This document shows positions 1 to 64,000 of a stretch of DNA of 64,000 bases, one piece after another; the first letter of the stretch is position 1, and each line of letters opens with the position of its first letter. Under the pieces are notes generated by a model. It was given only the letters and a program-made list of their open reading frames with translations. It had not been told where the DNA came from and ran no database searches. This DNA is from Rhodanobacter sp. ANJX3 (GTDB taxonomy: Bacteria; Pseudomonadota; Gammaproteobacteria; Xanthomonadales; Rhodanobacteraceae), in NCBI RefSeq assembly GCF_014200755.1, contig NZ_JACHCM010000001.1, forward strand, positions 476,218 to 540,217, read 5' to 3'. Made by a program: the position numbers and the translations under genes.

Positions 1-329
1 GTTACCGGCACACGAAGAAAGTTTTTTGGACACGTCGTCAACCCGACGATCGGCGATCTTGTCTTACCTTCGGCATCTTACGTTACTGGCCCGCCGCGCT
101 CGTGCCGGCTGCGTTACTTCGCCCCAGGCCGATGCGCTCGCGCGACGATAGCGTCAACGCCACTCAAGGCTATTCGCCGGCAGAGCAAGCGCCGCGCTTG
201 TCCTGGCTCGCCCGCAGGCGAATAATTGGCGCGTTGCGACGCGCGAACCGGGCGTCGCTTTCTTGAGTGGTCTGGCTGGCTTCCCCTGGCTCGCCGTACT
301 GGCCTGACTGCTCGCCCAAAGGATTTTCA
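1..329. other. Leading region without a recognisable gene
   Basis: No convincing protein is seen. A plus-strand frame is open from base 1 to about base 225, but its translation is Arg/Pro-rich and does not resemble a known C-terminus. A TATTCGCC/GGCGAATA inverted repeat (about 171-178 and 216-223) encloses about 37 bases but has no T-run. The region may be the leader of the downstream transporter or the tail of a gene outside the window. Confidence 0.4.
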
Positions 330-1790
330 GTGGCAAGCCCCTCCCTTGAGGAAACCGTGGTGCCTGCTCCCTCGGCGCCGGTGTTTCCCGATTACCGCGT
401 GACCTCGCTGATTGTCGCCTGCGCCATCTTCATGGAGCAGATGGACGCCACCGTGCTGGCCACCGCGCTGCCGACGATGGCGCACGATTTTGCCGTGACC
501 GCGCCGGCGATGAGCATCGCGATTACCTCGTACCTGCTGATGCTGGCGATCTTCATTCCGGCCAGCGGCGCGATGGCCGACCGTTTTGGCGCGAGGCGCG
601 TTTTCAGCGTGGCGATCGGCGTATTCGTCGCCGGTTCAATCGTCTGCTCATTGACGACCAGCCTGCCCGCGATGGTGGGTGCGCGACTGCTGCAGGGCGC
701 CGGTGGCGCGATGATGGCGCCGATCGGGCGGCTGATCCTGCTGCGCACGGTGGAGCGGCGCAATCTCGTCTCGGCCATGTCGTGGACGCTGGTGCCGGCG
801 TTTCTCGGGCCGCTGATTGGGCCGCCGCTGGGTGGCTTCATCGTCAGCTACCTCAGCTGGCGCTGGATCTTCTACATCAACGTGCCGATCGGCCTGCTCG
901 GCTTCTGGCTGGTGCGCCGGTTTGTGCCGGAGATTCCCAGCGAATCGACGCCGTCGCGCTTCGATTTTCTCGGTTTTGCCCTGTGCGGTGTGGGCCTGGG
1001 CTGCCTGCTGTTCGGCTTCGAAACGATCGGGCAGAACGCCGACCTGCTGCGCGCCCTGCTCCTGCTCGCCATCGGCACGGCCGCCTGCGCGGCCTATGTC
1101 TGGCATGCGAAGCGGCGGCCCGATCCGCTGATGGATCTGTCGCTGCTGAAGATCGACTCCTTCCGCCTGTCGGTGATCTCCGGTTCGCTGATGCGCGTGA
1201 CCCAGGGCGCGCAGCCGTTTCTGCTGCCGCTGATGTTCCAGATCGGCTTCGGCCTGTCGGCGGTAAGAAGCGGCAAGCTGATTCTGGCCACCTCGCTCGG
1301 CGCGCTGGTGATGCGCAGCGTCACGCCGCGCCTGCTGCGAATGACAGGTTTTCGCCGCGGCATGATGGTCAACGGCATGCTTTCCAGCCTGGGCTACGCG
1401 GTCTGCGCGTTTTTCCGCCCGGGCTGGCCCGACTGGCTGATGTTCACCCTGCTGTTCTGCTGCGGCGCGTTCATGTCGTTTCAGTTTGCCGCCTACAACA
1501 CCGTCGCCTATGAGGCGGTACCCAACTCGCGCACCAGCGCGGCCAGCAGCCTGTACACCACGCTGCAGCAGCTGATGCTTTCCGTGGGCGTGTGCAGCGG
1601 CGCGCTTATCCTGAAGCTGACCATGGCCGTGGGCGACCACGCCGAACCGCATCTGATGGACTTCTCCATCGCCTTCGTCGTGGTGACGCTGATCTCGCTT
1701 AGTTCGATGCGCTGGCACGCCGGCTTTGCGCACGACGCCGGTGATGAATTGAGCGGTTATCGGCCGAAACAGCGGCTAGCGCCGAGATAG
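330..1790 (+). CDS. MFS transporter, DHA2-like drug:H+ antiporter
   Basis: Predicted inner-membrane multidrug exporter of 486 residues. The sequence is hydrophobic throughout, with a typical MFS loop 2-3 motif (GAMADRFGARRVF), an early membrane-embedded acidic segment (EQMDATVLATALP) characteristic of DHA2 pumps, and a motif-C-like Gly/Pro-rich helix (LGPLIGPPLGGF). I chose the GTG at 330 because AAAGGA lies 6 bases upstream; an in-frame ATG at 267 would add an unlikely N-terminus. No membrane-fusion protein or regulator is adjacent, so the substrate cannot be inferred. The family call is firm; the direction of transport is inferred from the family. Confidence 0.85.
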   Translation: MASPSLEETVVPAPSAPVFPDYRVTSLIVACAIFMEQMDATVLATALPTMAHDFAVTAPAMSIAITSYLLMLAIFIPASGAMADRFGARRVFSVAIGVFVAGSIVCSLTTSLPAMVGARLLQGAGGAMMAPIGRLILLRTVERRNLVSAMSWTLVPAFLGPLIGPPLGGFIVSYLSWRWIFYINVPIGLLGFWLVRRFVPEIPSESTPSRFDFLGFALCGVGLGCLLFGFETIGQNADLLRALLLLAIGTAACAAYVWHAKRRPDPLMDLSLLKIDSFRLSVISGSLMRVTQGAQPFLLPLMFQIGFGLSAVRSGKLILATSLGALVMRSVTPRLLRMTGFRRGMMVNGMLSSLGYAVCAFFRPGWPDWLMFTLLFCCGAFMSFQFAAYNTVAYEAVPNSRTSAASSLYTTLQQLMLSVGVCSGALILKLTMAVGDHAEPHLMDFSIAFVVVTLISLSSMRWHAGFAHDAGDELSGYRPKQRLAPR

Positions 1791-1889
1791 ATCCCTGCCC
1801 TCCCGCGCGTGGACGCTGCCGATACATCGCGCCATTCATCATGAGCGCCCTACGGCTCGATGGACGAAGCCCATCAATGGAGCCCGCGC

Positions 1890-2759
1890 GTGAAAGATCA
1901 GCCATCCCCTCAACACGGCAAAGCCGATAACGAGGACGCCGGTCCCAGCGACGGCTTCGCACTGTCCGGCAATGAGCAGGGCGACGTCGAGGAAAAGCGC
2001 CCGCCACGGGCGGCGGTGCTGCATGAAATCATCCGCCGCGAAGGCGAGCACGAGCTCAAGCGCGGCGTCGCGGCGCTGGGCTGGTCGTCGCTGGCGGCCG
2101 GCCTGTCGATGGGTTTTTCGCTGCTGGCGCGAGGCCTGCTGCACACGCATCTGAGGGATTTTCCCGGACGGTTTCTGCTAGAAAATTTCGGCTATTGCTT
2201 TGGCTATCTCGTGGTCATCCTGGCCCGGCAGCAGCTGTTTACCGAGAACACCATGACGGCCGTGCTGCCGCTGATGACCGAACCCAGCCTGCGCAAATTC
2301 GCTTCCCTGTTGCGGATGTGGGGCATCGTGCTGATCGGCAACCTGATCGGCGCCGCGATGTTTGCCTATGGCATTCTGCATCTGCAGCAGTTCGACGGCG
2401 ATACGCAATCGGCCTTCACCGATATCGGCAAGGAGCTGATGAAGAACTCGCCGCTGCAGATGTTCACCAAGGGCATCCTCGCCGGCTGGCTGATCGCCAC
2501 CCTAGTGTGGCTGCTGCCATCGGCCGAGAAAGCCAAGATCGCTATCATCGTGATTGTGACCTACCTGATAGCCATCGGCGGCTTTACTCACATCATCGTG
2601 GGCACGGTGGAGTCGCTTTACCTCGTATTCGCGGGCGATATTCGCTTCGCCGACTACGCGCTGCGCTTTGCGCTGCCCACGCTGGCCGGCAATATCGTCG
2701 GCGGCAGTTTCATCTTTGCGCTGATCAGCCATGCGCAGGTGCGCAGCGGCGGCGATTAA
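1890..2759 (+). CDS. Formate/nitrite transporter (FNT) family protein
   Basis: Pentameric-channel-type membrane protein of the FocA/NirC family, about 289 residues. The N-terminal ~70 residues are hydrophilic and acidic. Six hydrophobic segments follow, with Gly-rich turns such as GWSSLAAGLSMG and family-like stretches (FTENTMTAVLPL, MWGIVLIGNLIGA, KGILAGWLIATL, GFTHIIVGTVES). The start is taken as GTG 1890, preceded by TGGAG at a good distance; ATG 1860 is also in frame but has no clear ribosome-binding site. There is no formate or nitrite enzyme gene next to it, so the substrate is unresolved. It converges on the NDH-2-like gene only 9 bases away. Confidence 0.85.
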   Translation: MKDQPSPQHGKADNEDAGPSDGFALSGNEQGDVEEKRPPRAAVLHEIIRREGEHELKRGVAALGWSSLAAGLSMGFSLLARGLLHTHLRDFPGRFLLENFGYCFGYLVVILARQQLFTENTMTAVLPLMTEPSLRKFASLLRMWGIVLIGNLIGAAMFAYGILHLQQFDGDTQSAFTDIGKELMKNSPLQMFTKGILAGWLIATLVWLLPSAEKAKIAIIVIVTYLIAIGGFTHIIVGTVESLYLVFAGDIRFADYALRFALPTLAGNIVGGSFIFALISHAQVRSGGD

Positions 2760-2768
2760 CCAGGCGCG

Positions 2769-4028
2769 CTACTTTCGCGATTCGCCGCCGACGATGATCC
2801 GCGCATTGCGCTGCCAGGTGAGATACGACCAGGCCCAGCCGGTGGTGATGAGCATGCGATTGCCGAAGCCGATCAGAAAGAAAATGTGCACGACAAGCCA
2901 CAGCCACCACGCAACGAGCCCGGACAGATGGAGGCCGCGCAGATCGGCGACGGCCTTGCCGCGACCGATGGTGGCAAAGCTGCCGTAATCCTTGTAGCGG
3001 AATGCACGCGTGGCGCGGCCGGCCATGCGCTCGCAAATCATCTGCGCCGCATGCGCGCCCATCTGCTTGGCGGCAGGCGACAGCGCCGGCACCGGTTTGC
3101 CATCCTGCTGCAGATGCGCCAAGTCGCCGATCACAAAGACTTCCGGATGCTGCGGCAGCGACAGATCGGGCGATACCTGCACGCGACCGGCGCGATCGCA
3201 CGGCGTATCCAACTGACGGCCCAGCGACGACGCGGCGACGCCCGCCGCCCAGACCAGGGTGCGCGCCTCGATGCGCTGCTCACCGATTTGCACATGGTCC
3301 TCGCCGACGCCGGTGACGGCCGAATTCAGATGCACGCGCACCTGCATCTGCTCCAGCTGCCGCTGCGCCTTGGCCGACAGATCGGCCGGCATCGAGGCCA
3401 GCACGCGCGAGCCCGCTTCGACCAGATGAATCTGCGTCTGATGCGGATCGGCGACCCGAAATTCGTTGGCCAAGGTGTGATGCGCGATCTCCGCCAGCGT
3501 ACCGGCCAGTTCGACGCCGGTGGGCCCGGCGCCGATCACCACAAAACTGAGCCACGCCGCACGCTTCGCCGGGTCTGACTCGCGCTCGGCCGCCTCGAAC
3601 GCGTTGAGGATATGCCGACGGATGGCCAGCGCGTCGTTCATCGTCTTCATGCCCGGCGCATCGGTGGCCCAGTCGTCGTGGCCGAAATAAGCGTGGCTGG
3701 AGCCCGTAGCCACGATGAGATAGTCGTACGCCATCACGTCTTCGCCCATCGAGACGCGCTTCTGTCCTACGTCGATGGACGTGACGGTTTCCATGCGCAC
3801 AGTGATGTTGGCCTGCCTGCGCAAAATATGCCGCAGCGGCGCCGCGATATCCGGCCCGGACAGGCCGGCTGTCGCCACCTCATACAACAGCGGCTGAAAC
3901 AGGTGGTGGTTGGTACGGTCGATCAGCGTGATACGCAGCGGCGCCTTACGCAGCGCACGCGCCGCGCTCAGTCCACCGAAGCCGCCACCGATGATGATCA
4001 CGTGTGGCAATGCTGTCGTGCTGCTCAT
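2769..4028 (-). CDS. NAD(P)/FAD-dependent oxidoreductase, type II NADH dehydrogenase-like
   Basis: A 419-residue flavoprotein of the NDH-2 family, which passes electrons from NADH to quinone without pumping protons. The FAD-binding GGGFGG is at residues 14-19, followed by a helix and the acidic IDR end of strand 2. A second Rossmann motif (VIGAGPTGVELAG) lies near residue 165 for NADH. The third FAD contact, VFVIGDLAH, and the quinone-region motif SPAAKQMGAHA are also present. The C-terminal ~50 residues are Trp-rich and hydrophobic (VAWWLWLVVHIFFLIGF), as expected for peripheral membrane anchoring. It is read toward the FNT gene and is apparently monocistronic. Confidence 0.88.
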   Translation of the reverse strand: MSSTTALPHVIIIGGGFGGLSAARALRKAPLRITLIDRTNHHLFQPLLYEVATAGLSGPDIAAPLRHILRRQANITVRMETVTSIDVGQKRVSMGEDVMAYDYLIVATGSSHAYFGHDDWATDAPGMKTMNDALAIRRHILNAFEAAERESDPAKRAAWLSFVVIGAGPTGVELAGTLAEIAHHTLANEFRVADPHQTQIHLVEAGSRVLASMPADLSAKAQRQLEQMQVRVHLNSAVTGVGEDHVQIGEQRIEARTLVWAAGVAASSLGRQLDTPCDRAGRVQVSPDLSLPQHPEVFVIGDLAHLQQDGKPVPALSPAAKQMGAHAAQMICERMAGRATRAFRYKDYGSFATIGRGKAVADLRGLHLSGLVAWWLWLVVHIFFLIGFGNRMLITTGWAWSYLTWQRNARIIVGGESRK

Positions 4029-4265
4029 GATTACCTCGCGTTGATGAAGCTCGACGTAAAAGCACGCAAGCCGACATTCGTGTTTCGTGCACCTTTTAGC
4101 AGAGCTGAAGTGTGCGGCTCGTTCACCGATAACGATACGACAGCTCGCAGGAGCACGCGCGCTGGCAGGAGAATGCAGGCAAAATAACCGGCTGCCTCAG
4201 CAAGGCGTCGACCAATGCGCCGTTGTTCGGCATGACTTGCGCCTCTCACGAATACGGAAAACGTC

Positions 4266-5846
4266 TTGACCAGCCTCCCGCCCAACCCGCCCGATTCCGA
4301 CGAGACGGAATCGGCATTGCTCGATCGCCTGCGCGAAGCCACCGCGCTGCTCGAATCGCTGGTGGCCGATCCGCTGCTGCTGGCCGCGTTGCCGGCACAG
4401 GAGCGCGCACGACTGCAGCAGGCCGTAGCCAACGTGTACCACCCCGATCCGGCGGTGCGACGGATCAAGCTCAAGGCCAGGCAAAAAGCGCATTACGCGT
4501 CGAAAATCCGCGCCGACGACGAGGTGCTCAACCAGACCGGCATTCGCGCGCTGCGGCGCAAGCCGGTGTTCAGCGCGCCCAGCGCGTTTGCGCCGGAAGG
4601 CTTCGAACCCCATGACGTGCCGCCCGATGCGGATGCCGCGCAACCGCGTGAGGCGATCGAGCCGCAGCACTGCTACGTCTGCAAGAAAAGGTATTCGGCC
4701 ATTCACTTTTTCTACGACCAGCTGTGCCCGGATTGTGCGACGTTCAACTACGCCAAGCGCACCGAGCTGGCCGACCTGCGCGGACGCGTGGCGCTGCTGA
4801 CCGGCGGCCGGGTCAAGATCGGCTATCAGGCCGGATTGAAACTGCTGCGCGCCGGCGCCGAACTGATCGTCACCACGCGCTTTCCGCGCGACTCCGCGGC
4901 GCGCTATGCGGAAGAGCCCGACTTCGCGCAGTGGAGCGACCGGCTGCAGATTTACGGCCTCGACCTGCGCCACACGCCCAGCGTGGAGGCGTTCTGCCAC
5001 GAGTTGCTGACGACGCGGCCGCGTCTGGATTTCATCATCAACAACGCCTGCCAGACGGTACGTCGTCCGCCCGATTTCTACGCCCACATGATGGACGGCG
5101 AAACGGCCGCACTGCACGATCTGCCGGCGCACGTGCGCCAGCTGGTCGGCCATTACGAAGGGCTGCGTGGCGCACATCTGTTGCCCGAGGCCGGAGCGAG
5201 CGACGTCGCAGCGACGGGCGGCGCATCGAGCATGGCCGGCCTCACCCGTGCGGCCGAACTCTCGCAGCTGCCGCTGCTGCCGGAAGAGCTGCTGGCGCAG
5301 CAGCATCTGTTTCCCGACGGCAGACTCGATCAGGACCTGCAGCAGATCGACCTGCGCGAGCGCAACTCCTGGCGTCTGCTGATGGCCGAAGTGCCATCGG
5401 TGGAATTGCTCGAGGTGCAGCTGGTCAACGCGATCGCGCCCTTCATCATCAATGCGCGGCTGAAGCCGCTGATGCTGCGCACGCCGGAGCGGGACAAGCA
5501 CATCGTCAACGTCTCCGCGATGGAGGGTCAGTTCTATCGCAGCTTCAAGACCACGCGCCACCCGCACACCAATATGGCCAAGGCCGCGCTCAATATGATG
5601 ACGCGCACCGCCGCGGCCGACTACCACAACGACGGCATCCACATGAACAGCGTGGACACCGGCTGGGTCACCGATGAAGATCCGGCCGGGCTGGCGGCAA
5701 AGAAAGTCATCGAGGAGCGTTTTCATCCGCCGCTGGACATCATCGACGGCGCGGCGCGCATCGTCGATCCGATCGTCCACGGCGTGCGTACCGGCAATCA
5801 CGTGTGGGGACAGTTTCTGAAGGACTACAAGCCGACGGACTGGTAA
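4266..5846 (+). CDS. SDR-family oxidoreductase with N-terminal zinc ribbon
   Basis: A 526-residue protein, about twice the length of a classical short-chain dehydrogenase. Residues 1-130 are charged and helical. A four-Cys ribbon follows (C136, C139, C154, C157; two CxxC pairs). The Rossmann domain starts at about residue 172, with the glycine motif TGGRVKIG (179-186) and NNAC further on. The active site is atypical: after S417 there is a YxxxK (Y424-K428) much closer than usual, while the segment at the normal position reads TNMAKAAL (T435, K439). The only upstream start is TTG 4266, preceded by GGAAAA. Reaction unknown; the fold assignment is good. It is convergent with the ABC ATPase. Confidence 0.75.
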   Translation: MTSLPPNPPDSDETESALLDRLREATALLESLVADPLLLAALPAQERARLQQAVANVYHPDPAVRRIKLKARQKAHYASKIRADDEVLNQTGIRALRRKPVFSAPSAFAPEGFEPHDVPPDADAAQPREAIEPQHCYVCKKRYSAIHFFYDQLCPDCATFNYAKRTELADLRGRVALLTGGRVKIGYQAGLKLLRAGAELIVTTRFPRDSAARYAEEPDFAQWSDRLQIYGLDLRHTPSVEAFCHELLTTRPRLDFIINNACQTVRRPPDFYAHMMDGETAALHDLPAHVRQLVGHYEGLRGAHLLPEAGASDVAATGGASSMAGLTRAAELSQLPLLPEELLAQQHLFPDGRLDQDLQQIDLRERNSWRLLMAEVPSVELLEVQLVNAIAPFIINARLKPLMLRTPERDKHIVNVSAMEGQFYRSFKTTRHPHTNMAKAALNMMTRTAAADYHNDGIHMNSVDTGWVTDEDPAGLAAKKVIEERFHPPLDIIDGAARIVDPIVHGVRTGNHVWGQFLKDYKPTDW

Positions 5847-5881
5847 GCACGCATAGCGCGCGGATCGATCGAGACGCCGAT

Positions 5882-6685
5882 TCAGTCCAGCGCCGCAGCG
5901 TAGTAGTCGCCGTGCCGCGTCGCCTGCACCGGCATGCCGAACGTGCCGGACAGGGCGTCGTCGGTCAGGGTATCCGCCTTCGAACCCTGTCGAAACACCT
6001 GCCCTTTGCGCAGCAATACCACGTGGTCGATTTCCGGCAGGATTTCCTCGACATGATGCGTCACCAGCAATAGTGTGGTGCCTGCGCGCGCCAGTTCGCG
6101 CAGGCTTTCCAGAAAGCGTCGGCGGCTGGCCATATCCAGACCGGCGCACGGTTCGTCCAGCAACAGCGCACGCGGTTGATGGACAAGCGCGCGGGCAATC
6201 AGCACGCGTCGGGCCTCGCCGGTGGACAGGCTGGCCATGTCACGGCCTATCAAATTCGCCGCGCCGGCTTGCGACAACGCCTCTGCCGCACGGCTACGCA
6301 TGTCGTCGGTTACCTGATGATGAAAGCTGACGCCGCGCGCCGCAAAGAAACCGGACACCACCGCATCGAACACCTCCACTGGCGTATCGCTGGTGTAATC
6401 CAGCTGCACCGCCGGGGAAACGATGCCCAGCAGGCTGCGCAGCTCGGCCACGTTCCAGCGGTCGCGCCCAAAGATGCGTACCGTGCCGCTGCCATCGCGC
6501 TGCGCCAGCGGATAGAGCTGGCGCGCAATCACCTTCACCAGCGTGGATTTGCCCGATCCGTTAGGGCCGAGAATCGCCGTGTGCTGCCCGTCGGCAATGC
6601 TCAGGCTCAAGCGGTCGAGTACGAGGCGATCGCCTTGCATCACGTTGGCACGATCGATCGCCAGCAGGTTTTCGTTACCGTTCAA
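5882..6685 (-). CDS. ABC transporter ATP-binding protein, orphan
   Basis: A 267-residue single ABC domain with a complete ATPase core: Walker A GPNGSGKST at 40-48, signature LSTGE at 153-157, Walker B ALLLDEP at 173-179, and an H-loop (LVTHHVEE) around 207. No permease or binding protein is adjacent, so either the partner is elsewhere or the protein is a soluble ABC ATPase. The overall pattern (long helical insertion, His-rich MVE-type end) resembles ModF/YlmA-type ATPases, but the substrate cannot be assigned. Confidence 0.85.
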   Translation of the reverse strand: MNGNENLLAIDRANVMQGDRLVLDRLSLSIADGQHTAILGPNGSGKSTLVKVIARQLYPLAQRDGSGTVRIFGRDRWNVAELRSLLGIVSPAVQLDYTSDTPVEVFDAVVSGFFAARGVSFHHQVTDDMRSRAAEALSQAGAANLIGRDMASLSTGEARRVLIARALVHQPRALLLDEPCAGLDMASRRRFLESLRELARAGTTLLLVTHHVEEILPEIDHVVLLRKGQVFRQGSKADTLTDDALSGTFGMPVQATRHGDYYAAALD

Positions 6686-6785
6686 GGATGGGTCCGTTGG
6701 TCACCTGTAAGGCGATCAACCATGCCCGCAAAGCGTACGCGCGGCAATACGTTGCGGGCTGATCCAGCGGCGTCGGCCTGCAGAA

Positions 6786-7109
6786 CTATTCGCGGACGGC
6801 AGCGTCCGATCGGTTGAGCTGCTCCTGGCGCGCCGCGTTCACTGTGGTTTGCAGAAAGGCGATGGCTCGATCCATCGCGTCGATCTGCAGATCGACCACC
6901 GAGCGGTCGCCCGCCGGCACCAGAATCGACAGCTGGATTTCCTCCGGCTGGGAAGACTTCTTTTTCTCTCCGTCGCCCTGCTGATCGGCGGAGTCGTCGC
7001 CGCCCTCCTCCTGTTCTACTGCGCCGGTGTAGCGCGCATCAACGCGCCAGTGATTGGACTCACCGCACAGACGAAGTTCGGTGAGAAACAGTTTTTTCTG
7101 ATCAGCCAT
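6786..7109 (-). CDS. Small acidic hypothetical protein
   Basis: A 107-residue protein starting MADQKKLFLTEL. It is preceded by GGAG six bases upstream, which I prefer over an ATG four codons earlier. It reads as an N-terminal beta-rich stretch containing one Cys, a low-complexity Glu/Asp/Gln/Lys linker (about residues 30-55), and a hydrophobic-plus-helical C-terminal half ending in a Gln/Arg-rich tail. I recognise no family. It lies upstream of the ABC ATPase on the same strand with about a 100-base gap. The good ribosome-binding site and strand context argue that it is real. Confidence 0.55.
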   Translation of the reverse strand: MADQKKLFLTELRLCGESNHWRVDARYTGAVEQEEGGDDSADQQGDGEKKKSSQPEEIQLSILVPAGDRSVVDLQIDAMDRAIAFLQTTVNAARQEQLNRSDAAVRE

Positions 7110-7280
7110 GAGTTGCTCCAACGCGGGCGATGAAAGTGAGAATCAGGCGGTGCCGGTGGCGCTCGCCGTTCGGCATTTCTCCACGTCGCGCGTGATGCGT
7201 GTGTCCATGCCGCGCTAAGTTTTCACACAGCATTCCCCGGTAAAGGTATGCACTAGCGTCTTGCTCAACGGAGTACGGTC

Positions 7281-8651
7281 ATGCGTGTTTTCTTTCGAAC
7301 CGCGGTTTCCTCGGCTATGGCCTTGTCGACGGCGCTGATGCTGGTCGGCTGCGGCGATACGGCCACGCTGCAGGTGCGCGATGGCACGGGCAGTCATCCG
7401 GAGCTGCCCGCGCCACACAAGACGCTGCTTCCCACGATGAAGACTGCCAAAGCGGTGGGCTGGCCCGAGGGCGCAGCGCCTGTTGCGGCAGCGGGTCTGT
7501 CGGTGAACGCGTTCGCCAAGGGCCTGGATCATCCGCGCTGGCTTTACACCTTGCCCAACGGCGATGTGCTGGTCGCTGAAACCAACGCACCACCCAAACC
7601 TGACGACAGCCGCGGCATCAAGGGCTGGGTGGCAAAAAAGGTGATGGCCGGCGCAGGCGCCGGTGTGCCCAGTGCCAATCGCATCACCTTGCTGCGCGAC
7701 ACGCACGGCAGCGGCATCGCCGATACGCGGACGGTATTTCTGAAAAACCTCAGCTCGCCGTTCGGCATGGCGCTGGTCGGTCATACGTTTTACGTCGCCG
7801 ACAGCGATGCGCTGCTGAGCTTTCCGTATGTGCCGGGCGAAACGACCATTACGGCGGCGCCGACCAAGGTCATGGATCTGCCGGCCGGCACGATCAATCA
7901 TCACTGGACCAAGAACGTCATCGCCAGCCCCGATGGCAGCAAGCTTTACATCACTGTCGGCTCCAACAGCAACGTGGGCGAGAACGGTCTGGCGGTGGAA
8001 CACGATCGCGCGCGCATTCTCGAATTCGACATCGCCAGCGGCACCTCGCGTGTGTTCGCCACCGGCCTGCGTAACCCGAACGGCATGGCGTGGCAACCGC
8101 AAAGCGGCGCGCTGTGGACGGCCGTCAACGAGCGCGACGAGATCGGTAGCGATCTAGTCCCCGATTACATGACCTCGGTGAAGGACGGCGGCTTCTACGG
8201 CTGGCCCTTCAGCTATTACGGCCAGCACGTGGACGAGCGCGCGCAGCCGCAGAATCCCGCCCTGATCGCCAAAGCCATCGTGCCCGACTATGCGCTGGGC
8301 CCGCACACGGCATCGCTGGGTCTCACCTTTTACACCGCGCATTTGTTGCCCGTGCATTACGACAACGGCGCCTTCGTCGGCCAGCACGGCTCGTGGAACC
8401 GCAATCCGCGCAGCGGCTATAAAGTCGTTTTTGTGCCCTTTCAGAACGGCCAACCTTCCGGCCTACCCGAAGACGTACTGACCGGCTTCCTCAACGCCAA
8501 AGGTCAGGCGCAGGGACGACCGGTTGGCGTGATCACCGATGGCAAGGGTGCGCTGCTGGTCGCCGACGATGTGGGCAATATCGTATGGCGCGTAACGCCG
8601 GCAACCGGCGAGCCCGGCAGAACCGCGGCGGCTGTTCCCGCATCTCCCTGA
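7281..8651 (+). CDS. PQQ-dependent sugar dehydrogenase-like lipoprotein (sorbosone dehydrogenase family)
   Basis: A 456-residue secreted protein. The N-terminus is a lipoprotein signal with lipobox LVGC (Cys24), so it is probably anchored in the envelope. The body carries features of the six-bladed soluble glucose/sorbosone dehydrogenase family: [64 protein letters not shown], and the late HGSWNR and [15 protein letters not shown]. Family members oxidise sugars or aldoses with PQQ; the substrate here is not determinable. GGAG lies before ATG 7281. There is no PQQ biosynthesis gene in the window. Confidence 0.85.
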
Positions 8652-8820
8652 CGTTCTACAAGGCCAGGACAATCGCCACTGTCGCCCACGTGGCGGCGTC
8701 GGTGCCATGGAAGGTTAAGGTTGTCGACCGGCAATACGCCCACAGATAGAAGATGGACAAGCGCACCTCTGCCGCCGGCAGCCGGACAAACCACTTTTCA
8801 TTTCCAACTGAGGGCTTCCC

Positions 8821-9693
8821 ATGTCGAGTATCAACGCATCGCAATCGGGTTCATTCAAGATCGGGGGCGAGCTCGAGGTTCATCGCCTCGGCTACGGCGC
8901 GATGCGCATCACCGGCAAGGGTGTGTGGGGCGATCCGGCCGATCGTGCCGAATGCCTGGGTACGCTCAAACGCCTGCCCGAGTTGGGCGTCAATTTCATC
9001 GATACCGCCGATTCGTATGGGCCGGACGTATCCGAACCGCTGATCCGCGAAGCGCTGCATCCCTATAAGGATTTGGTTATCGCGACCAAGGGTGGCCTGA
9101 CGCGCACGGGGGCGGATAAATGGATACCGGTGGGCCGCCCGGAATATCTGATCCAGCAGGCGCACAAAAGCCTGCGGCATCTCGGCGTGGAACGCATCGA
9201 TCTGTGGCAGCTGCACCGCGTCGATTCCAAAGTACCGCGCGACGAGCAGTTTTCCGCGATCAAATCGCTGATCGACGATGGCATCATCGCGCACGCCGGC
9301 CTCAGCGAGGTGTCGATCGACGACATCGAAGCCGCGGCCAAGCATTTCAAGGTCGCAACTGTCCAGAACAAGTACAACCTGGTCGATCGCGCCAGCGAAA
9401 AGGTGCTGGACTACTGCGCCGAACACAACATCGGCTTTATCCCGTGGTTTCCGCTGGCCGCCGGTGATTTGGCCAAGCCAGGCTCCGTCCTCGACGCCAT
9501 TGCCAAGAAGCACAACGCCGCGCCGAGCCAGATCGCGCTGGCCTGGGTGCTGCAGCGCAGCCCCGTGATGCTGCCGATCCCCGGGACGTCGAAGGTGTCG
9601 CATCTGGAAGAAAACGTCGCGGCGGTAGGCATCAAGCTATCGGACGAGGAGTTCAAGTCGCTCGACGAAGCGGGCAAGAAAGCCGCCGCCTGA
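8821..9693 (+). CDS. Aldo/keto reductase
   Basis: A 290-residue NAD(P)H-dependent carbonyl reductase with the (alpha/beta)8 fold of the AKR superfamily. The catalytic tetrad is visible: D61 and Y66 in DTADSYG, K90 in IATKGG, and H132 in LWQLHRVD. The C-terminal cofactor-binding stretch ([17 protein letters not shown]) is intact. The length and the absence of insertions match AKR13/YdbC-type bacterial enzymes. It is followed 66 bases later by the quinone oxidoreductase on the same strand, so the two could be cotranscribed as a carbonyl/quinone detoxification pair. Confidence 0.92.
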
Positions 9694-9759
9694 GTTGTAT
9701 CTTTCAGCGGCGTGCGCCGGGCGTCGCCGCTCGATTCTATTCGTTGTCAGAGAGACCCT

Positions 9760-10767
9760 ATGTCTACCATGCAAGTCATCGACATTACGCACCCCGGTGA
9801 GCCGGACGTTCTCAAGCTCGGATCGCGCGACATTCCCAAGCCCGGCAAGGGGGAGGCATTGATCAAGGTCGCCGCGTCGGGCGTCAATCGGCCCGACGTG
9901 TTTCAACGCCAGGGTCATTACCCGCCGCCGCCGGGCGTCTCCGACATTCCCGGCATGGAAGTGGCGGGCGAACTGGTCGAGGGCGATCTGGATGGCGACA
10001 ATCCGTTCGGCCTGAAGCGTGGCGACGCGGTGTGCGCGCTGATCGGCGGCGGCGGTTACGCCGAGTATGCGGTGGCGCCGCTACTGCAGTGTCTGCCCGT
10101 ACCGAAAGGTTTCTCGATGGTCGAGGCGGCGGCGCTGCCGGAAAATTTCTTCACCGTCTGGAGCAACGTCTTCGATCGCGGCCTGCTCGGCCAGGGCAGT
10201 CGCGGCAAGGACGAGTCGCTGCTGGTGCAAGGCGGCTCCAGCGGCATCGGCGTCACGGCCATCCAGCTCGCGCACGCCTTCGGCTATCGCGTCTTCGCTA
10301 CCGCCGGCAGCGCCGACAAATGCGCCGCCTGCGAAAAGCTGGGCGCCATCGCCATCAACTACCGCGAGCAGGATTTCGTCGAAGAGGTAAAACGCCATAC
10401 CGACGGTGCGGGCGTCGACGTGATTCTCGATATGGTCGCCGGCGACTATCTGCCGCGCGAGATCGAGCTGCTGGCCGAAGACGGCCGACTGGTAGTCATC
10501 GCCACGCTGAGTGGTGCCAAGGCCACCATCGATGCCGGCCTGATCATGCGCCGCCGCCTCACCATTACCGGTTCCACGCTGCGCATGCGTTCCGTCGCTT
10601 TCAAGGCCGCCATCGCCAAAGCGCTGCATGACCTTGTCTGGCCGCTGCTGGAATCGCGCCAGGTGCAGCCGATCATCCACCAGGTCTTTCCCGCAGCCGA
10701 TGCCGCCAAAGCGCATCGGCTGATGGAGAGCAGCTCGCATATCGGCAAGATCATGCTGGAGTGGTAA
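9760..10767 (+). CDS. NAD(P)H-quinone oxidoreductase, zinc-free MDR (PIG3-like)
   Basis: A 335-residue medium-chain dehydrogenase/reductase. The N-terminal GroES-like domain has ASGVNRPDVFQRQGHYPPPPG, typical of the PIG3/QOR group, and lacks the structural-zinc Cys loop. The Rossmann domain has QGGSSGIGVTAIQLAHAFG, and the C-terminal part contains GSTLRMRS, a PIG3-family signature. It likely reduces quinones with NADPH. The start at 9760 (MSTMQV) follows AGAGA; an upstream ATG at 9712 gives an unlikely Arg-rich leader. It lies just downstream of the aldo/keto reductase. Confidence 0.9.
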   Translation: MSTMQVIDITHPGEPDVLKLGSRDIPKPGKGEALIKVAASGVNRPDVFQRQGHYPPPPGVSDIPGMEVAGELVEGDLDGDNPFGLKRGDAVCALIGGGGYAEYAVAPLLQCLPVPKGFSMVEAAALPENFFTVWSNVFDRGLLGQGSRGKDESLLVQGGSSGIGVTAIQLAHAFGYRVFATAGSADKCAACEKLGAIAINYREQDFVEEVKRHTDGAGVDVILDMVAGDYLPREIELLAEDGRLVVIATLSGAKATIDAGLIMRRRLTITGSTLRMRSVAFKAAIAKALHDLVWPLLESRQVQPIIHQVFPAADAAKAHRLMESSSHIGKIMLEW

Positions 10768-10898
10768 CACGCGACAGGCGTTGAGATAAGACGAGCCGAG
10801 CGCGGCCATGGGGCGCTATGTCGCGTATCGCCGAGGCCGGAGGCTGGAAGAAATATGCGATCCTACGCCCGCTTGATTGACCGGCTTGCGGGATCGGG

Positions 10899-11276
10899 AT
10901 GGTGGGATTGCGAAAAACAAGGCGGCAGACGTGGGTGGCATGGCTGGCTCTGTTCGCCATGTGGCTCACGGTGGGCATGCCCGTGGTTTCGCAGATGCTG
11001 CCGAGCCATGCCATGTCGATGGACATGGGCAGCTGGTGTACGCCGCACGGGCTCAGCGACCATCACCCGAACAGCCCGTCGGAGCCGACCTCGCCGCTGG
11101 ACAAATGCGGCTATTGCAGCCTGCTCTGCCACAGTCCGCTGGCTCTGGGTGACGTCAGCCTCGCGCTGCCGCCGCTGCTGCTCCCTGCCCAGACTTTATT
11201 TCAACAGGGCATTCCCGCCGGCCCGCTTCCGCGGCTGCTGAGCGCCCATCCCCGAGGGCCGCCGTCGCACGTTTGA
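10899..11276 (+). CDS. DUF2946-type Cys/His-rich exported protein
   Basis: A 125-residue protein with one N-terminal hydrophobic segment (residues 11-30, signal or anchor). A Met/His-rich stretch follows (SHAMSMDMG), then four cysteines: C47, C70, C73 and C77, the last followed by His78 (CGYCSLLCH). This layout matches the DUF2946 family, often found beside copper-handling genes. A short GGATCGGG precedes the ATG. It is the first gene of a three-gene set with the CxxCxC beta-barrel candidate and TlpA. A role in periplasmic metal binding is inferred, not shown. Confidence 0.72.
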   Translation: MVGLRKTRRQTWVAWLALFAMWLTVGMPVVSQMLPSHAMSMDMGSWCTPHGLSDHHPNSPSEPTSPLDKCGYCSLLCHSPLALGDVSLALPPLLLPAQTLFQQGIPAGPLPRLLSAHPRGPPSHV

Positions 11277-11291
11277 CGGTAGTTGATCTTG

Positions 11292-11325
11292 ACGCCTCGT
11301 TTGTCCGATCGACGAAACGAGCGTT
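11292..11325. repeat. Intergenic hairpin downstream of the DUF2946 gene
   Basis: Inverted repeat CTCGTTTGTC (11296-11305) and GACGAAACGAG (11311-11321) with one bulged base and a 5-base loop; the flanking ACGC/GCGT extends it. There is no T-run on either strand, so it may be a Rho-associated 3' end or a processing stem rather than a classical terminator. Confidence 0.5.
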
Positions 11326-11470
11326 GATCTAATCATGCTCGGTACTCCACACATCCAGGCCATAAAGCGGCTGGCGCGATTGCGCTGACGGCCGTGCGCC
11401 GATGTCGTGCGAGATGCCGAAGCCCTCATTGATGCGCGGCCTCAGCGCCGTGCCGGCAAGGATTTCCCCC

Positions 11471-12538
11471 ATGCATTTCTCATCGTGTTCCAAGGCAACG
11501 CTGTCACTTCCCGCCGCGCTGCTGCTATCGCTACTGCCTATCGCGGCACAGGCCTGCGCCACGTGCGGCTGCACGCTCAGCACCGATGCCGCCACCGGCT
11601 ATTCCGCCGAATCGGGCTGGCGTATCAATATGGATTACACGTACATCGATCAGAACGAACTGCGCAGCGGCGACAGCCACGCCAGCCCCGAGCAAGTCGT
11701 CAATCGGCCATCCGACCCGTCGCTGGGCGGCGGTGAAATCGAACACAACACCAAAAACCAGTACCTCAATTTCACCGCCGCCTATCGCTTCAACGCCGAC
11801 TGGGGCATCAGCCTGCTGGTTCCCTACGTGAAGCGCGATCACGATACCTACGGCACCCAGCTGCAGCCGTACACGCCGGCCGAAAGCGCGCCGGACCAGC
11901 TCAGCAACGCCAGCGTGTCCAGCCTCGGCGACATCAAGCTGCTGGCCAGCTATCAGGGCTTTCTGCCGACGCACAATCTCGGCGTGCAGTTCGGCGTCAA
12001 ATTGCCTACCGGCAACTACGGCGGAGAAACGGACGACGGCACCTTCGTCGGCACGCCGGTGCTATTCAAGAACGGCCCGGGTGCCGGTCAGGCGCTGGAT
12101 TCGAGTCTGCAGGCGGGTACCGGTAGTACCGACCTGATCGTCGGCGCCTACTACTTCCAGCCAATCAGCCAGAACTTCGACGGCTTCGTCAACGGCCAGT
12201 TCCAGGCGGCGGTTTCGGAGCGGATGAGTGCGGCGGGCGCCAATTACCGGCCAGGCAATCTGGCCACGATGAGCATCGGCGTACGCTATGAAGCGCACGC
12301 GGACTGGGTGCCGCAACTGCAGCTCAATCTGCTGCACAAAAGTGCCGACCAGGGCGCCTTCGCCGATCAGCCCGATACCGAGGGCACGGTGGCCTACCTG
12401 AGCCCCGGCATCAGCGCCAGCATCACCCAAAAGCTGCAGCTGTACGCTTTCGTGCAGGTGCCGGTGTACAGCCATCTGGCGGGCTATCAACTGTTTCCTG
12501 GCTGGACTGGAACCGTTGGAATCAGTATGGCGTTGTGA
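11471..12538 (+). CDS. Outer-membrane beta-barrel candidate with N-terminal CxxCxC
   Basis: A 355-residue exported protein. A signal peptide (residues 1-28) ending AQA would leave a mature N-terminus of C29-A-T-C32-G-C34, a CxxCxC cluster that looks metal- or heme-ligating. The rest alternates aromatic and polar residues with short turns (WRINMDYTYIDQ, AAYRFNADWGISLLVPYV, GVQFGVKLPTGNYGG) and ends YQLFPGWTGTVGISMAL, as expected for an outer-membrane barrel of the phenol MetA-like/transporter group. The start 11471 gives a proper signal peptide; the frame is open 69 bases further upstream. It is followed by TlpA. Confidence 0.68.
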   Translation: MHFSSCSKATLSLPAALLLSLLPIAAQACATCGCTLSTDAATGYSAESGWRINMDYTYIDQNELRSGDSHASPEQVVNRPSDPSLGGGEIEHNTKNQYLNFTAAYRFNADWGISLLVPYVKRDHDTYGTQLQPYTPAESAPDQLSNASVSSLGDIKLLASYQGFLPTHNLGVQFGVKLPTGNYGGETDDGTFVGTPVLFKNGPGAGQALDSSLQAGTGSTDLIVGAYYFQPISQNFDGFVNGQFQAAVSERMSAAGANYRPGNLATMSIGVRYEAHADWVPQLQLNLLHKSADQGAFADQPDTEGTVAYLSPGISASITQKLQLYAFVQVPVYSHLAGYQLFPGWTGTVGISMAL

Positions 12539-12557
12539 AGATCGTTTATCCAAAGCC

Positions 12558-12579
12558 GCCGCCTGTATTTTCAGGCGGC
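12558..12579. repeat. Perfect intergenic stem-loop before tlpA
   Basis: GCCGCCTG and CAGGCGGC, an 8-bp perfect stem around TATTTT, lie 20 bases after the barrel gene's stop and 18 bases before the TlpA start. There is no T-run after it, so it more likely sets the barrel-to-TlpA expression ratio or mRNA decay than acts as a full terminator. Confidence 0.6.
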
Positions 12580-12596
12580 TATCATCCCGAGACGTC

Positions 12597-13157
12597 ATGC
12601 GCAGCAACAGCACCCCATCCGCCCGACCAACAAGCTGCGTGAGAACCGTCATCTCGCGCTGCCTGATCGCGATGGTGTCCGCCTTGCTCTTGTCGACGGC
12701 AGCGAGCGCCAACAGCCTTGTCGTGGGTCAGCCCGCTCCGCCGATCCGGTTGACCACGCTCGACGGCAAGTCGATCGCCACGCAGGACCTGAAGGGAAAG
12801 GTCGTCATCGTGACTTTCTGGGCCACCTGGTGTGGTCCATGCCGCGAAGAGCTGCCGCTGCTTTCCCGCTACGCGCAGCGGCATGCCGGCGATGGGCTGG
12901 TCGTTCTCGGCTTCAGTCTCGACACCCCAGATGAGCTGGACCAGGTGCGCGCGATTTCACGGAACGTGAGTTTTCCGGTGGGGCTCTTGGGCGATCCTCA
13001 CGTGCCCGGCTATGGCCGCATCTGGCATTTGCCGGTCAGTTTTACCATCGATCGCAGCGGCGATCTCGTCGACAACGGCTGGAAGGACAAGAACCCGGTA
13101 TGGACGCCCGAACGGCTGGAGCAGATCGTTACGCCGCTGCTTGACCGTTCGCCATAG
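12597..13157 (+). CDS. TlpA-family periplasmic thiol-disulfide oxidoreductase
   Basis: A 186-residue thioredoxin-fold protein. A signal peptide (basic region, then MVSALLLSTAASA) precedes an AhpC/TSA-like start (VGQPAPPIRLTTLDG). The redox motif is W-CGPC at residues 79-82, and the cis-Pro loop is LPVSFTIDRSG. TlpA proteins keep periplasmic cysteines reduced for cytochrome c or copper-site assembly. The neighbouring Cys-rich DUF2946 and CxxCxC proteins are plausible substrates (inference). ATG 12597 is used; GTG 12640 and ATG 12672 are alternative in-frame starts that keep the signal. Confidence 0.88.
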   Translation: MRSNSTPSARPTSCVRTVISRCLIAMVSALLLSTAASANSLVVGQPAPPIRLTTLDGKSIATQDLKGKVVIVTFWATWCGPCREELPLLSRYAQRHAGDGLVVLGFSLDTPDELDQVRAISRNVSFPVGLLGDPHVPGYGRIWHLPVSFTIDRSGDLVDNGWKDKNPVWTPERLEQIVTPLLDRSP

Positions 13158-13307
13158 CGACTCATGGCCATTGGCCGGCAATCCTCGTCAAAAACGGCCA
13201 ATTGGGTGACAGTCCGTTTCCCGGCTGCGTATTTAAGCGCAAGGCTGGAACCCCTACCTTTGCCGCAGGCGCCGATACCGGCGCGAAACACCTATCGGAG
13301 AGATGTC

Positions 13308-14009
13308 GTGATTGAACGCAGACCGTTTGACAGCTTGGGCGGAGCCAACCATGGCTGGCTCGACGCCAAGCATCATTTTTCGTTCGCCGGTTACAACGAC
13401 GCCAGGCGCATGGGCTGGGGCGCTCTGCGCGTATGGAACGACGACACGATTGCCGCGCAGACCGGCTTTCCACCGCACTCGCACGGCGATATGGAAATCA
13501 TCACCTATGTGCGCGAAGGCGCGATCACCCATCGCGACAACCTGGGCAATACCGGCCGCACCGAAGCCGGCGATGTGCAGGTGATGAGCGCGGGCAGCGG
13601 CATCACCCACAGCGAATACAACCTGGAGTCGGAGACCACCCGCATCTTCCAGATCTGGATCATCCCCGACGAGCGCGGGCAGCCGCCTTCCTGGGGCGCC
13701 AAACCGTTCCCCGCCGGCGATCGCTCCGGCAAATTCGTCGCGCTGGCCAGCGGCTTTGCGCAGGACGCCGATGCTCTGCCCCTGCGCACCAAGGCGCGCG
13801 TGCTCGGCGCCACGCTGAAGGCCGGCGAGTCGACGGACTATGCGCTGGGCGACCATCGCTATGGCTATCTGGTGCCGTCGCGCGGCTCGGTGGAGATCAA
13901 CGGCGTCACGCTGCACACGCGCGATGGCGCGGCCATTCATCAGGAGCCCGTGCTGCGGATCAAGGCGCTGGAAGATACCGACCTTGTCCTGGTTGATGCC
14001 TCGGCCTGA
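13308..14009 (+). CDS. Pirin-family bicupin protein
   Basis: A 233-residue YhhW-type pirin. The N-terminal cupin carries the metal ligands H57 and H59 (PPHSHGDMEIITYV) and H101 and E103 (GITHSEYN). The C-terminal half is the second, degenerate cupin. YhhW-type enzymes can act as quercetin 2,3-dioxygenases; the physiological role is not clear. The GTG start at 13308 is set by GGAG 8 bases before it. The open frame extends to 13164, but that stretch has no ribosome-binding site and does not resemble the family. Confidence 0.9.
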   Translation: MIERRPFDSLGGANHGWLDAKHHFSFAGYNDARRMGWGALRVWNDDTIAAQTGFPPHSHGDMEIITYVREGAITHRDNLGNTGRTEAGDVQVMSAGSGITHSEYNLESETTRIFQIWIIPDERGQPPSWGAKPFPAGDRSGKFVALASGFAQDADALPLRTKARVLGATLKAGESTDYALGDHRYGYLVPSRGSVEINGVTLHTRDGAAIHQEPVLRIKALEDTDLVLVDASA

Positions 14010-14024
14010 TCGAGAAACGCTATG

Positions 14025-14084
14025 TTAGGTGGCCACCAACGCTGGGGGTTCAGCCCCCAGCGTTCTAGTTCCATCGCCACCTAA
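14025..14084. terminator. Two-tier nested inverted repeat (terminator or dispersed element)
   Basis: The inner stem is an 11-bp perfect repeat, AACGCTGGGGG (14038-14048) and CCCCCAGCGTT (14054-14064), with loop TTCAG. An outer 9-bp perfect repeat, TTAGGTGGC (14025-14033) and GCCACCTAA (14076-14084), encloses it. It sits 16 bases after the pirin stop. There is no long T-run, so it could end transcription on both strands or be a REP-like element. Confidence 0.6.
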
Positions 14085-14163
14085 GCGTGTCAACATTTCG
14101 TTGCTGAGGGTTTTGCTACGCTTGTGCACCGCTATTTCATAGTCAACGTGCGCGAGAGTAAGC

Positions 14164-15102
14164 ATGACAACCAGCCACGGCATTCACACCATCGACACCG
14201 GCTTCGTCAGACCGCAATTTGATGCGGCCTATCTCATCGTGGAAAACGGTCGTGGCGCCTTCGTCGACTGCGGCACCAACTACGCCGTACCGCGCATGCT
14301 TACCGCGTTGGATCAGGCCGGGCTCACGCCGGCCGATGTCGACTGGCTGATCCTCACGCACGTGCATCTGGACCACGCCGGCGGCGCGGGCGAGCTGATC
14401 GCGCAGCTACCCAACGCCAAACTTGTGGTACATCCGCGTGGGGCCCGCCACATGATCGACCCATCCAAGTTATGGGCCGGTGCCAGCGCCGTCTATGGCG
14501 AGGCGGTGATGGTAGAAACGTATGGCCACCTGCGTCCGATACCCGCCGAGCGCGTGATCGAGGCCACCGACGAGTACCTCGTCGATCTTGCCGGGCGACC
14601 GCTGCTCTGCCTGGATACACCAGGACATGCCAAGCACCACAACACGATTTACGATTCGCGCGCCAACGTGTGTTTCACCGGCGACGTGTTCGGTTTGTCG
14701 TATCGCGAATTCGACCAGGACGGACGTCCGTTCATCGTACCGACCACCTCCCCCGTGCAGTTCGATCAAAAAGAGCTGCATGCCTCCATTGATCGCCTGG
14801 TGGCCCTCAAGCCGGCCGCGATGTACCTCACCCACTACGGTCGCGTCGAGGACATCGATCGCCTGGCCGCCGACCTGCACGCTCAAATCGATGCGATGGT
14901 CGAACTGGCGCACTCGGCAGACAAAACCTCCCAGCGACATGACATATTGAAGGATCTGCTGGCCGACCTCTATCTCGGACGCGCTAACGCGCACGGCTGG
15001 TCGCGCGACAAGCCGGCGCTGGTCGACATCATCGGCATGGATATCGAACTGAACGCGCAGGGTCTCGAAGTCTGGCTGGACAACCAAAAAAAGGCGGCCT
15101 GA
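14164..15102 (+). CDS. MBL-fold metallo-hydrolase
   Basis: A 312-residue metallo-beta-lactamase-fold protein. The metal-binding signature is THVHLDH, giving H66, H68, D70 and H71; CLDTPGHAKHH and the later FTGDVFG supply the remaining ligands (third His and bridging Asp). The C-terminal 100 residues are helical. The group is loosely glyoxalase II-like; the substrate is unknown. It stands alone on the plus strand between the nested hairpin and the convergent csaA gene, 7 bases beyond its stop. Confidence 0.88.
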   Translation: MTTSHGIHTIDTGFVRPQFDAAYLIVENGRGAFVDCGTNYAVPRMLTALDQAGLTPADVDWLILTHVHLDHAGGAGELIAQLPNAKLVVHPRGARHMIDPSKLWAGASAVYGEAVMVETYGHLRPIPAERVIEATDEYLVDLAGRPLLCLDTPGHAKHHNTIYDSRANVCFTGDVFGLSYREFDQDGRPFIVPTTSPVQFDQKELHASIDRLVALKPAAMYLTHYGRVEDIDRLAADLHAQIDAMVELAHSADKTSQRHDILKDLLADLYLGRANAHGWSRDKPALVDIIGMDIELNAQGLEVWLDNQKKAA

Positions 15103-15109
15103 TGGCGGC

Positions 15110-15466
15110 TCAGGCCAGTCTCGTTCCGTTGGGTACCTGACGCTCGACCGACGTCAGCACGACGCCTTCCACGGTGTGGAAACCCGTAAGCAGAAACTGC
15201 GAGCGGAACGGCCCGATCTGTTTTTCGGGAAAGTTGATCACGCCCACGATCTGACGGCCGACCAGATCCTTGGCCTTGTACAGCGCGACGATCTGGGCGC
15301 TGGTTTTCTTTTCACCGTAGGGGCCGAAGTCCGCCCATACCTTCCACGCCGGTTTGCGCGCCTCGGGAAACGGTTCCACGCGCACGACGGTGCCGGCGAC
15401 GATCCGCACTTTTTCGAAATCGGCCCAGCTGATTTCTCCCAACGCCGCGTGATTTTCTTCACTCAT
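15110..15466 (-). CDS. csaA: CsaA-like tRNA-binding protein
   Basis: A 118-residue single EMAPII/OB-fold domain with the features of CsaA ([48 protein letters not shown]). CsaA is a small tRNA-binding protein with reported chaperone/export-related activity. The length is normal. It starts 9 bases after the amine-oxidase stop and is the last gene of the minus-strand run A2M-pbpC-oxidase-csaA. Confidence 0.88.
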
Positions 15467-15475
15467 GTTCGTTCC

Positions 15476-16780
15476 CTATGTTTCTCGCGCTGCCTTCCAC
15501 CGATCCTTGCCTTGCTGCCACCAGTAGCCTGCCTGCGCACCAAGATAACCGAACGGCCGATACGTGCGCTGCAAACCGTAATCCGCAAACGCCGTCCAGC
15601 GATTGTCGCCTGCGGCAATCGCCGCGGCGAGCAGTTCGCCGGCGGCACACGTGGGCGCCAGACCATGGCCACCGAACGCCTGCGCCCACCACAAGCCATC
15701 GCCACTGCCGCCGATCTGCGGCATCTGATGCCGTGCATAGCTCATCAACCCCGACCACGCATAATCGATCTTCATGCCTTGCAACTGCGGAAAAACGCGC
15801 AGCATATCCTGCGTCAGCAGCCGCTTCACTGCGTTCGGCGAGCGATTGCGTACCGAGATCCGGCCGCCCCACAGCAGCCGTGCATCGGGCAGCGCCCGGT
15901 AGTAATCGAATGCAAAACGCGTGTCGTAAACGGCGGCACGCGTGCGCAGGCAGTCGTCCATGCGCGGGCCCAGCGGCTCGGTCACCATCACGTAGGTAGC
16001 GATCGGCAGAATCGCGTCGTCGATCGTCGGCCGCAGCCCGGCGAGATAGCCGCCACAGGCCAGTACCACCTGATCGGCCAGCACATCGCCCTGCTTGGTA
16101 CGCAGACGCCACTGCGCACCTTCGCGGGCAAGACCGATCACGCCGCTGTCTTCATGGATACGCACACCCTGCCCGCTCGCGGCAGCCGCCAGACCGATCG
16201 CGTAGTTGAGCGGGTGCAGATGCAGCGCGTCACGTTCGTACAGGCCGTCGTGGTAACGGTCGCTGCGTACGCGCTCGCGCAGCTGCTCCTGCGGCAGCCA
16301 TTGCCACGATGAATCGTAATGCTCGGCCAGCAGCTGCTGCCGCTGGCGCAACACCGTGGGATCGCGAAACCAGTTGGCCCAGATCACGCCCTCGTCGACC
16401 ATGTCGCAGGCAATGCCGTAATCGACGACGCGTCGACGTATCCGTTGAACCGCTTCCGTCGTGAGATCGAACAAGGTGCGCGCACGCGACGCGCCCAGCT
16501 GATCGAGCAGCGCCTGCTCACCGAGCGAGTACCCACCGAACACGAAACCACCGTTGCGACCGGACGCGCCGAAACCGATTTGCTCGCGCTCCATCAGCAC
16601 CACGTCGCGCACACCGCGCTCGACCAAACCCAGTGCCGTATTCAAGCCGGCATAACCGCCGCCGACAATCGCGACGCGCGCATGCGTCGTGCCTTCCAAC
16701 GGTGCATACGCGTCGTAAGGCGTCGCCGTGGCACGGTAATACGAAGAGGCAGGCGCTTGCGTCACGATCGAATGGGCCAA
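15476..16780 (-). CDS. FAD-dependent amine/amino-acid oxidase (PuuB/OrdL-like)
   Basis: A 434-residue DAO-family flavoprotein. The dinucleotide fold is VAIVGGGYAGLNTA, with GxGxxG at about 40-45 and MEREQIGFGASGRNGG just after it, the typical flavin-contacting stretch of gamma-glutamylputrescine oxidase-like enzymes. Further family stretches are RVRSDRYHDGLYERDALHLHPLNYA and a C-terminal GGHGLAPTCAAGELLA. Substrate unknown. It starts 35 bases after the pbpC stop and is probably cotranscribed with it, although no functional link to peptidoglycan synthesis is evident. Confidence 0.82.
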   Translation of the reverse strand: MAHSIVTQAPASSYYRATATPYDAYAPLEGTTHARVAIVGGGYAGLNTALGLVERGVRDVVLMEREQIGFGASGRNGGFVFGGYSLGEQALLDQLGASRARTLFDLTTEAVQRIRRRVVDYGIACDMVDEGVIWANWFRDPTVLRQRQQLLAEHYDSSWQWLPQEQLRERVRSDRYHDGLYERDALHLHPLNYAIGLAAAASGQGVRIHEDSGVIGLAREGAQWRLRTKQGDVLADQVVLACGGYLAGLRPTIDDAILPIATYVMVTEPLGPRMDDCLRTRAAVYDTRFAFDYYRALPDARLLWGGRISVRNRSPNAVKRLLTQDMLRVFPQLQGMKIDYAWSGLMSYARHQMPQIGGSGDGLWWAQAFGGHGLAPTCAAGELLAAAIAAGDNRWTAFADYGLQRTYRPFGYLGAQAGYWWQQGKDRWKAARET

Positions 16781-16815
16781 CGTAAAGCCTGAGCATAGCG
16801 CAGGCTACAGCTTGC

Positions 16816-19227
16816 CTAGTCGACTAGGCTCACACCGAGCGCCCGCTGATCGCTGCGACCGTGATCATCGACCACGCGCACGTTGAAGCTGCCCGCGGTC
16901 TGCGGCTGCCATAGCAACGATTCGCCCGGCCCACTGCGACCGACGAAAGCGTCGTTGACGAACCAGTACAAGGCATGGACGTCCGCATCGGTCGTGGCGG
17001 TAAAGGCGATACGCTCCTGTCCCCGACCGTTGAGGCGCATCGCGTAAGTGCTGCCACGCAAAGGCGACGTGATCTGCGGTGGGTCGCCAGCGGTGGCGCC
17101 GGCGTTCGTGCACTCCGGGTTTTGCGGCGGCTTGCGGCGAGGGATACCGGCCTGGGCGAACACCTGCTGCAGGTCGGACGGCCAGAATTCGTAAACCTCG
17201 ACATGCGTGCGCTTGCCGTCGTAAGGCGGACAGGCGGGCTGGCCCGTCGCGTCGTCGATGACCACTGGCCGATGCACGTTGCTTACGCGGATCGGCGACT
17301 TGCCGGGAATAAACCAGGTCATGCCTTTCTGCGGGCACCACTGATTCGGCAGATCGCCGCTGGCTAGGCATATCTGCACGCGCTTTAGATGGGCCGGCAT
17401 GTGCCTAATCGGTTCCACCATTTGCTGGCGCTCGGCGCGCAGCGCGTCGATGATTTGAAAAAACAGCGGCGCCGCCGCCTCCGCGCCGACAAACGCCGGA
17501 TTGCCCGTGCTGTCGAAATTGCCTATCCATACGACCAGCAAGTAGGGTCCGAAGCTGCCGGCTGTCCAGGCGTCGCGGAACGCCCAGGAGGTACCGGTCT
17601 TCCAGTACACCGGCAGGGACGACGGTTGCGCACCGCTGGTTTCATCGGGCCGTGGATTTTGCCGCAACATGTCCATCACCATGAAGCTCGCCTCGTCGCT
17701 GAGCAGGCGCGTGCCGTCCACCTGCGGATCGCTACTGTTCAAGCGCAGCGGTCTCAGCTCGCCGCGATTGGCCAGCATCGCGTAAAGGCCGCCCAGTTCC
17801 TGCATCGTCACCTCACCGCCGCCCAGCACCAGGGCCAGGCCGTAGTGCTTTTCGCTGGCCATGCGGCTGATGCCGGCATCGTGCAGAAACGAGTACAGGG
17901 TCGGCTGCTTCAGCTGCGCGGCGACCCACACGGCGGGAATATTTCGACTGCGAATTAAGGCGTCGGTGGCCGTGATCGGACCGAGAAAATGGCCGTCGAA
18001 GTTTTCCGGCGTATACGGTCCGAACGAGCTGGGCACGTCGCGCAGCACGGTCTGCGGATGCAGTACGCCCTGATCGAAACCCAGCGCATAGATGAAAGGC
18101 TTGAGCGTCGAGCCCGGTGAACGCTTGGCCAGCGTGCCGTTGACCTGACCCTGGATCGAGCGATCGAAATAATTGGCCGAGCCCACCATCGCCTTGATGC
18201 CCATGTCGCGCGTATCGATCAGCAGCGCCGCCGCATTGCGGATACCGCGCGACTGGTTGTGCGCCACGTACTGGGTGATCTGCCGCTCAAGACTGTGCTG
18301 GATATCCAGGTCGATCGTGGTGCCGACGTGGGAGCTACCGCTACCGCCGGCAATCTGACGCGTTACCAGCACCTGCTCGACCGCCTGTGGCGCTTCGAAC
18401 GGCAGCTGCGAGAGAGGACGCAGATTCAGCGGCAGCGCGAACAGCGGTTTCAGCGAGGCGTCATTGGGATGGTCATGCAACCAGCGGGCATACAGGCGAT
18501 TGCGCGACGCGGCCAGCTGGGAGTTGATGACGTTGTCGTTGCCGTTCGCGTCCACCGCGGGCGGCGTTCCCTGCAATCGCCGCGTCGGATCCTGCGGAAT
18601 GACGGCCAGCGTCAGCGCCTCCGGCAAGCTCAGCGCGGCCGCCGATTTATTGAAATAGGCCAGACTCGCCGCGCCGACGCCTTCGACGTTGCGGCCGTAG
18701 GGCGCGTCGTTGAGATAAGCCTCGAGAATCTGCCGCTTCGAATACAACAACTCCAGTTGCACGGCGCGTGCGACCTGCTTGAGCTTGCCCAGCGGCGAAC
18801 GCGTATTGAGTTTCCACAGCAACCGGGCCAGCTGCATGGTAACGGTCGAGCCTCCCTGCGGATCGCCGTGGCGCACGTAGGTCACCCATGCGCCGCGCGC
18901 CAGTCCATACGGGTTGAAGCCGGCATGCCAGTAGAACCACCGATCCTCGTGCAGCAGCACCGCGTCTTTCAGCTGCGGCGAGATCTCCTGGAGCGGCACC
19001 CACAGTCGATAGCGGTCGTCGCTGGCCAGGGTCAGCCGCATCAACCGACCGCGATCGTCGTAGACCGCCGTGGAGGACGGCAGCCAGTCGCGCAGACGCG
19101 GATGTGGCCAGAGCCGGCAGCCGATCAGCACGAGGGCGATCAGCGCGAAGCCGACCAGCCAGTTCTGCCAGCCAATCAGCCATCGAACGAGCTGGCTGAC
19201 GACATGGATGGGAAACCCTTTTTTCAT
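16816..19227 (-). CDS. pbpC: Penicillin-binding protein 1C, bifunctional
   Basis: A PBP1C of about 803 residues. The N-terminal membrane helix lies near residues 20-40. The GT51 glycosyltransferase has HEDRWFYWHAGFNP (catalytic Glu ~94) and GGSTVTMQLARLLW. The transpeptidase has STLK (Ser ~373), SRN (SxN) and KTGT. The C-terminal biPBP_C-like domain includes NPECTNAG and a beta-rich end. ATG 19227 is used; TTG 19257 would add 10 residues. Bacterial A2M genes are regularly coupled to pbpC, which is thought to repair peptidoglycan after a breach trapped by A2M. Here the A2M gene is 68 bases upstream. Confidence 0.93.
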   Translation of the reverse strand: MKKGFPIHVVSQLVRWLIGWQNWLVGFALIALVLIGCRLWPHPRLRDWLPSSTAVYDDRGRLMRLTLASDDRYRLWVPLQEISPQLKDAVLLHEDRWFYWHAGFNPYGLARGAWVTYVRHGDPQGGSTVTMQLARLLWKLNTRSPLGKLKQVARAVQLELLYSKRQILEAYLNDAPYGRNVEGVGAASLAYFNKSAAALSLPEALTLAVIPQDPTRRLQGTPPAVDANGNDNVINSQLAASRNRLYARWLHDHPNDASLKPLFALPLNLRPLSQLPFEAPQAVEQVLVTRQIAGGSGSSHVGTTIDLDIQHSLERQITQYVAHNQSRGIRNAAALLIDTRDMGIKAMVGSANYFDRSIQGQVNGTLAKRSPGSTLKPFIYALGFDQGVLHPQTVLRDVPSSFGPYTPENFDGHFLGPITATDALIRSRNIPAVWVAAQLKQPTLYSFLHDAGISRMASEKHYGLALVLGGGEVTMQELGGLYAMLANRGELRPLRLNSSDPQVDGTRLLSDEASFMVMDMLRQNPRPDETSGAQPSSLPVYWKTGTSWAFRDAWTAGSFGPYLLVVWIGNFDSTGNPAFVGAEAAAPLFFQIIDALRAERQQMVEPIRHMPAHLKRVQICLASGDLPNQWCPQKGMTWFIPGKSPIRVSNVHRPVVIDDATGQPACPPYDGKRTHVEVYEFWPSDLQQVFAQAGIPRRKPPQNPECTNAGATAGDPPQITSPLRGSTYAMRLNGRGQERIAFTATTDADVHALYWFVNDAFVGRSGPGESLLWQPQTAGSFNVRVVDDHGRSDQRALGVSLVD

Positions 19228-19295
19228 AAATGGCGTCGGCGTTTCGCCCGATTCCAAAGACGCTCAGGGTCGGGCACCGGGCGAAACGTTCAAAC

Positions 19296-22200
19296 TCACG
19301 GCGACTTGCTCACCACGGTCAGCACGCCGCCACCGGGCGAACGTGCCTGCACGCTGCGGTCGTACATCGATTCGCCATAGGCCGGCGGCACGATGAACTT
19401 GCCCGCATTGCTGGCCTTGATGCGATAGACGAACTCGCGCACGTCCGGCGTGGCCGTGCCGTAGATCACCACGCGATCCTCGCGTATATCCGCGTACTCC
19501 GGCCACCAGGTCGAGCTTGACAGTCCGACCGGTGAACGGAACGCCGTCGGCTTCACCTGGCTGTCGCCGCCCTGATCGGCTTCGCCGTTCGCATCGACCT
19601 GCTGCTGGTCGGTGACCGGCGGCGGCGGATCGATCACCGGCTCGAAGCCACCCGGCAGCAGATCCACGATGGCGACATTGCCGACGCCGTCGCTGCCGGT
19701 CGCGCGGATCTTGATATGGACGTCTATTTCTTCGCCCACGCTGATCTGATCGAGCGGCTTGCCCTGGCTGTCGGTGTAATCACGCACGATTTCCATGCCG
19801 TCCTTGATCGCCTTGGATGGCGCGTCGGTGTCGTAGCCGCCCTGGCTGGCCACGTGCCAGGCCGGCAGGCTGCTGCCGTTGGAGAAACGCAGCTTCGCCG
19901 CTGTTGTACTCCAGCTTCCGGCCTGCAGCAGACTGCCCTGAATGGCCGCGATCGACTTGACCGTACCGTCCCCGTGCACCTCGTCGATGGCCAGCTTGTC
20001 GAGTTCGCCCGCGCTCTGCGTGGCATACGCGTCCATGGCCAGGATCGTCATCGCCGACGACAGCGTATTGAAGCGGTTATGCGCCAACGGCCAGGTAATG
20101 TTTTCCATCACCTGCGGTGACAGCGCCTTGGCCCGATCGGGGAAATACTTCGACAGCAGGTACAGCACGCTGGCGTCCCGGGTGAGCGGATCGTAGTAGT
20201 ACTGGTAGACGTAAGCGTCCTTGTCCAGCTTGCGCTCCAGCGCTTTCTGCGGACCGGCAATCAGCTGATTGGCCTCCTTGTCCTGCTTGAGCATTTCGTA
20301 TGACGCTGCCAGCCATGCCGCCGCCAGATCGCTCTTCCAGTCATTCGGAAACGCTTCCTGCAGACGCTTCTGCACCGCCGCCAGATCGTTGGTGGTGACG
20401 TTGCCCTGGCGGGTCAGCAGATACACCGCATAAGCGCGCTGACGCAGGGCATCGAGTGAATCGATGCTCTCGTCAGCCGCCAGCTGATGCAGATACTTGT
20501 TGCCGGCGTCGAGCATGTCAGCCGGCACGGTCACGCCGCGGTCGCGCGCCTCGAGCAGGAAATGCATCGCATACGCGGACACGAACGGCTCGGAGTCCGG
20601 CGTAGCCGACCACACGCCGAAGCCGCCCTGCCCGTTCTGACGCGAATGCAGCGCATCGAGGAACTGGGCCAGCGCCTCGTCGTTGCTGATCTTCTTCTCG
20701 CTGAGCGCCGGTTGCAGGACGTGGGCGAAAACCGGTACCACCGGCCATTTTGCCACCACCAGACGCGGCATCGCCGCGCTGATCAGCTGCTCGCTGCAGT
20801 AGTTCTGGTAGTTCACCAGATAGCTGGTCAGCCCCTCGGCCAGCACGACCGGCAGGGTCGAGATCGCCGCGTCGCGCGAGGCGTAGGCGTCGTAAAGTTT
20901 GCGCAGATCGGGCAGCTCCACCTTACTGTGCGCATCGACCAGGCCAACGTCGACCTGGGTGCGATACGCCGAGGCGGGCCGCACCGAAAGGTCCACGCTC
21001 TGCCTGGCCGACTTGTCGCCGTAGCCGGCGCTGAAGGCGAGAGTGCCCGAGCCCAGCGTGCGGGTGGCCTTGATGTGAAAGATCGCCACACCTTCGCGCA
21101 TCTCGCCCAGGGTCAGGCTCTGCGTGGCATTGCCGACCACCTGCAGCTGCGGTCCGGTTTTCAGCGTCACCGCCACCGGCACCTGCTTGCCGTTGAGGCC
21201 GGTGAGATTGTTGGCCACGCCGACGCTGACCTCGGCTTCGTCGCCGGGCGCCAGCGTGGTGGGCACGTTGGGCGACAGCACGAAATCACCGCGCACCGTG
21301 GTCGAGCCTTCGAACGTGCCGATGCGATCGGGCGACACGGATACCGCCATCACGCGCAGCTTGCCGTTGAAGTAATCGGGCACCGTGTAACTGAAATCCT
21401 TTTCGCCGTCGACGTCGACAATGCCGGACCAGAACACCACCGGCTTGTCGCGCTTGCGCTTGAACGGGTTGAGCTGACGACCGATGGCGCCGTCGGCATC
21501 GCCGCCCGGCGCGGCCATCGCCATCAGTTTCTCGAAGTCCGGCAAGATCAGGTCGAGAATCTGCGATGTGCCGACCTGCAGCATGCGCTTGCGGAAGAAG
21601 AACTTTAGCGGGTCGCCGAGCTTGTAACGCGCGACCTGCAGGATGCCCTCGTCCACCGCAAACACCACGGCCTTGGTCGGCTGGCTCGAATGCAGTTTGA
21701 GCGTCAGCGTCTGGCCGGGCTTGACCAGCGCCGGCGAATCCACCGTGATCGGATTGCGCCGCGCGTCCAGGTTCACCGAGAACGGCACCACGCCGTAGCT
21801 CAGCGGGCTCATGAATACCTCATCCGACGACGGATCGCGGATGTACTGCACGTTGATATAGCCGTTGCCCTCGAAATCCGCCGGCACCGTGATGTGCTGC
21901 ACCGAGCTGGTCGTATCGGCGTGGAACCACGCGTGGGCGTAGACCTTGTCGCGCTCGATGGTGATCAGGCCGCTGCCCGCATATGGCGCACGGATGGCGA
22001 TTTCCATCGGCTCGCCCTGGGCGTAATCCTGCTTGCTCAGATTGAGCTGCAGTTCGGCGTTACGGTCGAGCGAGCGCGAGATGTTGGCGTCGCCGGCCAC
22101 CGAGTACTCGACGCGGTTCACTTCCGTGCGATCGGCGGCGCGACGGATCACCAGGGCGTAATTGCCGGGCTTATCGGTGGGCAGCGCGTAGTCGAGACCG

Positions 22201-25200
22201 GCTGCGGGAATCGCCAGCGGCTGCTCGCTGATCGCGATTTCCTTCAGCTTGGAGTCGTATTTGTAGACGCCCGAATCCTGCTTGGTCAGCACGGAGACAA
22301 ACCGCCGCTCGATCAGCTGTGCCTTCAGGTCGCTGAGTGCAAAGGCTTTTGCCTGTGGATTGATCGCCACCAGATGCACCGTCCGCGGGCTGTCCCGCTT
22401 GACGTAGTCGAGGTTGTCCACCGCCTTGTAACCGACCAGCCAGTCGTTGCGCGAGACCAGCGTCTGCGCGGCAGCCGCCACGCTGCGACCGCCCTCGGCC
22501 TCGTAGGCCTTGCTGAGGAAATACAGCTGGTAGGTGGCATCGGCATATTTCTTCAGGTCGAGATTGAACTCGGCGTGGCCTTTGTCGTCGGTCTTGCCGT
22601 CCTGCAGATTTTCCTCGTAGCCCTCCTTGGCGCGGCGCACGTCGTAGAAGTGGTAGTCGGGCCAGCTGTGGAACGCCGGCCACGCCGGACGCAGCGTCAG
22701 CGAGGCTTCCACCCGGCGGTCGGCCGCCGGCGTGCCGAACAGGTTCTGCACATCGACGATGCCCTTGAGCTGGTCAGGCTTGACCCAGCCTTCCGGCACC
22801 TGCTCGGAGAGCTTGGCGCTGACCTTCATGCGATCGGGCAGAAATTCCTTCACCTGTATGGTGGTCGTGCCGATCTGCGCGTCGGCCTTGCCGTCCTTGA
22901 CGATGTAAAGATTGACCGTCCAGGTGCCGGTCGGCGCCGTTTCGGCCGGCGTGTAATCGAGCTCGCCGAAGCCGGACGCGTCCATCGTCAACGGCATCTG
23001 CTTGACGGTGACACCGCGCGGATCGACCACCTCCGCCTGCAGCGGAATACCGGCCACACTACGCGTCCAGCTGGCCGCGCGCACGATCAAGCCGATGTGG
23101 AACAGGTCGCCCGGACGATAGATGCCGCGATCGGAAAACAGATAGCCCGAAAGCTGGCCCTGGTTCACCGCATTCTGTTCGCCGCCGATATCGAAGCGCG
23201 AGTAATCGAGCTGGCGATCCGCGCCGCCGATCGGCAGGAAGGACAGATCGTCGCCTTTCCTGACCACGTACATGACCGGCTTCTTTTCACGGTCCAGTCC
23301 CTTGAACGTCGGGAAGTGCACCGTGCCATCGCCGCTTGTAGCCTGCGTGTAGAGCGTCTGCCCGTTGACGGCGAGCACGGAGACGCTGGCCTGACCCACC
23401 GGTTGGCCGGTGCGGATGGACTGCACGAAAACATCCTGGCTGCCGTCGAGCGAGCGCTTCACCAGCATGCCCAGATCGGTCACCACGATCAGACGGGTGT
23501 CGGTCGGCATCGCCGCGTTGTCGGCAGCACCGTCGGCTGACTCGTCACCCTCGTCGGCCTCACTGCTTCCTTGATCGGCGCTGTCGGCCGTATCGCTGCT
23601 GTCCTCGCCGGCTGCGCTGGTGTCGCTCGCAGGCGCGCCGCCGGGCGCCTGCGCAGTGCCCTCCAGCGCGCGCGCTTTTGCCTTGGCCGCCGCCGCGGCC
23701 TTTTTCTTCTCGGCCACCGGGTCGTAGCCGGACAGGTGCAGCAGAAAGACGCCGCGCTTGCCGTCTTTCAGATACTGGCCAAGGTCGACGCCCTCGTAAT
23801 GCGCCTTGCCGGGGTCGGTCTTGGGAAACGCCTGCTTCTGTTCAAAGCGTTCGACGATATGGTCTTCGCTGAAGCCATACATCAGTTCCGGATGGCTATA
23901 AGTGCCCTGGTTGAGACTGACCAGATGCTGCAGCTGGTCTGGCAGCACGCGACCGATCTCCAACTGCATCCCGGGCAGATTGCGCGACACGACCGAGACG
24001 CGCTTGCTCCCGCTGAGCGAGAGCAGCGAGCCGTCGGCCATGAAGCGAAGCAGCTTGGGATAGTCGGGCACCGTAAAGGCTTGAGCCGTCGGCTTGCCGA
24101 GCACATAACCGCCGAAGGATTTAAGCCCCGTGCCGACATGCACGTAGATGCGCTGACCGGGTTCGGCGTGATATTTGAAGCTCTGCAGCGTGGCGAAATC
24201 GTCTTCGGTCGGCACCAGCGCGATCGGCAACGGCTGAGATTTGCGCAGGACCGCGTCGCTGACCTCGGACACGTCCCAGCCGTAAGGTACGTCATCATCG
24301 GCCTGGTCTACACCATCCTTCTTGCGCGGCAACACCCAGGCCTTGGTCAGGCCGGCAAGATCGCTGCCGCGTACCTTGCCGCTGGCGTTGATCACCAGCA
24401 CCTGTTCCGGCTCGTATTTGTCGTTGTCGACCAGGGTCGGGCCGATGTCCTGCAATGTCAGGCTATATAGGCCGGGCACGCGGATACGCGCCTGCAAGGC
24501 ATCGGGCGTACCGTCACCACCGTGCGAACTGCGTACCCCGCTGTCCAGCTTCAACAGTACGGCACTGTCATCGCGCGGCAGATCCAACGGTTGCGAATGC
24601 ACCCACGCGTTGAGCTTGAACGCGTCGTAGGTGACGGTAAATTTCATCGGCGTGCCGGGCTTGCCGTCCTTGTCGGCCAGCGCGATCGCGATACGTTTCT
24701 CGAACTGCGCGGTATCCACCGGATAGTTGAAATTGACCGGCACTATGGTGGTCTTGGCCGTGGGGTCCTGCGGATCCTGATAGAACTCGCCGTTGCCCAA
24801 TTTTGCGCTGAAAGCGGGCAGATCGACCGCAAGACGATCGTCCGCCATCAGCACGTGGGGCGCAAAGGCATCGGTAACATCAAATCGCACCTCGATATGC
24901 GCACCGACAGGCCAATCCTCGGCAGGGACAAAGCGCAATGTGTGATCGTCGGTCCAGGTCCATGCGCCTTTGAGCGCAGGGCGCATGTTGATGCCTTTGG
25001 TAACCGGTTTGCCGACCAGCTCGATCGGCGCTGCCGATCCCGAAAAAGCGATATCGAGCGGATGGATGGTGATTTTCGGCGTGCCGTCCGGCTGCGCGAG
25101 ATAGTCGGTCACTGCAGGCGTTTTCGCCTCGAAGCTAATGCGTTCGGGCTCGATCGGCCTGGGGCGATGCTGGTACCACTGCCAGCCAAGCCAGGCGGCG

Positions 25201-25400
25201 GCGATCACCAGCAACGCGATGAAAAAGCCGCCGGCAAACTGCCGCGGCTTGCGCTTGATCGCCGCGCCGGTCGCGGGCGCCCAGGTGGGCGCGGACCAGG
25301 ATACATGACCAAAAATGGGCCGCAGGATCCAGCCCAGTCCACGAAACAAACCACGCGCAAGGCGCACCGGCAACATGAGCAGAAACCGCAGCAGATCCAT
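19296..25400 (-). CDS. Bacterial alpha-2-macroglobulin family protein
   Basis: A giant 2034-residue protease-trap protein. An N-terminal membrane segment (about residues 57-75, FFIALLVIAAAWLGW) after a basic stretch anchors it; there is no lipobox. The thioester motif is CSEQ (Cys1535, Gln1538), a CxEQ form. Macroglobulin-like beta domains occupy most of the rest, including GYLFSDRGIYRPGD and a conserved MG10-like C-terminal stretch. A Ser/Asp/Glu/Gly low-complexity insertion lies around residues 571-630. GGGGAC precedes the ATG. It is the first gene of the run and is coupled to pbpC. The known model is that A2M covalently traps invading proteases in the periplasm. Confidence 0.93.
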   Translation of the reverse strand: MDLLRFLLMLPVRLARGLFRGLGWILRPIFGHVSWSAPTWAPATGAAIKRKPRQFAGGFFIALLVIAAAWLGWQWYQHRPRPIEPERISFEAKTPAVTDYLAQPDGTPKITIHPLDIAFSGSAAPIELVGKPVTKGINMRPALKGAWTWTDDHTLRFVPAEDWPVGAHIEVRFDVTDAFAPHVLMADDRLAVDLPAFSAKLGNGEFYQDPQDPTAKTTIVPVNFNYPVDTAQFEKRIAIALADKDGKPGTPMKFTVTYDAFKLNAWVHSQPLDLPRDDSAVLLKLDSGVRSSHGGDGTPDALQARIRVPGLYSLTLQDIGPTLVDNDKYEPEQVLVINASGKVRGSDLAGLTKAWVLPRKKDGVDQADDDVPYGWDVSEVSDAVLRKSQPLPIALVPTEDDFATLQSFKYHAEPGQRIYVHVGTGLKSFGGYVLGKPTAQAFTVPDYPKLLRFMADGSLLSLSGSKRVSVVSRNLPGMQLEIGRVLPDQLQHLVSLNQGTYSHPELMYGFSEDHIVERFEQKQAFPKTDPGKAHYEGVDLGQYLKDGKRGVFLLHLSGYDPVAEKKKAAAAAKAKARALEGTAQAPGGAPASDTSAAGEDSSDTADSADQGSSEADEGDESADGAADNAAMPTDTRLIVVTDLGMLVKRSLDGSQDVFVQSIRTGQPVGQASVSVLAVNGQTLYTQATSGDGTVHFPTFKGLDREKKPVMYVVRKGDDLSFLPIGGADRQLDYSRFDIGGEQNAVNQGQLSGYLFSDRGIYRPGDLFHIGLIVRAASWTRSVAGIPLQAEVVDPRGVTVKQMPLTMDASGFGELDYTPAETAPTGTWTVNLYIVKDGKADAQIGTTTIQVKEFLPDRMKVSAKLSEQVPEGWVKPDQLKGIVDVQNLFGTPAADRRVEASLTLRPAWPAFHSWPDYHFYDVRRAKEGYEENLQDGKTDDKGHAEFNLDLKKYADATYQLYFLSKAYEAEGGRSVAAAAQTLVSRNDWLVGYKAVDNLDYVKRDSPRTVHLVAINPQAKAFALSDLKAQLIERRFVSVLTKQDSGVYKYDSKLKEIAISEQPLAIPAAGLDYALPTDKPGNYALVIRRAADRTEVNRVEYSVAGDANISRSLDRNAELQLNLSKQDYAQGEPMEIAIRAPYAGSGLITIERDKVYAHAWFHADTTSSVQHITVPADFEGNGYINVQYIRDPSSDEVFMSPLSYGVVPFSVNLDARRNPITVDSPALVKPGQTLTLKLHSSQPTKAVVFAVDEGILQVARYKLGDPLKFFFRKRMLQVGTSQILDLILPDFEKLMAMAAPGGDADGAIGRQLNPFKRKRDKPVVFWSGIVDVDGEKDFSYTVPDYFNGKLRVMAVSVSPDRIGTFEGSTTVRGDFVLSPNVPTTLAPGDEAEVSVGVANNLTGLNGKQVPVAVTLKTGPQLQVVGNATQSLTLGEMREGVAIFHIKATRTLGSGTLAFSAGYGDKSARQSVDLSVRPASAYRTQVDVGLVDAHSKVELPDLRKLYDAYASRDAAISTLPVVLAEGLTSYLVNYQNYCSEQLISAAMPRLVVAKWPVVPVFAHVLQPALSEKKISNDEALAQFLDALHSRQNGQGGFGVWSATPDSEPFVSAYAMHFLLEARDRGVTVPADMLDAGNKYLHQLAADESIDSLDALRQRAYAVYLLTRQGNVTTNDLAAVQKRLQEAFPNDWKSDLAAAWLAASYEMLKQDKEANQLIAGPQKALERKLDKDAYVYQYYYDPLTRDASVLYLLSKYFPDRAKALSPQVMENITWPLAHNRFNTLSSAMTILAMDAYATQSAGELDKLAIDEVHGDGTVKSIAAIQGSLLQAGSWSTTAAKLRFSNGSSLPAWHVASQGGYDTDAPSKAIKDGMEIVRDYTDSQGKPLDQISVGEEIDVHIKIRATGSDGVGNVAIVDLLPGGFEPVIDPPPPVTDQQQVDANGEADQGGDSQVKPTAFRSPVGLSSSTWWPEYADIREDRVVIYGTATPDVREFVYRIKASNAGKFIVPPAYGESMYDRSVQARSPGGGVLTVVSKSP

Positions 25401-25610
25401 GACGTCCCCTTTTCTTCATCCGATGATTGCGACAACAGTGCATTCAAATCGCCCGCATTGATGCGCCTACGGGCGTAGCGACGGCAATTGTTCCTTATTT
25501 CCCCAGGCATTCTGCGCGTCGAAAATGGCAGACTGCGGCGCCGATTCTGACATGTCGCGGAAGAGCTTGGCAGTCGGCGCAGGCCTCGTTCGGCACGCTC
25601 CCCCAAAGCA

Positions 25611-25641
25611 AAAGGCCGACATCCATCGGATGTCGGCCTTT
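25611..25641 (-). terminator. Rho-independent terminator of galU
   Basis: A 14-bp perfect stem, AAAGGCCGACATCC (25611-25624) and GGATGTCGGCCTTT (25628-25641), with a 3-base loop and, read on the minus strand, TTTT directly after it. It lies 45 bases beyond the galU stop; bidirectional use is possible. Confidence 0.88.
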
Positions 25642-25685
25642 ATCGCCCGCACAGTAGATTGGGCTTCGACTTATGAGTCGGACGA

Positions 25686-26570
25686 TTAAATCTTGCCGAC
25701 GAAATCGCGAACCACGGCAGCCAGGGTGGGGTCCTGCATGGCCATATGCATAGTGGCGCGTACCAGGCCGGCCTTGTTGCCACAGTCGAAGCGCGTGCCT
25801 TCGAAACGATAGGCGAGAACCCTGCCCTGCTCTTTCAGCAGCGCCTCGATCGCGTCGGTCAGCTGGATCTCGCCGCCGGCTCCTGGCGTCGTTTGCTCCA
25901 GCAGCTGAAAGATGCGTCCGGGCAACACATAGCGCCCGACAACGGCCAAGTTGGACGGGGCGTCGGCCGGCTTGGGCTTCTCCACCATGTGGTGAATCCA
26001 GGCGCTGCGTTCATCGACCGGCGTGGCATCGACGATGCCGTATTTATCGGTGTCGCTGTGCGGCACTTCTTCCACGGCAATGACACCCGCATCCTGCGCG
26101 TTCGCCAGCTCGGCCATCTGCCGCAGCGCGCCCTTGCCGGTACCGATCTTGCCGTTCCAGATCAGGTCGTCGGGCAAGACCACGCCAAACGGTTCGTCGC
26201 CGACCACCGGCTTAGCGCAGAGCACCGCGTGACCGAGGCCGAACGCTTCGGGCTGGGTCACAAAGATCGCGCGCACATGCGAGGGTAGCGTGCCCTGCAC
26301 GAGTGCCAGCAGTTCGTCCTTGCCCTTTTCTTCCAGTTTCGCTTCCAGCTCATAGGCCTTGTCGAAATAATCGGCGATCGCGTGCTTGTAGCGATTGGTG
26401 ACAAAGATCAGCGTATCGGCACCGGCATCCACGGCTTCGTCGACCGCGTACTGGATCAACGGCTTGTCCAGCACCGGCAGCATTTCCTTCGCTACGACCT
26501 TAGTCGCCGGGAGAAAACGCGTGCCGAGTCCGGCAACGGGGAACACGACCTTGCGCAGGGGTTTACTCAC
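25686..26570 (-). CDS. galU: UTP-glucose-1-phosphate uridylyltransferase
   Basis: A 294-residue enzyme that makes UDP-glucose from UTP and glucose-1-phosphate. The N-terminal nucleotide motif is VFPVAGLGTRFLPATKVVAKEMLPVLDKP. Further family stretches are FVTNRYKHAIADYFD, PEAFGLGHAVLCAKP, VVLPDDLIW and the C-terminal RFDCGNKAGLVRA. The length is canonical. Its ATG overlaps the preceding dehydratase stop (ATGA), placing it last in the lapA-lapB-transferase-dehydratase-galU run, so UDP-glucose supply is coexpressed with polysaccharide assembly genes. The terminator follows at once. Confidence 0.96.
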   Translation of the reverse strand: MSKPLRKVVFPVAGLGTRFLPATKVVAKEMLPVLDKPLIQYAVDEAVDAGADTLIFVTNRYKHAIADYFDKAYELEAKLEEKGKDELLALVQGTLPSHVRAIFVTQPEAFGLGHAVLCAKPVVGDEPFGVVLPDDLIWNGKIGTGKGALRQMAELANAQDAGVIAVEEVPHSDTDKYGIVDATPVDERSAWIHHMVEKPKPADAPSNLAVVGRYVLPGRIFQLLEQTTPGAGGEIQLTDAIEALLKEQGRVLAYRFEGTRFDCGNKAGLVRATMHMAMQDPTLAAVVRDFVGKI

Positions 26571-28468
26571 TCACTCTTCTCCGGGTTGATGCGGCGTATC
26601 GACACCACGTTATCGGGCTGCGCCACTTCGGTCCAGCGGAAGGACGGCAGAAGGCTCGACACGCAGCGCCGCAGCTCTTCTTCGTCGAACACATCGCTGG
26701 CTTCGGCGGCCTTGTTCAACAGGGCCTGCAACAGCTCCCACGAAACTTCGCGGTGCTGCGCCAGAAAAATTTTCGAATGGCCGGTGCCGCTGTAATTTTC
26801 CAGCGGATGGAACAATTCTTCGAACAGCTTTTCGCCAGCGCGCAGACCCGTATAAACGATGGGAATCTCCGTGCCGGGCTTTTTGCCGGTAAGGCGAATC
26901 ATTTGCTCGGCTAGATCGCGAATTTTCACCGGTTCGCCCATGTCGAGCGCGAAAATTTCCCCACCCTTACCGATGCTCGCCGCCTGCAGAATCAGCTGAC
27001 AGGCTTCGGGAATGGTCATGAAATAGCGAGAGATTTCAGGGTGGGTCACCGTGACGGGGCCACCGTCCAGAATCTGCTGGCGAAAAAGGGGAACGACCGA
27101 GCCCGCCGAATCCAGCACGTTGCCGAAGCGTACGGTCATGAAACGGGTATCGGCGTGAGCGTTGAGGTTCTGGCAGTAGATCTCGGCCACGCGCTTGCAG
27201 GCACCCATCACGCTGGTCGGGTTGACCGCCTTGTCGGTGGAGATCAGAACGAAACACTCGACCCCTACCTCGCGCGCCAGATCGGCCACTGTGCGCGTGC
27301 CGAGCACATTGTTGCGGAAGGCCGATCGCAACTGCGCCTGCAGCATCGGCACGTGCTTGTACGCCGCGGCATGGAAAATCACCTGCGGCTTGGTTTCGGC
27401 GAAGGCTTTCTGCATGGCGACCTGATCGCCGCAATTGGCCAGTATGCCCTCGAAGATCAGCTCCGGAAAATCGGCACGCAGTTCCTGCATGATGCGATAA
27501 AGGTTGTATTCGCTCTGCTCCACCACGATCAGCGACTGCGCACCGAGTCGCGCAATCTGACGACAAAGCTCCGAGCCGATCGAGCCGCCGCCGCCGGTTA
27601 CCAGTACGCGGCGGGCGGTGAGCGTTTCGCGGATGGACGTCCAATCGAGTTCGACGGCATCGCGGCCGAGCAGATCCTCGATCGCCACCTCCTTGATCTG
27701 GTTGAACTGCGCGCGCCCGGCAACGACGTCCTCCAGCCGGGGAATCGTGCGATACGGCAGTCCGGTATGGTCACAAAGCTCTACGACGCGCCGCATTTCG
27801 CTGGTCGAGGCCCCAGGCAGCGCAATCAGCAGCATCTGCACCGCCGCCTCGCGCACCACGTCCGACAACTGGTCGAAGCGACCCAATACGGGATGGCCAT
27901 TAATGCTGGCGCCGCGCAGGCTGGGCTTGTCATCGACGAAACCAACTACGGCATAGCGGCTGTCGCGACGGAGATCGCGTGATAGCACCTCGCCAGCGCG
28001 GTCCGCGCCAACGATGAGAACGCGCTTCACGTCATCGCTGTTCTTAAGCAGCTCGCGGCGGCTGTCTTTCCAGAAACGGTAGGCCAGCCGCGGAAGCCCC
28101 AGCAGCGCGCCGAGCACCAGCGGGTAAAGCAGAAAGGTGGTGCGGGGAACGCCGTCCAGTCTGTCGTACAAAAACAGTGCCAAGCCTATCGTTACTGCAC
28201 CTATCAGCGAGGCGCGGGCGATATTCCACAAATCCGGCAGGCTGGCAAAACGCCATACGCTTCGATACAGACCGGTCCATCGCAGAATCAGCCCTTGGAT
28301 AACCAGAACGATGGGAAATTCGAGCAATTGGAAACTGACGACGTCGCCGGGGTTGAACGTGTAGCGCAACATCTTGGCGATCCACCAGGCCAGCGCGGTC
28401 ATCGCCAGATCGTGGATCACGACGGCGACGCGCGGGTGGATAAAACCAACCAATTTACGCAGCGACAT
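26567..28468 (-). CDS. Nucleoside-diphosphate-sugar dehydratase/epimerase (WbpM/CapD-like)
   Basis: A 633-residue membrane protein with four N-terminal helices (about residues 15-120). Two nucleotide domains follow: VLIVGADRAGEVLSRDL near 150 and the catalytic Rossmann VLVTGGGGSIGSELC near 288-300. The active-site segment is TSVMGACKR, with Met421 in the place of the usual Tyr and Lys425, as in WbpM-type 4,6-dehydratases. It likely makes the first 6-deoxy-4-keto sugar of surface polysaccharide, for example from UDP-GlcNAc. It overlaps the WecA-like gene by 14 bases and galU by ATGA. Confidence 0.92.
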   Translation of the reverse strand: MSLRKLVGFIHPRVAVVIHDLAMTALAWWIAKMLRYTFNPGDVVSFQLLEFPIVLVIQGLILRWTGLYRSVWRFASLPDLWNIARASLIGAVTIGLALFLYDRLDGVPRTTFLLYPLVLGALLGLPRLAYRFWKDSRRELLKNSDDVKRVLIVGADRAGEVLSRDLRRDSRYAVVGFVDDKPSLRGASINGHPVLGRFDQLSDVVREAAVQMLLIALPGASTSEMRRVVELCDHTGLPYRTIPRLEDVVAGRAQFNQIKEVAIEDLLGRDAVELDWTSIRETLTARRVLVTGGGGSIGSELCRQIARLGAQSLIVVEQSEYNLYRIMQELRADFPELIFEGILANCGDQVAMQKAFAETKPQVIFHAAAYKHVPMLQAQLRSAFRNNVLGTRTVADLAREVGVECFVLISTDKAVNPTSVMGACKRVAEIYCQNLNAHADTRFMTVRFGNVLDSAGSVVPLFRQQILDGGPVTVTHPEISRYFMTIPEACQLILQAASIGKGGEIFALDMGEPVKIRDLAEQMIRLTGKKPGTEIPIVYTGLRAGEKLFEELFHPLENYSGTGHSKIFLAQHREVSWELLQALLNKAAEASDVFDEEELRRCVSSLLPSFRWTEVAQPDNVVSIRRINPEKSE

Positions 28469-29489
28469 GACGATCCTTCGACAGGTTGCGTCGCATGCAG
28501 CGACGTTTGAGCAAAAGCCACATGGCCGATGCGCTTAGGTAGAACGCCATAGTAATCGGCAGGGCGATGTTCAGATGACTGAACGCCAACCATGCAAACG
28601 GGCCAGCCACCAGGAGATTCCAGGCCATATAGCGAACATCCGTTCCCCCGTGCGTGCCACCGCGTCGGGTCATCCACTGATACAGGTGCTCTCGATGCGG
28701 CTTGTACCAGCGCTTGCCTCGTAACATTCGCATCACCAATGTCAACGTGGCATCAAGCACAAATGCCGACGAGAGAATCAGCACCGGCCAGAGCAGCGCG
28801 TGATCGAGCCCCCAGAGCATGGCGCCAAGGCCGAATATCAGAAAGCCCGTACTGCCGCTGCCGACATCGCCCATAAAAATACGTGCTGTCGGGCGGTTAA
28901 ATAGCCAGAATCCCAACGCCGAGGCGGCCATCGCCGTTGCGCCGATGGCCAGCGCCAACTGCCCGATCGACCAGCTCATCCAGGCCAATCCAGCCCCGAC
29001 AAAAATGATCTGCTGCGCCAGCAGCCCGTCGATGCCGTCCATGAAATTATGCAGATTGATGCTCCATGCACCCGCGCCCAGCAAGAGCGGCAGCCACCAC
29101 CACGACAAACCGGTAGCGAGCAAGGCGCTGGAAAACAACAGCACGGCAAGCAGCTGCGCACCGAATCGGGGCAATACCGGCAGCGGACGATGGTCGTCCC
29201 ACCAGCCGACCAGAGCGACGAGTGCGAAAGCGATCTCCAGGCTGACGACGATGGGAGCTGTCCATGCTTTCTGTGTGCTGAGCAAGGCTCCTGGCATGCA
29301 AACCAGGAGCGCGAGAACCAAGCCGATACCGCCGCCACGCGGCGTGGGAATGCGGTGCGACCGACGCTGCCCAGGTTGATCCAGCATGCCGCGCCAATGT
29401 GCGTAAGCAATGGCACCACGGACGAGGAAAAATGTGATGATCAGAGCGACGAATGGCCAGGCAGCGACAGAAACGATACCTGTCGTCAT
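28455..29489 (-). CDS. Polyprenyl-phosphate N-acetylhexosamine-1-phosphate transferase (WecA/MraY-like, GT4)
   Basis: A 344-residue polytopic membrane protein that transfers a sugar-1-phosphate to undecaprenyl phosphate, starting O-antigen or capsule repeats. Motifs present are RRSHRIPTPRGGG, the catalytic NFMDGIDGLLA, a DVGSGSTGFL (FMGDVGSG) stretch with its Asp, and a cytoplasmic PHREHLYQ. The start at 29489 forms an ATGA overlap with the lapB stop, which decides it over an in-frame ATG 57 bases further upstream. It sits between lapB and the dehydratase. Confidence 0.92.
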   Translation of the reverse strand: MTTGIVSVAAWPFVALIITFFLVRGAIAYAHWRGMLDQPGQRRSHRIPTPRGGGIGLVLALLVCMPGALLSTQKAWTAPIVVSLEIAFALVALVGWWDDHRPLPVLPRFGAQLLAVLLFSSALLATGLSWWWLPLLLGAGAWSINLHNFMDGIDGLLAQQIIFVGAGLAWMSWSIGQLALAIGATAMAASALGFWLFNRPTARIFMGDVGSGSTGFLIFGLGAMLWGLDHALLWPVLILSSAFVLDATLTLVMRMLRGKRWYKPHREHLYQWMTRRGGTHGGTDVRYMAWNLLVAGPFAWLAFSHLNIALPITMAFYLSASAMWLLLKRRCMRRNLSKDRHVAA

Positions 29490-30658
29490 TCGCTGGCCAC
29501 GCCATGAATCGGTCGTACCGTGCCCCAGCTCTTGCAGCTGGGGCACTGCCAGTGATGCGCCTTGGCACCGAAGCCGCAGCGGCTGCAGCGATACATCGCC
29601 TGCCCCTCCAGCAGCTTCTTGGTGAGATCGCGCAGGATCAGGAAATTCTCGCGCGCTTCGCCTTCGATTCTATCCATCGTGGCATCGATCAGCGCCATCA
29701 GGCCGCGCACCGACGGGCGCTGACGCAGCTGCGAGGTGAGAAAGTCGATCGCCGCACGTTCGCCGTCGCGCTGGCGATAGATATGCGCCAGCGCCAGCAC
29801 CGGGGAGATGCCGTGGTAGCGGCTGAGCATGTCGCGCAAAAACGATTCGGCACGATCCATCTGCTGCGAGCGCGCATAGCTGTTGAGCAGCGGCGGCAGA
29901 ATCTCCGGCGCAAACGCGATATCGGCATCGATGGCGGACTCATAGGCCAGCACCGCTTCCGCGTGATGATCGTCCTCGGACTGCAGCCGACCGGTCAGCA
30001 TGAAGGCGCGCACGCAGTCGGGCTGGCATTCGAAGGCCTGACGCAGGTAGTCGCGCGCCTCGGCGCGCGCGCCGTGCTGGCGCGCGCGGTCGGCCAGTTC
30101 GCAGAAAAACTGCGCCTTCATCGCCGCTTCGTCTTCGCCGGTCATGGCCTCGAGCCGGCGCGTGTGCTCGATCGCCTTGTGCCAATCGCGCTCGTGCTGA
30201 TAGATCGCAATGAGATGCCGCAGCGCGGAAGGCGCATGCGCGTCCATCGCCACCAGATCCGAAAACAGCGCCTCCGCGCGATCGAGCAGACCGGCCCGCA
30301 TATAGTCTTCGCCCAGCTCTAGCAGGGCCACCGTTTTCATCGCGTCGGACAAGCCTGGGCGCGACACCAGATGCTGATGCAGGCGAATCGCGCGATCCAC
30401 CTCGCCGCGGCGGCGAAACAGATTGCCGAGCGCCAGATGCGTTTCGACGGTATCGCGGTTGTACTCGGCGAGCTTGAGGAACACCTCGATCGCCTTGTCC
30501 TGCTCTTCGTTGAGCAGATAATTCAGGCCGCGGAAATAATCCGAGGACAGCTCGCTGACTTCAGCGCCGGAGCGTTTCGCGCCCAGTCGACGAGAGGCCA
30601 GCCAGCCGAGTACGAAAGCCACCGGCACCAGCAGAACCAGCGCGTAGGGATAATTCAT
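29486..30658 (-). CDS. lapB: Lipopolysaccharide assembly protein B
   Basis: A 390-residue LapB (YciM). An N-terminal helix (about residues 6-22) anchors it in the inner membrane. A series of TPR-type helical repeats fills residues 45-330 (for example AIEVFLKLAEYNRDTVETHLALGNLFRRRGEVDRAI). A C-terminal rubredoxin-like knuckle has Cys358, Cys361, Cys372 and Cys375. LapB controls LpxC turnover by FtsH and so sets LPS amounts. It overlaps lapA by ATGA, and its own stop overlaps the glycosyltransferase start. Confidence 0.96.
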   Translation of the reverse strand: MNYPYALVLLVPVAFVLGWLASRRLGAKRSGAEVSELSSDYFRGLNYLLNEEQDKAIEVFLKLAEYNRDTVETHLALGNLFRRRGEVDRAIRLHQHLVSRPGLSDAMKTVALLELGEDYMRAGLLDRAEALFSDLVAMDAHAPSALRHLIAIYQHERDWHKAIEHTRRLEAMTGEDEAAMKAQFFCELADRARQHGARAEARDYLRQAFECQPDCVRAFMLTGRLQSEDDHHAEAVLAYESAIDADIAFAPEILPPLLNSYARSQQMDRAESFLRDMLSRYHGISPVLALAHIYRQRDGERAAIDFLTSQLRQRPSVRGLMALIDATMDRIEGEARENFLILRDLTKKLLEGQAMYRCSRCGFGAKAHHWQCPSCKSWGTVRPIHGVASE

Positions 30659-30915
30659 GCAGCGGCCGACAGCTTCTTTTCGTTGTCGCGCAGCTGCCGA
30701 CGACGTTCACGGCGTTGGCGCGTGATCACGCCCAGCCACGCTGTCAGCCCGCCGAGCAGCCAGCCGATCACTAGCGCACACAGCAACGCCGCGCCCTTTG
30801 GCACATGCACCCGGGCAAGTACGAGGTCGTAGTTGACCATGTCGGCATTCAGCGCACCGACCACGATGCCCGCCGCCGCAAAAACCAAAAGAATAAGGAT
30901 GACTAGTAATCGCAT
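30655..30915 (-). CDS. lapA: LapA domain inner-membrane protein
   Basis: An 86-residue protein with two membrane helices (about 2-22 and 41-63) and a basic Arg-rich C-terminal tail (RQRRERRRQL), the standard LapA/YciS layout. It cooperates with LapB in LPS biogenesis control. It is the first gene of the five-gene overlapping run and starts about 165 bases downstream of ihfB, which has its own terminator in that gap. Confidence 0.92.
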   Translation of the reverse strand: MRLLVILILLVFAAAGIVVGALNADMVNYDLVLARVHVPKGAALLCALVIGWLLGGLTAWLGVITRQRRERRRQLRDNEKKLSAAA

Positions 30916-31020
30916 GCGTCGACTTTACCCGATTGACCGTGACTGGCACAGATACCGACGCGAGCGCCGACCGCGGGCCAACGGCTTGCGATGCTTGCGC
31001 GGTTCCGACAATGACATACA

Positions 31021-31056
31021 TAAAAAAGGCAGGATCGACTTGCGGTCGCCTGCCTC
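31021..31056 (-). terminator. Rho-independent terminator of ihfB
   Basis: AGGCAGG (31027-31033) and CCTGCCT (31049-31055), with a further CGAC/GTCG inner stem. Read on the minus strand it is followed by TTTTTT. It lies between ihfB and lapA and so separates these units. Confidence 0.88.
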
Positions 31057-31080
31057 GATAAACGTGTTTTGCTCACGCAA

Positions 31081-31380
31081 TCAACTACTGGTTTCTTCCA
31101 GATGCTGATTCACCCGTTCCCGTAGCTCTTTACCGGGTTTGAAATGCGGTACGTGCTTGCCGGGTAGCGCAACGGCGTCGCCCGACTTCGGATTGCGCCC
31201 CATGCGCGGTGGCCGATAATGCAGTGCAAAGCTTCCGAAGCCACGCACTTCAATACGCTCACCGTGAGCAAGGGCATGACTCATCTGTTCGATCACGCTT
31301 TTGACGGCCAATTCGACGTCTGCAAACGCAAGATGGGTTTGACGCCTTGCCAGCGCCTCGATCAATTCAGATTTGGTCAT
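31081..31380 (-). CDS. ihfB: Integration host factor subunit beta
   Basis: A 99-residue DNA-bending HU/IHF-family protein. It starts [19 protein letters not shown], and the beta-arm region [24 protein letters not shown] carries the DNA-intercalating Pro in RNPKSG. The partner alpha subunit is not in the window. The order cmk-rpsA-ihfB-lapA-lapB is the conserved gammaproteobacterial one and supports the assignment as the beta subunit rather than HU. Confidence 0.96.
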
Positions 31381-31408
31381 GGGACCCCAATGTCCGTGAC
31401 GTTAAACA

Positions 31409-31432
31409 ACGGGGCGGCTCGTGCCGCCCCGT
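31409..31432 (-). terminator. Terminator between rpsA and ihfB
   Basis: A 10-bp perfect stem, ACGGGGCGGC (31409-31418) and GCCGCCCCGT (31423-31432), around TCGT. On the minus strand TTGTTTAA follows. It is placed in the short rpsA-ihfB gap, so ihfB may depend on readthrough or its own promoter. Confidence 0.75.
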
Positions 31433-31450
31433 GTCGTGCTCTCGCAACGA

Positions 31451-33130
31451 TCAGTCGGCCTTGTCGAACTGTTCCTTCAGCAGCGCGCCCAGCTTGGTCG
31501 TGCCGGTGGAGGCGGAAGCATAGTCTGGAGCGGCCGGCTCTTCCGGCAGATCGGCCTCATCCTTGGCGCGAATCGAGAGCGCCAGCTGGCGACCCTTGCG
31601 ATCCATGCCGGTGAACTTGGCTTCGACCTTGTCGCCAACCTTCAGATGCTCGGTGGCATCGTCGACGCGCTCCTTGGCGATGTCACTGGCGCGCAGGTAA
31701 CCCTCGACGCCCTCGCCCAGGTCGATCAACGCACCCTTGGCGTCGACTTCCTTCACCACGCCGTTGACGATCGTGCCGCGGGGGTTCGCCGCCATGAACT
31801 GGCCGAACGGATCCTGCTCCATCTGCTTGATGCCCAGCGAGATGCGCTCGCGCTCCGGATCGACGGCCAGCACCACGGCCTCGATCTCGTCGCCCTTCTT
31901 GAAGTTGCGCACCAGCTCTTCGCCGGTCACCTGCCAGGAGATGTCGGACAGATGGACCAGACCGTCGATGCCGCCATCCAGGCCGATGAACACGCCAAAA
32001 TCGGTGATCGACTTGATCTGGCCGGAGACCTTGTCGCCCTTCTTATGCATGGCGGCAAAGGCTTCCCACGGGTTCGAGCGGGTCTGCTTGATACCCAGCG
32101 AGATGCGGCGACGCTCCTCATCCACGTCCAGCACGGTGACTTCGGTCTCGTCGCCCACCTGAACCACCTTGGCCGGGTTGACGTTCTTGTTGGTCCAGTC
32201 CATTTCCGAGACGTGCACCAGGCCTTCCACGCCCGGCTCGATCTCGACGAAGCAGCCGTAGTCGGTGACGTTGGAGACCTTGCCGAACAGGCGGCTGCCG
32301 ACCGGGTAGCGGCGGGCGATGGCGACCCACGGGTCGTCGCCCAGCTGCTTCAGGCCCAGCGAAACGCGGTTGCGCTCCTTGTCGTACTTCAGCACGCGCA
32401 CGTCCAGCTCGTCGCCGACGTTGACCACTTCGGACGGATGGCGAACGCGCTTCCACGCCATGTCGGTGATGTGCAGCAGGCCGTCGATACCGCCCAGATC
32501 CACGAACGCGCCGTAGTCGGTGAGGTTCTTGACCGTGCCCTTGACCACCGCGCCCTCGGTCAGGCGCTCAAGCAGCTGCTCGCGCTCGGCCGAGAACTCG
32601 GTCTCGACCACGGCACGGCGGCTGACCACGACGTTGTTGCGCTTGCGGTCGAGCTTGATGATCTTGAACTCGAGTTCCTTGCCCTCGAGGAAAACCGGAT
32701 CGCGCACCGGGCGCACATCGACCAGGGAGCCCGGCAGGAACGCGCGGACGTCCTTGATGTCGACCGTGAAGCCGCCCTTGACCTTGCCGGAGATGAGACC
32801 AACGATGGTCTCTTCCTTGTCGAACGCGTGCTCCAGATCGTCCCACACCATCGAACGCTTGGCTTTCTCGCGCGACAGCTTGGTTTCGCCGAAACCGTCT
32901 TCCAAAGCTTCGAGGGCAACCTTCACCTCGTCGCCTACCTGCACCTCAAGCACGCCCTGCTCATCGCGGAACTGCTCGATGGGGACAATGCCTTCGCTCT
33001 TCAGGCCGGCGTTGATCACGACGACGTCGTTGCGGATTTCCACAACGATACCGGTGACGATGGCGCCAGGCTTCAGCTTGGAGATGGCCTGCTGGCTCTG
33101 TTCAAACAGTTCGGCAAAACTTTCAGTCAT
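31451..33130 (-). CDS. rpsA: 30S ribosomal protein S1
   Basis: A 559-residue S1 with six tandem S1/OB domains. The start at 33130 ([14 protein letters not shown]) matches the family; an open frame continues 45 codons upstream but does not look like S1. The mRNA upstream has only a weak GGA ribosome-binding site, usual for autoregulated rpsA. S1 unwinds structured leaders, which is relevant to the C-rich-loop sRNA and riboswitch candidates in this window. It lies between cmk and ihfB with about 197 bases upstream. Confidence 0.97.
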
Positions 33131-33327
33131 GTTGATTCCATAGTGGGAAAAGACCGCGGCTCGCTGCGCTTTACTTAAGATTGCGCACGTACCGGCCGGT
33201 CCACCGGTTGAGGGCAAGTCCGGGTGGTTCCCGCAGGAACGACAACCCTTGTCACCGTTGGCCAAAATCCCGACGTCGCCTCCAAAGGGAAGCTTCGACC
33301 GGGACGAGAAAACCGCGGTGCCGCTGT

Positions 33328-34008
33328 TTACGGCTGCACCACGGCGAGTACTTTCGCGACGACCTCCTCGATGCCCATGCCGGTGGTGTCGATCAGCAAG
33401 GCATCTTCGGCAGGCTTGAGCGGCGCGACCGCACGCGATGCATCGCGGCTGTCACGCGCCTCAATTTCGCGCTGAAGGCCGAAAAGTGTAACGCTAAGTC
33501 CCTTTTCCTTCAACTGCTTATAGCGTCTTTTCGCTCTTTCGGCGGCACTGGCGGTAAGAAACACCTTGAACGCGGCATCCGGAAAGATCACCGTCCCCAT
33601 ATCGCGCCCGTCGGCCACTAGCCCGGGCGCTTTGCGAAAGCCGAGCTGCAGCGCTACCAAGGCTTCACGCACCGATGGCATCGAGGCAATCGCCGAGGCG
33701 GCCGCGCCAGCCGTCTCCGTGCGCAGCTCGTCCGTCGCGTCATGCCCGTTGACGAGGACGCGAGTCTCGCCGCCATCGATCGCCGCGCTGAACCTGATGC
33801 GGGTGCTGCGCGCGCAGCGGGTTACCGCGTCCACGTCGGACAGATCCAGCCCCTCCATACCAGCGGCATAGCCCACCGCGCGATAAAGCGCACCCGAATC
33901 GAGCAGACGCCAGCCCAGATGCCGGGCCACCAGCGCGCTGATCGTGCCTTTGCCTGATCCCGATGGTCCATCGATAGTCAGAACGGGCGCGGGCGTGGCA
34001 TGGCTCAT
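33328..34008 (-). CDS. cmk: Cytidylate kinase
   Basis: A 226-residue CMP/dCMP kinase. The P-loop GPSGSGKGT is at residues 14-22, followed by [12 protein letters not shown] for substrate positioning, [24 protein letters not shown], and the lid-side RAKRRYKQL. The length is typical. It is upstream of rpsA on the same strand, the conserved pair. It is divergent from the acyl-CoA-binding protein gene. Confidence 0.96.
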
Positions 34009-34132
34009 GAAGAATCCTGGTTCGAGGAAAAGCAGGCCGCCAGTTTAGCGCGTGCACCGCCTCGTTGACCCCGACTGAGTCGCGTGATATCACACCAATG
34101 CGCTTGGTTCGCAAGCTTTTCCGACCCCCATC

Positions 34133-34390
34133 ATGACCGATCTTCGCCGCGAGTTCGAACAGGCCGCTGAGGATATTCAGCGACACGGCAAGCGCCCTGA
34201 CAACGACACCCTGCTCAAGCTCTACGCGCTTTACAAGCAAGGATCGGAGGGTGATCTGAACAGCGCGCCACCCGGTTTTTTCGATTTCATAGGCACGGCC
34301 AAACACGAGGCGTGGGCCAAGCTGCAAGGTGTATCGGAGGAAGAAGCAATGCGCCGCTACATCGCCCTCGTGCACCAATTGCTGGCCTGA
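34133..34390 (+). CDS. Acyl-CoA-binding protein
   Basis: An 85-residue four-helix ACBP. Hallmarks are LRREFEQAAEDIQ, LKLYALYKQGSEGD and AKHEAWAKLQGVSEEEAMRRYIALV; the Tyr/Lys residues that grip the CoA phosphate are present. It binds long-chain acyl-CoA in the cytoplasm. It lies directly upstream of fadH on the same strand (85-base gap), so a shared role in unsaturated fatty-acid handling is plausible. Confidence 0.95.
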   Translation: MTDLRREFEQAAEDIQRHGKRPDNDTLLKLYALYKQGSEGDLNSAPPGFFDFIGTAKHEAWAKLQGVSEEEAMRRYIALVHQLLA

Positions 34391-34460
34391 AACGGCAATA
34401 CGCTCCATCCAACACTTGCTTTCAACCCTCGAACACCGGCACATTCATACGATTGTTTGA

Positions 34461-36494
<2,034 letters not shown>

Positions 36495-36527
36495 CCGCCT
36501 CGGCGCGAGAGCTGCCGGTGGGCTGCC

Positions 36528-36657
36528 AAAAAAAAGAACGCCCCGCGTTTGTAACGCATCAACATGGGTCAGGGGGGAGATGACCAGATGTCGTATTTAG
36601 CGTTACCGCGGGGCGAGGGCCACCGCCGCTAGGGGGAGGGGAAGCGGCGGGACGAGC
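36528..36657 (-). ncRNA. sRNA candidate with two C-rich loops (sX13-like)
   Basis: On the minus strand, a first hairpin (36623-36650) has an 8-bp stem with loop UCCCCUCCCCCU. An extended second hairpin follows: 16 paired positions from 36600-36615 with 36539-36547 and 36551-36557, interrupted only by AAA. Its top carries GGTCA/TGACC (36567-36571/36581-36585) around loop UCUCCCCCC. Eight T residues (36528-36535), preceded by TTC, end it, so the lower stem is also a Rho-independent terminator. The transcript of about 130 nt with C-rich loops matches the Xanthomonas sX13 type, which targets G-rich mRNA sites. TTGGAT and CATACT boxes upstream (about 18 bases apart) could be the promoter. The sRNA call is strong; sX13 identity is inferred. 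Confidence 0.78.
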
Positions 36658-36745
36658 GGAAGTATGTGATCGACGCATCTAAGTATCCAATATATATTTA
36701 GGCTCTTACTTATTTGATAACGCTATAAATCAGCAATGTGTCGAT

Positions 36746-37660
36746 ATGTTTGATTTTCGCCAGCTGCGTTATTTCGTGGCCGTCGCCGAGGAGCTCAGCT
36801 TCACTCGCGCGGCGATCCGGCTGCACCTGTCGCAACCGCCGTTATCGCAGCAGATTCAATCGCTGGAACAGGATCTGGGCGTGCGACTGCTCGAGCGCAA
36901 CAAGCGCAACGTCGCCCTGACCGAGCCCGGCAAGATTTTTTTGGAAGAGGCGCGGCAGATTCTGGCCAAGGCCGATGAGGCGCGCAGCCACGTCGTCGCG
37001 GCGGCGAAAGGCCATAGCGGACAGCTACGCCTGGCTTACACGACTTCCGTCTCTTTCCATCCTGCGCTACCGCAGACGCTACTGCGTTACGGGCAAATTG
37101 CGCCGAACGTGCGCCTGCAGTTGAGCGAGATGTACACCGAACCTCAATTCGCCGCGCTGCTGGCCGGTCACATCGACGTCGGTTTTGTGCGCGATGAACC
37201 GCTGCACGCCCAGGATGCGCGCAATTTACGGCTGCGCGTGATCGATCGCGAACCCCTGGTGCTTGCCGTGCCGATCGGCCACCGGCTGGCCGGCCGAAAA
37301 AGCCTGCGCCTGATCGAAGTCGCCGGTGACGCGTTTATTTCCCAGCCGCGCGAGCTTGCCGCCACGCTCTACGACAGTTTGGTCAAACTGGCGACGAAGG
37401 CGAGCTTCGAGCCACTGATCATTCAACAGGCCCAGCAGATCAATGGCCTGCTGGCACTGGTCGCGGCAGGACTTGGCATGGCGCTGGTGCCTGCGAGCAT
37501 GCGCGCGGTGCGTCTGGCGGGAGTCAGCTATTTAGCGCTGGAGGATTCCGACGCCTATCTTCTACTGGCTGTGGCTTGCCGCGTCGACGACGACTCCCCT
37601 GCCCTTAGGCAATTTATGGCCACCGTGGCCGATGCGGTGACCGCCGTGCAAGGCTTGTGA
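36746..37660 (+). CDS. LysR-family transcriptional regulator
   Basis: A 304-residue regulator. The N-terminal winged helix-turn-helix (residues 1-60: FRQLRYFVAVAEELSFTRAA, LSQPPLSQQIQSLEQDLG) is followed by a periplasmic-binding-like effector domain (SGQLRLAYTTSVSFHPALP, DVGFVRDEP, LVAAGLGMALVPAS). It resembles BenM/CatM-type regulators in its first third. The target is not evident: the genes on either side are fadH (upstream, past the sRNA) and L36. The 250-base upstream gap contains the sRNA on the opposite strand. Confidence 0.92.
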   Translation: MFDFRQLRYFVAVAEELSFTRAAIRLHLSQPPLSQQIQSLEQDLGVRLLERNKRNVALTEPGKIFLEEARQILAKADEARSHVVAAAKGHSGQLRLAYTTSVSFHPALPQTLLRYGQIAPNVRLQLSEMYTEPQFAALLAGHIDVGFVRDEPLHAQDARNLRLRVIDREPLVLAVPIGHRLAGRKSLRLIEVAGDAFISQPRELAATLYDSLVKLATKASFEPLIIQQAQQINGLLALVAAGLGMALVPASMRAVRLAGVSYLALEDSDAYLLLAVACRVDDDSPALRQFMATVADAVTAVQGL

Positions 37661-37720
37661 TAACCACGTAGCCCCGTTACACTTGCTGACTTAACTTTTG
37701 AATAGTGTCAGGAGCTGGCC

Positions 37721-37846
37721 GTGAAGGTGCTTAACTCTTTGAAGTCCGCCAAGGCGCGGCACCGTGACTGCAAGGTCGTTCGCCGTCGCGGCAAGGTGTT
37801 CGTGATCTGCAAGAGCAATCCGCGTTTCAAGGCTCGCCAGCGCTGA
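37721..37846 (+). CDS. rpmJ: 50S ribosomal protein L36 (41-residue paralogue)
   Basis: A 41-residue protein starting [20 protein letters not shown] and ending NPRFKARQR. It begins at GTG 37721 with AGGAG seven bases upstream. It has the insertion and only two of the zinc-ribbon cysteines (Cys17 and Cys30), typical of the alternative L36 form (YkgO-like) that is the main copy in this order. It is followed by a strong terminator. Confidence 0.93.
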
Positions 37847-37879
37847 GTCCAGTCGGACCCACACGTTAGCGATGCAATG

Positions 37880-37907
37880 AAAAAGGCCGCGCAAGCGGCC
37901 TTTTTTT
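37880..37907 (+). terminator. Rho-independent terminator of rpmJ
   Basis: GGCCGC (37885-37890), GCAA loop, GCGGCC (37895-37900), then seven T; an A-run before the stem makes it usable from both strands. Confidence 0.93.
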
Positions 37908-37965
37908 ATGCCCATCGAAATGGCTTTCGCATGGCGAGACGCGGTTGCATCTCGCCATGTAAGTA

Positions 37966-38438
37966 TCAGCTGTAGCGAACGCCGGTGATTTCGTAGTGTT
38001 TGACGCCATTGGGCGCAGTGAATTCAAAGCTGTCGCCCTCGTTCTTGCCGATCAGCGCGCGCGCGATCGGTGACGATACCGCAATCATGTGCAGCTTGAT
38101 GTCCGCCTCCAGATCGCCAACGATCTGATACGTCACTGCCGTACCCGTGTCTTCGTCTTCCAGATCGACGATGGCACCGAACACCACGCGACTGCCCGGA
38201 TTGAGCTGGGTCACGTCGATCACTTCGGCATTCGACAGCAGGGATTCCAGTTGGGCGATGCGCCCTTCGGCAAAGCTCTGCTGCTCGCGCGCCGCGTGAT
38301 ACTCGGCATTTTCCTTCAAGTCACCGTGCGCGCGTGCCTCGGCGATGGCCGCGATGATCCGCGGCCGATCGACGAACTTCAGTTTCTCCAGCTCGGCGCG
38401 CAGGCGCTCGGCGCCCGCTTTGGTAATCGGTGGACGGC

Positions 38439-38442
<4 letters not shown>
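37966..38442 (-). CDS. greA: Transcription elongation factor GreA
   Basis: A 158-residue GreA. The N-terminal coiled coil ([49 protein letters not shown]) carries the acidic tip DLKENAEY that stimulates RNA-cleavage by polymerase. The C-terminal FKBP-like domain ends [14 protein letters not shown]. It overlaps carB by ATGA and is the last gene of carA-carB-greA, a conserved order in proteobacteria. Confidence 0.97.
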
Positions 38443-41666
<3,224 letters not shown>

Positions 41667-41667
41667 C

Positions 41668-42795
41668 TCAGCGGGCCTCCTGCATAAGTGCCGCAAAACG
41701 ATCGAACAGGTAGCCGATATCGAGCGGCCCGGGGCTGGCCTCCGGGTGACCCTGGAAGCAGAACGCGGGGCGATCGGTCAGCGCGAAACCCTGCAGCGAG
41801 CCGTCGAACAGCGAGGTATGGGTGACGCGCACGTTGGCTGGCAGCGTGGCCGGATCGACCGCGAAGCCGTGGTTCTGCGAGGTGATCAGCACGCGACCGT
41901 CGTCGTGGTCTTTCACCGGATGGTTGGCCCCGTGATGACCGAACTTCATCTTCAGCGTGGAAGCACCGACCGCCAGGCCCATGATCTGGTGTCCGAGGCA
42001 GATACCGAAGAGCGGAATCTTCGCCTCCAGGAATTCGCGCGTTGCCGCAATGGCGTAATCGCACGCCGCCGGGTCGCCCGGGCCGTTGGACAAAAACACG
42101 CCGTCGGGCTTCATCGCCAATACGTCGGCAGCAGAGGTTTGCGCCGGCACCACGGTAACCTCGCAGCCCTGCTCGGCCAGCAGACGCAGGATGTTGAGCT
42201 TGGTGCCGAAGTCGTAAGCGACGACCTTGAAGCGCTTGGCCGGCTGGTTGAAGCGGGTGTTGTCGAGGTCGTAAACGCCCTCGTTCCAGACGTACGGCTT
42301 GGTGACGCTGACCGCCTTGGCCAGGTCCATGCCGTTCAGCCCGGGAAACGCGCGCGCCTTGGCCAAGGCCGCTTCCGCGTCGACATGCTCGCCGGCCATG
42401 ATGCAGCCGGACAGTGCGCCCTTGTCGCGCAGGATGCGCGTGAGCCGACGCGTGTCGATACCGGCGATCGCCACGGTGCCATTGCGCTTGAGGTAATCGG
42501 GCAAGCTTTCGCTGCTGCGCCAGTTGCTGGCACGGCGAGGCACGTCGCGAACGATCAGGCCTGCCGCGTGCACCGCGTTGGACTCGACATCCTCGGCATT
42601 GACGCCGGTATTGCCGATATGGGGATAGGTCAGCGTGACGATCTGGCGCGCGTAGGAGGGATCGGTGAGGATCTCCTGATAGCCGGTCATCGCCGTGTTG
42701 AAAACCACTTCGCCGACAGTGTCGCCAGTGGCGCCCACGGCGTAGCCGTGAAACACGCTGCCGTCTTCGAGGGCGAGCAGAGCGGAAATATGCAT
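41668..42795 (-). CDS. carA: Carbamoyl-phosphate synthase small subunit
   Basis: A 375-residue glutaminase subunit. The N-terminal domain starts [20 protein letters not shown]. The class I amidotransferase domain has the nucleophile elbow [10 protein letters not shown] and the catalytic HPE in [13 protein letters not shown]. It supplies ammonia to CarB. The start at 42795 is the family-consistent one; the open frame extends 12 codons further. About 210 bases of leader separate it from the divergent oxygenase, without an obvious pyrimidine attenuator. Confidence 0.97.
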
Positions 42796-43006
42796 GAGGT
42801 GTCCGCCTTTTTGATGCAGCAAGACCCGCAAGCCGCGCCATGGCTGGCTTGTGGAGCTCGGGAGGGAAAGTATCTGGGCGGGTTGAAATGATAAGACGCA
42901 GCGTCCTTTCTGTCCACCTTACAAAGCATGAACCGCACGGGGAACTCACGTTATTTCCGGACCGGCGGGCGCTAAACTAACCGATATTTTCAGGGAGCCA
43001 GCCGTC

Positions 43007-43702
43007 ATGAGCGCCGCCGTTCTGCTCGATCCCGCACGACTCGATCGTCCGGATACTACGGTTACGCAGCACCCGTTTCCCTTCATGGTTGCGCACGGTC
43101 AGCTGCCGGACGAGGCCCGCAACGAGCTGGACAAGGACTTCCCGCGCTATCCCAGCGCGGGATTTTTCCCTTACGACCCCAGCGACTGCGGCCCCAGCGT
43201 CAATGCGCTGATCGACAACATGACCTCTCCGGCGTTCGCCCGGGCGGTCGGCGAGCGGCTGGGCATCGACGATCTCGGCCAGTACCCGACCCTGGTCACG
43301 CTGTGCCGGCTGCTCAACAAGCGCCATGGCACCATCCACACCGACAGCAAGTCCAAGGTCGCCACCGCGCTGATCTACCTCAACACGCAGTGGCCGGATA
43401 CCAGCGACGGCTGCCTGCGCTTTCTGCACAAGATCGACGACATCGACAGTATCGTGGTGCCGGAGCTAACGCCGCTGTATGGCGAATTTGCGGTATTCAA
43501 GCGTTGCGACAACTCTTTTCACGGCCACCTGCCGTTCGAGGGTGAGCGGCGCGTCATCCAGGTGGCGTGGCTGACCAGCGAAGAAGAGAAACTGCGCAAG
43601 ACCAAGCGCGGCAAATTCTCGCGCGTGTTCAAGAAACTTTTCGGCAGCCTGGATACCAAGCTCGGCGCCGGCCGCGATCGCAACGCTTCTCACCCGGACT
43701 AG
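43007..43702 (+). CDS. 2OG-Fe(II) oxygenase
   Basis: A 231-residue double-stranded beta-helix dioxygenase. The iron facial triad is readable: His111 and Asp113 in IHTDSKSK, and a distal His172 or His174 in SFHGHLPF, with Arg181/Arg182 (RRVIQVAW) as the likely 2-oxoglutarate contact. The C-terminal 40 residues are strongly basic. GGGAG precedes the ATG. The substrate is unknown; members often hydroxylate proteins or small metabolites. It is divergent from carA and ends 40 bases before the convergent exchanger gene. Confidence 0.85.
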   Translation: MSAAVLLDPARLDRPDTTVTQHPFPFMVAHGQLPDEARNELDKDFPRYPSAGFFPYDPSDCGPSVNALIDNMTSPAFARAVGERLGIDDLGQYPTLVTLCRLLNKRHGTIHTDSKSKVATALIYLNTQWPDTSDGCLRFLHKIDDIDSIVVPELTPLYGEFAVFKRCDNSFHGHLPFEGERRVIQVAWLTSEEEKLRKTKRGKFSRVFKKLFGSLDTKLGAGRDRNASHPD

Positions 43703-43741
43703 GCAAGCTCGCGCAAGTCTCCCCGGTATTTGCGATGCTGG

Positions 43742-44746
43742 TCATCGATTGAAATACCAGCCCACGAACGCAGCGAACACGCCGTACAACGCGCCCACCG
43801 GCAGCAGCCAGCGCGCGTCGACCCGGCCTCGCTGGAACAGCCACCACAGATAACCTATCGCTATCATGGTGAGCACGCCGGCTGCCACAAGCGGGGTGTC
43901 GAACAGCCACGGCGTGGCGAACAGAGCCAGCGAACTGGGAATGGTGGCCTGGATCATCATCGAGCCGGAAATATTGGCCAGCGCCAGCCGCTCTTTGCCC
44001 TGGCGCACCCAGATCAGTGCGTTCACGGTTTCGGGCAATTCCGTGGCGACCGGGCTCAGCACCAGGGCCACCAGATGCGCCGGCAGCGAAAACAGCGCAC
44101 CGATGGCTTCGAGCTGGCCGACAAACAGTCGCGACGCGGCGGCGATCACTGCCAGGGCGATAAAGGTTTGTGCGACCACCCAGCGCATGGCCGGATCAAG
44201 CTGGGTCGGACGAAACTTCAGCGGCTCGAGTTCCTCGTCCTCCGGCGTGTGGTCGCCGCTGCGCATCTCGCGCCAGACGTACGTGCCGTAGGCGGCGAGA
44301 AACAGAAGGCCAAGCCAGGGCTTGATGGCAAAGGCAACCAGGCCCAACCCGAACTTCACCACGAAGATCGCGAGGAACCAGGATTGATCGCGCGCCAGTC
44401 GCTTGCTGTCGACGCGAATCAGCCGGTCGGACCGCTTGAGCCGGCGCAGGTGCAGCCACAGCGCGCCACCGACGACAGCGTAGGCGATCGTGGCCAGTAC
44501 CAGCGGACCGCCGAGCGCAGCGCCCACGCCAATATCTCGTGCCTCGGGCGTCTTGCCGAAAATCACCGCGACAAAGGTGACCGCACTCTCGGGCAAGGCC
44601 GTACCGAACGCGGCCAGCACCGTGCCGGTAGCCGTGGAACTCAGCTTGAGTTTGCGCCCGAACCACTCGACGCCGTTGACGAAATACTCGCAGGCGAGAT
44701 AAATCGCGACCGCCGAGCCAATGAATAACGCGAAAGTAAGCGGCAT
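43742..44746 (-). CDS. Calcium/sodium (cation) exchanger family membrane protein
   Basis: A 334-residue polytopic protein with the duplicated alpha-repeats of the CaCA superfamily: GTALPESAVTF near residue 45 and SPVATELPETVNALIW in the second half. It exchanges Ca2+ (possibly Mn2+) for Na+ or H+. A hydrophilic basic/acidic loop separates the halves. The start at 44746 is the first that gives a membrane N-terminus. The upstream minus-strand leader carries a likely yybP-ykoY aptamer and an RBS-masking hairpin, suggesting that manganese regulates it. Confidence 0.9.
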   Translation of the reverse strand: MPLTFALFIGSAVAIYLACEYFVNGVEWFGRKLKLSSTATGTVLAAFGTALPESAVTFVAVIFGKTPEARDIGVGAALGGPLVLATIAYAVVGGALWLHLRRLKRSDRLIRVDSKRLARDQSWFLAIFVVKFGLGLVAFAIKPWLGLLFLAAYGTYVWREMRSGDHTPEDEELEPLKFRPTQLDPAMRWVVAQTFIALAVIAAASRLFVGQLEAIGALFSLPAHLVALVLSPVATELPETVNALIWVRQGKERLALANISGSMMIQATIPSSLALFATPWLFDTPLVAAGVLTMIAIGYLWWLFQRGRVDARWLLPVGALYGVFAAFVGWYFNR

Positions 44747-44758
44747 GAAATGCACGAG

Positions 44759-44806
44759 GGCCGGGCGAGCGGAAACCGATGGCGCATCGACACCGCTCGC
44801 CCGGCC
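44759..44806 (-). promoter_or_regulatory. RBS-masking hairpin (expression platform)
   Basis: A 14-bp perfect inverted repeat, GGCCGGGCGAGCGG (44759-44772) and CCGCTCGCCCGGCC (44793-44806), with a 20-base loop. On the minus-strand transcript its 3' arm ends 12 bases before the exchanger ATG, covering the ribosome-binding region. It follows directly after the aptamer candidate. Confidence 0.7.
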
Positions 44807-44821
44807 GGGTGAGCATGTCGA

Positions 44822-44966
44822 TGGCCAAAGGTCTCGCCGGGCACAGCCGTCGCGCGAAGCGACGGCTTGCTGATCGCACCATGGTTCCGGAAAGTCCGGC
44901 CCCAATTGTGTTGATGCGAACGCCTCTGGGTACGAGGCTGGCTACTCCCCAATGACAAGGCCGTGA
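44822..44966 (-). promoter_or_regulatory. yybP-ykoY manganese riboswitch candidate
   Basis: The minus-strand leader of the exchanger contains the hallmark blocks in the right order: GGGGAGUAG (44942-44950), GCAUCAACA further on, then a GAGACC (44830-44835) closing block. Between them lie paired arms, including a perfect GCCGTCGC/GCGACGGC stem (about 44846-44868). This is the pattern of the Mn2+-sensing yybP-ykoY aptamer, known to control Mn2+/Ca2+ exporters. The P1 helix is imperfect by eye. I identified it from remembered consensus only. Confidence 0.72.
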
Positions 44967-45039
44967 TGCTAACGACAGCGGGCGCAAATCGCAAGGAATT
45001 GCTCGCCGGCCAATACGTGAAAACAGCCAGCGACCGTAC

Positions 45040-45840
45040 TCAACGCGGCGTGGTGATGACGTCCTCGAGCCTCCACAGACCAGTGGCACGACCGCGCAAC
45101 CACAGCGCCGCCTGCAACGCGCCCCGCGCAAAAATCGAACGATCCGTGGCCCGATGCGACAGCTCCAGCCGCTCGCCCTGCCCGATCACCATCGCCGTGT
45201 GCTCGCCGACGATGTCACCGCCGCGCACCACGGCAAAGCCGATCGAGCCTTCAACCCGTTCGCCTGTCCGACCTTCGCGTGTATAGACGGCTGCCGCATC
45301 CAGCGTCGTCTCTCGTGCCGCGGCGGCGGCATGTCCCAGCGCGAGTGCCGTACCGGAAGGCGCATCCTGCTTGCGGCTGTGATGCGCCTCCACAATCTCG
45401 ATATCCCACTCGGGCAGACTCGCCGCCGCGTCACGCAGCAGATGCGTCAGTACAGCCACGCCGAGGCTGAAATTGGCCGCGCGCAGCAGGGCGATGGTTT
45501 CCGTGGCTTTCTGCAGACGGGCTTCCAGCATCGAGTCCATACCGGTGGTGCCGGTGACCAGCGGCGTGCCGTTGGCGAGGCAATAGTCGAGCGTCGCGCT
45601 CAAACCGTGCGGACCGCTGAAATCGATCACCACATCGAGAGCCGGAGCATTCGACCAATCCCGCGCGTAACGCAGGGGATGCGTTCCATCAGGGAAAACC
45701 GGCTGGCCCGCGTGGGCCGATGCGGATGACACCACCGCATGGACCAGCTCGAACCGCTCGTCGCCATTGAGCAGGTCACGCAAGGCGGCGCCCATGCGAC
45801 CGGACGCACCACTGATGCCGAGGCGGAGAGATTGAGTCAC
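45040..45840 (-). CDS. dapB: 4-hydroxy-tetrahydrodipicolinate reductase
   Basis: A 266-residue lysine/diaminopimelate pathway reductase. The N-terminal NAD(P) motif is GISGASGRMGAAL, and the catalytic stretch EAHHSRKQDAPSGTAL includes the His-His pair and Lys. The C-terminal AALWLRGRATGLWRLEDV is intact. A GTG start at 45840 is used, with GGAG nearby; the frame is open 75 codons upstream with no family similarity. It is downstream of dnaJ on the same strand, 106 bases away. Confidence 0.95.
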   Translation of the reverse strand: MTQSLRLGISGASGRMGAALRDLLNGDERFELVHAVVSSASAHAGQPVFPDGTHPLRYARDWSNAPALDVVIDFSGPHGLSATLDYCLANGTPLVTGTTGMDSMLEARLQKATETIALLRAANFSLGVAVLTHLLRDAAASLPEWDIEIVEAHHSRKQDAPSGTALALGHAAAAARETTLDAAAVYTREGRTGERVEGSIGFAVVRGGDIVGEHTAMVIGQGERLELSHRATDRSIFARGALQAALWLRGRATGLWRLEDVITTPR

Positions 45841-45946
45841 CGGCGCGCTCCCTATTTGTGCGTTGAACGATCCATCGTAGCGCGAGCGGCACAGCCGGCA
45901 GCAATCACCAGGCCGCCGTTCGCAACGCCTCGATGGAGAGCAGCGG

Positions 45947-47068
45947 TTAAGCGGTGACCCGCGACCAGAATTCTTTGACGCCGTCGATCCAGCCCTTGGC
46001 GCGCGGCGTATGCCGATCGCCGTCGCTTTCTTCGAAGGTGGCCTCAAGCGCCTCGAACAGCTCACGCTGCGCCTTGGTCAAACGCACCGGCGTTTCAACC
46101 ACCACACGACAGATGAGGTCGCCATGTCGCGTGCTGCGCACCGACTTGACGCCGCGCCCGCGCAGGCGGAACTGCGTACCGGTCTGCGTCTCGGCCGGAA
46201 TGCTGATCGGCACCTCGCCTTCCAGCGTCGGCACCGGCAGCTCCACGCCCAAGGCCGCCTGCGTGAATCGGATCGGCAGCTCGCAGTACAAATCGTTGCC
46301 TTCGCGCTGGAAGATCGCGTGCTCGCGCACCCGCACCTCTACGTAAAGGTCACCCGCCGGCGTGCCGCCCGGGCCCGCTTCACCTTGCCCGCTCAAACGG
46401 ATGCGGTCGCCGTTGTCCACGCCCGCCGGAATCTGCACGGAAAGCGTGCGCGACTCTTCGATACGACCTTCGCCATGGCATTTCTTGCACGGCTTCTCGA
46501 TGGCCTTGCCAGTTCCGCCGCAGTGCGGGCAAGCCTGTTGTACCGAAAAAATGCCGTTCTGCATGCGCACCTGGCCATGACCGCGGCAGGTTTTGCATTG
46601 CACCACTTTGCCGTCTTCCGAGCCGCTGCCGTTGCAGTGGTGGCAGTTGACCTGTGTCGGCACTTCGATTTGCCGGCTGACGCCGAAAACGGCTTCCTCC
46701 AGGTCGAGCTCGATGATGTAGCGAAGATCCGCACCGCGACGCTGACGACCACCGCTGTTGCGACCGAAAATGTCGCCAAAAATGTCACCGAAGATATCGC
46801 CCACGTCGCCGAAGCCGGCCCCGCCGCGCCCGCCGGCACCTTGCTCGAGTCCGGCGTGGCCGTACTGGTCGTAGATCGCGCGTTTCTGTGGGTCGCACAG
46901 CACTTCGTAGGCCTCCTTGGCCTCCTTGAATTTTTCCTGCGCGCCCGGGTCATCTGGATTGCGGTCCGGATGATATTTCATCGCCAGCCGGCGGAAGGAC
47001 TTCTTCAGCTCGACTTCAGTGACGCTGCGCTCGACGCTCAGCACTTCGTAGTAATCACGCTTGCTCAT
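45947..47068 (-). CDS. dnaJ: Chaperone protein DnaJ
   Basis: A 373-residue Hsp40 of type A. The J domain has the HPD motif in [11 protein letters not shown] Gly/Phe-rich stretch ([24 protein letters not shown]) follows. The zinc-binding region has four CxxCxGxG repeats ([32 protein letters not shown]), then the client-binding C-terminal domains. It stimulates DnaK ATPase. It is 177 bases downstream of dnaK, with a long hairpin in the spacer. Confidence 0.98.
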
Positions 47069-47153
47069 TCATGCATCCACACTGCTTGCCGCTTGCCGGT
47101 TAAAGATCGAGCGATACTGCTCCAGATCCTCGTGTCATCAACGCCTTGCCCCT

Positions 47154-47199
47154 CAACACGAAGCCCGCGACGGGATGATCCCGGCACGGGCTGGTGTTG
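47154..47199. promoter_or_regulatory. Long hairpin in the dnaK-dnaJ spacer
   Basis: Three collinear paired blocks: CAACAC/GTGTTG (47154-47159/47194-47199), AGCCCG/CGGGCT (47162-47167/47187-47192) and CGGGA/TCCCG (47071+100-47075+100, i.e. 47171-47175/47179-47183), separated by small internal loops. There is no T-run on the minus strand. Likely attenuates or processes the dnaK-dnaJ transcript. Confidence 0.62.
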
Positions 47200-47245
47200 A
47201 CGACCCTGCCGCATCTTTTGGTGATGGACGGCTGCCGATTATTTC

Positions 47246-49165
47246 TTATTTCTTCTCGTCTTTCACTTCGGTGAACTCGGCATCGACCACGTCGTCCGGC
47301 TGAGCCGAGCCGCCCGGCGCCGACTGTGAACCGGCATCGGCGTTACCGCCGGCCTGAGCTGCGGCCTGCAGCGCCTGCGCCGCCTGCTCCAGCTTCTCGA
47401 CCTTGGCGTCGATCGCAGCCTTGTCCTCGCCATCCTTGACCTTTTCCAGATCGGACAATGCGCCTTCGATCGTGCTGAGCTGGTCGGCCGGAATCTTGCC
47501 GCCGTGCTCCTTCAGCGCACTGCGAGTCGAGTGCACCAGCTGGTCGGCCTTGTTGCGGGTGGCGACCAGCTCGTGGAAGCGCTTGTCTTCTTCCTTGTTC
47601 GCCTCGGCGTCGGCCACCATGCGCTGGATCTCGTCCTCGGACAGACCCGAGCCGGCCTTGATTTCGATCTTCTGTTCTTTGCCGGTCTTCTTGTCCTTGG
47701 CCGACACGTGCAGGATGCCGTTGGCGTCGATATCGAAGGTGACCTCGATCTGCGGCATGCCGCGTGGCGCTGCTTCAATACCGGACAGGTCGAACTTGCC
47801 CAGCGACTTGTTGGCGCTGGCGCGCTCACGCTCGCCCTGCAGTACGTGCACGGTCACGGCGGTCTGGTTGTCGTCGGCTGTGGAGAACGTCTGCGCGGCC
47901 TTGGTCGGCACCGTGGTGTTCTTCTCGATCAGCTTGGTCATCACGCCGCCCATCGTCTCGATGCCGAGCGACAGCGGGGTCACGTCCAGCAGCAGCACAT
48001 CTTTGACCGTACCGCCCAGCACGCCGCCCTGGATGGCAGCGCCGACAGCGACGGCCTCGTCCGGGTTGACGTCCTTGCGCGGGTCCTTGCCGAAGAACTC
48101 CTTCACCGACTCCTGCACTTTCGGCATGCGGGTCTGACCACCCACGAGAATGACCTCGTTGATGTCGGACACGCGCAGACCGGCGTCATTCAGAGCGGTG
48201 CGGCACGGATCGATGGTGCGCTTGATCAGTTCTTCGACCAACGACTCCAGCTTGGCGCGGGTCAGCTTGATGTTGAGATGCTTCGGACCGGATGCATCGG
48301 CCGTGACGTACGGCAGATTGACGTCGGTCTGATGGTTGGACGACAGCTCGATCTTGGCGCGCTCGGCGGCATCCTTCAGACGCTGCAGGGCGAGCGGATC
48401 CTTGCGCAGGTCGATGCCCTGCTCCTTGTTGAACTCGTCGACGAGGTAATCGATGACGCGCATATCGAAATCTTCGCCGCCGAGGAAGGTGTCGCCGTTG
48501 GTGGCCAGCACTTCGAACTGCTTCTCCCCGTCGACTTCGGCGATCTCGATGATCGACACGTCGAACGTGCCGCCGCCGAGATCGTAAACCACAATCTTGC
48601 GGTCACCGCCCTTCTTGTCCATGCCATAGGCCAGCGCGGCCGCGGTCGGCTCGTTGATGATGCGTTTGACGTCGAGGCCGGCGATCTTGCCGGCGTCCTT
48701 GGTCGCCTGGCGCTGGCTGTCGTTGAAGTAGGCCGGCACGGTGATCACGGCTTCGGTGACGGACTCGCCCAGATAATCCTCGGCGGTCTTCTTCATCTTC
48801 ATCAGCACTTTCGCCGCGATCTCCTGCGGCGCCATCTTCTTGCCGTCAGAGGTCTGTACCCACGCGTCGCCGTTGTCGTGCGCGACGATGGCATAAGGCA
48901 CGATGTTCAGATCTTTCTGGACTTCCGCGTCGGCGAACTTGCGGCCGATCAGGCGCTTCACCGCGTAGAAAGTGTTCTTGGGGTTGGTGACGCTCTGGCG
49001 CTTGGCCGAGGCGCCCACCAGCACTTCGCCGTCCTTGTTGAAGGCGACGATGGAGGGCGTGGTGCGATCGCCTTCCGAATTTTCGATGACCTTGGCCGTG
49101 CCGCCTTCCATGACGGAGACGCACGAGTTGGTGGTGCCCAAGTCGATACCAATGATCTTGCCCAT
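47246..49165 (-). CDS. dnaK: Chaperone protein DnaK
   Basis: A 639-residue Hsp70. The ATPase domain begins [13 protein letters not shown] and includes [12 protein letters not shown] and [11 protein letters not shown]. The substrate-binding domain and helical lid follow, ending in an Ala/Gly/Gln-rich tail and the conserved VVDAEFTEV. The length is canonical. CGGAGTAG lies before the ATG. It is third in hrcA-grpE-dnaK-dnaJ. Confidence 0.98.
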
Positions 49166-49320
49166 GTCTACTACTCCGATATTTTTACTAGCGGCCCCCG
49201 CGGCCGCGACTGGTTATCAGGTGGGGGTGTGGCCCGGCGATTCAATGCCAGCAACGCCCTCAATGCGATTTCGATCCATTTGCCGGCGCCTCATTCAGCC
49301 AGGCGCCAGCCGGAAAAGTC

Positions 49321-49866
49321 CTAATCCTTCGCCACGGCGACCAGCGCCGGACGCAGCAAGCGGTCGTTCAATACGTAACCCTTCTGCAGCACGGTCACGA
49401 CCGTGCCCGGTGCCTTGTCCGGCGCCTCGACCATGCTCACCGCGTGGTGGCGCTCGGGATCGAGCGGCTGACCGAGCGGATCGATCTGGACCATGCCGTT
49501 GTTCTCGCCGACTTTCAGCAGCGCCTTCAAGGTCAGGCTGATGCCTTCGCGCATCGAGGCCAGATCGCCGCCTTCCACCGCCAAGCCGCCCTCGAGACCG
49601 TCATACACCGGCAGCAGCTCGTTGAGTAGCTTTTCATTGGCGAAGCGGCGCGCCTGCTCCAGATCGCGCTGCATGCGGCGACGCTGGTTTTCCAGCTCGG
49701 CCCGCTCGCGCAATACGGTTTCGCGCAGCTCGGCGTGGCTGGCTTCCAACGTTTTCAGCTGGCTTTGCAATGCCTCCAGCTCGGCATTTTCCGGTGCCGA
49801 CTCGGCCGCAAGATCATCATGGCCATCCTGCGCGTCGTTGGACGCGTGCGGATCATTGTTATGCAT
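49321..49866 (-). CDS. grpE: Nucleotide exchange factor GrpE
   Basis: A 181-residue DnaK exchange factor. An acidic disordered N-terminus leads into a long coiled coil (ELEALQSQLKTLEASHAELRETVLRERAELENQRRRM). The C-terminal beta domain contains VNP-like DPERHHAVSMVEAPDKAPGTVVTVLQKGY. The start at 49866 is used; upstream in-frame residues do not fit the family. It sits between hrcA (90 bases) and dnaK (155 bases), the latter spacer containing a GGCGCC-based stem. Confidence 0.96.
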   Translation of the reverse strand: MHNNDPHASNDAQDGHDDLAAESAPENAELEALQSQLKTLEASHAELRETVLRERAELENQRRRMQRDLEQARRFANEKLLNELLPVYDGLEGGLAVEGGDLASMREGISLTLKALLKVGENNGMVQIDPLGQPLDPERHHAVSMVEAPDKAPGTVVTVLQKGYVLNDRLLRPALVAVAKD

Positions 49867-49956
49867 TGAAAACACTCCCAGACTTTTCCATGGCCGGCAC
49901 CGCTGCGGATGGCCGACCTTCGACAATTGGCGGGAAACCCGTATCTCCCGCTGCGG

Positions 49957-51018
49957 TTATAAGGCCGTCGTGGCGCGATTCAAGGCGTCACTGAGCAATG
50001 TGGCAGTCGCCTGCACGACCGGAATGACCCGATCGTAGGCCATGCGCGTTGGGCCAATGACCCCCACTGCACCCAATACGCGCCCCTGCGCGCCGTAGCT
50101 GGCGGTGACCACGCTGCAACCGTCCAGCGCGGTGAAACCCGATTCCTCGCCGATAAAAAGCCGTACGCCCGGCGCGCGGGCGCACACTTCCATCAGCTGC
50201 AGCAATTCGTTTTTCTGCTGGAATGCCTCGAACAGTTCGCGCAGTCGCTGCAGATCCGACAACTCCGAGTACGCCATCAGATTGGTTTGGCCACTGACCA
50301 GCACGTCGCTGCCGCCGGCCTGCGGCGCAAACGACGCAGTGGCCAGTTCCATCGTGCTGGACAACAGGCGATTGAGCTCGCTGCCGGCCTCGCGCAGCTC
50401 GGCCAGCAGGTGCGCGCGGATGTCATCCACCCGGAAACCGACGAACTGCGCGTTGAGATAATTCGCCGCCTCTTCCAGCTCGCGGCTGTCCAGCGGCTTG
50501 GCCAGCTGCACGATGCGGTTCTGCACCTGGTTGTCGGAAAACACCAGAATCACCAGCACGCGCGCGTCCGGCAACGGCACGAAATCGATATGGCGCAGCG
50601 GAAAGTCGGCCTGTCGTGGCACGGTGACCACGCCGGCAAAGTGCGTCATCGCCGACAGCAGTGTCGATGCGTTGCCGAGCAGGTCGAGCGTGTTGGTCGG
50701 CCCCGGCGGCAGCTCTCGCTGCAGGCGTGCCATCTCTTCCTGCGGCAGCGGCTGCAGTTCGATCAGGCTGTCGACAAACAGACGCAGCCCGCGCGGCGTG
50801 GGTACGCGCCCGGCCGAGGTATGCGGCGAGGACACCAACCCGGCGTCTTCGAGGTCGGCCATGATGTTGCGAATGGTCGCCGGGCTCACGTCCAGCCCCG
50901 ACGAGCGAGACAGCGTGCGCGAACCTACCGGCTCGCCGTTGACCAGATACTGGGCGATCAGCGTACGCAACAGGCGTCGCGTGCGGGCGTCGAGATCGGG
51001 GCCGTGCGAATTGATCAT
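49957..51018 (-). CDS. hrcA: Heat-inducible transcription repressor HrcA
   Basis: A 353-residue repressor. The N-terminal winged helix has RTRRLLRTLIAQYLVNGEPVGSRTLSR and SPATIRNIMADLEDAGL. The C-terminal GAF-like/dimerisation domain contains FIGEESGF and GVIGPTRMAYDRVIPVV. It normally represses by binding CIRCE operators; I see no CIRCE repeat in the upstream sequence of this operon. First gene of hrcA-grpE-dnaK-dnaJ, divergent from recN. Confidence 0.96.
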   Translation of the reverse strand: MINSHGPDLDARTRRLLRTLIAQYLVNGEPVGSRTLSRSSGLDVSPATIRNIMADLEDAGLVSSPHTSAGRVPTPRGLRLFVDSLIELQPLPQEEMARLQRELPPGPTNTLDLLGNASTLLSAMTHFAGVVTVPRQADFPLRHIDFVPLPDARVLVILVFSDNQVQNRIVQLAKPLDSRELEEAANYLNAQFVGFRVDDIRAHLLAELREAGSELNRLLSSTMELATASFAPQAGGSDVLVSGQTNLMAYSELSDLQRLRELFEAFQQKNELLQLMEVCARAPGVRLFIGEESGFTALDGCSVVTASYGAQGRVLGAVGVIGPTRMAYDRVIPVVQATATLLSDALNRATTAL

Positions 51019-51047
51019 GGGCTGTAGCAGTCCTTGAGACTGCACAG

Positions 51048-51076
51048 AAATAAGGTCTGCGCGCGTCGCTTGCAAG
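51048..51076 (-). promoter_or_regulatory. Sigma32-like heat-shock promoter of hrcA
   Basis: On the minus strand CTTGCAA (-35; complement of 51070-51076) and CCTTATTT (-10; complement of 51048-51055) are separated by 14 bases. The consensus is CTTGAAA-N11-16-CCCCATNT, so most positions match. It lies 30 bases before the hrcA start. Confidence 0.6.
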
Positions 51077-51141
51077 TACAAGGCTTATTTCGTACCGGCA
51101 GCGTGCCGCTACAATCCACCGACCTCATCATTGTCTCCCCC

Positions 51142-52815
51142 ATGCTTACTTCGCTTTATGTTCGTCATTTTGCGGTAGTCGAAGGCGCCGAGATCGCCTT
51201 CGGCCCAGGCCTGACCGTGGTCAGCGGCGAGACCGGTGCGGGCAAATCGCTGCTGGTCGATGCGCTGATGCTGCTGGCCGGCGCCCGCGCCGACAGCGGC
51301 ATGGTACGCGCTGGCAGCGATCGGGCCGACCTGACTGCCGAGTTCGATCTGAGCGATCTGCCCGAAGCGCGCGAGTGGCTGCGGCGCGAGGAGCTGGACG
51401 AAGACGGTCAATGCCAGCTGCGCCGCGTGATCCGCGTCGAGGGCAGCTCGAAGGCCTGGATCAACGGACGCCCGGCCAATGCGCGCCAGCTAGGCGAACT
51501 GGCCTCGCTGCTGGTGGAAATCCACGGCCAGCACGAACATCAGGCGCTGCTGTCGCGCTCCCATCAAATGGCGTTGCTGGACGCTTACGCCGGCCACGAT
51601 GCGCTGCTGACCAAGGTGCGCGACAGCGCGCTGCAGTGGCGCGAGCTCGGCGCCCGCGTGCGCAAACTCAGCGGCGGCGACGATCGCGACCGGCGCATCG
51701 AGCTGCTGAGTCATGAACTGGGCGAGCTGGAAAAATGGGCGCTTGCGCCAGCCGAGCTCGCCGAACTGGAATCCAGCCACAAGCGGCTGGCCAACGCCGG
51801 GCGTCTGGCCGAAGGCGCCTCGGGCGTGGTCGAACTGCTCGACGGCGACGGCGAGTTCGCCCTGCGACGCGCACTCGGTCGCGCCCATGCCGAGCTCGGC
51901 AAGCTCACCGCGATCGACGACCGGCTGGCACCGCTGCTGGAGCTGCTCGACAACGCCGAGATCCAGCTGGGCGAGGCGGTCGACGGTCTGAGCCGCTATG
52001 CGCAGGATGTCGATCTCGACCCTGAGCGCTTCGAGGAAGTCGACACGCATCTGGCACGCCTACACGAATTGTCACGACGCCATCGGCTACCCGTCGTCGA
52101 GCTGCACGAGAAGCTCGGCGCCGTGCGCATCGAGCTGGCCGAACTCGAAGGCGCGGGCGAAGCGCTCGAAAAGCTGGCCGCGCAGCGCGAGCGCCTGCAG
52201 AAGGATTACGACGTCGCTGCTGCTGACCTCAGCAAAGCACGCACCGCGGCCGCCGCCAGACTCGCCACCGAGGTAAGCGCCCTGATGAGCGAGCTCGGCA
52301 TGGCCGGCGGCGTCCTGCGCATCGAGCTCGAATCGATCGATGGCGATGAACCCGATCCCCAAGGCAAGGAACGCTGCGAACTGCTGGTCAGCGCCAACCC
52401 CGGCCAACCACCGCGACCGCTGCGCAAGGTAGCCTCCGGCGGCGAACTGGCGCGCATCAGCCTGGCCATCGAAGTGGCGACGCTGGGCAAGGACACGGTC
52501 GGCAGCATGGTCTTCGACGAGGTCGATACCGGCATCGGTGGCGCCGTCGCCGAGGTGGTCGGCCAGAAGCTGCGTGCGCTGGGTTCTCAGCGGCAGGTGC
52601 TGTGCGTCACCCATCTACCGCAGGTCGCGGCCCAGGGCCACGCGCATCTCAGAGTGAGCAAGCAGACCGACGGCGACGCGACCCGCACGCACATCGAGAC
52701 GCTCGATGCCGCCGGTCGACGCGATGAACTGGCGCGCATGTTGGGCGGCGTGGAGATCACCCGCGAAACGCGCGCGCACGCAAAGCAGATGCTGGAGCGG
52801 GCGCAGAACAGCTGA
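51142..52815 (+). CDS. recN: DNA repair protein RecN
   Basis: A 557-residue SMC-like ATPase for double-strand break repair. Walker A is SGETGAGKS near residue 33. A long coiled coil fills the middle. The ABC signature region RKVASGGELARISLAIE and Walker B MVFDEVDTGIGG lie near the C-terminus. ATG 51142 is used because the start MLTSLYVRHFAVVEGAEI is family-consistent. It shares the intergenic region with the hrcA heat-shock promoter; TACAAT (51110-51115) could be its own -10. No SOS box is evident. Confidence 0.96.
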   Translation: MLTSLYVRHFAVVEGAEIAFGPGLTVVSGETGAGKSLLVDALMLLAGARADSGMVRAGSDRADLTAEFDLSDLPEAREWLRREELDEDGQCQLRRVIRVEGSSKAWINGRPANARQLGELASLLVEIHGQHEHQALLSRSHQMALLDAYAGHDALLTKVRDSALQWRELGARVRKLSGGDDRDRRIELLSHELGELEKWALAPAELAELESSHKRLANAGRLAEGASGVVELLDGDGEFALRRALGRAHAELGKLTAIDDRLAPLLELLDNAEIQLGEAVDGLSRYAQDVDLDPERFEEVDTHLARLHELSRRHRLPVVELHEKLGAVRIELAELEGAGEALEKLAAQRERLQKDYDVAAADLSKARTAAAARLATEVSALMSELGMAGGVLRIELESIDGDEPDPQGKERCELLVSANPGQPPRPLRKVASGGELARISLAIEVATLGKDTVGSMVFDEVDTGIGGAVAEVVGQKLRALGSQRQVLCVTHLPQVAAQGHAHLRVSKQTDGDATRTHIETLDAAGRRDELARMLGGVEITRETRAHAKQMLERAQNS

Positions 52816-52854
52816 CGCCCTTCTCCGCGTCGCATTTCGGTCCCCAATCGAGCC

Positions 52855-53490
52855 TCAGGTATTGACCGGCAGCAGCCCGCGATCCGTAGCCATGCGGTAA
52901 AGGTCGAGCTCCGAACCCGCGCCCAGTTTTCCCATGAGGCTGGCGCGGTGGATGTAAACGGTTTTCTGGCCGATGCCCAGTTCCGCCGCCACCTGTTTCG
53001 GCGTCAGGCCGCCGGCCAGCAGCAAAAACACTTCGCGCTCGCGCGCCGTCAGTCGGCTGATCGGATCAAGCCCGGCGTTTGAACGGCCGGCGCGGCGCTC
53101 TTGCAGATCGGAGCTTAGAAAGGTTTCGCCATTCATCACCGCGCGTAGCCCGGCGACCAGTTCCTCCGGCGCTACACCCTTGGTGACATAACCGCTGGCA
53201 CCGCGACGAAGCGCTTCGGACACATACGGATCGCCGTCGTGCATGCTGAGTACCACGATGCGCGTTTCGCTGGAAACGCTCAGCAGATGCTCGATCAACG
53301 GCAGCCCACTGCCGTCGGGCAGAGACAGATCCAGCGCCACCAGATTGGGCCGCCACCGGCTGACTGCCTCCACCGCGTCATCGGCATTGCGGCACTCGGC
53401 CACCACGTCCAGATCGGGCTCGAGCTCGATCAGCCGTTTGAATCCCTCACGAACGATAGCGTGGTCATCGACCAGGACAATGGTATGCAT
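52855..53490 (-). CDS. LuxR/NarL-family response regulator
   Basis: A 211-residue regulator. The receiver domain has acidic Asp8/Asp9, phosphoacceptor Asp54 (LVALDLSLPDGSG) and Lys in YVTKGV. A LuxR-type HTH follows (LTAREREVFLLLAGGLTPKQVAAELGIGQKTVYIHRASLM). It is divergent from a histidine kinase 91 bases away, its probable partner (same UhpA/NarL class). Its target genes are not known; the palindrome near 55200 is a candidate binding site. Confidence 0.94.
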   Translation of the reverse strand: MHTIVLVDDHAIVREGFKRLIELEPDLDVVAECRNADDAVEAVSRWRPNLVALDLSLPDGSGLPLIEHLLSVSSETRIVVLSMHDGDPYVSEALRRGASGYVTKGVAPEELVAGLRAVMNGETFLSSDLQERRAGRSNAGLDPISRLTAREREVFLLLAGGLTPKQVAAELGIGQKTVYIHRASLMGKLGAGSELDLYRMATDRGLLPVNT

Positions 53491-53581
53491 CGCATTACTT
53501 TACACAGTGCATGGCGACTTAGGCAGATGCAGTGACCGTGATCGCCGATGGCAGGCTTGTCCGCCGAGCGCCGGACGTCGC

Positions 53582-55195
53582 ATGTACCATCCGCGCATGC
53601 GCCTGAAATCACTCCATCTGCCGGATTCCGGCCCGCTGCTGGCTATCGGCTATGTCTTGCTGTGGCTACTGCTGTGGCTGACCGTGCAGCCATACTGGAT
53701 GCTGCCGTACGGTCTACGCTTCGGCGCGCTGCTGCTTACGCCACTGCGCCACTGGGGCTGGCTGCTGGGAGCAGAGCTTGCGGTCACCGCCGGCATCGCC
53801 ATGGCACACGGCATGCCGCTGGGCTGGAACGGATTCCTGATTACCGAGCTGCCGGAGCCGCTGGTGATGGCATTGGCGCTATGGCTGCTGCGGCGCCTCA
53901 ACCTGCACGCCAGTTTGAACAGCCCACAGGAGGTGACCCGGCTGCTGCTCTCGGTCGTGTTCGTCGTCGCGGCAACCACCGCTGTCGACGCGGCCCTGCT
54001 CGACCTGATCCATGAACCGGGCTCGCCCGAGCTGATCATCAGCATCCTCGGGGAGGAACTGCTCAGCCACTATCTGGGCATTCTGCTGATCGTGCCACTG
54101 ATGATTCTGCTGCTGCGCACGCGCTTCGACCATCGCTCGCTGGCCAGCCTGGCGATGGACGGGCTGCTGGTGATGTTCCCCTCGATGATGATACTGCTGG
54201 TGCTGTCCGAGCAGGCCGCGCCGCAGCCGCAATTCGCCCGCGTGCTGTCGCTGGCGCCGGTGCTGTTTTTCGCCTTCCGCCACGGCTGGCGCGGAGCCAG
54301 CATGGCGATGATCATTTCGAGTTTCGGCATGAATCTGGTCGAACAGCATCTCGGGCATGCGCCGTCCACCGCGGCGGCCTATCTGTTTCTGGCGGTGGCC
54401 GGCACGGGCGCAATCATGCTCGGTTCGGCGACCGACGCCCTGCGCCGCAGCAGCGCGCGGGTGGCCGAGCAGAACGTTTATCTGGGCGCGGTGAATCGAC
54501 GATTGGATCAGCTGGCACAGCAGCTGCGCAGCGCCGCACGCGGCAATCTGCAGGCCGATGAAAACCAGCGCCGCTATCTTGCGGCCGAGCTGCACGACGA
54601 GCTGGGGCAGAACATCACCGCGATCCAGACCCATGTGAAGCTGGCACAGAGCCGCCTGCGTGACGCCGGCATGCAGGACATCAGCGCCTCGATCAATACC
54701 ATCCTGGGGCACATGCGCCGCGCGCTGCATCGGTTGCTTGACGATCTGCGCCCCGCCGTACTGGACGAGTTCGGGCTGATTCGCGCGCTGGACGAGGGTC
54801 CGATCCGCGATCTATTGCAGGCGGCCAATATCGCCTATTTCACCGAACTCCACGGCGATCCGCGCCTTCTGGATGACGACACGCGAACGGCGATCTATCG
54901 ACTGACCCAGGAAAGCGCGACCAATACCGTCAAACATGCGCAGGCCAGCGAGTTCAGGGTGCGCCTGCGTATCGGCGAACGCCAGGGCATGGTGCTTGCG
55001 TTGCTCGACTTGCGTGACAACGGCACCGGACTGCCCAATCGCATGCCCCGCGGCGGCCGCGGTCTGCAAGGCATGCGCGATCGGGTGACTTCACTCGGCG
55101 GACAGTTTCGGCTACGTGCGGATCACGCCGGCGTGCACTTGCGCATTTTGTTGCGAAGCAACAATAGCTTGCCCGATCTCACTCGGCTGGAGTAA
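53582..55195 (+). CDS. MASE1-type membrane sensor histidine kinase (UhpB/NarX class)
   Basis: A histidine kinase of about 537 residues. The N-terminal half has about eight membrane helices of the MASE1 type. The HisKA_3 segment is AAELHDELGQNITAI (His ~338), and the HATPase domain has TQESATNTVKHA (N box) and DNGTGLP (D/G box). The start is uncertain: ATG 53582 or 53597, neither with a good ribosome-binding site; the long open frame further upstream overlaps the regulator. Divergent partner: the LuxR regulator. The sensed signal is unknown. Confidence 0.88.
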   Translation: MYHPRMRLKSLHLPDSGPLLAIGYVLLWLLLWLTVQPYWMLPYGLRFGALLLTPLRHWGWLLGAELAVTAGIAMAHGMPLGWNGFLITELPEPLVMALALWLLRRLNLHASLNSPQEVTRLLLSVVFVVAATTAVDAALLDLIHEPGSPELIISILGEELLSHYLGILLIVPLMILLLRTRFDHRSLASLAMDGLLVMFPSMMILLVLSEQAAPQPQFARVLSLAPVLFFAFRHGWRGASMAMIISSFGMNLVEQHLGHAPSTAAAYLFLAVAGTGAIMLGSATDALRRSSARVAEQNVYLGAVNRRLDQLAQQLRSAARGNLQADENQRRYLAAELHDELGQNITAIQTHVKLAQSRLRDAGMQDISASINTILGHMRRALHRLLDDLRPAVLDEFGLIRALDEGPIRDLLQAANIAYFTELHGDPRLLDDDTRTAIYRLTQESATNTVKHAQASEFRVRLRIGERQGMVLALLDLRDNGTGLPNRMPRGGRGLQGMRDRVTSLGGQFRLRADHAGVHLRILLRSNNSLPDLTRLE

Positions 55196-55209
55196 GAATT
55201 TTTCTTATA
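55191..55209. promoter_or_regulatory. Palindromic regulator-site candidate before the GGA-rich RNA
   Basis: TAAGAA-TTT-TTCTTA (55193-55207) is a perfect 6-bp inverted repeat overlapping the kinase stop codon. Its half-sites AGTAAG and CTTATA resemble the GacA upstream activating sequence (TGTAAG-N6-CTTACA) with one extra spacer base. It may serve a LuxR-type regulator; no sigma70 promoter with good boxes follows it. Confidence 0.4.
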
Positions 55210-55244
55210 CCTGGAACGTAAAGACTTCGTTACGATCAGGTCAT

Positions 55245-55440
55245 CGATGTGGGGGAGCCACCATTGCAAGATGGTGGATCAGGGTCACCGTGGGGACGGT
55301 GGTTCTGAAAAACGGCAGGATGCTGTTTCGCCGCTATCCGGCGACGAGCCTCGGCAAACGGCACGCAATGCCCTCGCCGGTCGTGAGTCAGGATAGTGGA
55401 GCAGCCGTGAGTGGACAGGAGTCCTCTTCACGGCTTTTTT
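55245..55440 (+). ncRNA. GGA-rich structured RNA candidate (CsrB/RsmZ-like)
   Basis: This kinase-fur gap has five stem-loops in tandem. They are CCACCAT/ATGGTGG (55258-55277), CACCGT-GGGG-ACGGTG (55286-55301), AAACGGC-AGGAT-GCTGTTT (55310-55328), TCGCCG/CGGCGA (55328-55344) and a terminator GCCGTGA/TCACGGC (55404-55410/55428-55434) with inner GGAC-AGGA-GTCC and six T. GGA occurs eight times, several in loops (GGGGA, AGGAT, AGGA), as in RNAs that sequester CsrA/RsmA. No protein in the region looks real. Promoter not identified; the 5' end is a guess. Confidence 0.6.
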
Positions 55441-55486
55441 ATGCGCGCTATTTGCCCGGCAGAAGGGCAGAAGGCCCCGGCTTCGC

Positions 55487-55909
55487 TCAACCTTTCCTGG
55501 GGCGGTTCTTCGGACGCACGTAAATCACCAGGCTGTGATCCTCGATCACGTAGCCATGCTTGTCGGCAATCTCGCGCTGCAACCGCTCGATTTCCTCGCT
55601 GACGAACTCGATCACGGTTCCGCTGTCTACGTCGATCATGTGATCGTGATGCTTGCCGCGATCCAGCTCGTAGACAGCCTGACCACCCTCGAAGTTGTGT
55701 TTGACGATGATGCCGGCCGCTTCGAACTGGGTCAGCACCCGGTAAACGGTGGCGAGGCCAATGTCTTCCTGGTGGGCGAGCAGTTTCTTGTAGACGTCTT
55801 CGGCGGTGAGGTGCTGCACGCCCTCCTCGTCGAAAATTTGCAGAATTCGCATCCGCGGATGGGTGACCTTGAGGCCGACCCGACGCAGTTCTCTGGTTTC
55901 CTGTTCCAT
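55487..55909 (-). CDS. fur: Ferric uptake regulator Fur
   Basis: A 140-residue iron-responsive repressor. The winged helix has LKVTHPRMRILQIF and LATVYRVLTQFEAAGI. The metal-binding HHDHMIDVDSG stretch supplies His and Asp ligands. There is no cysteine at all, so the CxxC structural zinc site of Escherichia coli Fur is absent, as in related bacteria. The start at 55909 is the family-consistent one. Divergent from bamE, the usual omlA-fur arrangement. Confidence 0.96.
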   Translation of the reverse strand: MEQETRELRRVGLKVTHPRMRILQIFDEEGVQHLTAEDVYKKLLAHQEDIGLATVYRVLTQFEAAGIIVKHNFEGGQAVYELDRGKHHDHMIDVDSGTVIEFVSEEIERLQREIADKHGYVIEDHSLVIYVRPKNRPRKG

Positions 55910-55986
55910 AACCGACCCTATCGCACGCGGCGCCATCGAGCCCGTAGTGTATCATCCGACACCTTTACGATCTGGACGCAAGACGC

Positions 55987-56487
55987 ATGCAAAAGCTGAT
56001 CACCCTGCTGGTTTTCGCCGTGCTGGCGCTCTCGATGGCCGGCTGCCACCTCGTCTATACCCCGGACGTGCAGCAAGGCAATCTGCTCGATAAGGACATG
56101 GTCGGTCAGCTGAAGCCCGGCATGACCAAGCGTCAGGTTCTGGTACTGATGGGCACGCCATCGGTCAGCACGCCCTTCGACAGCAGCCGCTGGGACTACG
56201 TGTCGACGCAGCAGCATCGCGGCGGCCCGATCAAGCTGCGCACCTTTACGCTGACCTTCAACAACGACACGCTGGTACGGACCCAGGGCGACTTTTTCGC
56301 GCAGGATGCGCAGCAGCTCGTTAAGGACAGCAAGAAGTATCACGCCAGCTATCCCGTCAACGAAACCAAGGGCGACAAGAACACGTCAGCCGACGACAAG
56401 AAAGACGATGGCACCTTCGGTTCTGGCACGGATACCGGCAACGGCACACAGCCCTCGCCCACCAGCGGCGGCAACGACGGTCACTGA
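55987..56487 (+). CDS. bamE: Outer membrane protein assembly factor BamE (OmlA)
   Basis: A 166-residue lipoprotein of the BAM complex. The lipobox is LSMAGC (Cys20). The SmpA/OmlA domain follows: VYTPDVQQGNLLDKDMVGQLKPGMTKRQV and LMGTPSVSTPFDSSRWDY. A disordered Lys/Asp/Ser/Gly-rich tail (about residues 125-166) is added. It is involved in outer-membrane beta-barrel insertion. Divergent from fur with about 77 bases between them. Confidence 0.95.
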   Translation: MQKLITLLVFAVLALSMAGCHLVYTPDVQQGNLLDKDMVGQLKPGMTKRQVLVLMGTPSVSTPFDSSRWDYVSTQQHRGGPIKLRTFTLTFNNDTLVRTQGDFFAQDAQQLVKDSKKYHASYPVNETKGDKNTSADDKKDDGTFGSGTDTGNGTQPSPTSGGNDGH

Positions 56488-56509
56488 TGGCGAGATTCGC
56501 GCGCCCGGA

Positions 56510-56788
56510 TCAGCGGGCGCGCTTTCGGCGCGCCTCCATCGGATCGAGCACGAGCGGCCGGTAGATTTCTATCCGGTCGCCTTGTTCTACGACGTGATCA
56601 GAGGGCACACGCTTGGAAAAAATTCCCAGCCGGTCGCGGTGCATGACTCCGGCAGGCATGGCGTCGGCGATACCGGACGCTTCGATCGCTTCAAGCGCGG
56701 TGCAGCCTTCAGCCACGTCGACACGTCGCAGATGCTGACGATCGGCGCCGGCATAAACGACTTCCACGGTGATGACGCGTTCAACCAT
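56510..56788 (-). CDS. rnfH: RnfH-family ubiquitin-like protein
   Basis: A 92-residue beta-grasp protein (UPF0125). It reads VERVITVEVVYAGADRQ at the start and has GIFSKRVPSDHVVEQGDRIEIYRPLVLDPMEARRKRA at the end, the conserved RnfH tail. The start at 56788 overlaps ratA by 8 bases. RnfH and RatA are a conserved pair; the function of RnfH is unclear. The frame is open another 49 codons upstream but in the wrong-looking frame. Confidence 0.93.
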   Translation of the reverse strand: MVERVITVEVVYAGADRQHLRRVDVAEGCTALEAIEASGIADAMPAGVMHRDRLGIFSKRVPSDHVVEQGDRIEIYRPLVLDPMEARRKRAR

Positions 56789-57212
56789 AAACCCGCTCGG
56801 CCTCGCGGCAAAAATCGTCGACCATCCGGTTGGCCAGTCCCTGAAATCCCAGTTTGATGGCGCCACCGCCAAGTCGGCCCGCGTAATCGAAATCCAGCGC
56901 GAAACTGATCTTGCAGCCCACGTCGCCGAGGGCAATGAACTCCCATACCCCGTCCAGGCTGCGAAACGGACCGTCGACCAGACTCATGTGCAGGCGCGCC
57001 GGCGGATTTACCGTATTGCGCGTGGTGAAGCTCTGGCGAAACCCGGCAAACTTGAGATCGAGCCTGGCCACCAGCACATCATTACCGCGCTCCAGAACTT
57101 CGGCACCCGCACACCAAGCGAACCGCTTTGGGTATGCTTCGACGTCATTGACCAGGTCGAACATCTGCGCCGGCGAGTAATTCACCAGGGCGCTGCGGCG
57201 AATTTCGATCAT
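56781..57212 (-). CDS. ratA: RatA / ubiquinone-binding START-like protein
   Basis: A 143-residue SRPBCC-fold protein (Coq10/RatA). It starts MIEIRRSALVNYSPAQMFDLVNDVEAYPKRFAWCAGAEVL and ends with the helix GGAIKLGFQGLANRMVDDFCREAERVYG. It has been described as a ribosome-association toxin in E. coli and, for the family, as a coenzyme Q carrier. The role here is unresolved. It overlaps rnfH and is divergent from smpB. Confidence 0.93.
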   Translation of the reverse strand: MIEIRRSALVNYSPAQMFDLVNDVEAYPKRFAWCAGAEVLERGNDVLVARLDLKFAGFRQSFTTRNTVNPPARLHMSLVDGPFRSLDGVWEFIALGDVGCKISFALDFDYAGRLGGGAIKLGFQGLANRMVDDFCREAERVYG

Positions 57213-57295
57213 GGCAGCCTCTTCATATCACGCAGGATTCGACCCGATATGCGGTCGATCCGGCATCAGGGCAACTAAGCCCGAGTTTAACGGAC

Positions 57296-57787
57296 ATGGC
57301 TAAAGCAAAGGACAAAGACAACAAGGGCGGCGGCACTATCGCGCTCAACAAACGCTCGCGTTTCGAATATCACATCGATCAACGCTACGAAGCGGGTATC
57401 GCCCTGCAGGGCTGGGAGCTGAAAGCGCTACGAGCCGGCCGCATCAACTTCGGCGAGAGCTACGCTGTCGCCAAGAATGCCGAAGTCTTTCTTGTCGGCG
57501 CGTCGATCCCGCCGCTGATCAGTGCCTCCACCCACGTGATTGCCGAAGACCGGCGCACGCGCAAGCTGCTGCTCCATCGCAAGGAAATCGATCAGCTGGT
57601 CGGCGCCGTCGAGCGCAAGGGCTACACCCTGGTCCCTACCGCCATGTACTGGAAGGGCAACAAGGTCAAGGTCGAAATCGGCCTGGCACGCGGCAAGCAG
57701 GAACACGACAAGCGCGACACCGAAAAGCAGCGCGACTGGCAGATCGAAAAGCAGCGCACCATGCGCTCGCACAATCGCGGCACCTGA
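57296..57787 (+). CDS. smpB: SsrA-binding protein SmpB
   Basis: A 163-residue partner of tmRNA in rescue of stalled ribosomes. It reads GTIALNKRSRFEYHIDQRYEAGIALQGWELKALRAGRINFGESYA early on and has the basic C-terminal tail (HDKRDTEKQRDWQIEKQRTMRSH) that follows the mRNA path. The ssrA gene is also in this window, about 5 kb downstream on the other strand. Confidence 0.97.
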   Translation: MAKAKDKDNKGGGTIALNKRSRFEYHIDQRYEAGIALQGWELKALRAGRINFGESYAVAKNAEVFLVGASIPPLISASTHVIAEDRRTRKLLLHRKEIDQLVGAVERKGYTLVPTAMYWKGNKVKVEIGLARGKQEHDKRDTEKQRDWQIEKQRTMRSHNRGT

Positions 57788-57790
57788 TCG

Positions 57791-57813
57791 AAAAACTCCC
57801 AGCCGATGCTGGG
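57791..57813 (-). terminator. Possible terminator of the AraC gene
   Basis: CCCAGC (57798-57803) and GCTGGG (57808-57813) around CGAT; on the minus strand AGTTTTT follows. It lies in the convergent smpB/araC gap, 75 bases after the AraC stop. Confidence 0.6.
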
Positions 57814-57887
57814 CCGCGCCTACGCCGAACTCGTCAGGCTGACCGGCAAAGGCTCCGGACGGTTTCGCTCATCGAGCGCGCAAGTTA

Positions 57888-58952
57888 TCACCGGCGGTCA
57901 GCGCCCTGGCTCGCTCGCACCCGACGATAGGTCGCCGGCGGAAGCCCCGACCACTTTGAAAACGACTTGCTGAAGGTTGTGCGATCGGCAAAACCCAGCT
58001 TCAGCGCGATCGTATCGATGTCCAAATCATGATCGGCCAGCATGTTTTTGGCCGCTTGAAACCGGGCCTGCGCCTGGATGGCGGCAAACGAGTTGCCGGT
58101 TTTCTTCAGCCTGCGCTGCAGTGTGCGCGTCTCGATACCCAGTCGCTTCGACGCTTGGCCGACCGTCATCGCGGGCGAGTGCCGCAGCAAGCCGGAAAGC
58201 GCTTTTTCGAGACCATCCACCTCCTGCAGCTGCTTCAGCCGCTGCTCCAGCAACAGTCGCATCTTGGCGTGCAGCGCTGGCGAGCTGCCGGGTATCGGGT
58301 GATCGAGCAACGCCAGCGGATGGCTGGCGCCGTCAAAGCTGCCGCCGAAGCGAGGAAGCGAGCCGAACTGCTTTTCATAGGCAGCCAGGTTCGTCATCGG
58401 CTGATGTCGGAACGTGATGTCGGGACAGGAATGCTGGCCCAACAGCTGGTTCAGCACGCGATTCAGAACGACAAGCACAGTCTCGGTCAGGCCCGGCGAG
58501 CTGACAAGAGCGTCTGAAGCGTCATGAAGCTCGAAATAGATCGTGAAGCGATCGCCGGCGATGTCATACCTCGCCGTCATGCTCGGGTGGACGAAATGCG
58601 GCAGAAAATCCAGCAGCCACAGCGCCTCCCTCAACGAGCTGCAGGTGGCCAGAAAGGTCTGTACTTCCGGCGTGTGCTCGAAGGCGTAATGTTCGCCGAG
58701 GGCAAAGGGAAAGTAGGCCCGGGTGGAGCGTCGCACGCCGAAATCCATCATGGTGGTTATCAGGTGCACATCGCCCGGGTCGCCGTCGTCCTGCATGTCC
58801 GACACCCGGATGCCGACGTCCGACAGCACCGACTCGATATCGAAGCCGCAAAGCGCTGCGACTCGCGCGAGAAGAGAAACGTCGCGAAAGGAAATGGAAC
58901 GCCCCCCGTGGCCGTCGCCTTTCTCAACGGAATCGCCATTGTCCGCCGTCAT
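57888..58952 (-). CDS. AraC-family regulator with N-terminal arabinose-binding-like domain
   Basis: A 354-residue regulator. The N-terminal part (about residues 20-200) matches the AraC 'Arabinose_bd' type (LLARVAALCGFDIESVLSDVGI onwards). The C-terminal double HTH reads MTVGQASKRLGIETRTLQRRLKK and DIDTIALKLGFADRTTFSKSFSKWSGLPPATYRR. Divergent from the metal-dependent hydrolase, which is the obvious candidate target. The effector is unknown. Confidence 0.93.
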   Translation of the reverse strand: MTADNGDSVEKGDGHGGRSISFRDVSLLARVAALCGFDIESVLSDVGIRVSDMQDDGDPGDVHLITTMMDFGVRRSTRAYFPFALGEHYAFEHTPEVQTFLATCSSLREALWLLDFLPHFVHPSMTARYDIAGDRFTIYFELHDASDALVSSPGLTETVLVVLNRVLNQLLGQHSCPDITFRHQPMTNLAAYEKQFGSLPRFGGSFDGASHPLALLDHPIPGSSPALHAKMRLLLEQRLKQLQEVDGLEKALSGLLRHSPAMTVGQASKRLGIETRTLQRRLKKTGNSFAAIQAQARFQAAKNMLADHDLDIDTIALKLGFADRTTFSKSFSKWSGLPPATYRRVRASQGADRR

Positions 58953-59094
58953 CGGCCGCTACGCCTCGCATGAGTCTCTGGGCGACGACTCTAACGCAGC
59001 TGTCGCCAAAAGACATATTTTGGCGTCACGCGGCATAGCCTACCCGTAGGCGACCGCCTAGCCTAGCCACAATGAAATAGCAGAGGAATACCTC

Positions 59095-59979
59095 ATGCCT
59101 GCCGCTATCAGCTACAGCGAAACCATCGTTCCCCGCGAAAATCTAGACTTCGGCCTGGATGCGAGCATTCCCAAATATTGGTATCGCGGCGATGCCTACA
59201 AATCGCGCTACGTAGATGCCGTACAGCTCAGTTTCCCCGACGGGGAGCGCTACTTCATCACCTGCGTACGGGCATTTCGCGATCAGATCACGGACCCCGA
59301 GCTGCAAGTCGCCGTCCGCGATTTTACGCGCCAGGAGGGTCAGCATGGCATGGCCCACACGCGCTACAACCAGTTGCTTGAAGCGCAGGGCCTGCCGGTC
59401 GAGGCGTTGCTGGATCAGATCAAGGCCTTGATCGCCCGGCGCATGCGCATCTACTCGCCGCAGTTCAATCTGGCGCTGACGGCAGCAGCCGAGCACTTCA
59501 CCGCGATGCTGGCCGAGGCGTTTTTCGCCAAGGTGTCGACTACCGAAGGAATGAATCCACGCATGCGTGCCATGCTGGCCTGGCATGCCATCGAGGAAAT
59601 GGAGCACAAGTCGGTAGCCTTCGATGTCATGCGCAAGATCGCCAAAGTGGGCTACTGGAAGCGCGTTGCCGCGATGGTGGTGTTCACCAAAGACATCCTG
59701 GGTATCTCGTATTCCATCACCAATCGCATGCTCAAGGCCGATGGCTATTCCGGGCCGGAGCGGCTGTGGCTGCACATCAAGAATCTTCTGTGGATTCATG
59801 GCCCCAGAAAAGGCGTCTTCGGATCGTTGACTCCCAAACTGCTGGCCTACTTCAAGCCCGGCTTTCATCCCAACGATCAACCGGTGATCCATAACTACCG
59901 CAGCTGGGTGGATACCTACGAGCGCACCGGCAGCCCGGCTCTTGCCTGCGATGCGCTGCTCGCGGCGGCACATCGTTGA
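59095..59979 (+). CDS. Predicted metal-dependent hydrolase (PF10118-like)
   Basis: A 294-residue protein. Carboxylate/His motifs suggest a dinuclear metal site: E81xxH84 and H88 in RQEGQHGMAH, E133-H134 in AAEH, E141, and H164 with E167, E170, H171 in WHAIEEMEH. This is a ferritin/oxygenase-like pattern in what databases call a metal-dependent hydrolase. The rest has hydrophobic helices (MVVFTKDILG). No substrate can be assigned. It stands opposite the AraC regulator, which likely controls it. Confidence 0.8.
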   Translation: MPAAISYSETIVPRENLDFGLDASIPKYWYRGDAYKSRYVDAVQLSFPDGERYFITCVRAFRDQITDPELQVAVRDFTRQEGQHGMAHTRYNQLLEAQGLPVEALLDQIKALIARRMRIYSPQFNLALTAAAEHFTAMLAEAFFAKVSTTEGMNPRMRAMLAWHAIEEMEHKSVAFDVMRKIAKVGYWKRVAAMVVFTKDILGISYSITNRMLKADGYSGPERLWLHIKNLLWIHGPRKGVFGSLTPKLLAYFKPGFHPNDQPVIHNYRSWVDTYERTGSPALACDALLAAAHR

Positions 59980-60082
59980 AGGAACTGCACCTAGGGGCCG
60001 CTTGAAGGAGACCAGAGGGCAGAGACGCTCTCGCGATTTCCAGCTCGGATTGCAGCAAGCCCCAAGCCGACAATACGCGCAC

Positions 60083-60126
60083 AAAAAAGGCCGGAACCTT
60101 TGCTTTCGCTTGGGTTACCGGCCTTC
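60083..60126 (-). terminator. Strong terminator, probably the original ssrA terminator
   Basis: AAGGCCGGAACC (60087-60098) with GGTT-A-CCGGCCTT (60113-60125), one bulge, followed on the minus strand by TTTTTT (60083-60088). It lies 25 bases past the left direct repeat, where ssrA would have ended before the island entered. Confidence 0.8.
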
Positions 60127-60149
60127 GTTGTACAGCGTCGCGCACTAAA

Positions 60150-60167
60150 TTGGTGGAGGTGGCGGGA
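60150..60167. repeat. Left attachment-site repeat of the ssrA island
   Basis: TTGGTGGAGGTGGCGGGA, an 18-base exact copy of the ssrA 3' end (62700-62717). After it the sequence diverges (CGTTTC against GTCGAA), as expected for the far boundary of an element inserted at a tmRNA gene. Confidence 0.85.
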
Positions 60168-60478
60168 CGTTTCAGAGAACCCGAGCCAACCCCTTGATGC
60201 CATTGGGTCCTTCAGACCCGAACAAGTATCAACTCGGCGCAAATTTGGTGCCTCAAGTCGTACCTTGCATCTTAGCCATGCTCCCCCGCCCGTGGGTGAA
60301 CACAGGTGATCCAGGCTTCGCGATAAGCAGGCATCCGACGAGTGTCATTCGATTCCCAAAGTTGGAATCGAACCTGCGTCCCACACGGCCATGGCCTGAC
60401 CTGTTGTGGCCGGTCGTCTCAGAAGTTGCGACGGGTTGCCGATATATGGCAGGTTCTTCAAACGGATAGGGGCAATGG
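60168..60478. other. Left end of the island, no gene seen
   Basis: No convincing reading frame with a ribosome-binding site. It contains a stretch (60364-60381) that matches the tmRNA TpsiC-arm complement at 16 of 18 positions, discussed in the findings. Base composition is lower in GC than the flanking core genes. It may hold the promoter of the membrane protein. Confidence 0.5.
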
Positions 60479-61312
60479 ATGTTCCAGGACTTCTTTACCT
60501 ACAGCCACCTAGCTGGCTTCCTGAGCGGGCTGGCTGGCCTCGTCTTCTTTGGCTGGATAGTTTTCCAGACGCGCTCTTGGTACATCCTCAAGTATTTTCT
60601 TTGGAGAATGTTCCACGGCAAGGGCGGCATCACCGACCCCGTGATCAAAAGCTACCTGGGTGAGCAGTCAAGCTTGATGCTCTTCCGCTTTGTGGCTGTC
60701 GATGCTGAAACCAACAAAGACGCCCGAGGGATGATTCGCTGGGCCAAGTCCAAGAACATCAGCTTGGAGACCGTGGGACGGGCGGGTGACTACTTTGATC
60801 CAGAGCTGCGTTGCATCAAGGAGAAGAAGGTCCGGTGGCTGAAGTTCGACAAGCGAGCGTTTGGCACGCTCTCCGTCTTCTTCATGGTGGTCATGCTTCC
60901 GGTGCTTCTGACCTTCGCTACATATCGGGCGATACTAATATTCAATTCTTCAGGGCGGTGGTTCCTGCTTGGGCAGGACAGTGCGAAGGCCATCTTTGTA
61001 TGGTCATCAGAGGAATTTGACAGAGATCAGTGCACTCAGCCCAAGCTTGGGGATGTGGCCAAGACCAAGTTCACACCAGGCGATGCAGCCAGCATCTGCA
61101 AGCTATGGCCGGACCCAAAAATAACTGCCTATATTGAAAAGACCGTACATGAGCAGCGTGTCGCTGGTGGCTGGGTACTACTGCTTTTGGGCCTGTTTTC
61201 CTTCCGGTGTTGGCGTGGCTCCGGTCAAGCCAATGCTGCTCTGAAAGTGCATGACAAGCTCAGTACATCAGACAAGCACGAAAAGCTGACAAGCGCGGAA
61301 TCGCAAAGGTAG
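60479..61312 (+). CDS. Island membrane protein, DUF6216-like
   Basis: A 277-residue membrane protein with three hydrophobic segments (about residues 10-30, 130-150 and 227-241). Between the first two is a hydrophilic stretch with DPVIKSYLGEQSSLMLFRF, WAKSKNISLETVGRAGDYFDPELRCIKEKKV. This combination resembles DUF6216 proteins, often found on mobile islands. It has notably lower GC than the flanks. Function unknown; it is the only apparent cargo gene. ATG 60479 is preceded by GGGGC AATGG-type context. Confidence 0.6.
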   Translation: MFQDFFTYSHLAGFLSGLAGLVFFGWIVFQTRSWYILKYFLWRMFHGKGGITDPVIKSYLGEQSSLMLFRFVAVDAETNKDARGMIRWAKSKNISLETVGRAGDYFDPELRCIKEKKVRWLKFDKRAFGTLSVFFMVVMLPVLLTFATYRAILIFNSSGRWFLLGQDSAKAIFVWSSEEFDRDQCTQPKLGDVAKTKFTPGDAASICKLWPDPKITAYIEKTVHEQRVAGGWVLLLLGLFSFRCWRGSGQANAALKVHDKLSTSDKHEKLTSAESQR

Positions 61313-61442
61313 ATCCCGTCTACTGCCATCCACGGCTTTGCAGGCCGTTGCCTGACCACCCATCCACTGAGGCATGATGGTCTTCACCAGACAAGCTAGG
61401 ACGGCACCATGGCGAAAATCTCGTGGAATCCGAAGGGCACGG

Positions 61443-62621
61443 TTAAAGGGAAGACTCCTTCACCCATCGCATGGGGGTGCTACGTGTACATGCGGGAAGG
61501 CCAGGGAACACGTGCTCAAACCTGGCTTGTTTGACGCTTTCAACATAGTCGATGAATCCGAGGTCGAGCACTTCTTGCCGAAGCGGCACAAAGCGTTTTG
61601 AGCTTCGATTCTTCACCTGGCGGCGAATGTGGATACCCCAGATCCCATCGATTTGCTCAAGGTCTTCCACCTGCAACTGCGCTAGTTCGTTGAGCCGGGC
61701 ACCCGTGTACAGGCCAAGGATCGGTATCCAGTGCTTGTGGGGCATGGTTGGCGTGACATGGCTCGGGTCGAACAGAACCTTCAAGTCTTTCTCATCGAAA
61801 GGTCGCTTGGTCTGTTCTTCATCCTGGGCTTTGCCAGTGACGCGCGAGCCATCGCATGGGTTGTAGGAAAGCAGCCGTCGGTCCATGCAGTTTTTAAAGA
61901 AAACCCGCAACCGGTCGAGGTGTTTTTCCTTCGTCCTGGGGGCTAGTTTTTTGTCGGAACTAGCCTTGGCCTTGGCGACGACCTGAGTGGGCGTCAGACC
62001 CTTGTACTGGGGCTTCTTGCTGGCATTGGCAGGCCAATGCGACAGGGCGACCATGAACTGGTCCATGTCATCCGGGCTGACTTCCGTCAGGTCTTTGTCT
62101 CCAACGATACCCAGGAAGACTTTCAGGGTGAACGTGGAATCGAGTAGGTCGGTTTCGCTCCGTTCCCGAAGCTTCATCTGCTCCAAAAAGACTTGGACGC
62201 GCTCGGAGAGAAGACCCGCCTTGGTTGGGGCCGGTGCAGATGTGGGGATAGCCTGGAAGGCCCCCGCCTTCGTCAAGTCATCAATGGTTTCTCGAACACG
62301 TTGATGCTCGGTGTCACTGCCATCCGTTCGGATTCTTAATCCGTTTGGAAGTTCGATGTCGTAAATCTTACCGGTCTTCACCCCTGCCAGCGCAACGTCT
62401 AGCAGCCCCTTGGGTTCGATCATGGCATCCATCCTCAACCGCTCGAACACTTGGTTCAAAGCATACCCAAATGCCGCCGCCATGAGACGGGCGGTGTCGG
62501 CCCGGACGCCTTGAAGGCTTCGAACGAGATAGGTGGACCCCACCCTGGGTTGCAAATCAACGGGCACGAAAAAGCGGACGTAAAGTCCGCTTCGTCGTTG
62601 GAGCATCAGAGGTTTCGGCAT
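61443..62621 (-). pseudogene. Tyrosine site-specific integrase, C-terminally truncated
   Basis: A 392-residue phage/island-type recombinase. The SAM-like core-binding domain is near residues 135-250. The catalytic domain has the first box, LYTGARLNELAQLQ (Arg309), and the beta-hairpin Lys region RQVKNRSSKRFVPL. The expected HxxR, second His/Trp and tyrosine nucleophile (about 60 residues more) are missing. After HVFPGLP the protein ends CTRSTPMRWVKESSL, which looks like a frame change. It is therefore probably inactive. It lies right next to ssrA, its likely target. Confidence 0.82.
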
Positions 62622-62699
62622 TTGGTACCTTCATTGGTACCCTGTGAGGGGTAGTGAAGGCACCAAATTTCTCTTTCAAATTAAAGAGCTGCCGAGTTG

Positions 62700-63055
<356 letters not shown>

Positions 63056-63287
63056 GGGGAAAACGATTTAACCTGCCGAGTATATGGGGACGACGGCACG
63101 ATCATCAATCGAATCCGTGTCATTGTGGGCCGCAGATGGATAAGTCGCTGCGAAAAAGGCGGAATCGCCGCGGCCGTAGGCGTGTTTCTATAGGCACGAC
63201 ACGTTCCAGAATACAGCGGGCGCGCGCAGCGGCATCGGTCATGCGGCGAAAGCCTCCGGACTGTTGTTCGGGCCGCGACGCAACCTC

Positions 63288-63293
63288 TATACT
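63288..63293 (+). promoter_or_regulatory. -10 box candidate for the cytochrome genes
   Basis: TATACT, with TTGTTC (63264-63269) 18 bases upstream as a weak -35. It lies 50 bases before the first cytochrome start. Confidence 0.45.
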
Positions 63294-63342
63294 CGGTCGC
63301 TTACATGACCGCGAATTCGCCGCAATCGTGAGACTGATCTCG

Positions 63343-63666
63343 ATGACCCGACTGCAACTACTCAGCTTGGCCGCGGCCACTGCCCTTCTAGCCACCGCGG
63401 GCGCGCATGCCGCGGGCGACAAGGCGGCCGGCAAAAAGCTGGTTTACACCTGCGCCGGCTGCCACGGCGTGCCCGGCTACAGCAATGCATACCCGCAGTA
63501 TCCGGTGCCGAAGATTGCCGGGCAGAACGAGCAGTACATCATCAACGCCCTGCATGGCTATCAGAGCGGTGACCGCACGCACCCGACCATGGGGGGGCAG
63601 GCGCAAAGCCTGTCCGATACGGACATCCAGAACGTCGCCGCCTACCTTTCCAGCCTCGCTCAGTAG
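63343..63666 (+). CDS. Periplasmic c-type cytochrome (cytochrome c4/c5 class)
   Basis: A 107-residue exported monoheme protein. The signal peptide is MTRLQLLSLAAATALLATAGAHA. The heme motif is CAGCH in the segment YTCAGCHGVPGYS, and the axial Met is in HPTMGGQAQ. It carries electrons in the periplasm. ATG 63343 is used because it gives a proper signal; an open frame extends far upstream. A second cytochrome follows 18 bases later. Confidence 0.93.
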   Translation: MTRLQLLSLAAATALLATAGAHAAGDKAAGKKLVYTCAGCHGVPGYSNAYPQYPVPKIAGQNEQYIINALHGYQSGDRTHPTMGGQAQSLSDTDIQNVAAYLSSLAQ

Positions 63667-63684
63667 TCGTCAAGGACTCTTCGC

Positions 63685-64000
63685 ATGACCCGTGCGCTCA
63701 CCCTGCTCTCCTTAGGTGCCATCCTGGCGTTTGCGTCCACGCAGCTGCTGGCCAACGGCAATGCCGAGAACGGCAAAAAGAAGGCGGGCACCTGCTTCGC
63801 CTGCCACGGCACCGACGGCAATGCGGTCGACCCCCAATATCCGCGCCTGGCCGGCCAGTACGATGAGTACATCCAACAGGCGTTGCACGAATACAAAGAC
63901 GGACGGCGCAACAACGCCATCATGAAAGGTATGGACGCGACTCTGTCAGACCAGGATATCGAAGACATCGCGGCCTATTTCTCAGGCCTGCCCACCAAGC
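63685..64000 (+). CDS. Periplasmic c-type cytochrome, cut by the window end
   Basis: At least 105 residues. A signal peptide (MTRALTLLSLGAILAFAST) precedes the heme motif CFACH in GTCFACHGTDG. The axial Met is in IMKGMDATLSDQD. It continues past base 64000. Likely paralogous to, and cotranscribed with, the preceding cytochrome. Confidence 0.9.
   Translation, partial: MTRALTLLSLGAILAFASTQLLANGNAENGKKKAGTCFACHGTDGNAVDPQYPRLAGQYDEYIQQALHEYKDGRRNNAIMKGMDATLSDQDIEDIAAYFSGLPTK

Follow-up and report, generated by a model that had tools for sequence, protein, structure and literature searches.

The gap between a gene for a MASE1 histidine kinase and fur in Rhodanobacter sp. ANJX3 is predicted to encode a stand-alone RNA of about 200 nt that serves as a sponge of the CsrB/RsmZ type for the CsrA protein and belongs to a new sequence family, a reading to which we assign a probability of roughly 85%. 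CsrA is a global switch, and this RNA provides a concrete candidate for a CsrA antagonist in much of a bacterial family. An earlier note on this DNA had proposed a CsrA/RsmA sponge from its GGA-rich hairpins; the proposal is supported by GGA blocks that are invariant in 66 of 66 homologues, by covarying stems, and by a canonical CsrA encoded in the same genome. It is the comparison with relatives on which the sponge reading rests, and this comparison is decisive; the GGA count alone is weak.

Within the window (the whole 64,000-nucleotide stretch of DNA that was analysed), the local gene order is recN (+), response regulator (-), MASE1 kinase (+), RNA gap, fur (-), and bamE (+). The gap measures 291 bases, from the kinase stop at 55195 to the end of fur at 55487, and the predicted fold confirms the hairpin-rich structure described in the earlier note, with four hairpins and a terminator hairpin. 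The description needs correction in that the loop of hairpin 1 contains no GGA and the fourth hairpin varies among homologues, one of which (L052:4646-4802) does not have it. The RNA of L052 is a naturally occurring shorter version, with 157 nt, which is without the variable fourth domain and keeps the four invariant GGA blocks. On the plus strand, 55245-55442 has a folding energy of -90.8 kcal/mol (z = -3.78), equalled by 1 of 200 shuffles, and the terminator hairpin (55404-55434) carries the loop AGGA with six T residues behind it. The covariance model R1, built for this RNA, matches the gene with an E value of 5.5e-49, and its runner-up match in the same genome has an E value of 0.21. A leader or riboswitch of fur was ruled out because fur is convergent to the RNA. 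A search of the window against Rfam 15 gave no family at gathering score in the RNA region, and a search of 55190-55450 with E values up to 10 gave a single unrelated snoRNA model (E = 5.3), which we treat as noise. Elsewhere in the window, the Rfam Mn2+ riboswitch (yybP-ykoY) matches at 44857-44964 (-) at its gathering score of 45 bits, and an ordinary tmRNA gene gives a full-length match at 62701-63055 (-).

Features of the RNA locus, in window coordinates
Feature	Position	Strand	Basis
NarL/UhpA-type (LuxR-type) response regulator, candidate activator	52855-53490	-	Response_reg 7.3e-24, GerE 5.9e-16
MASE1 histidine kinase, HisKA_3, UhpB-like, candidate sensor	53597-55195	+	Pfam MASE1 1.1e-14, HisKA_3 2.7e-7
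Promoter dyad TAAGAATTTTTCTTA, likely response-regulator site	55193-55207	+	found at each of the 65 named RNA loci
Putative -10 TACGAT (TANNAT in the alignment)	55231-55236	+	T, A, and last T constant in all 66
Small RNA gene, ~199 nt, CsrA-sponge-like, predicted ends	55242-55440	+	alignment, covariation, model R1
5' GGA site TGGGGGA	55250-55256	+	invariant, 66/66
Hairpin 1, loop GCAA (no GGA)	55258-55277	+	fold; covarying stem
Hairpin 2, loop GGGG then A; loop region CGUGGGGACG invariant	55279-55308	+	66/66; lower stem covaries strongly
Hairpin 3, GGCAGGAUGCU, loop GGA, CsrB-like CAGGA(U/A/C)G	55310-55328	+	fold; 65/66 homologues
Variable domain and linker (long, weaker fourth hairpin); GGA at 55391 and 55398	55331-55399	+	poorly conserved
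Predicted intrinsic terminator, invariant GGACAGGAGUC, then U tract	55403-55440	+	66/66; fold
fur, convergent with the RNA, outside the system	55487-55936	-	NF006999 167 bits, cut-off 146

The trinucleotide GGA occurs eight times in the RNA, at 55254, 55276, 55294, 55318, 55391, 55398, 55413, and 55418. Over 55245-55440, these eight compare with 4.7 expected from mononucleotide shuffles (p = 0.07) and 5.3 from dinucleotide shuffles (p = 0.09), and the count ranks the region in the top 0.1-0.2% of the 196-base tiles of the window. The earlier note had assigned all eight to about 175 bases; over 55245-55419, there are seven (p = 0.16-0.22 in shuffles of the same sequence). By itself, the count of a single sequence is not significant and is only suggestive, as the note had also held. 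Loop position proved more telling than the count, again as the note had argued: with the closing pair of each loop included in the tally, the 66 homologues have 3.05 hairpin-loop GGA per RNA versus 0.64 in shuffles, and none of 30 shuffled sets reaches the observed value. The placement in loops holds for three of the eight GGA of the present sequence, while the remaining five lie outside hairpin loops. According to the excerpts of PMC7652899 on CsrA ligands, a GGA in a hairpin loop is what CsrA binds, the CsrB repeat reads CAGGA(U/A/C)G, and the ANGGAN hexaloop is the optimum of RsmE, a high-affinity preference and no requirement. Hairpin 3 fits the CsrB repeat. The loops of the present RNA, with 3-5 nt (GGA, GGGG, and AGGA), are shorter than this hexaloop; the ANGGA motif, which RsmE prefers in loops, has no occurrence in this RNA, where about one is expected, and is found in just 32 of the 66 homologues.

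Comparative evidence comes from an alignment of 66 distinct homologous RNA sequences with a mean column identity of 72%. Covariation analysis, which the earlier note had named as a check, shows that the stems covary strongly: in a structure of 34 base pairs, 98.0% of the 2,244 cells are paired, changes on both sides are seen in 18 of the 34 pairs, none of 500 shuffles reaches any of the five measures used, and slid registers pair at 34-56%. These figures are to be read with the understanding that the structure, having been drawn from this very alignment, is somewhat favoured by it and that the shuffles treat related sequences as independent. The best case is the lower stem of hairpin 2, in which five of six pairs have changed on both sides. 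The loops, on whose conservation in relatives the earlier note had made its reading depend, are retained as part of four GGA blocks that are invariant in 66 of 66 sequences: TGGGGGA at the 5' end, CGTGGGGACG around loop 2, GCA(A)GGA[TAC]GC in hairpin 3, and GGACAGGAGTC in the terminator. Within these blocks, the GGA appears as GGGGGA at the 5' end, as GGGGA in loop 2, as the loop AGGA in the CAGGA(U/A/C)G context, and as AGGA in the terminator loop. The alternating base of hairpin 3 is T in 50 sequences, A in 12, and C in 4; at least one copy of CAGGA[TAC]G is present in 65 of 66, the exception being L066 with GCAAGGATGC. A further GGA in the linker, at most 30 nt ahead of the terminator block, is found in 49 of the 66 homologues.

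More distant relatives carry the argument further. Among 16 genomes that are positive for the kinase and negative for R1, 12 have the promoter dyad, then a structured stretch of GGA hairpins, and then fur behind the kinase; of the other four, one meets a contig end and three are without fur at this place (two of their kinases are 37-40% identical). To these 12 we added five genus g13 members with weak matches, for a diverged set of 17; left out were 4 of 21 loci (L192, L198, L199, and L203) that have no dyad within 400 bases, L199 reaching a contig end. The 17 diverged RNAs have a mean of 3.00 loop GGA (range, 1-6) versus 0.59 in shuffled sequences, and none of 100 shuffled sets reaches this value. 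By eye, their stems and sequences have largely been replaced while hairpins with GGA loops remain at the same place, as in the terminator loop AUGGA in genus g13 (L183), AAGGAC in L187, and CACGGAUC in L189. Because the stems are replaced yet the GGA loops are kept, selection appears to act on the GGA rather than on the stem, and we regard this as the strongest argument of the analysis. Such a pattern, with stems that turn over and GGA loops that stay fixed, also offers a guide to similar RNAs missed by sequence models.

The protein partner required by the sponge reading is encoded in the genome, which has two proteins of the CsrA family. The first aligns over residues 1-55, with few substitutions, to PDB 1y00, "Carbon storage regulator," from Escherichia coli, and it also matches 2jpp and 2mf0, which are RsmE-RNA complexes. 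The second (L002, C5:394346) is extended at its C terminus by about 40 residues; most genomes of the family have a single CsrA. Across the 12 genomes with diverged RNAs, a CsrA match is absent in two (G442 and G469, which are 87 and 90% complete). We propose that a signal would reach the MASE1 kinase, which would phosphorylate a regulator (the adjacent UhpA/NarL-type one being the most likely); the phosphorylated regulator would then bind the dyad at about -43 and switch on transcription of the RNA. The transcript would offer about five GGA sites (the 5' single strand, two hairpin loops, usually the linker, and the terminator loop), and by binding CsrA dimers these could titrate CsrA off mRNA leaders.

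A search at the DNA level detected the region in 51 of 100 genomes, the present one included, comprising 41 of 44 other members of the genus, 9 of 15 other members of the family (Rhodanobacteraceae), and none of 40 genomes from other families; G017, G023, and G030 gave no strong RNA match. A scan with the kinase yielded 71 named loci, in 65 of which the RNA lies directly behind the kinase and in 63 of which the full order recN-response regulator-kinase-RNA-fur-bamE is present. Among named kinases, those nearest in sequence (94-97% identity) come from Rhodanobacter records, and most of the others are in records of Rhodanobacter, Dyella, Frateuria, and Fulvimonas, with some from metagenome-assembled genomes under other labels. 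The six loci without the RNA are explained by a contig that ends too early (L033 and L096), by an unrelated kinase (L103), or by a changed downstream region (L062, L073, and L077). At the last three, other sequence stands in place of the RNA and fur; because recN, the regulator, and the kinase follow one another in order, they are more probably orthologues whose locus has changed. Here, the RNA has either moved or been lost, so that the pair may act on other targets. In the order (Lysobacterales), R1 matched 101 of 398 genomes, and all 96 strong matches fall in Rhodanobacteraceae; the five weak ones (E = 1e-5 to 3e-3) lie in stretches with neither kinase nor fur and were rejected as homologues outside the family. 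Family-wide, the R1 RNA was found in 99 of 177 genomes, the kinase in 115, and CsrA in 169, and the 99 RNA-positive genomes all have both the kinase and CsrA. These large searches of the order and the family used stricter filters, under which weak matches can be lost, and phylogeny confounds the absence of the RNA from kinase-negative genomes, in that a diverged RNA would go unnoticed. Kinase-like genes of family f2 (13 among the matches listed) were treated as other kinases: at the 10 loci examined, the dyad was not found within 450 bases downstream, fur is absent from the stretch, and there are 3-10 GGA.

The likely promoter of the RNA is marked by the dyad, which reads TAGGAA[A/T]TTTTCC in relatives and TAAGAATTTTTCTTA here, its two halves altered together. 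TAAGAATTTTTCTTA has a single exact match in the window and overlaps the kinase stop codon. When both strands of the 65 named loci (489 kb) were scanned, the dyad pattern occurred at the RNA only, and its centre lies 49-51 bases ahead of TGGGGGA in 66 of 66 sequences. At the 17 diverged loci, it is found 39-246 bases past the end of the kinase match. The 13-mer TAGGAATTTTTCC, sought in 36 genomes of the genus (the present one included), has 24 of its 27 exact matches at the RNA and 3 elsewhere; the exact form is missing from 10 of the 36, the present genome among them, and it is present in two other-family genomes. Judged by both the exact and the pattern matches, the dyad is typical of the RNA promoter. 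The three exact copies away from the RNA (L140, L129, and L134) are possibly due to chance; the one in L140 precedes an open reading frame resembling, by eye, a glutathione S-transferase. No good -35 element was seen by eye, so the promoter is probably activator dependent. We infer a start near 55242, which would put the dyad centre at about -43, a usual position for an activator. RcsB belongs to the NarL family. In the part of PMC12388358 that gives the RcsA/B site, this site reads TAAGAATATTCCTA, which the dyad resembles.

The earlier note had remarked that RNAs of this kind are usually under GacA-type LuxR regulators, but the adjacent LuxR-type regulator is not of the GacA family. Its best NCBIfam models are MctR, UhpA, and NarL, all under their cut-offs, and against the GacA model it scores about 120.7 bits (cut-off, 280), sixth in the list of the genome. 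A closer GacA relative is encoded at C1:546059, with 224.2 bits, likewise under the cut-off. The same CsrA sponge might be activated by this regulator or by another NarL-family one, with the adjacent pair a mere neighbor; this alternative, which concerns control only and overlaps the main sponge claim, would draw on the higher score of the distal regulator and on the three loci that have the pair without the RNA. However, the GacA box, given as TGTAAG-N6-CTTACA in an excerpt of PMC4950607, has no occurrence within three mismatches near the RNA promoter, where a different dyad stands instead, and the pair and the RNA occur together in 63 of 71 loci, with the kinase in every RNA-positive genome. 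We consider this alternative unlikely. Given the synteny and the dyad, the adjacent pair is the more plausible candidate for control of the RNA, although its presence at those three loci, where no RNA follows it, speaks against a pair strictly dedicated to this RNA. A broader proposal, which we regard as evenly balanced between right and wrong, is that the Csr wiring of Rhodanobacteraceae differs, with a dedicated MASE1 kinase and UhpA/NarL-type regulator that would have the RNA as its main or only chromosomal target through the TAGGAANNNTTCC dyad and would drive an independently arisen CsrA sponge instead of, or beside, Gac. If true, such a rewired switch would fill the place of the missing CsrA antagonist for one branch of the order to which Xanthomonas belongs. 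With the likely sensor and the promoter site adjoining the RNA, both the input signal and the output are testable at one locus.

The remaining alternatives question the sponge itself or its origin. A conserved structured RNA could have another job, with its G-rich loops pairing with mRNAs or binding another protein; the loops GGGG and AGGA could indeed pair with C/U-rich targets, and the present sequence has no ANGGA. We find this improbable, as GGA is all that the loops share, with no single long seed, and it persists while stems and neighbors change; the context of hairpin 3, moreover, fits the CsrB repeats. The RNA might also be cut from the 3' untranslated region of the kinase mRNA and have no promoter of its own. 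It does lie directly downstream of the kinase on the same strand, and RsmU of Xanthomonas, described in the available text of PMC7694677 as derived from the comEA mRNA, is a precedent. A consensus scan likewise found no sigma-70 promoter; that scan picked up neither the promoter nor the terminator proposed here, its single terminator lying at 55131-55144 within the kinase gene. Against such processing, a dyad and TANNAT precede the RNA at a fixed spacing in 66 of 66 homologues, and the dyad is kept also where it lies away from the kinase stop, so that this origin is very improbable. There is next to no chance that the stretch encodes a small protein from the ATG at 55247 or consists of chance hairpins, because, although a frame beginning ATGTGG is open throughout the RNA in 32 of 66 homologues, the reading frame is not conserved across the 66 (frame offsets between blocks vary, those to the terminator being 26/20/20 over the three frames), and chance hairpins are ruled out by the covariation.

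Among the literature matches listed, no title or start of an abstract describes such an RNA in Rhodanobacteraceae. A prediction study, PMC5568370, lists CsrA RNAs in selected species and, in its accessible portions, proposes activation by non-Gac regulators; its main text contains no mention of Xanthomon, Dyella, or Stenotrophomonas, and the main text of PMC9928087 does not mention Rhodanobacter. The accessible text of PMC7694677 and PMC7286519 describes Xanthomonas genomes as lacking CsrB/CsrC or RsmZ-type homologues, and the authors of the former suggest, in the same portion, that RsmU is limited to Xanthomonas.

The functional kind to which the RNA would belong is known from CsrB, RsmY, and RsmZ; as a sequence family, it matches nothing in Rfam 15. 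Like CsrB/CsrC of Escherichia coli and RsmX/Y/Z of Pseudomonas, it is predicted to be a free-standing transcript that ends at an intrinsic terminator. It also has in common with them several GGA in hairpin loops and in linkers, a CAGGA(U/A/C)G context, CsrA in the genome, and, upstream, a candidate activator-type site. Unlike those RNAs, it has no Rfam match in its region, the TAGGAANNNTTCC dyad replaces the GacA box, and the RNA adjoins a MASE1 kinase, a UhpA/NarL-type regulator, and fur. The sites here are also fewer than those of CsrB, which binds about 18 CsrA subunits according to the same excerpts of PMC7652899. The kinase and regulator are comparable to UhpB/UhpA and NarX/NarL in joining a MASE1/HisKA_3 kinase with a NarL-family regulator but differ from these in that their NCBIfam matches all fall under the curated cut-offs and that their conserved neighbor is a small RNA. 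Xanthomonas is in the same order as Rhodanobacter, and RsmU of Xanthomonas campestris is of the RsmA/CsrA-sequestering kind predicted here. Whereas RsmU is processed from the comEA 3' untranslated region, according to the available text of PMC7694677, the present RNA lies at another locus and has its own promoter-like sequence.
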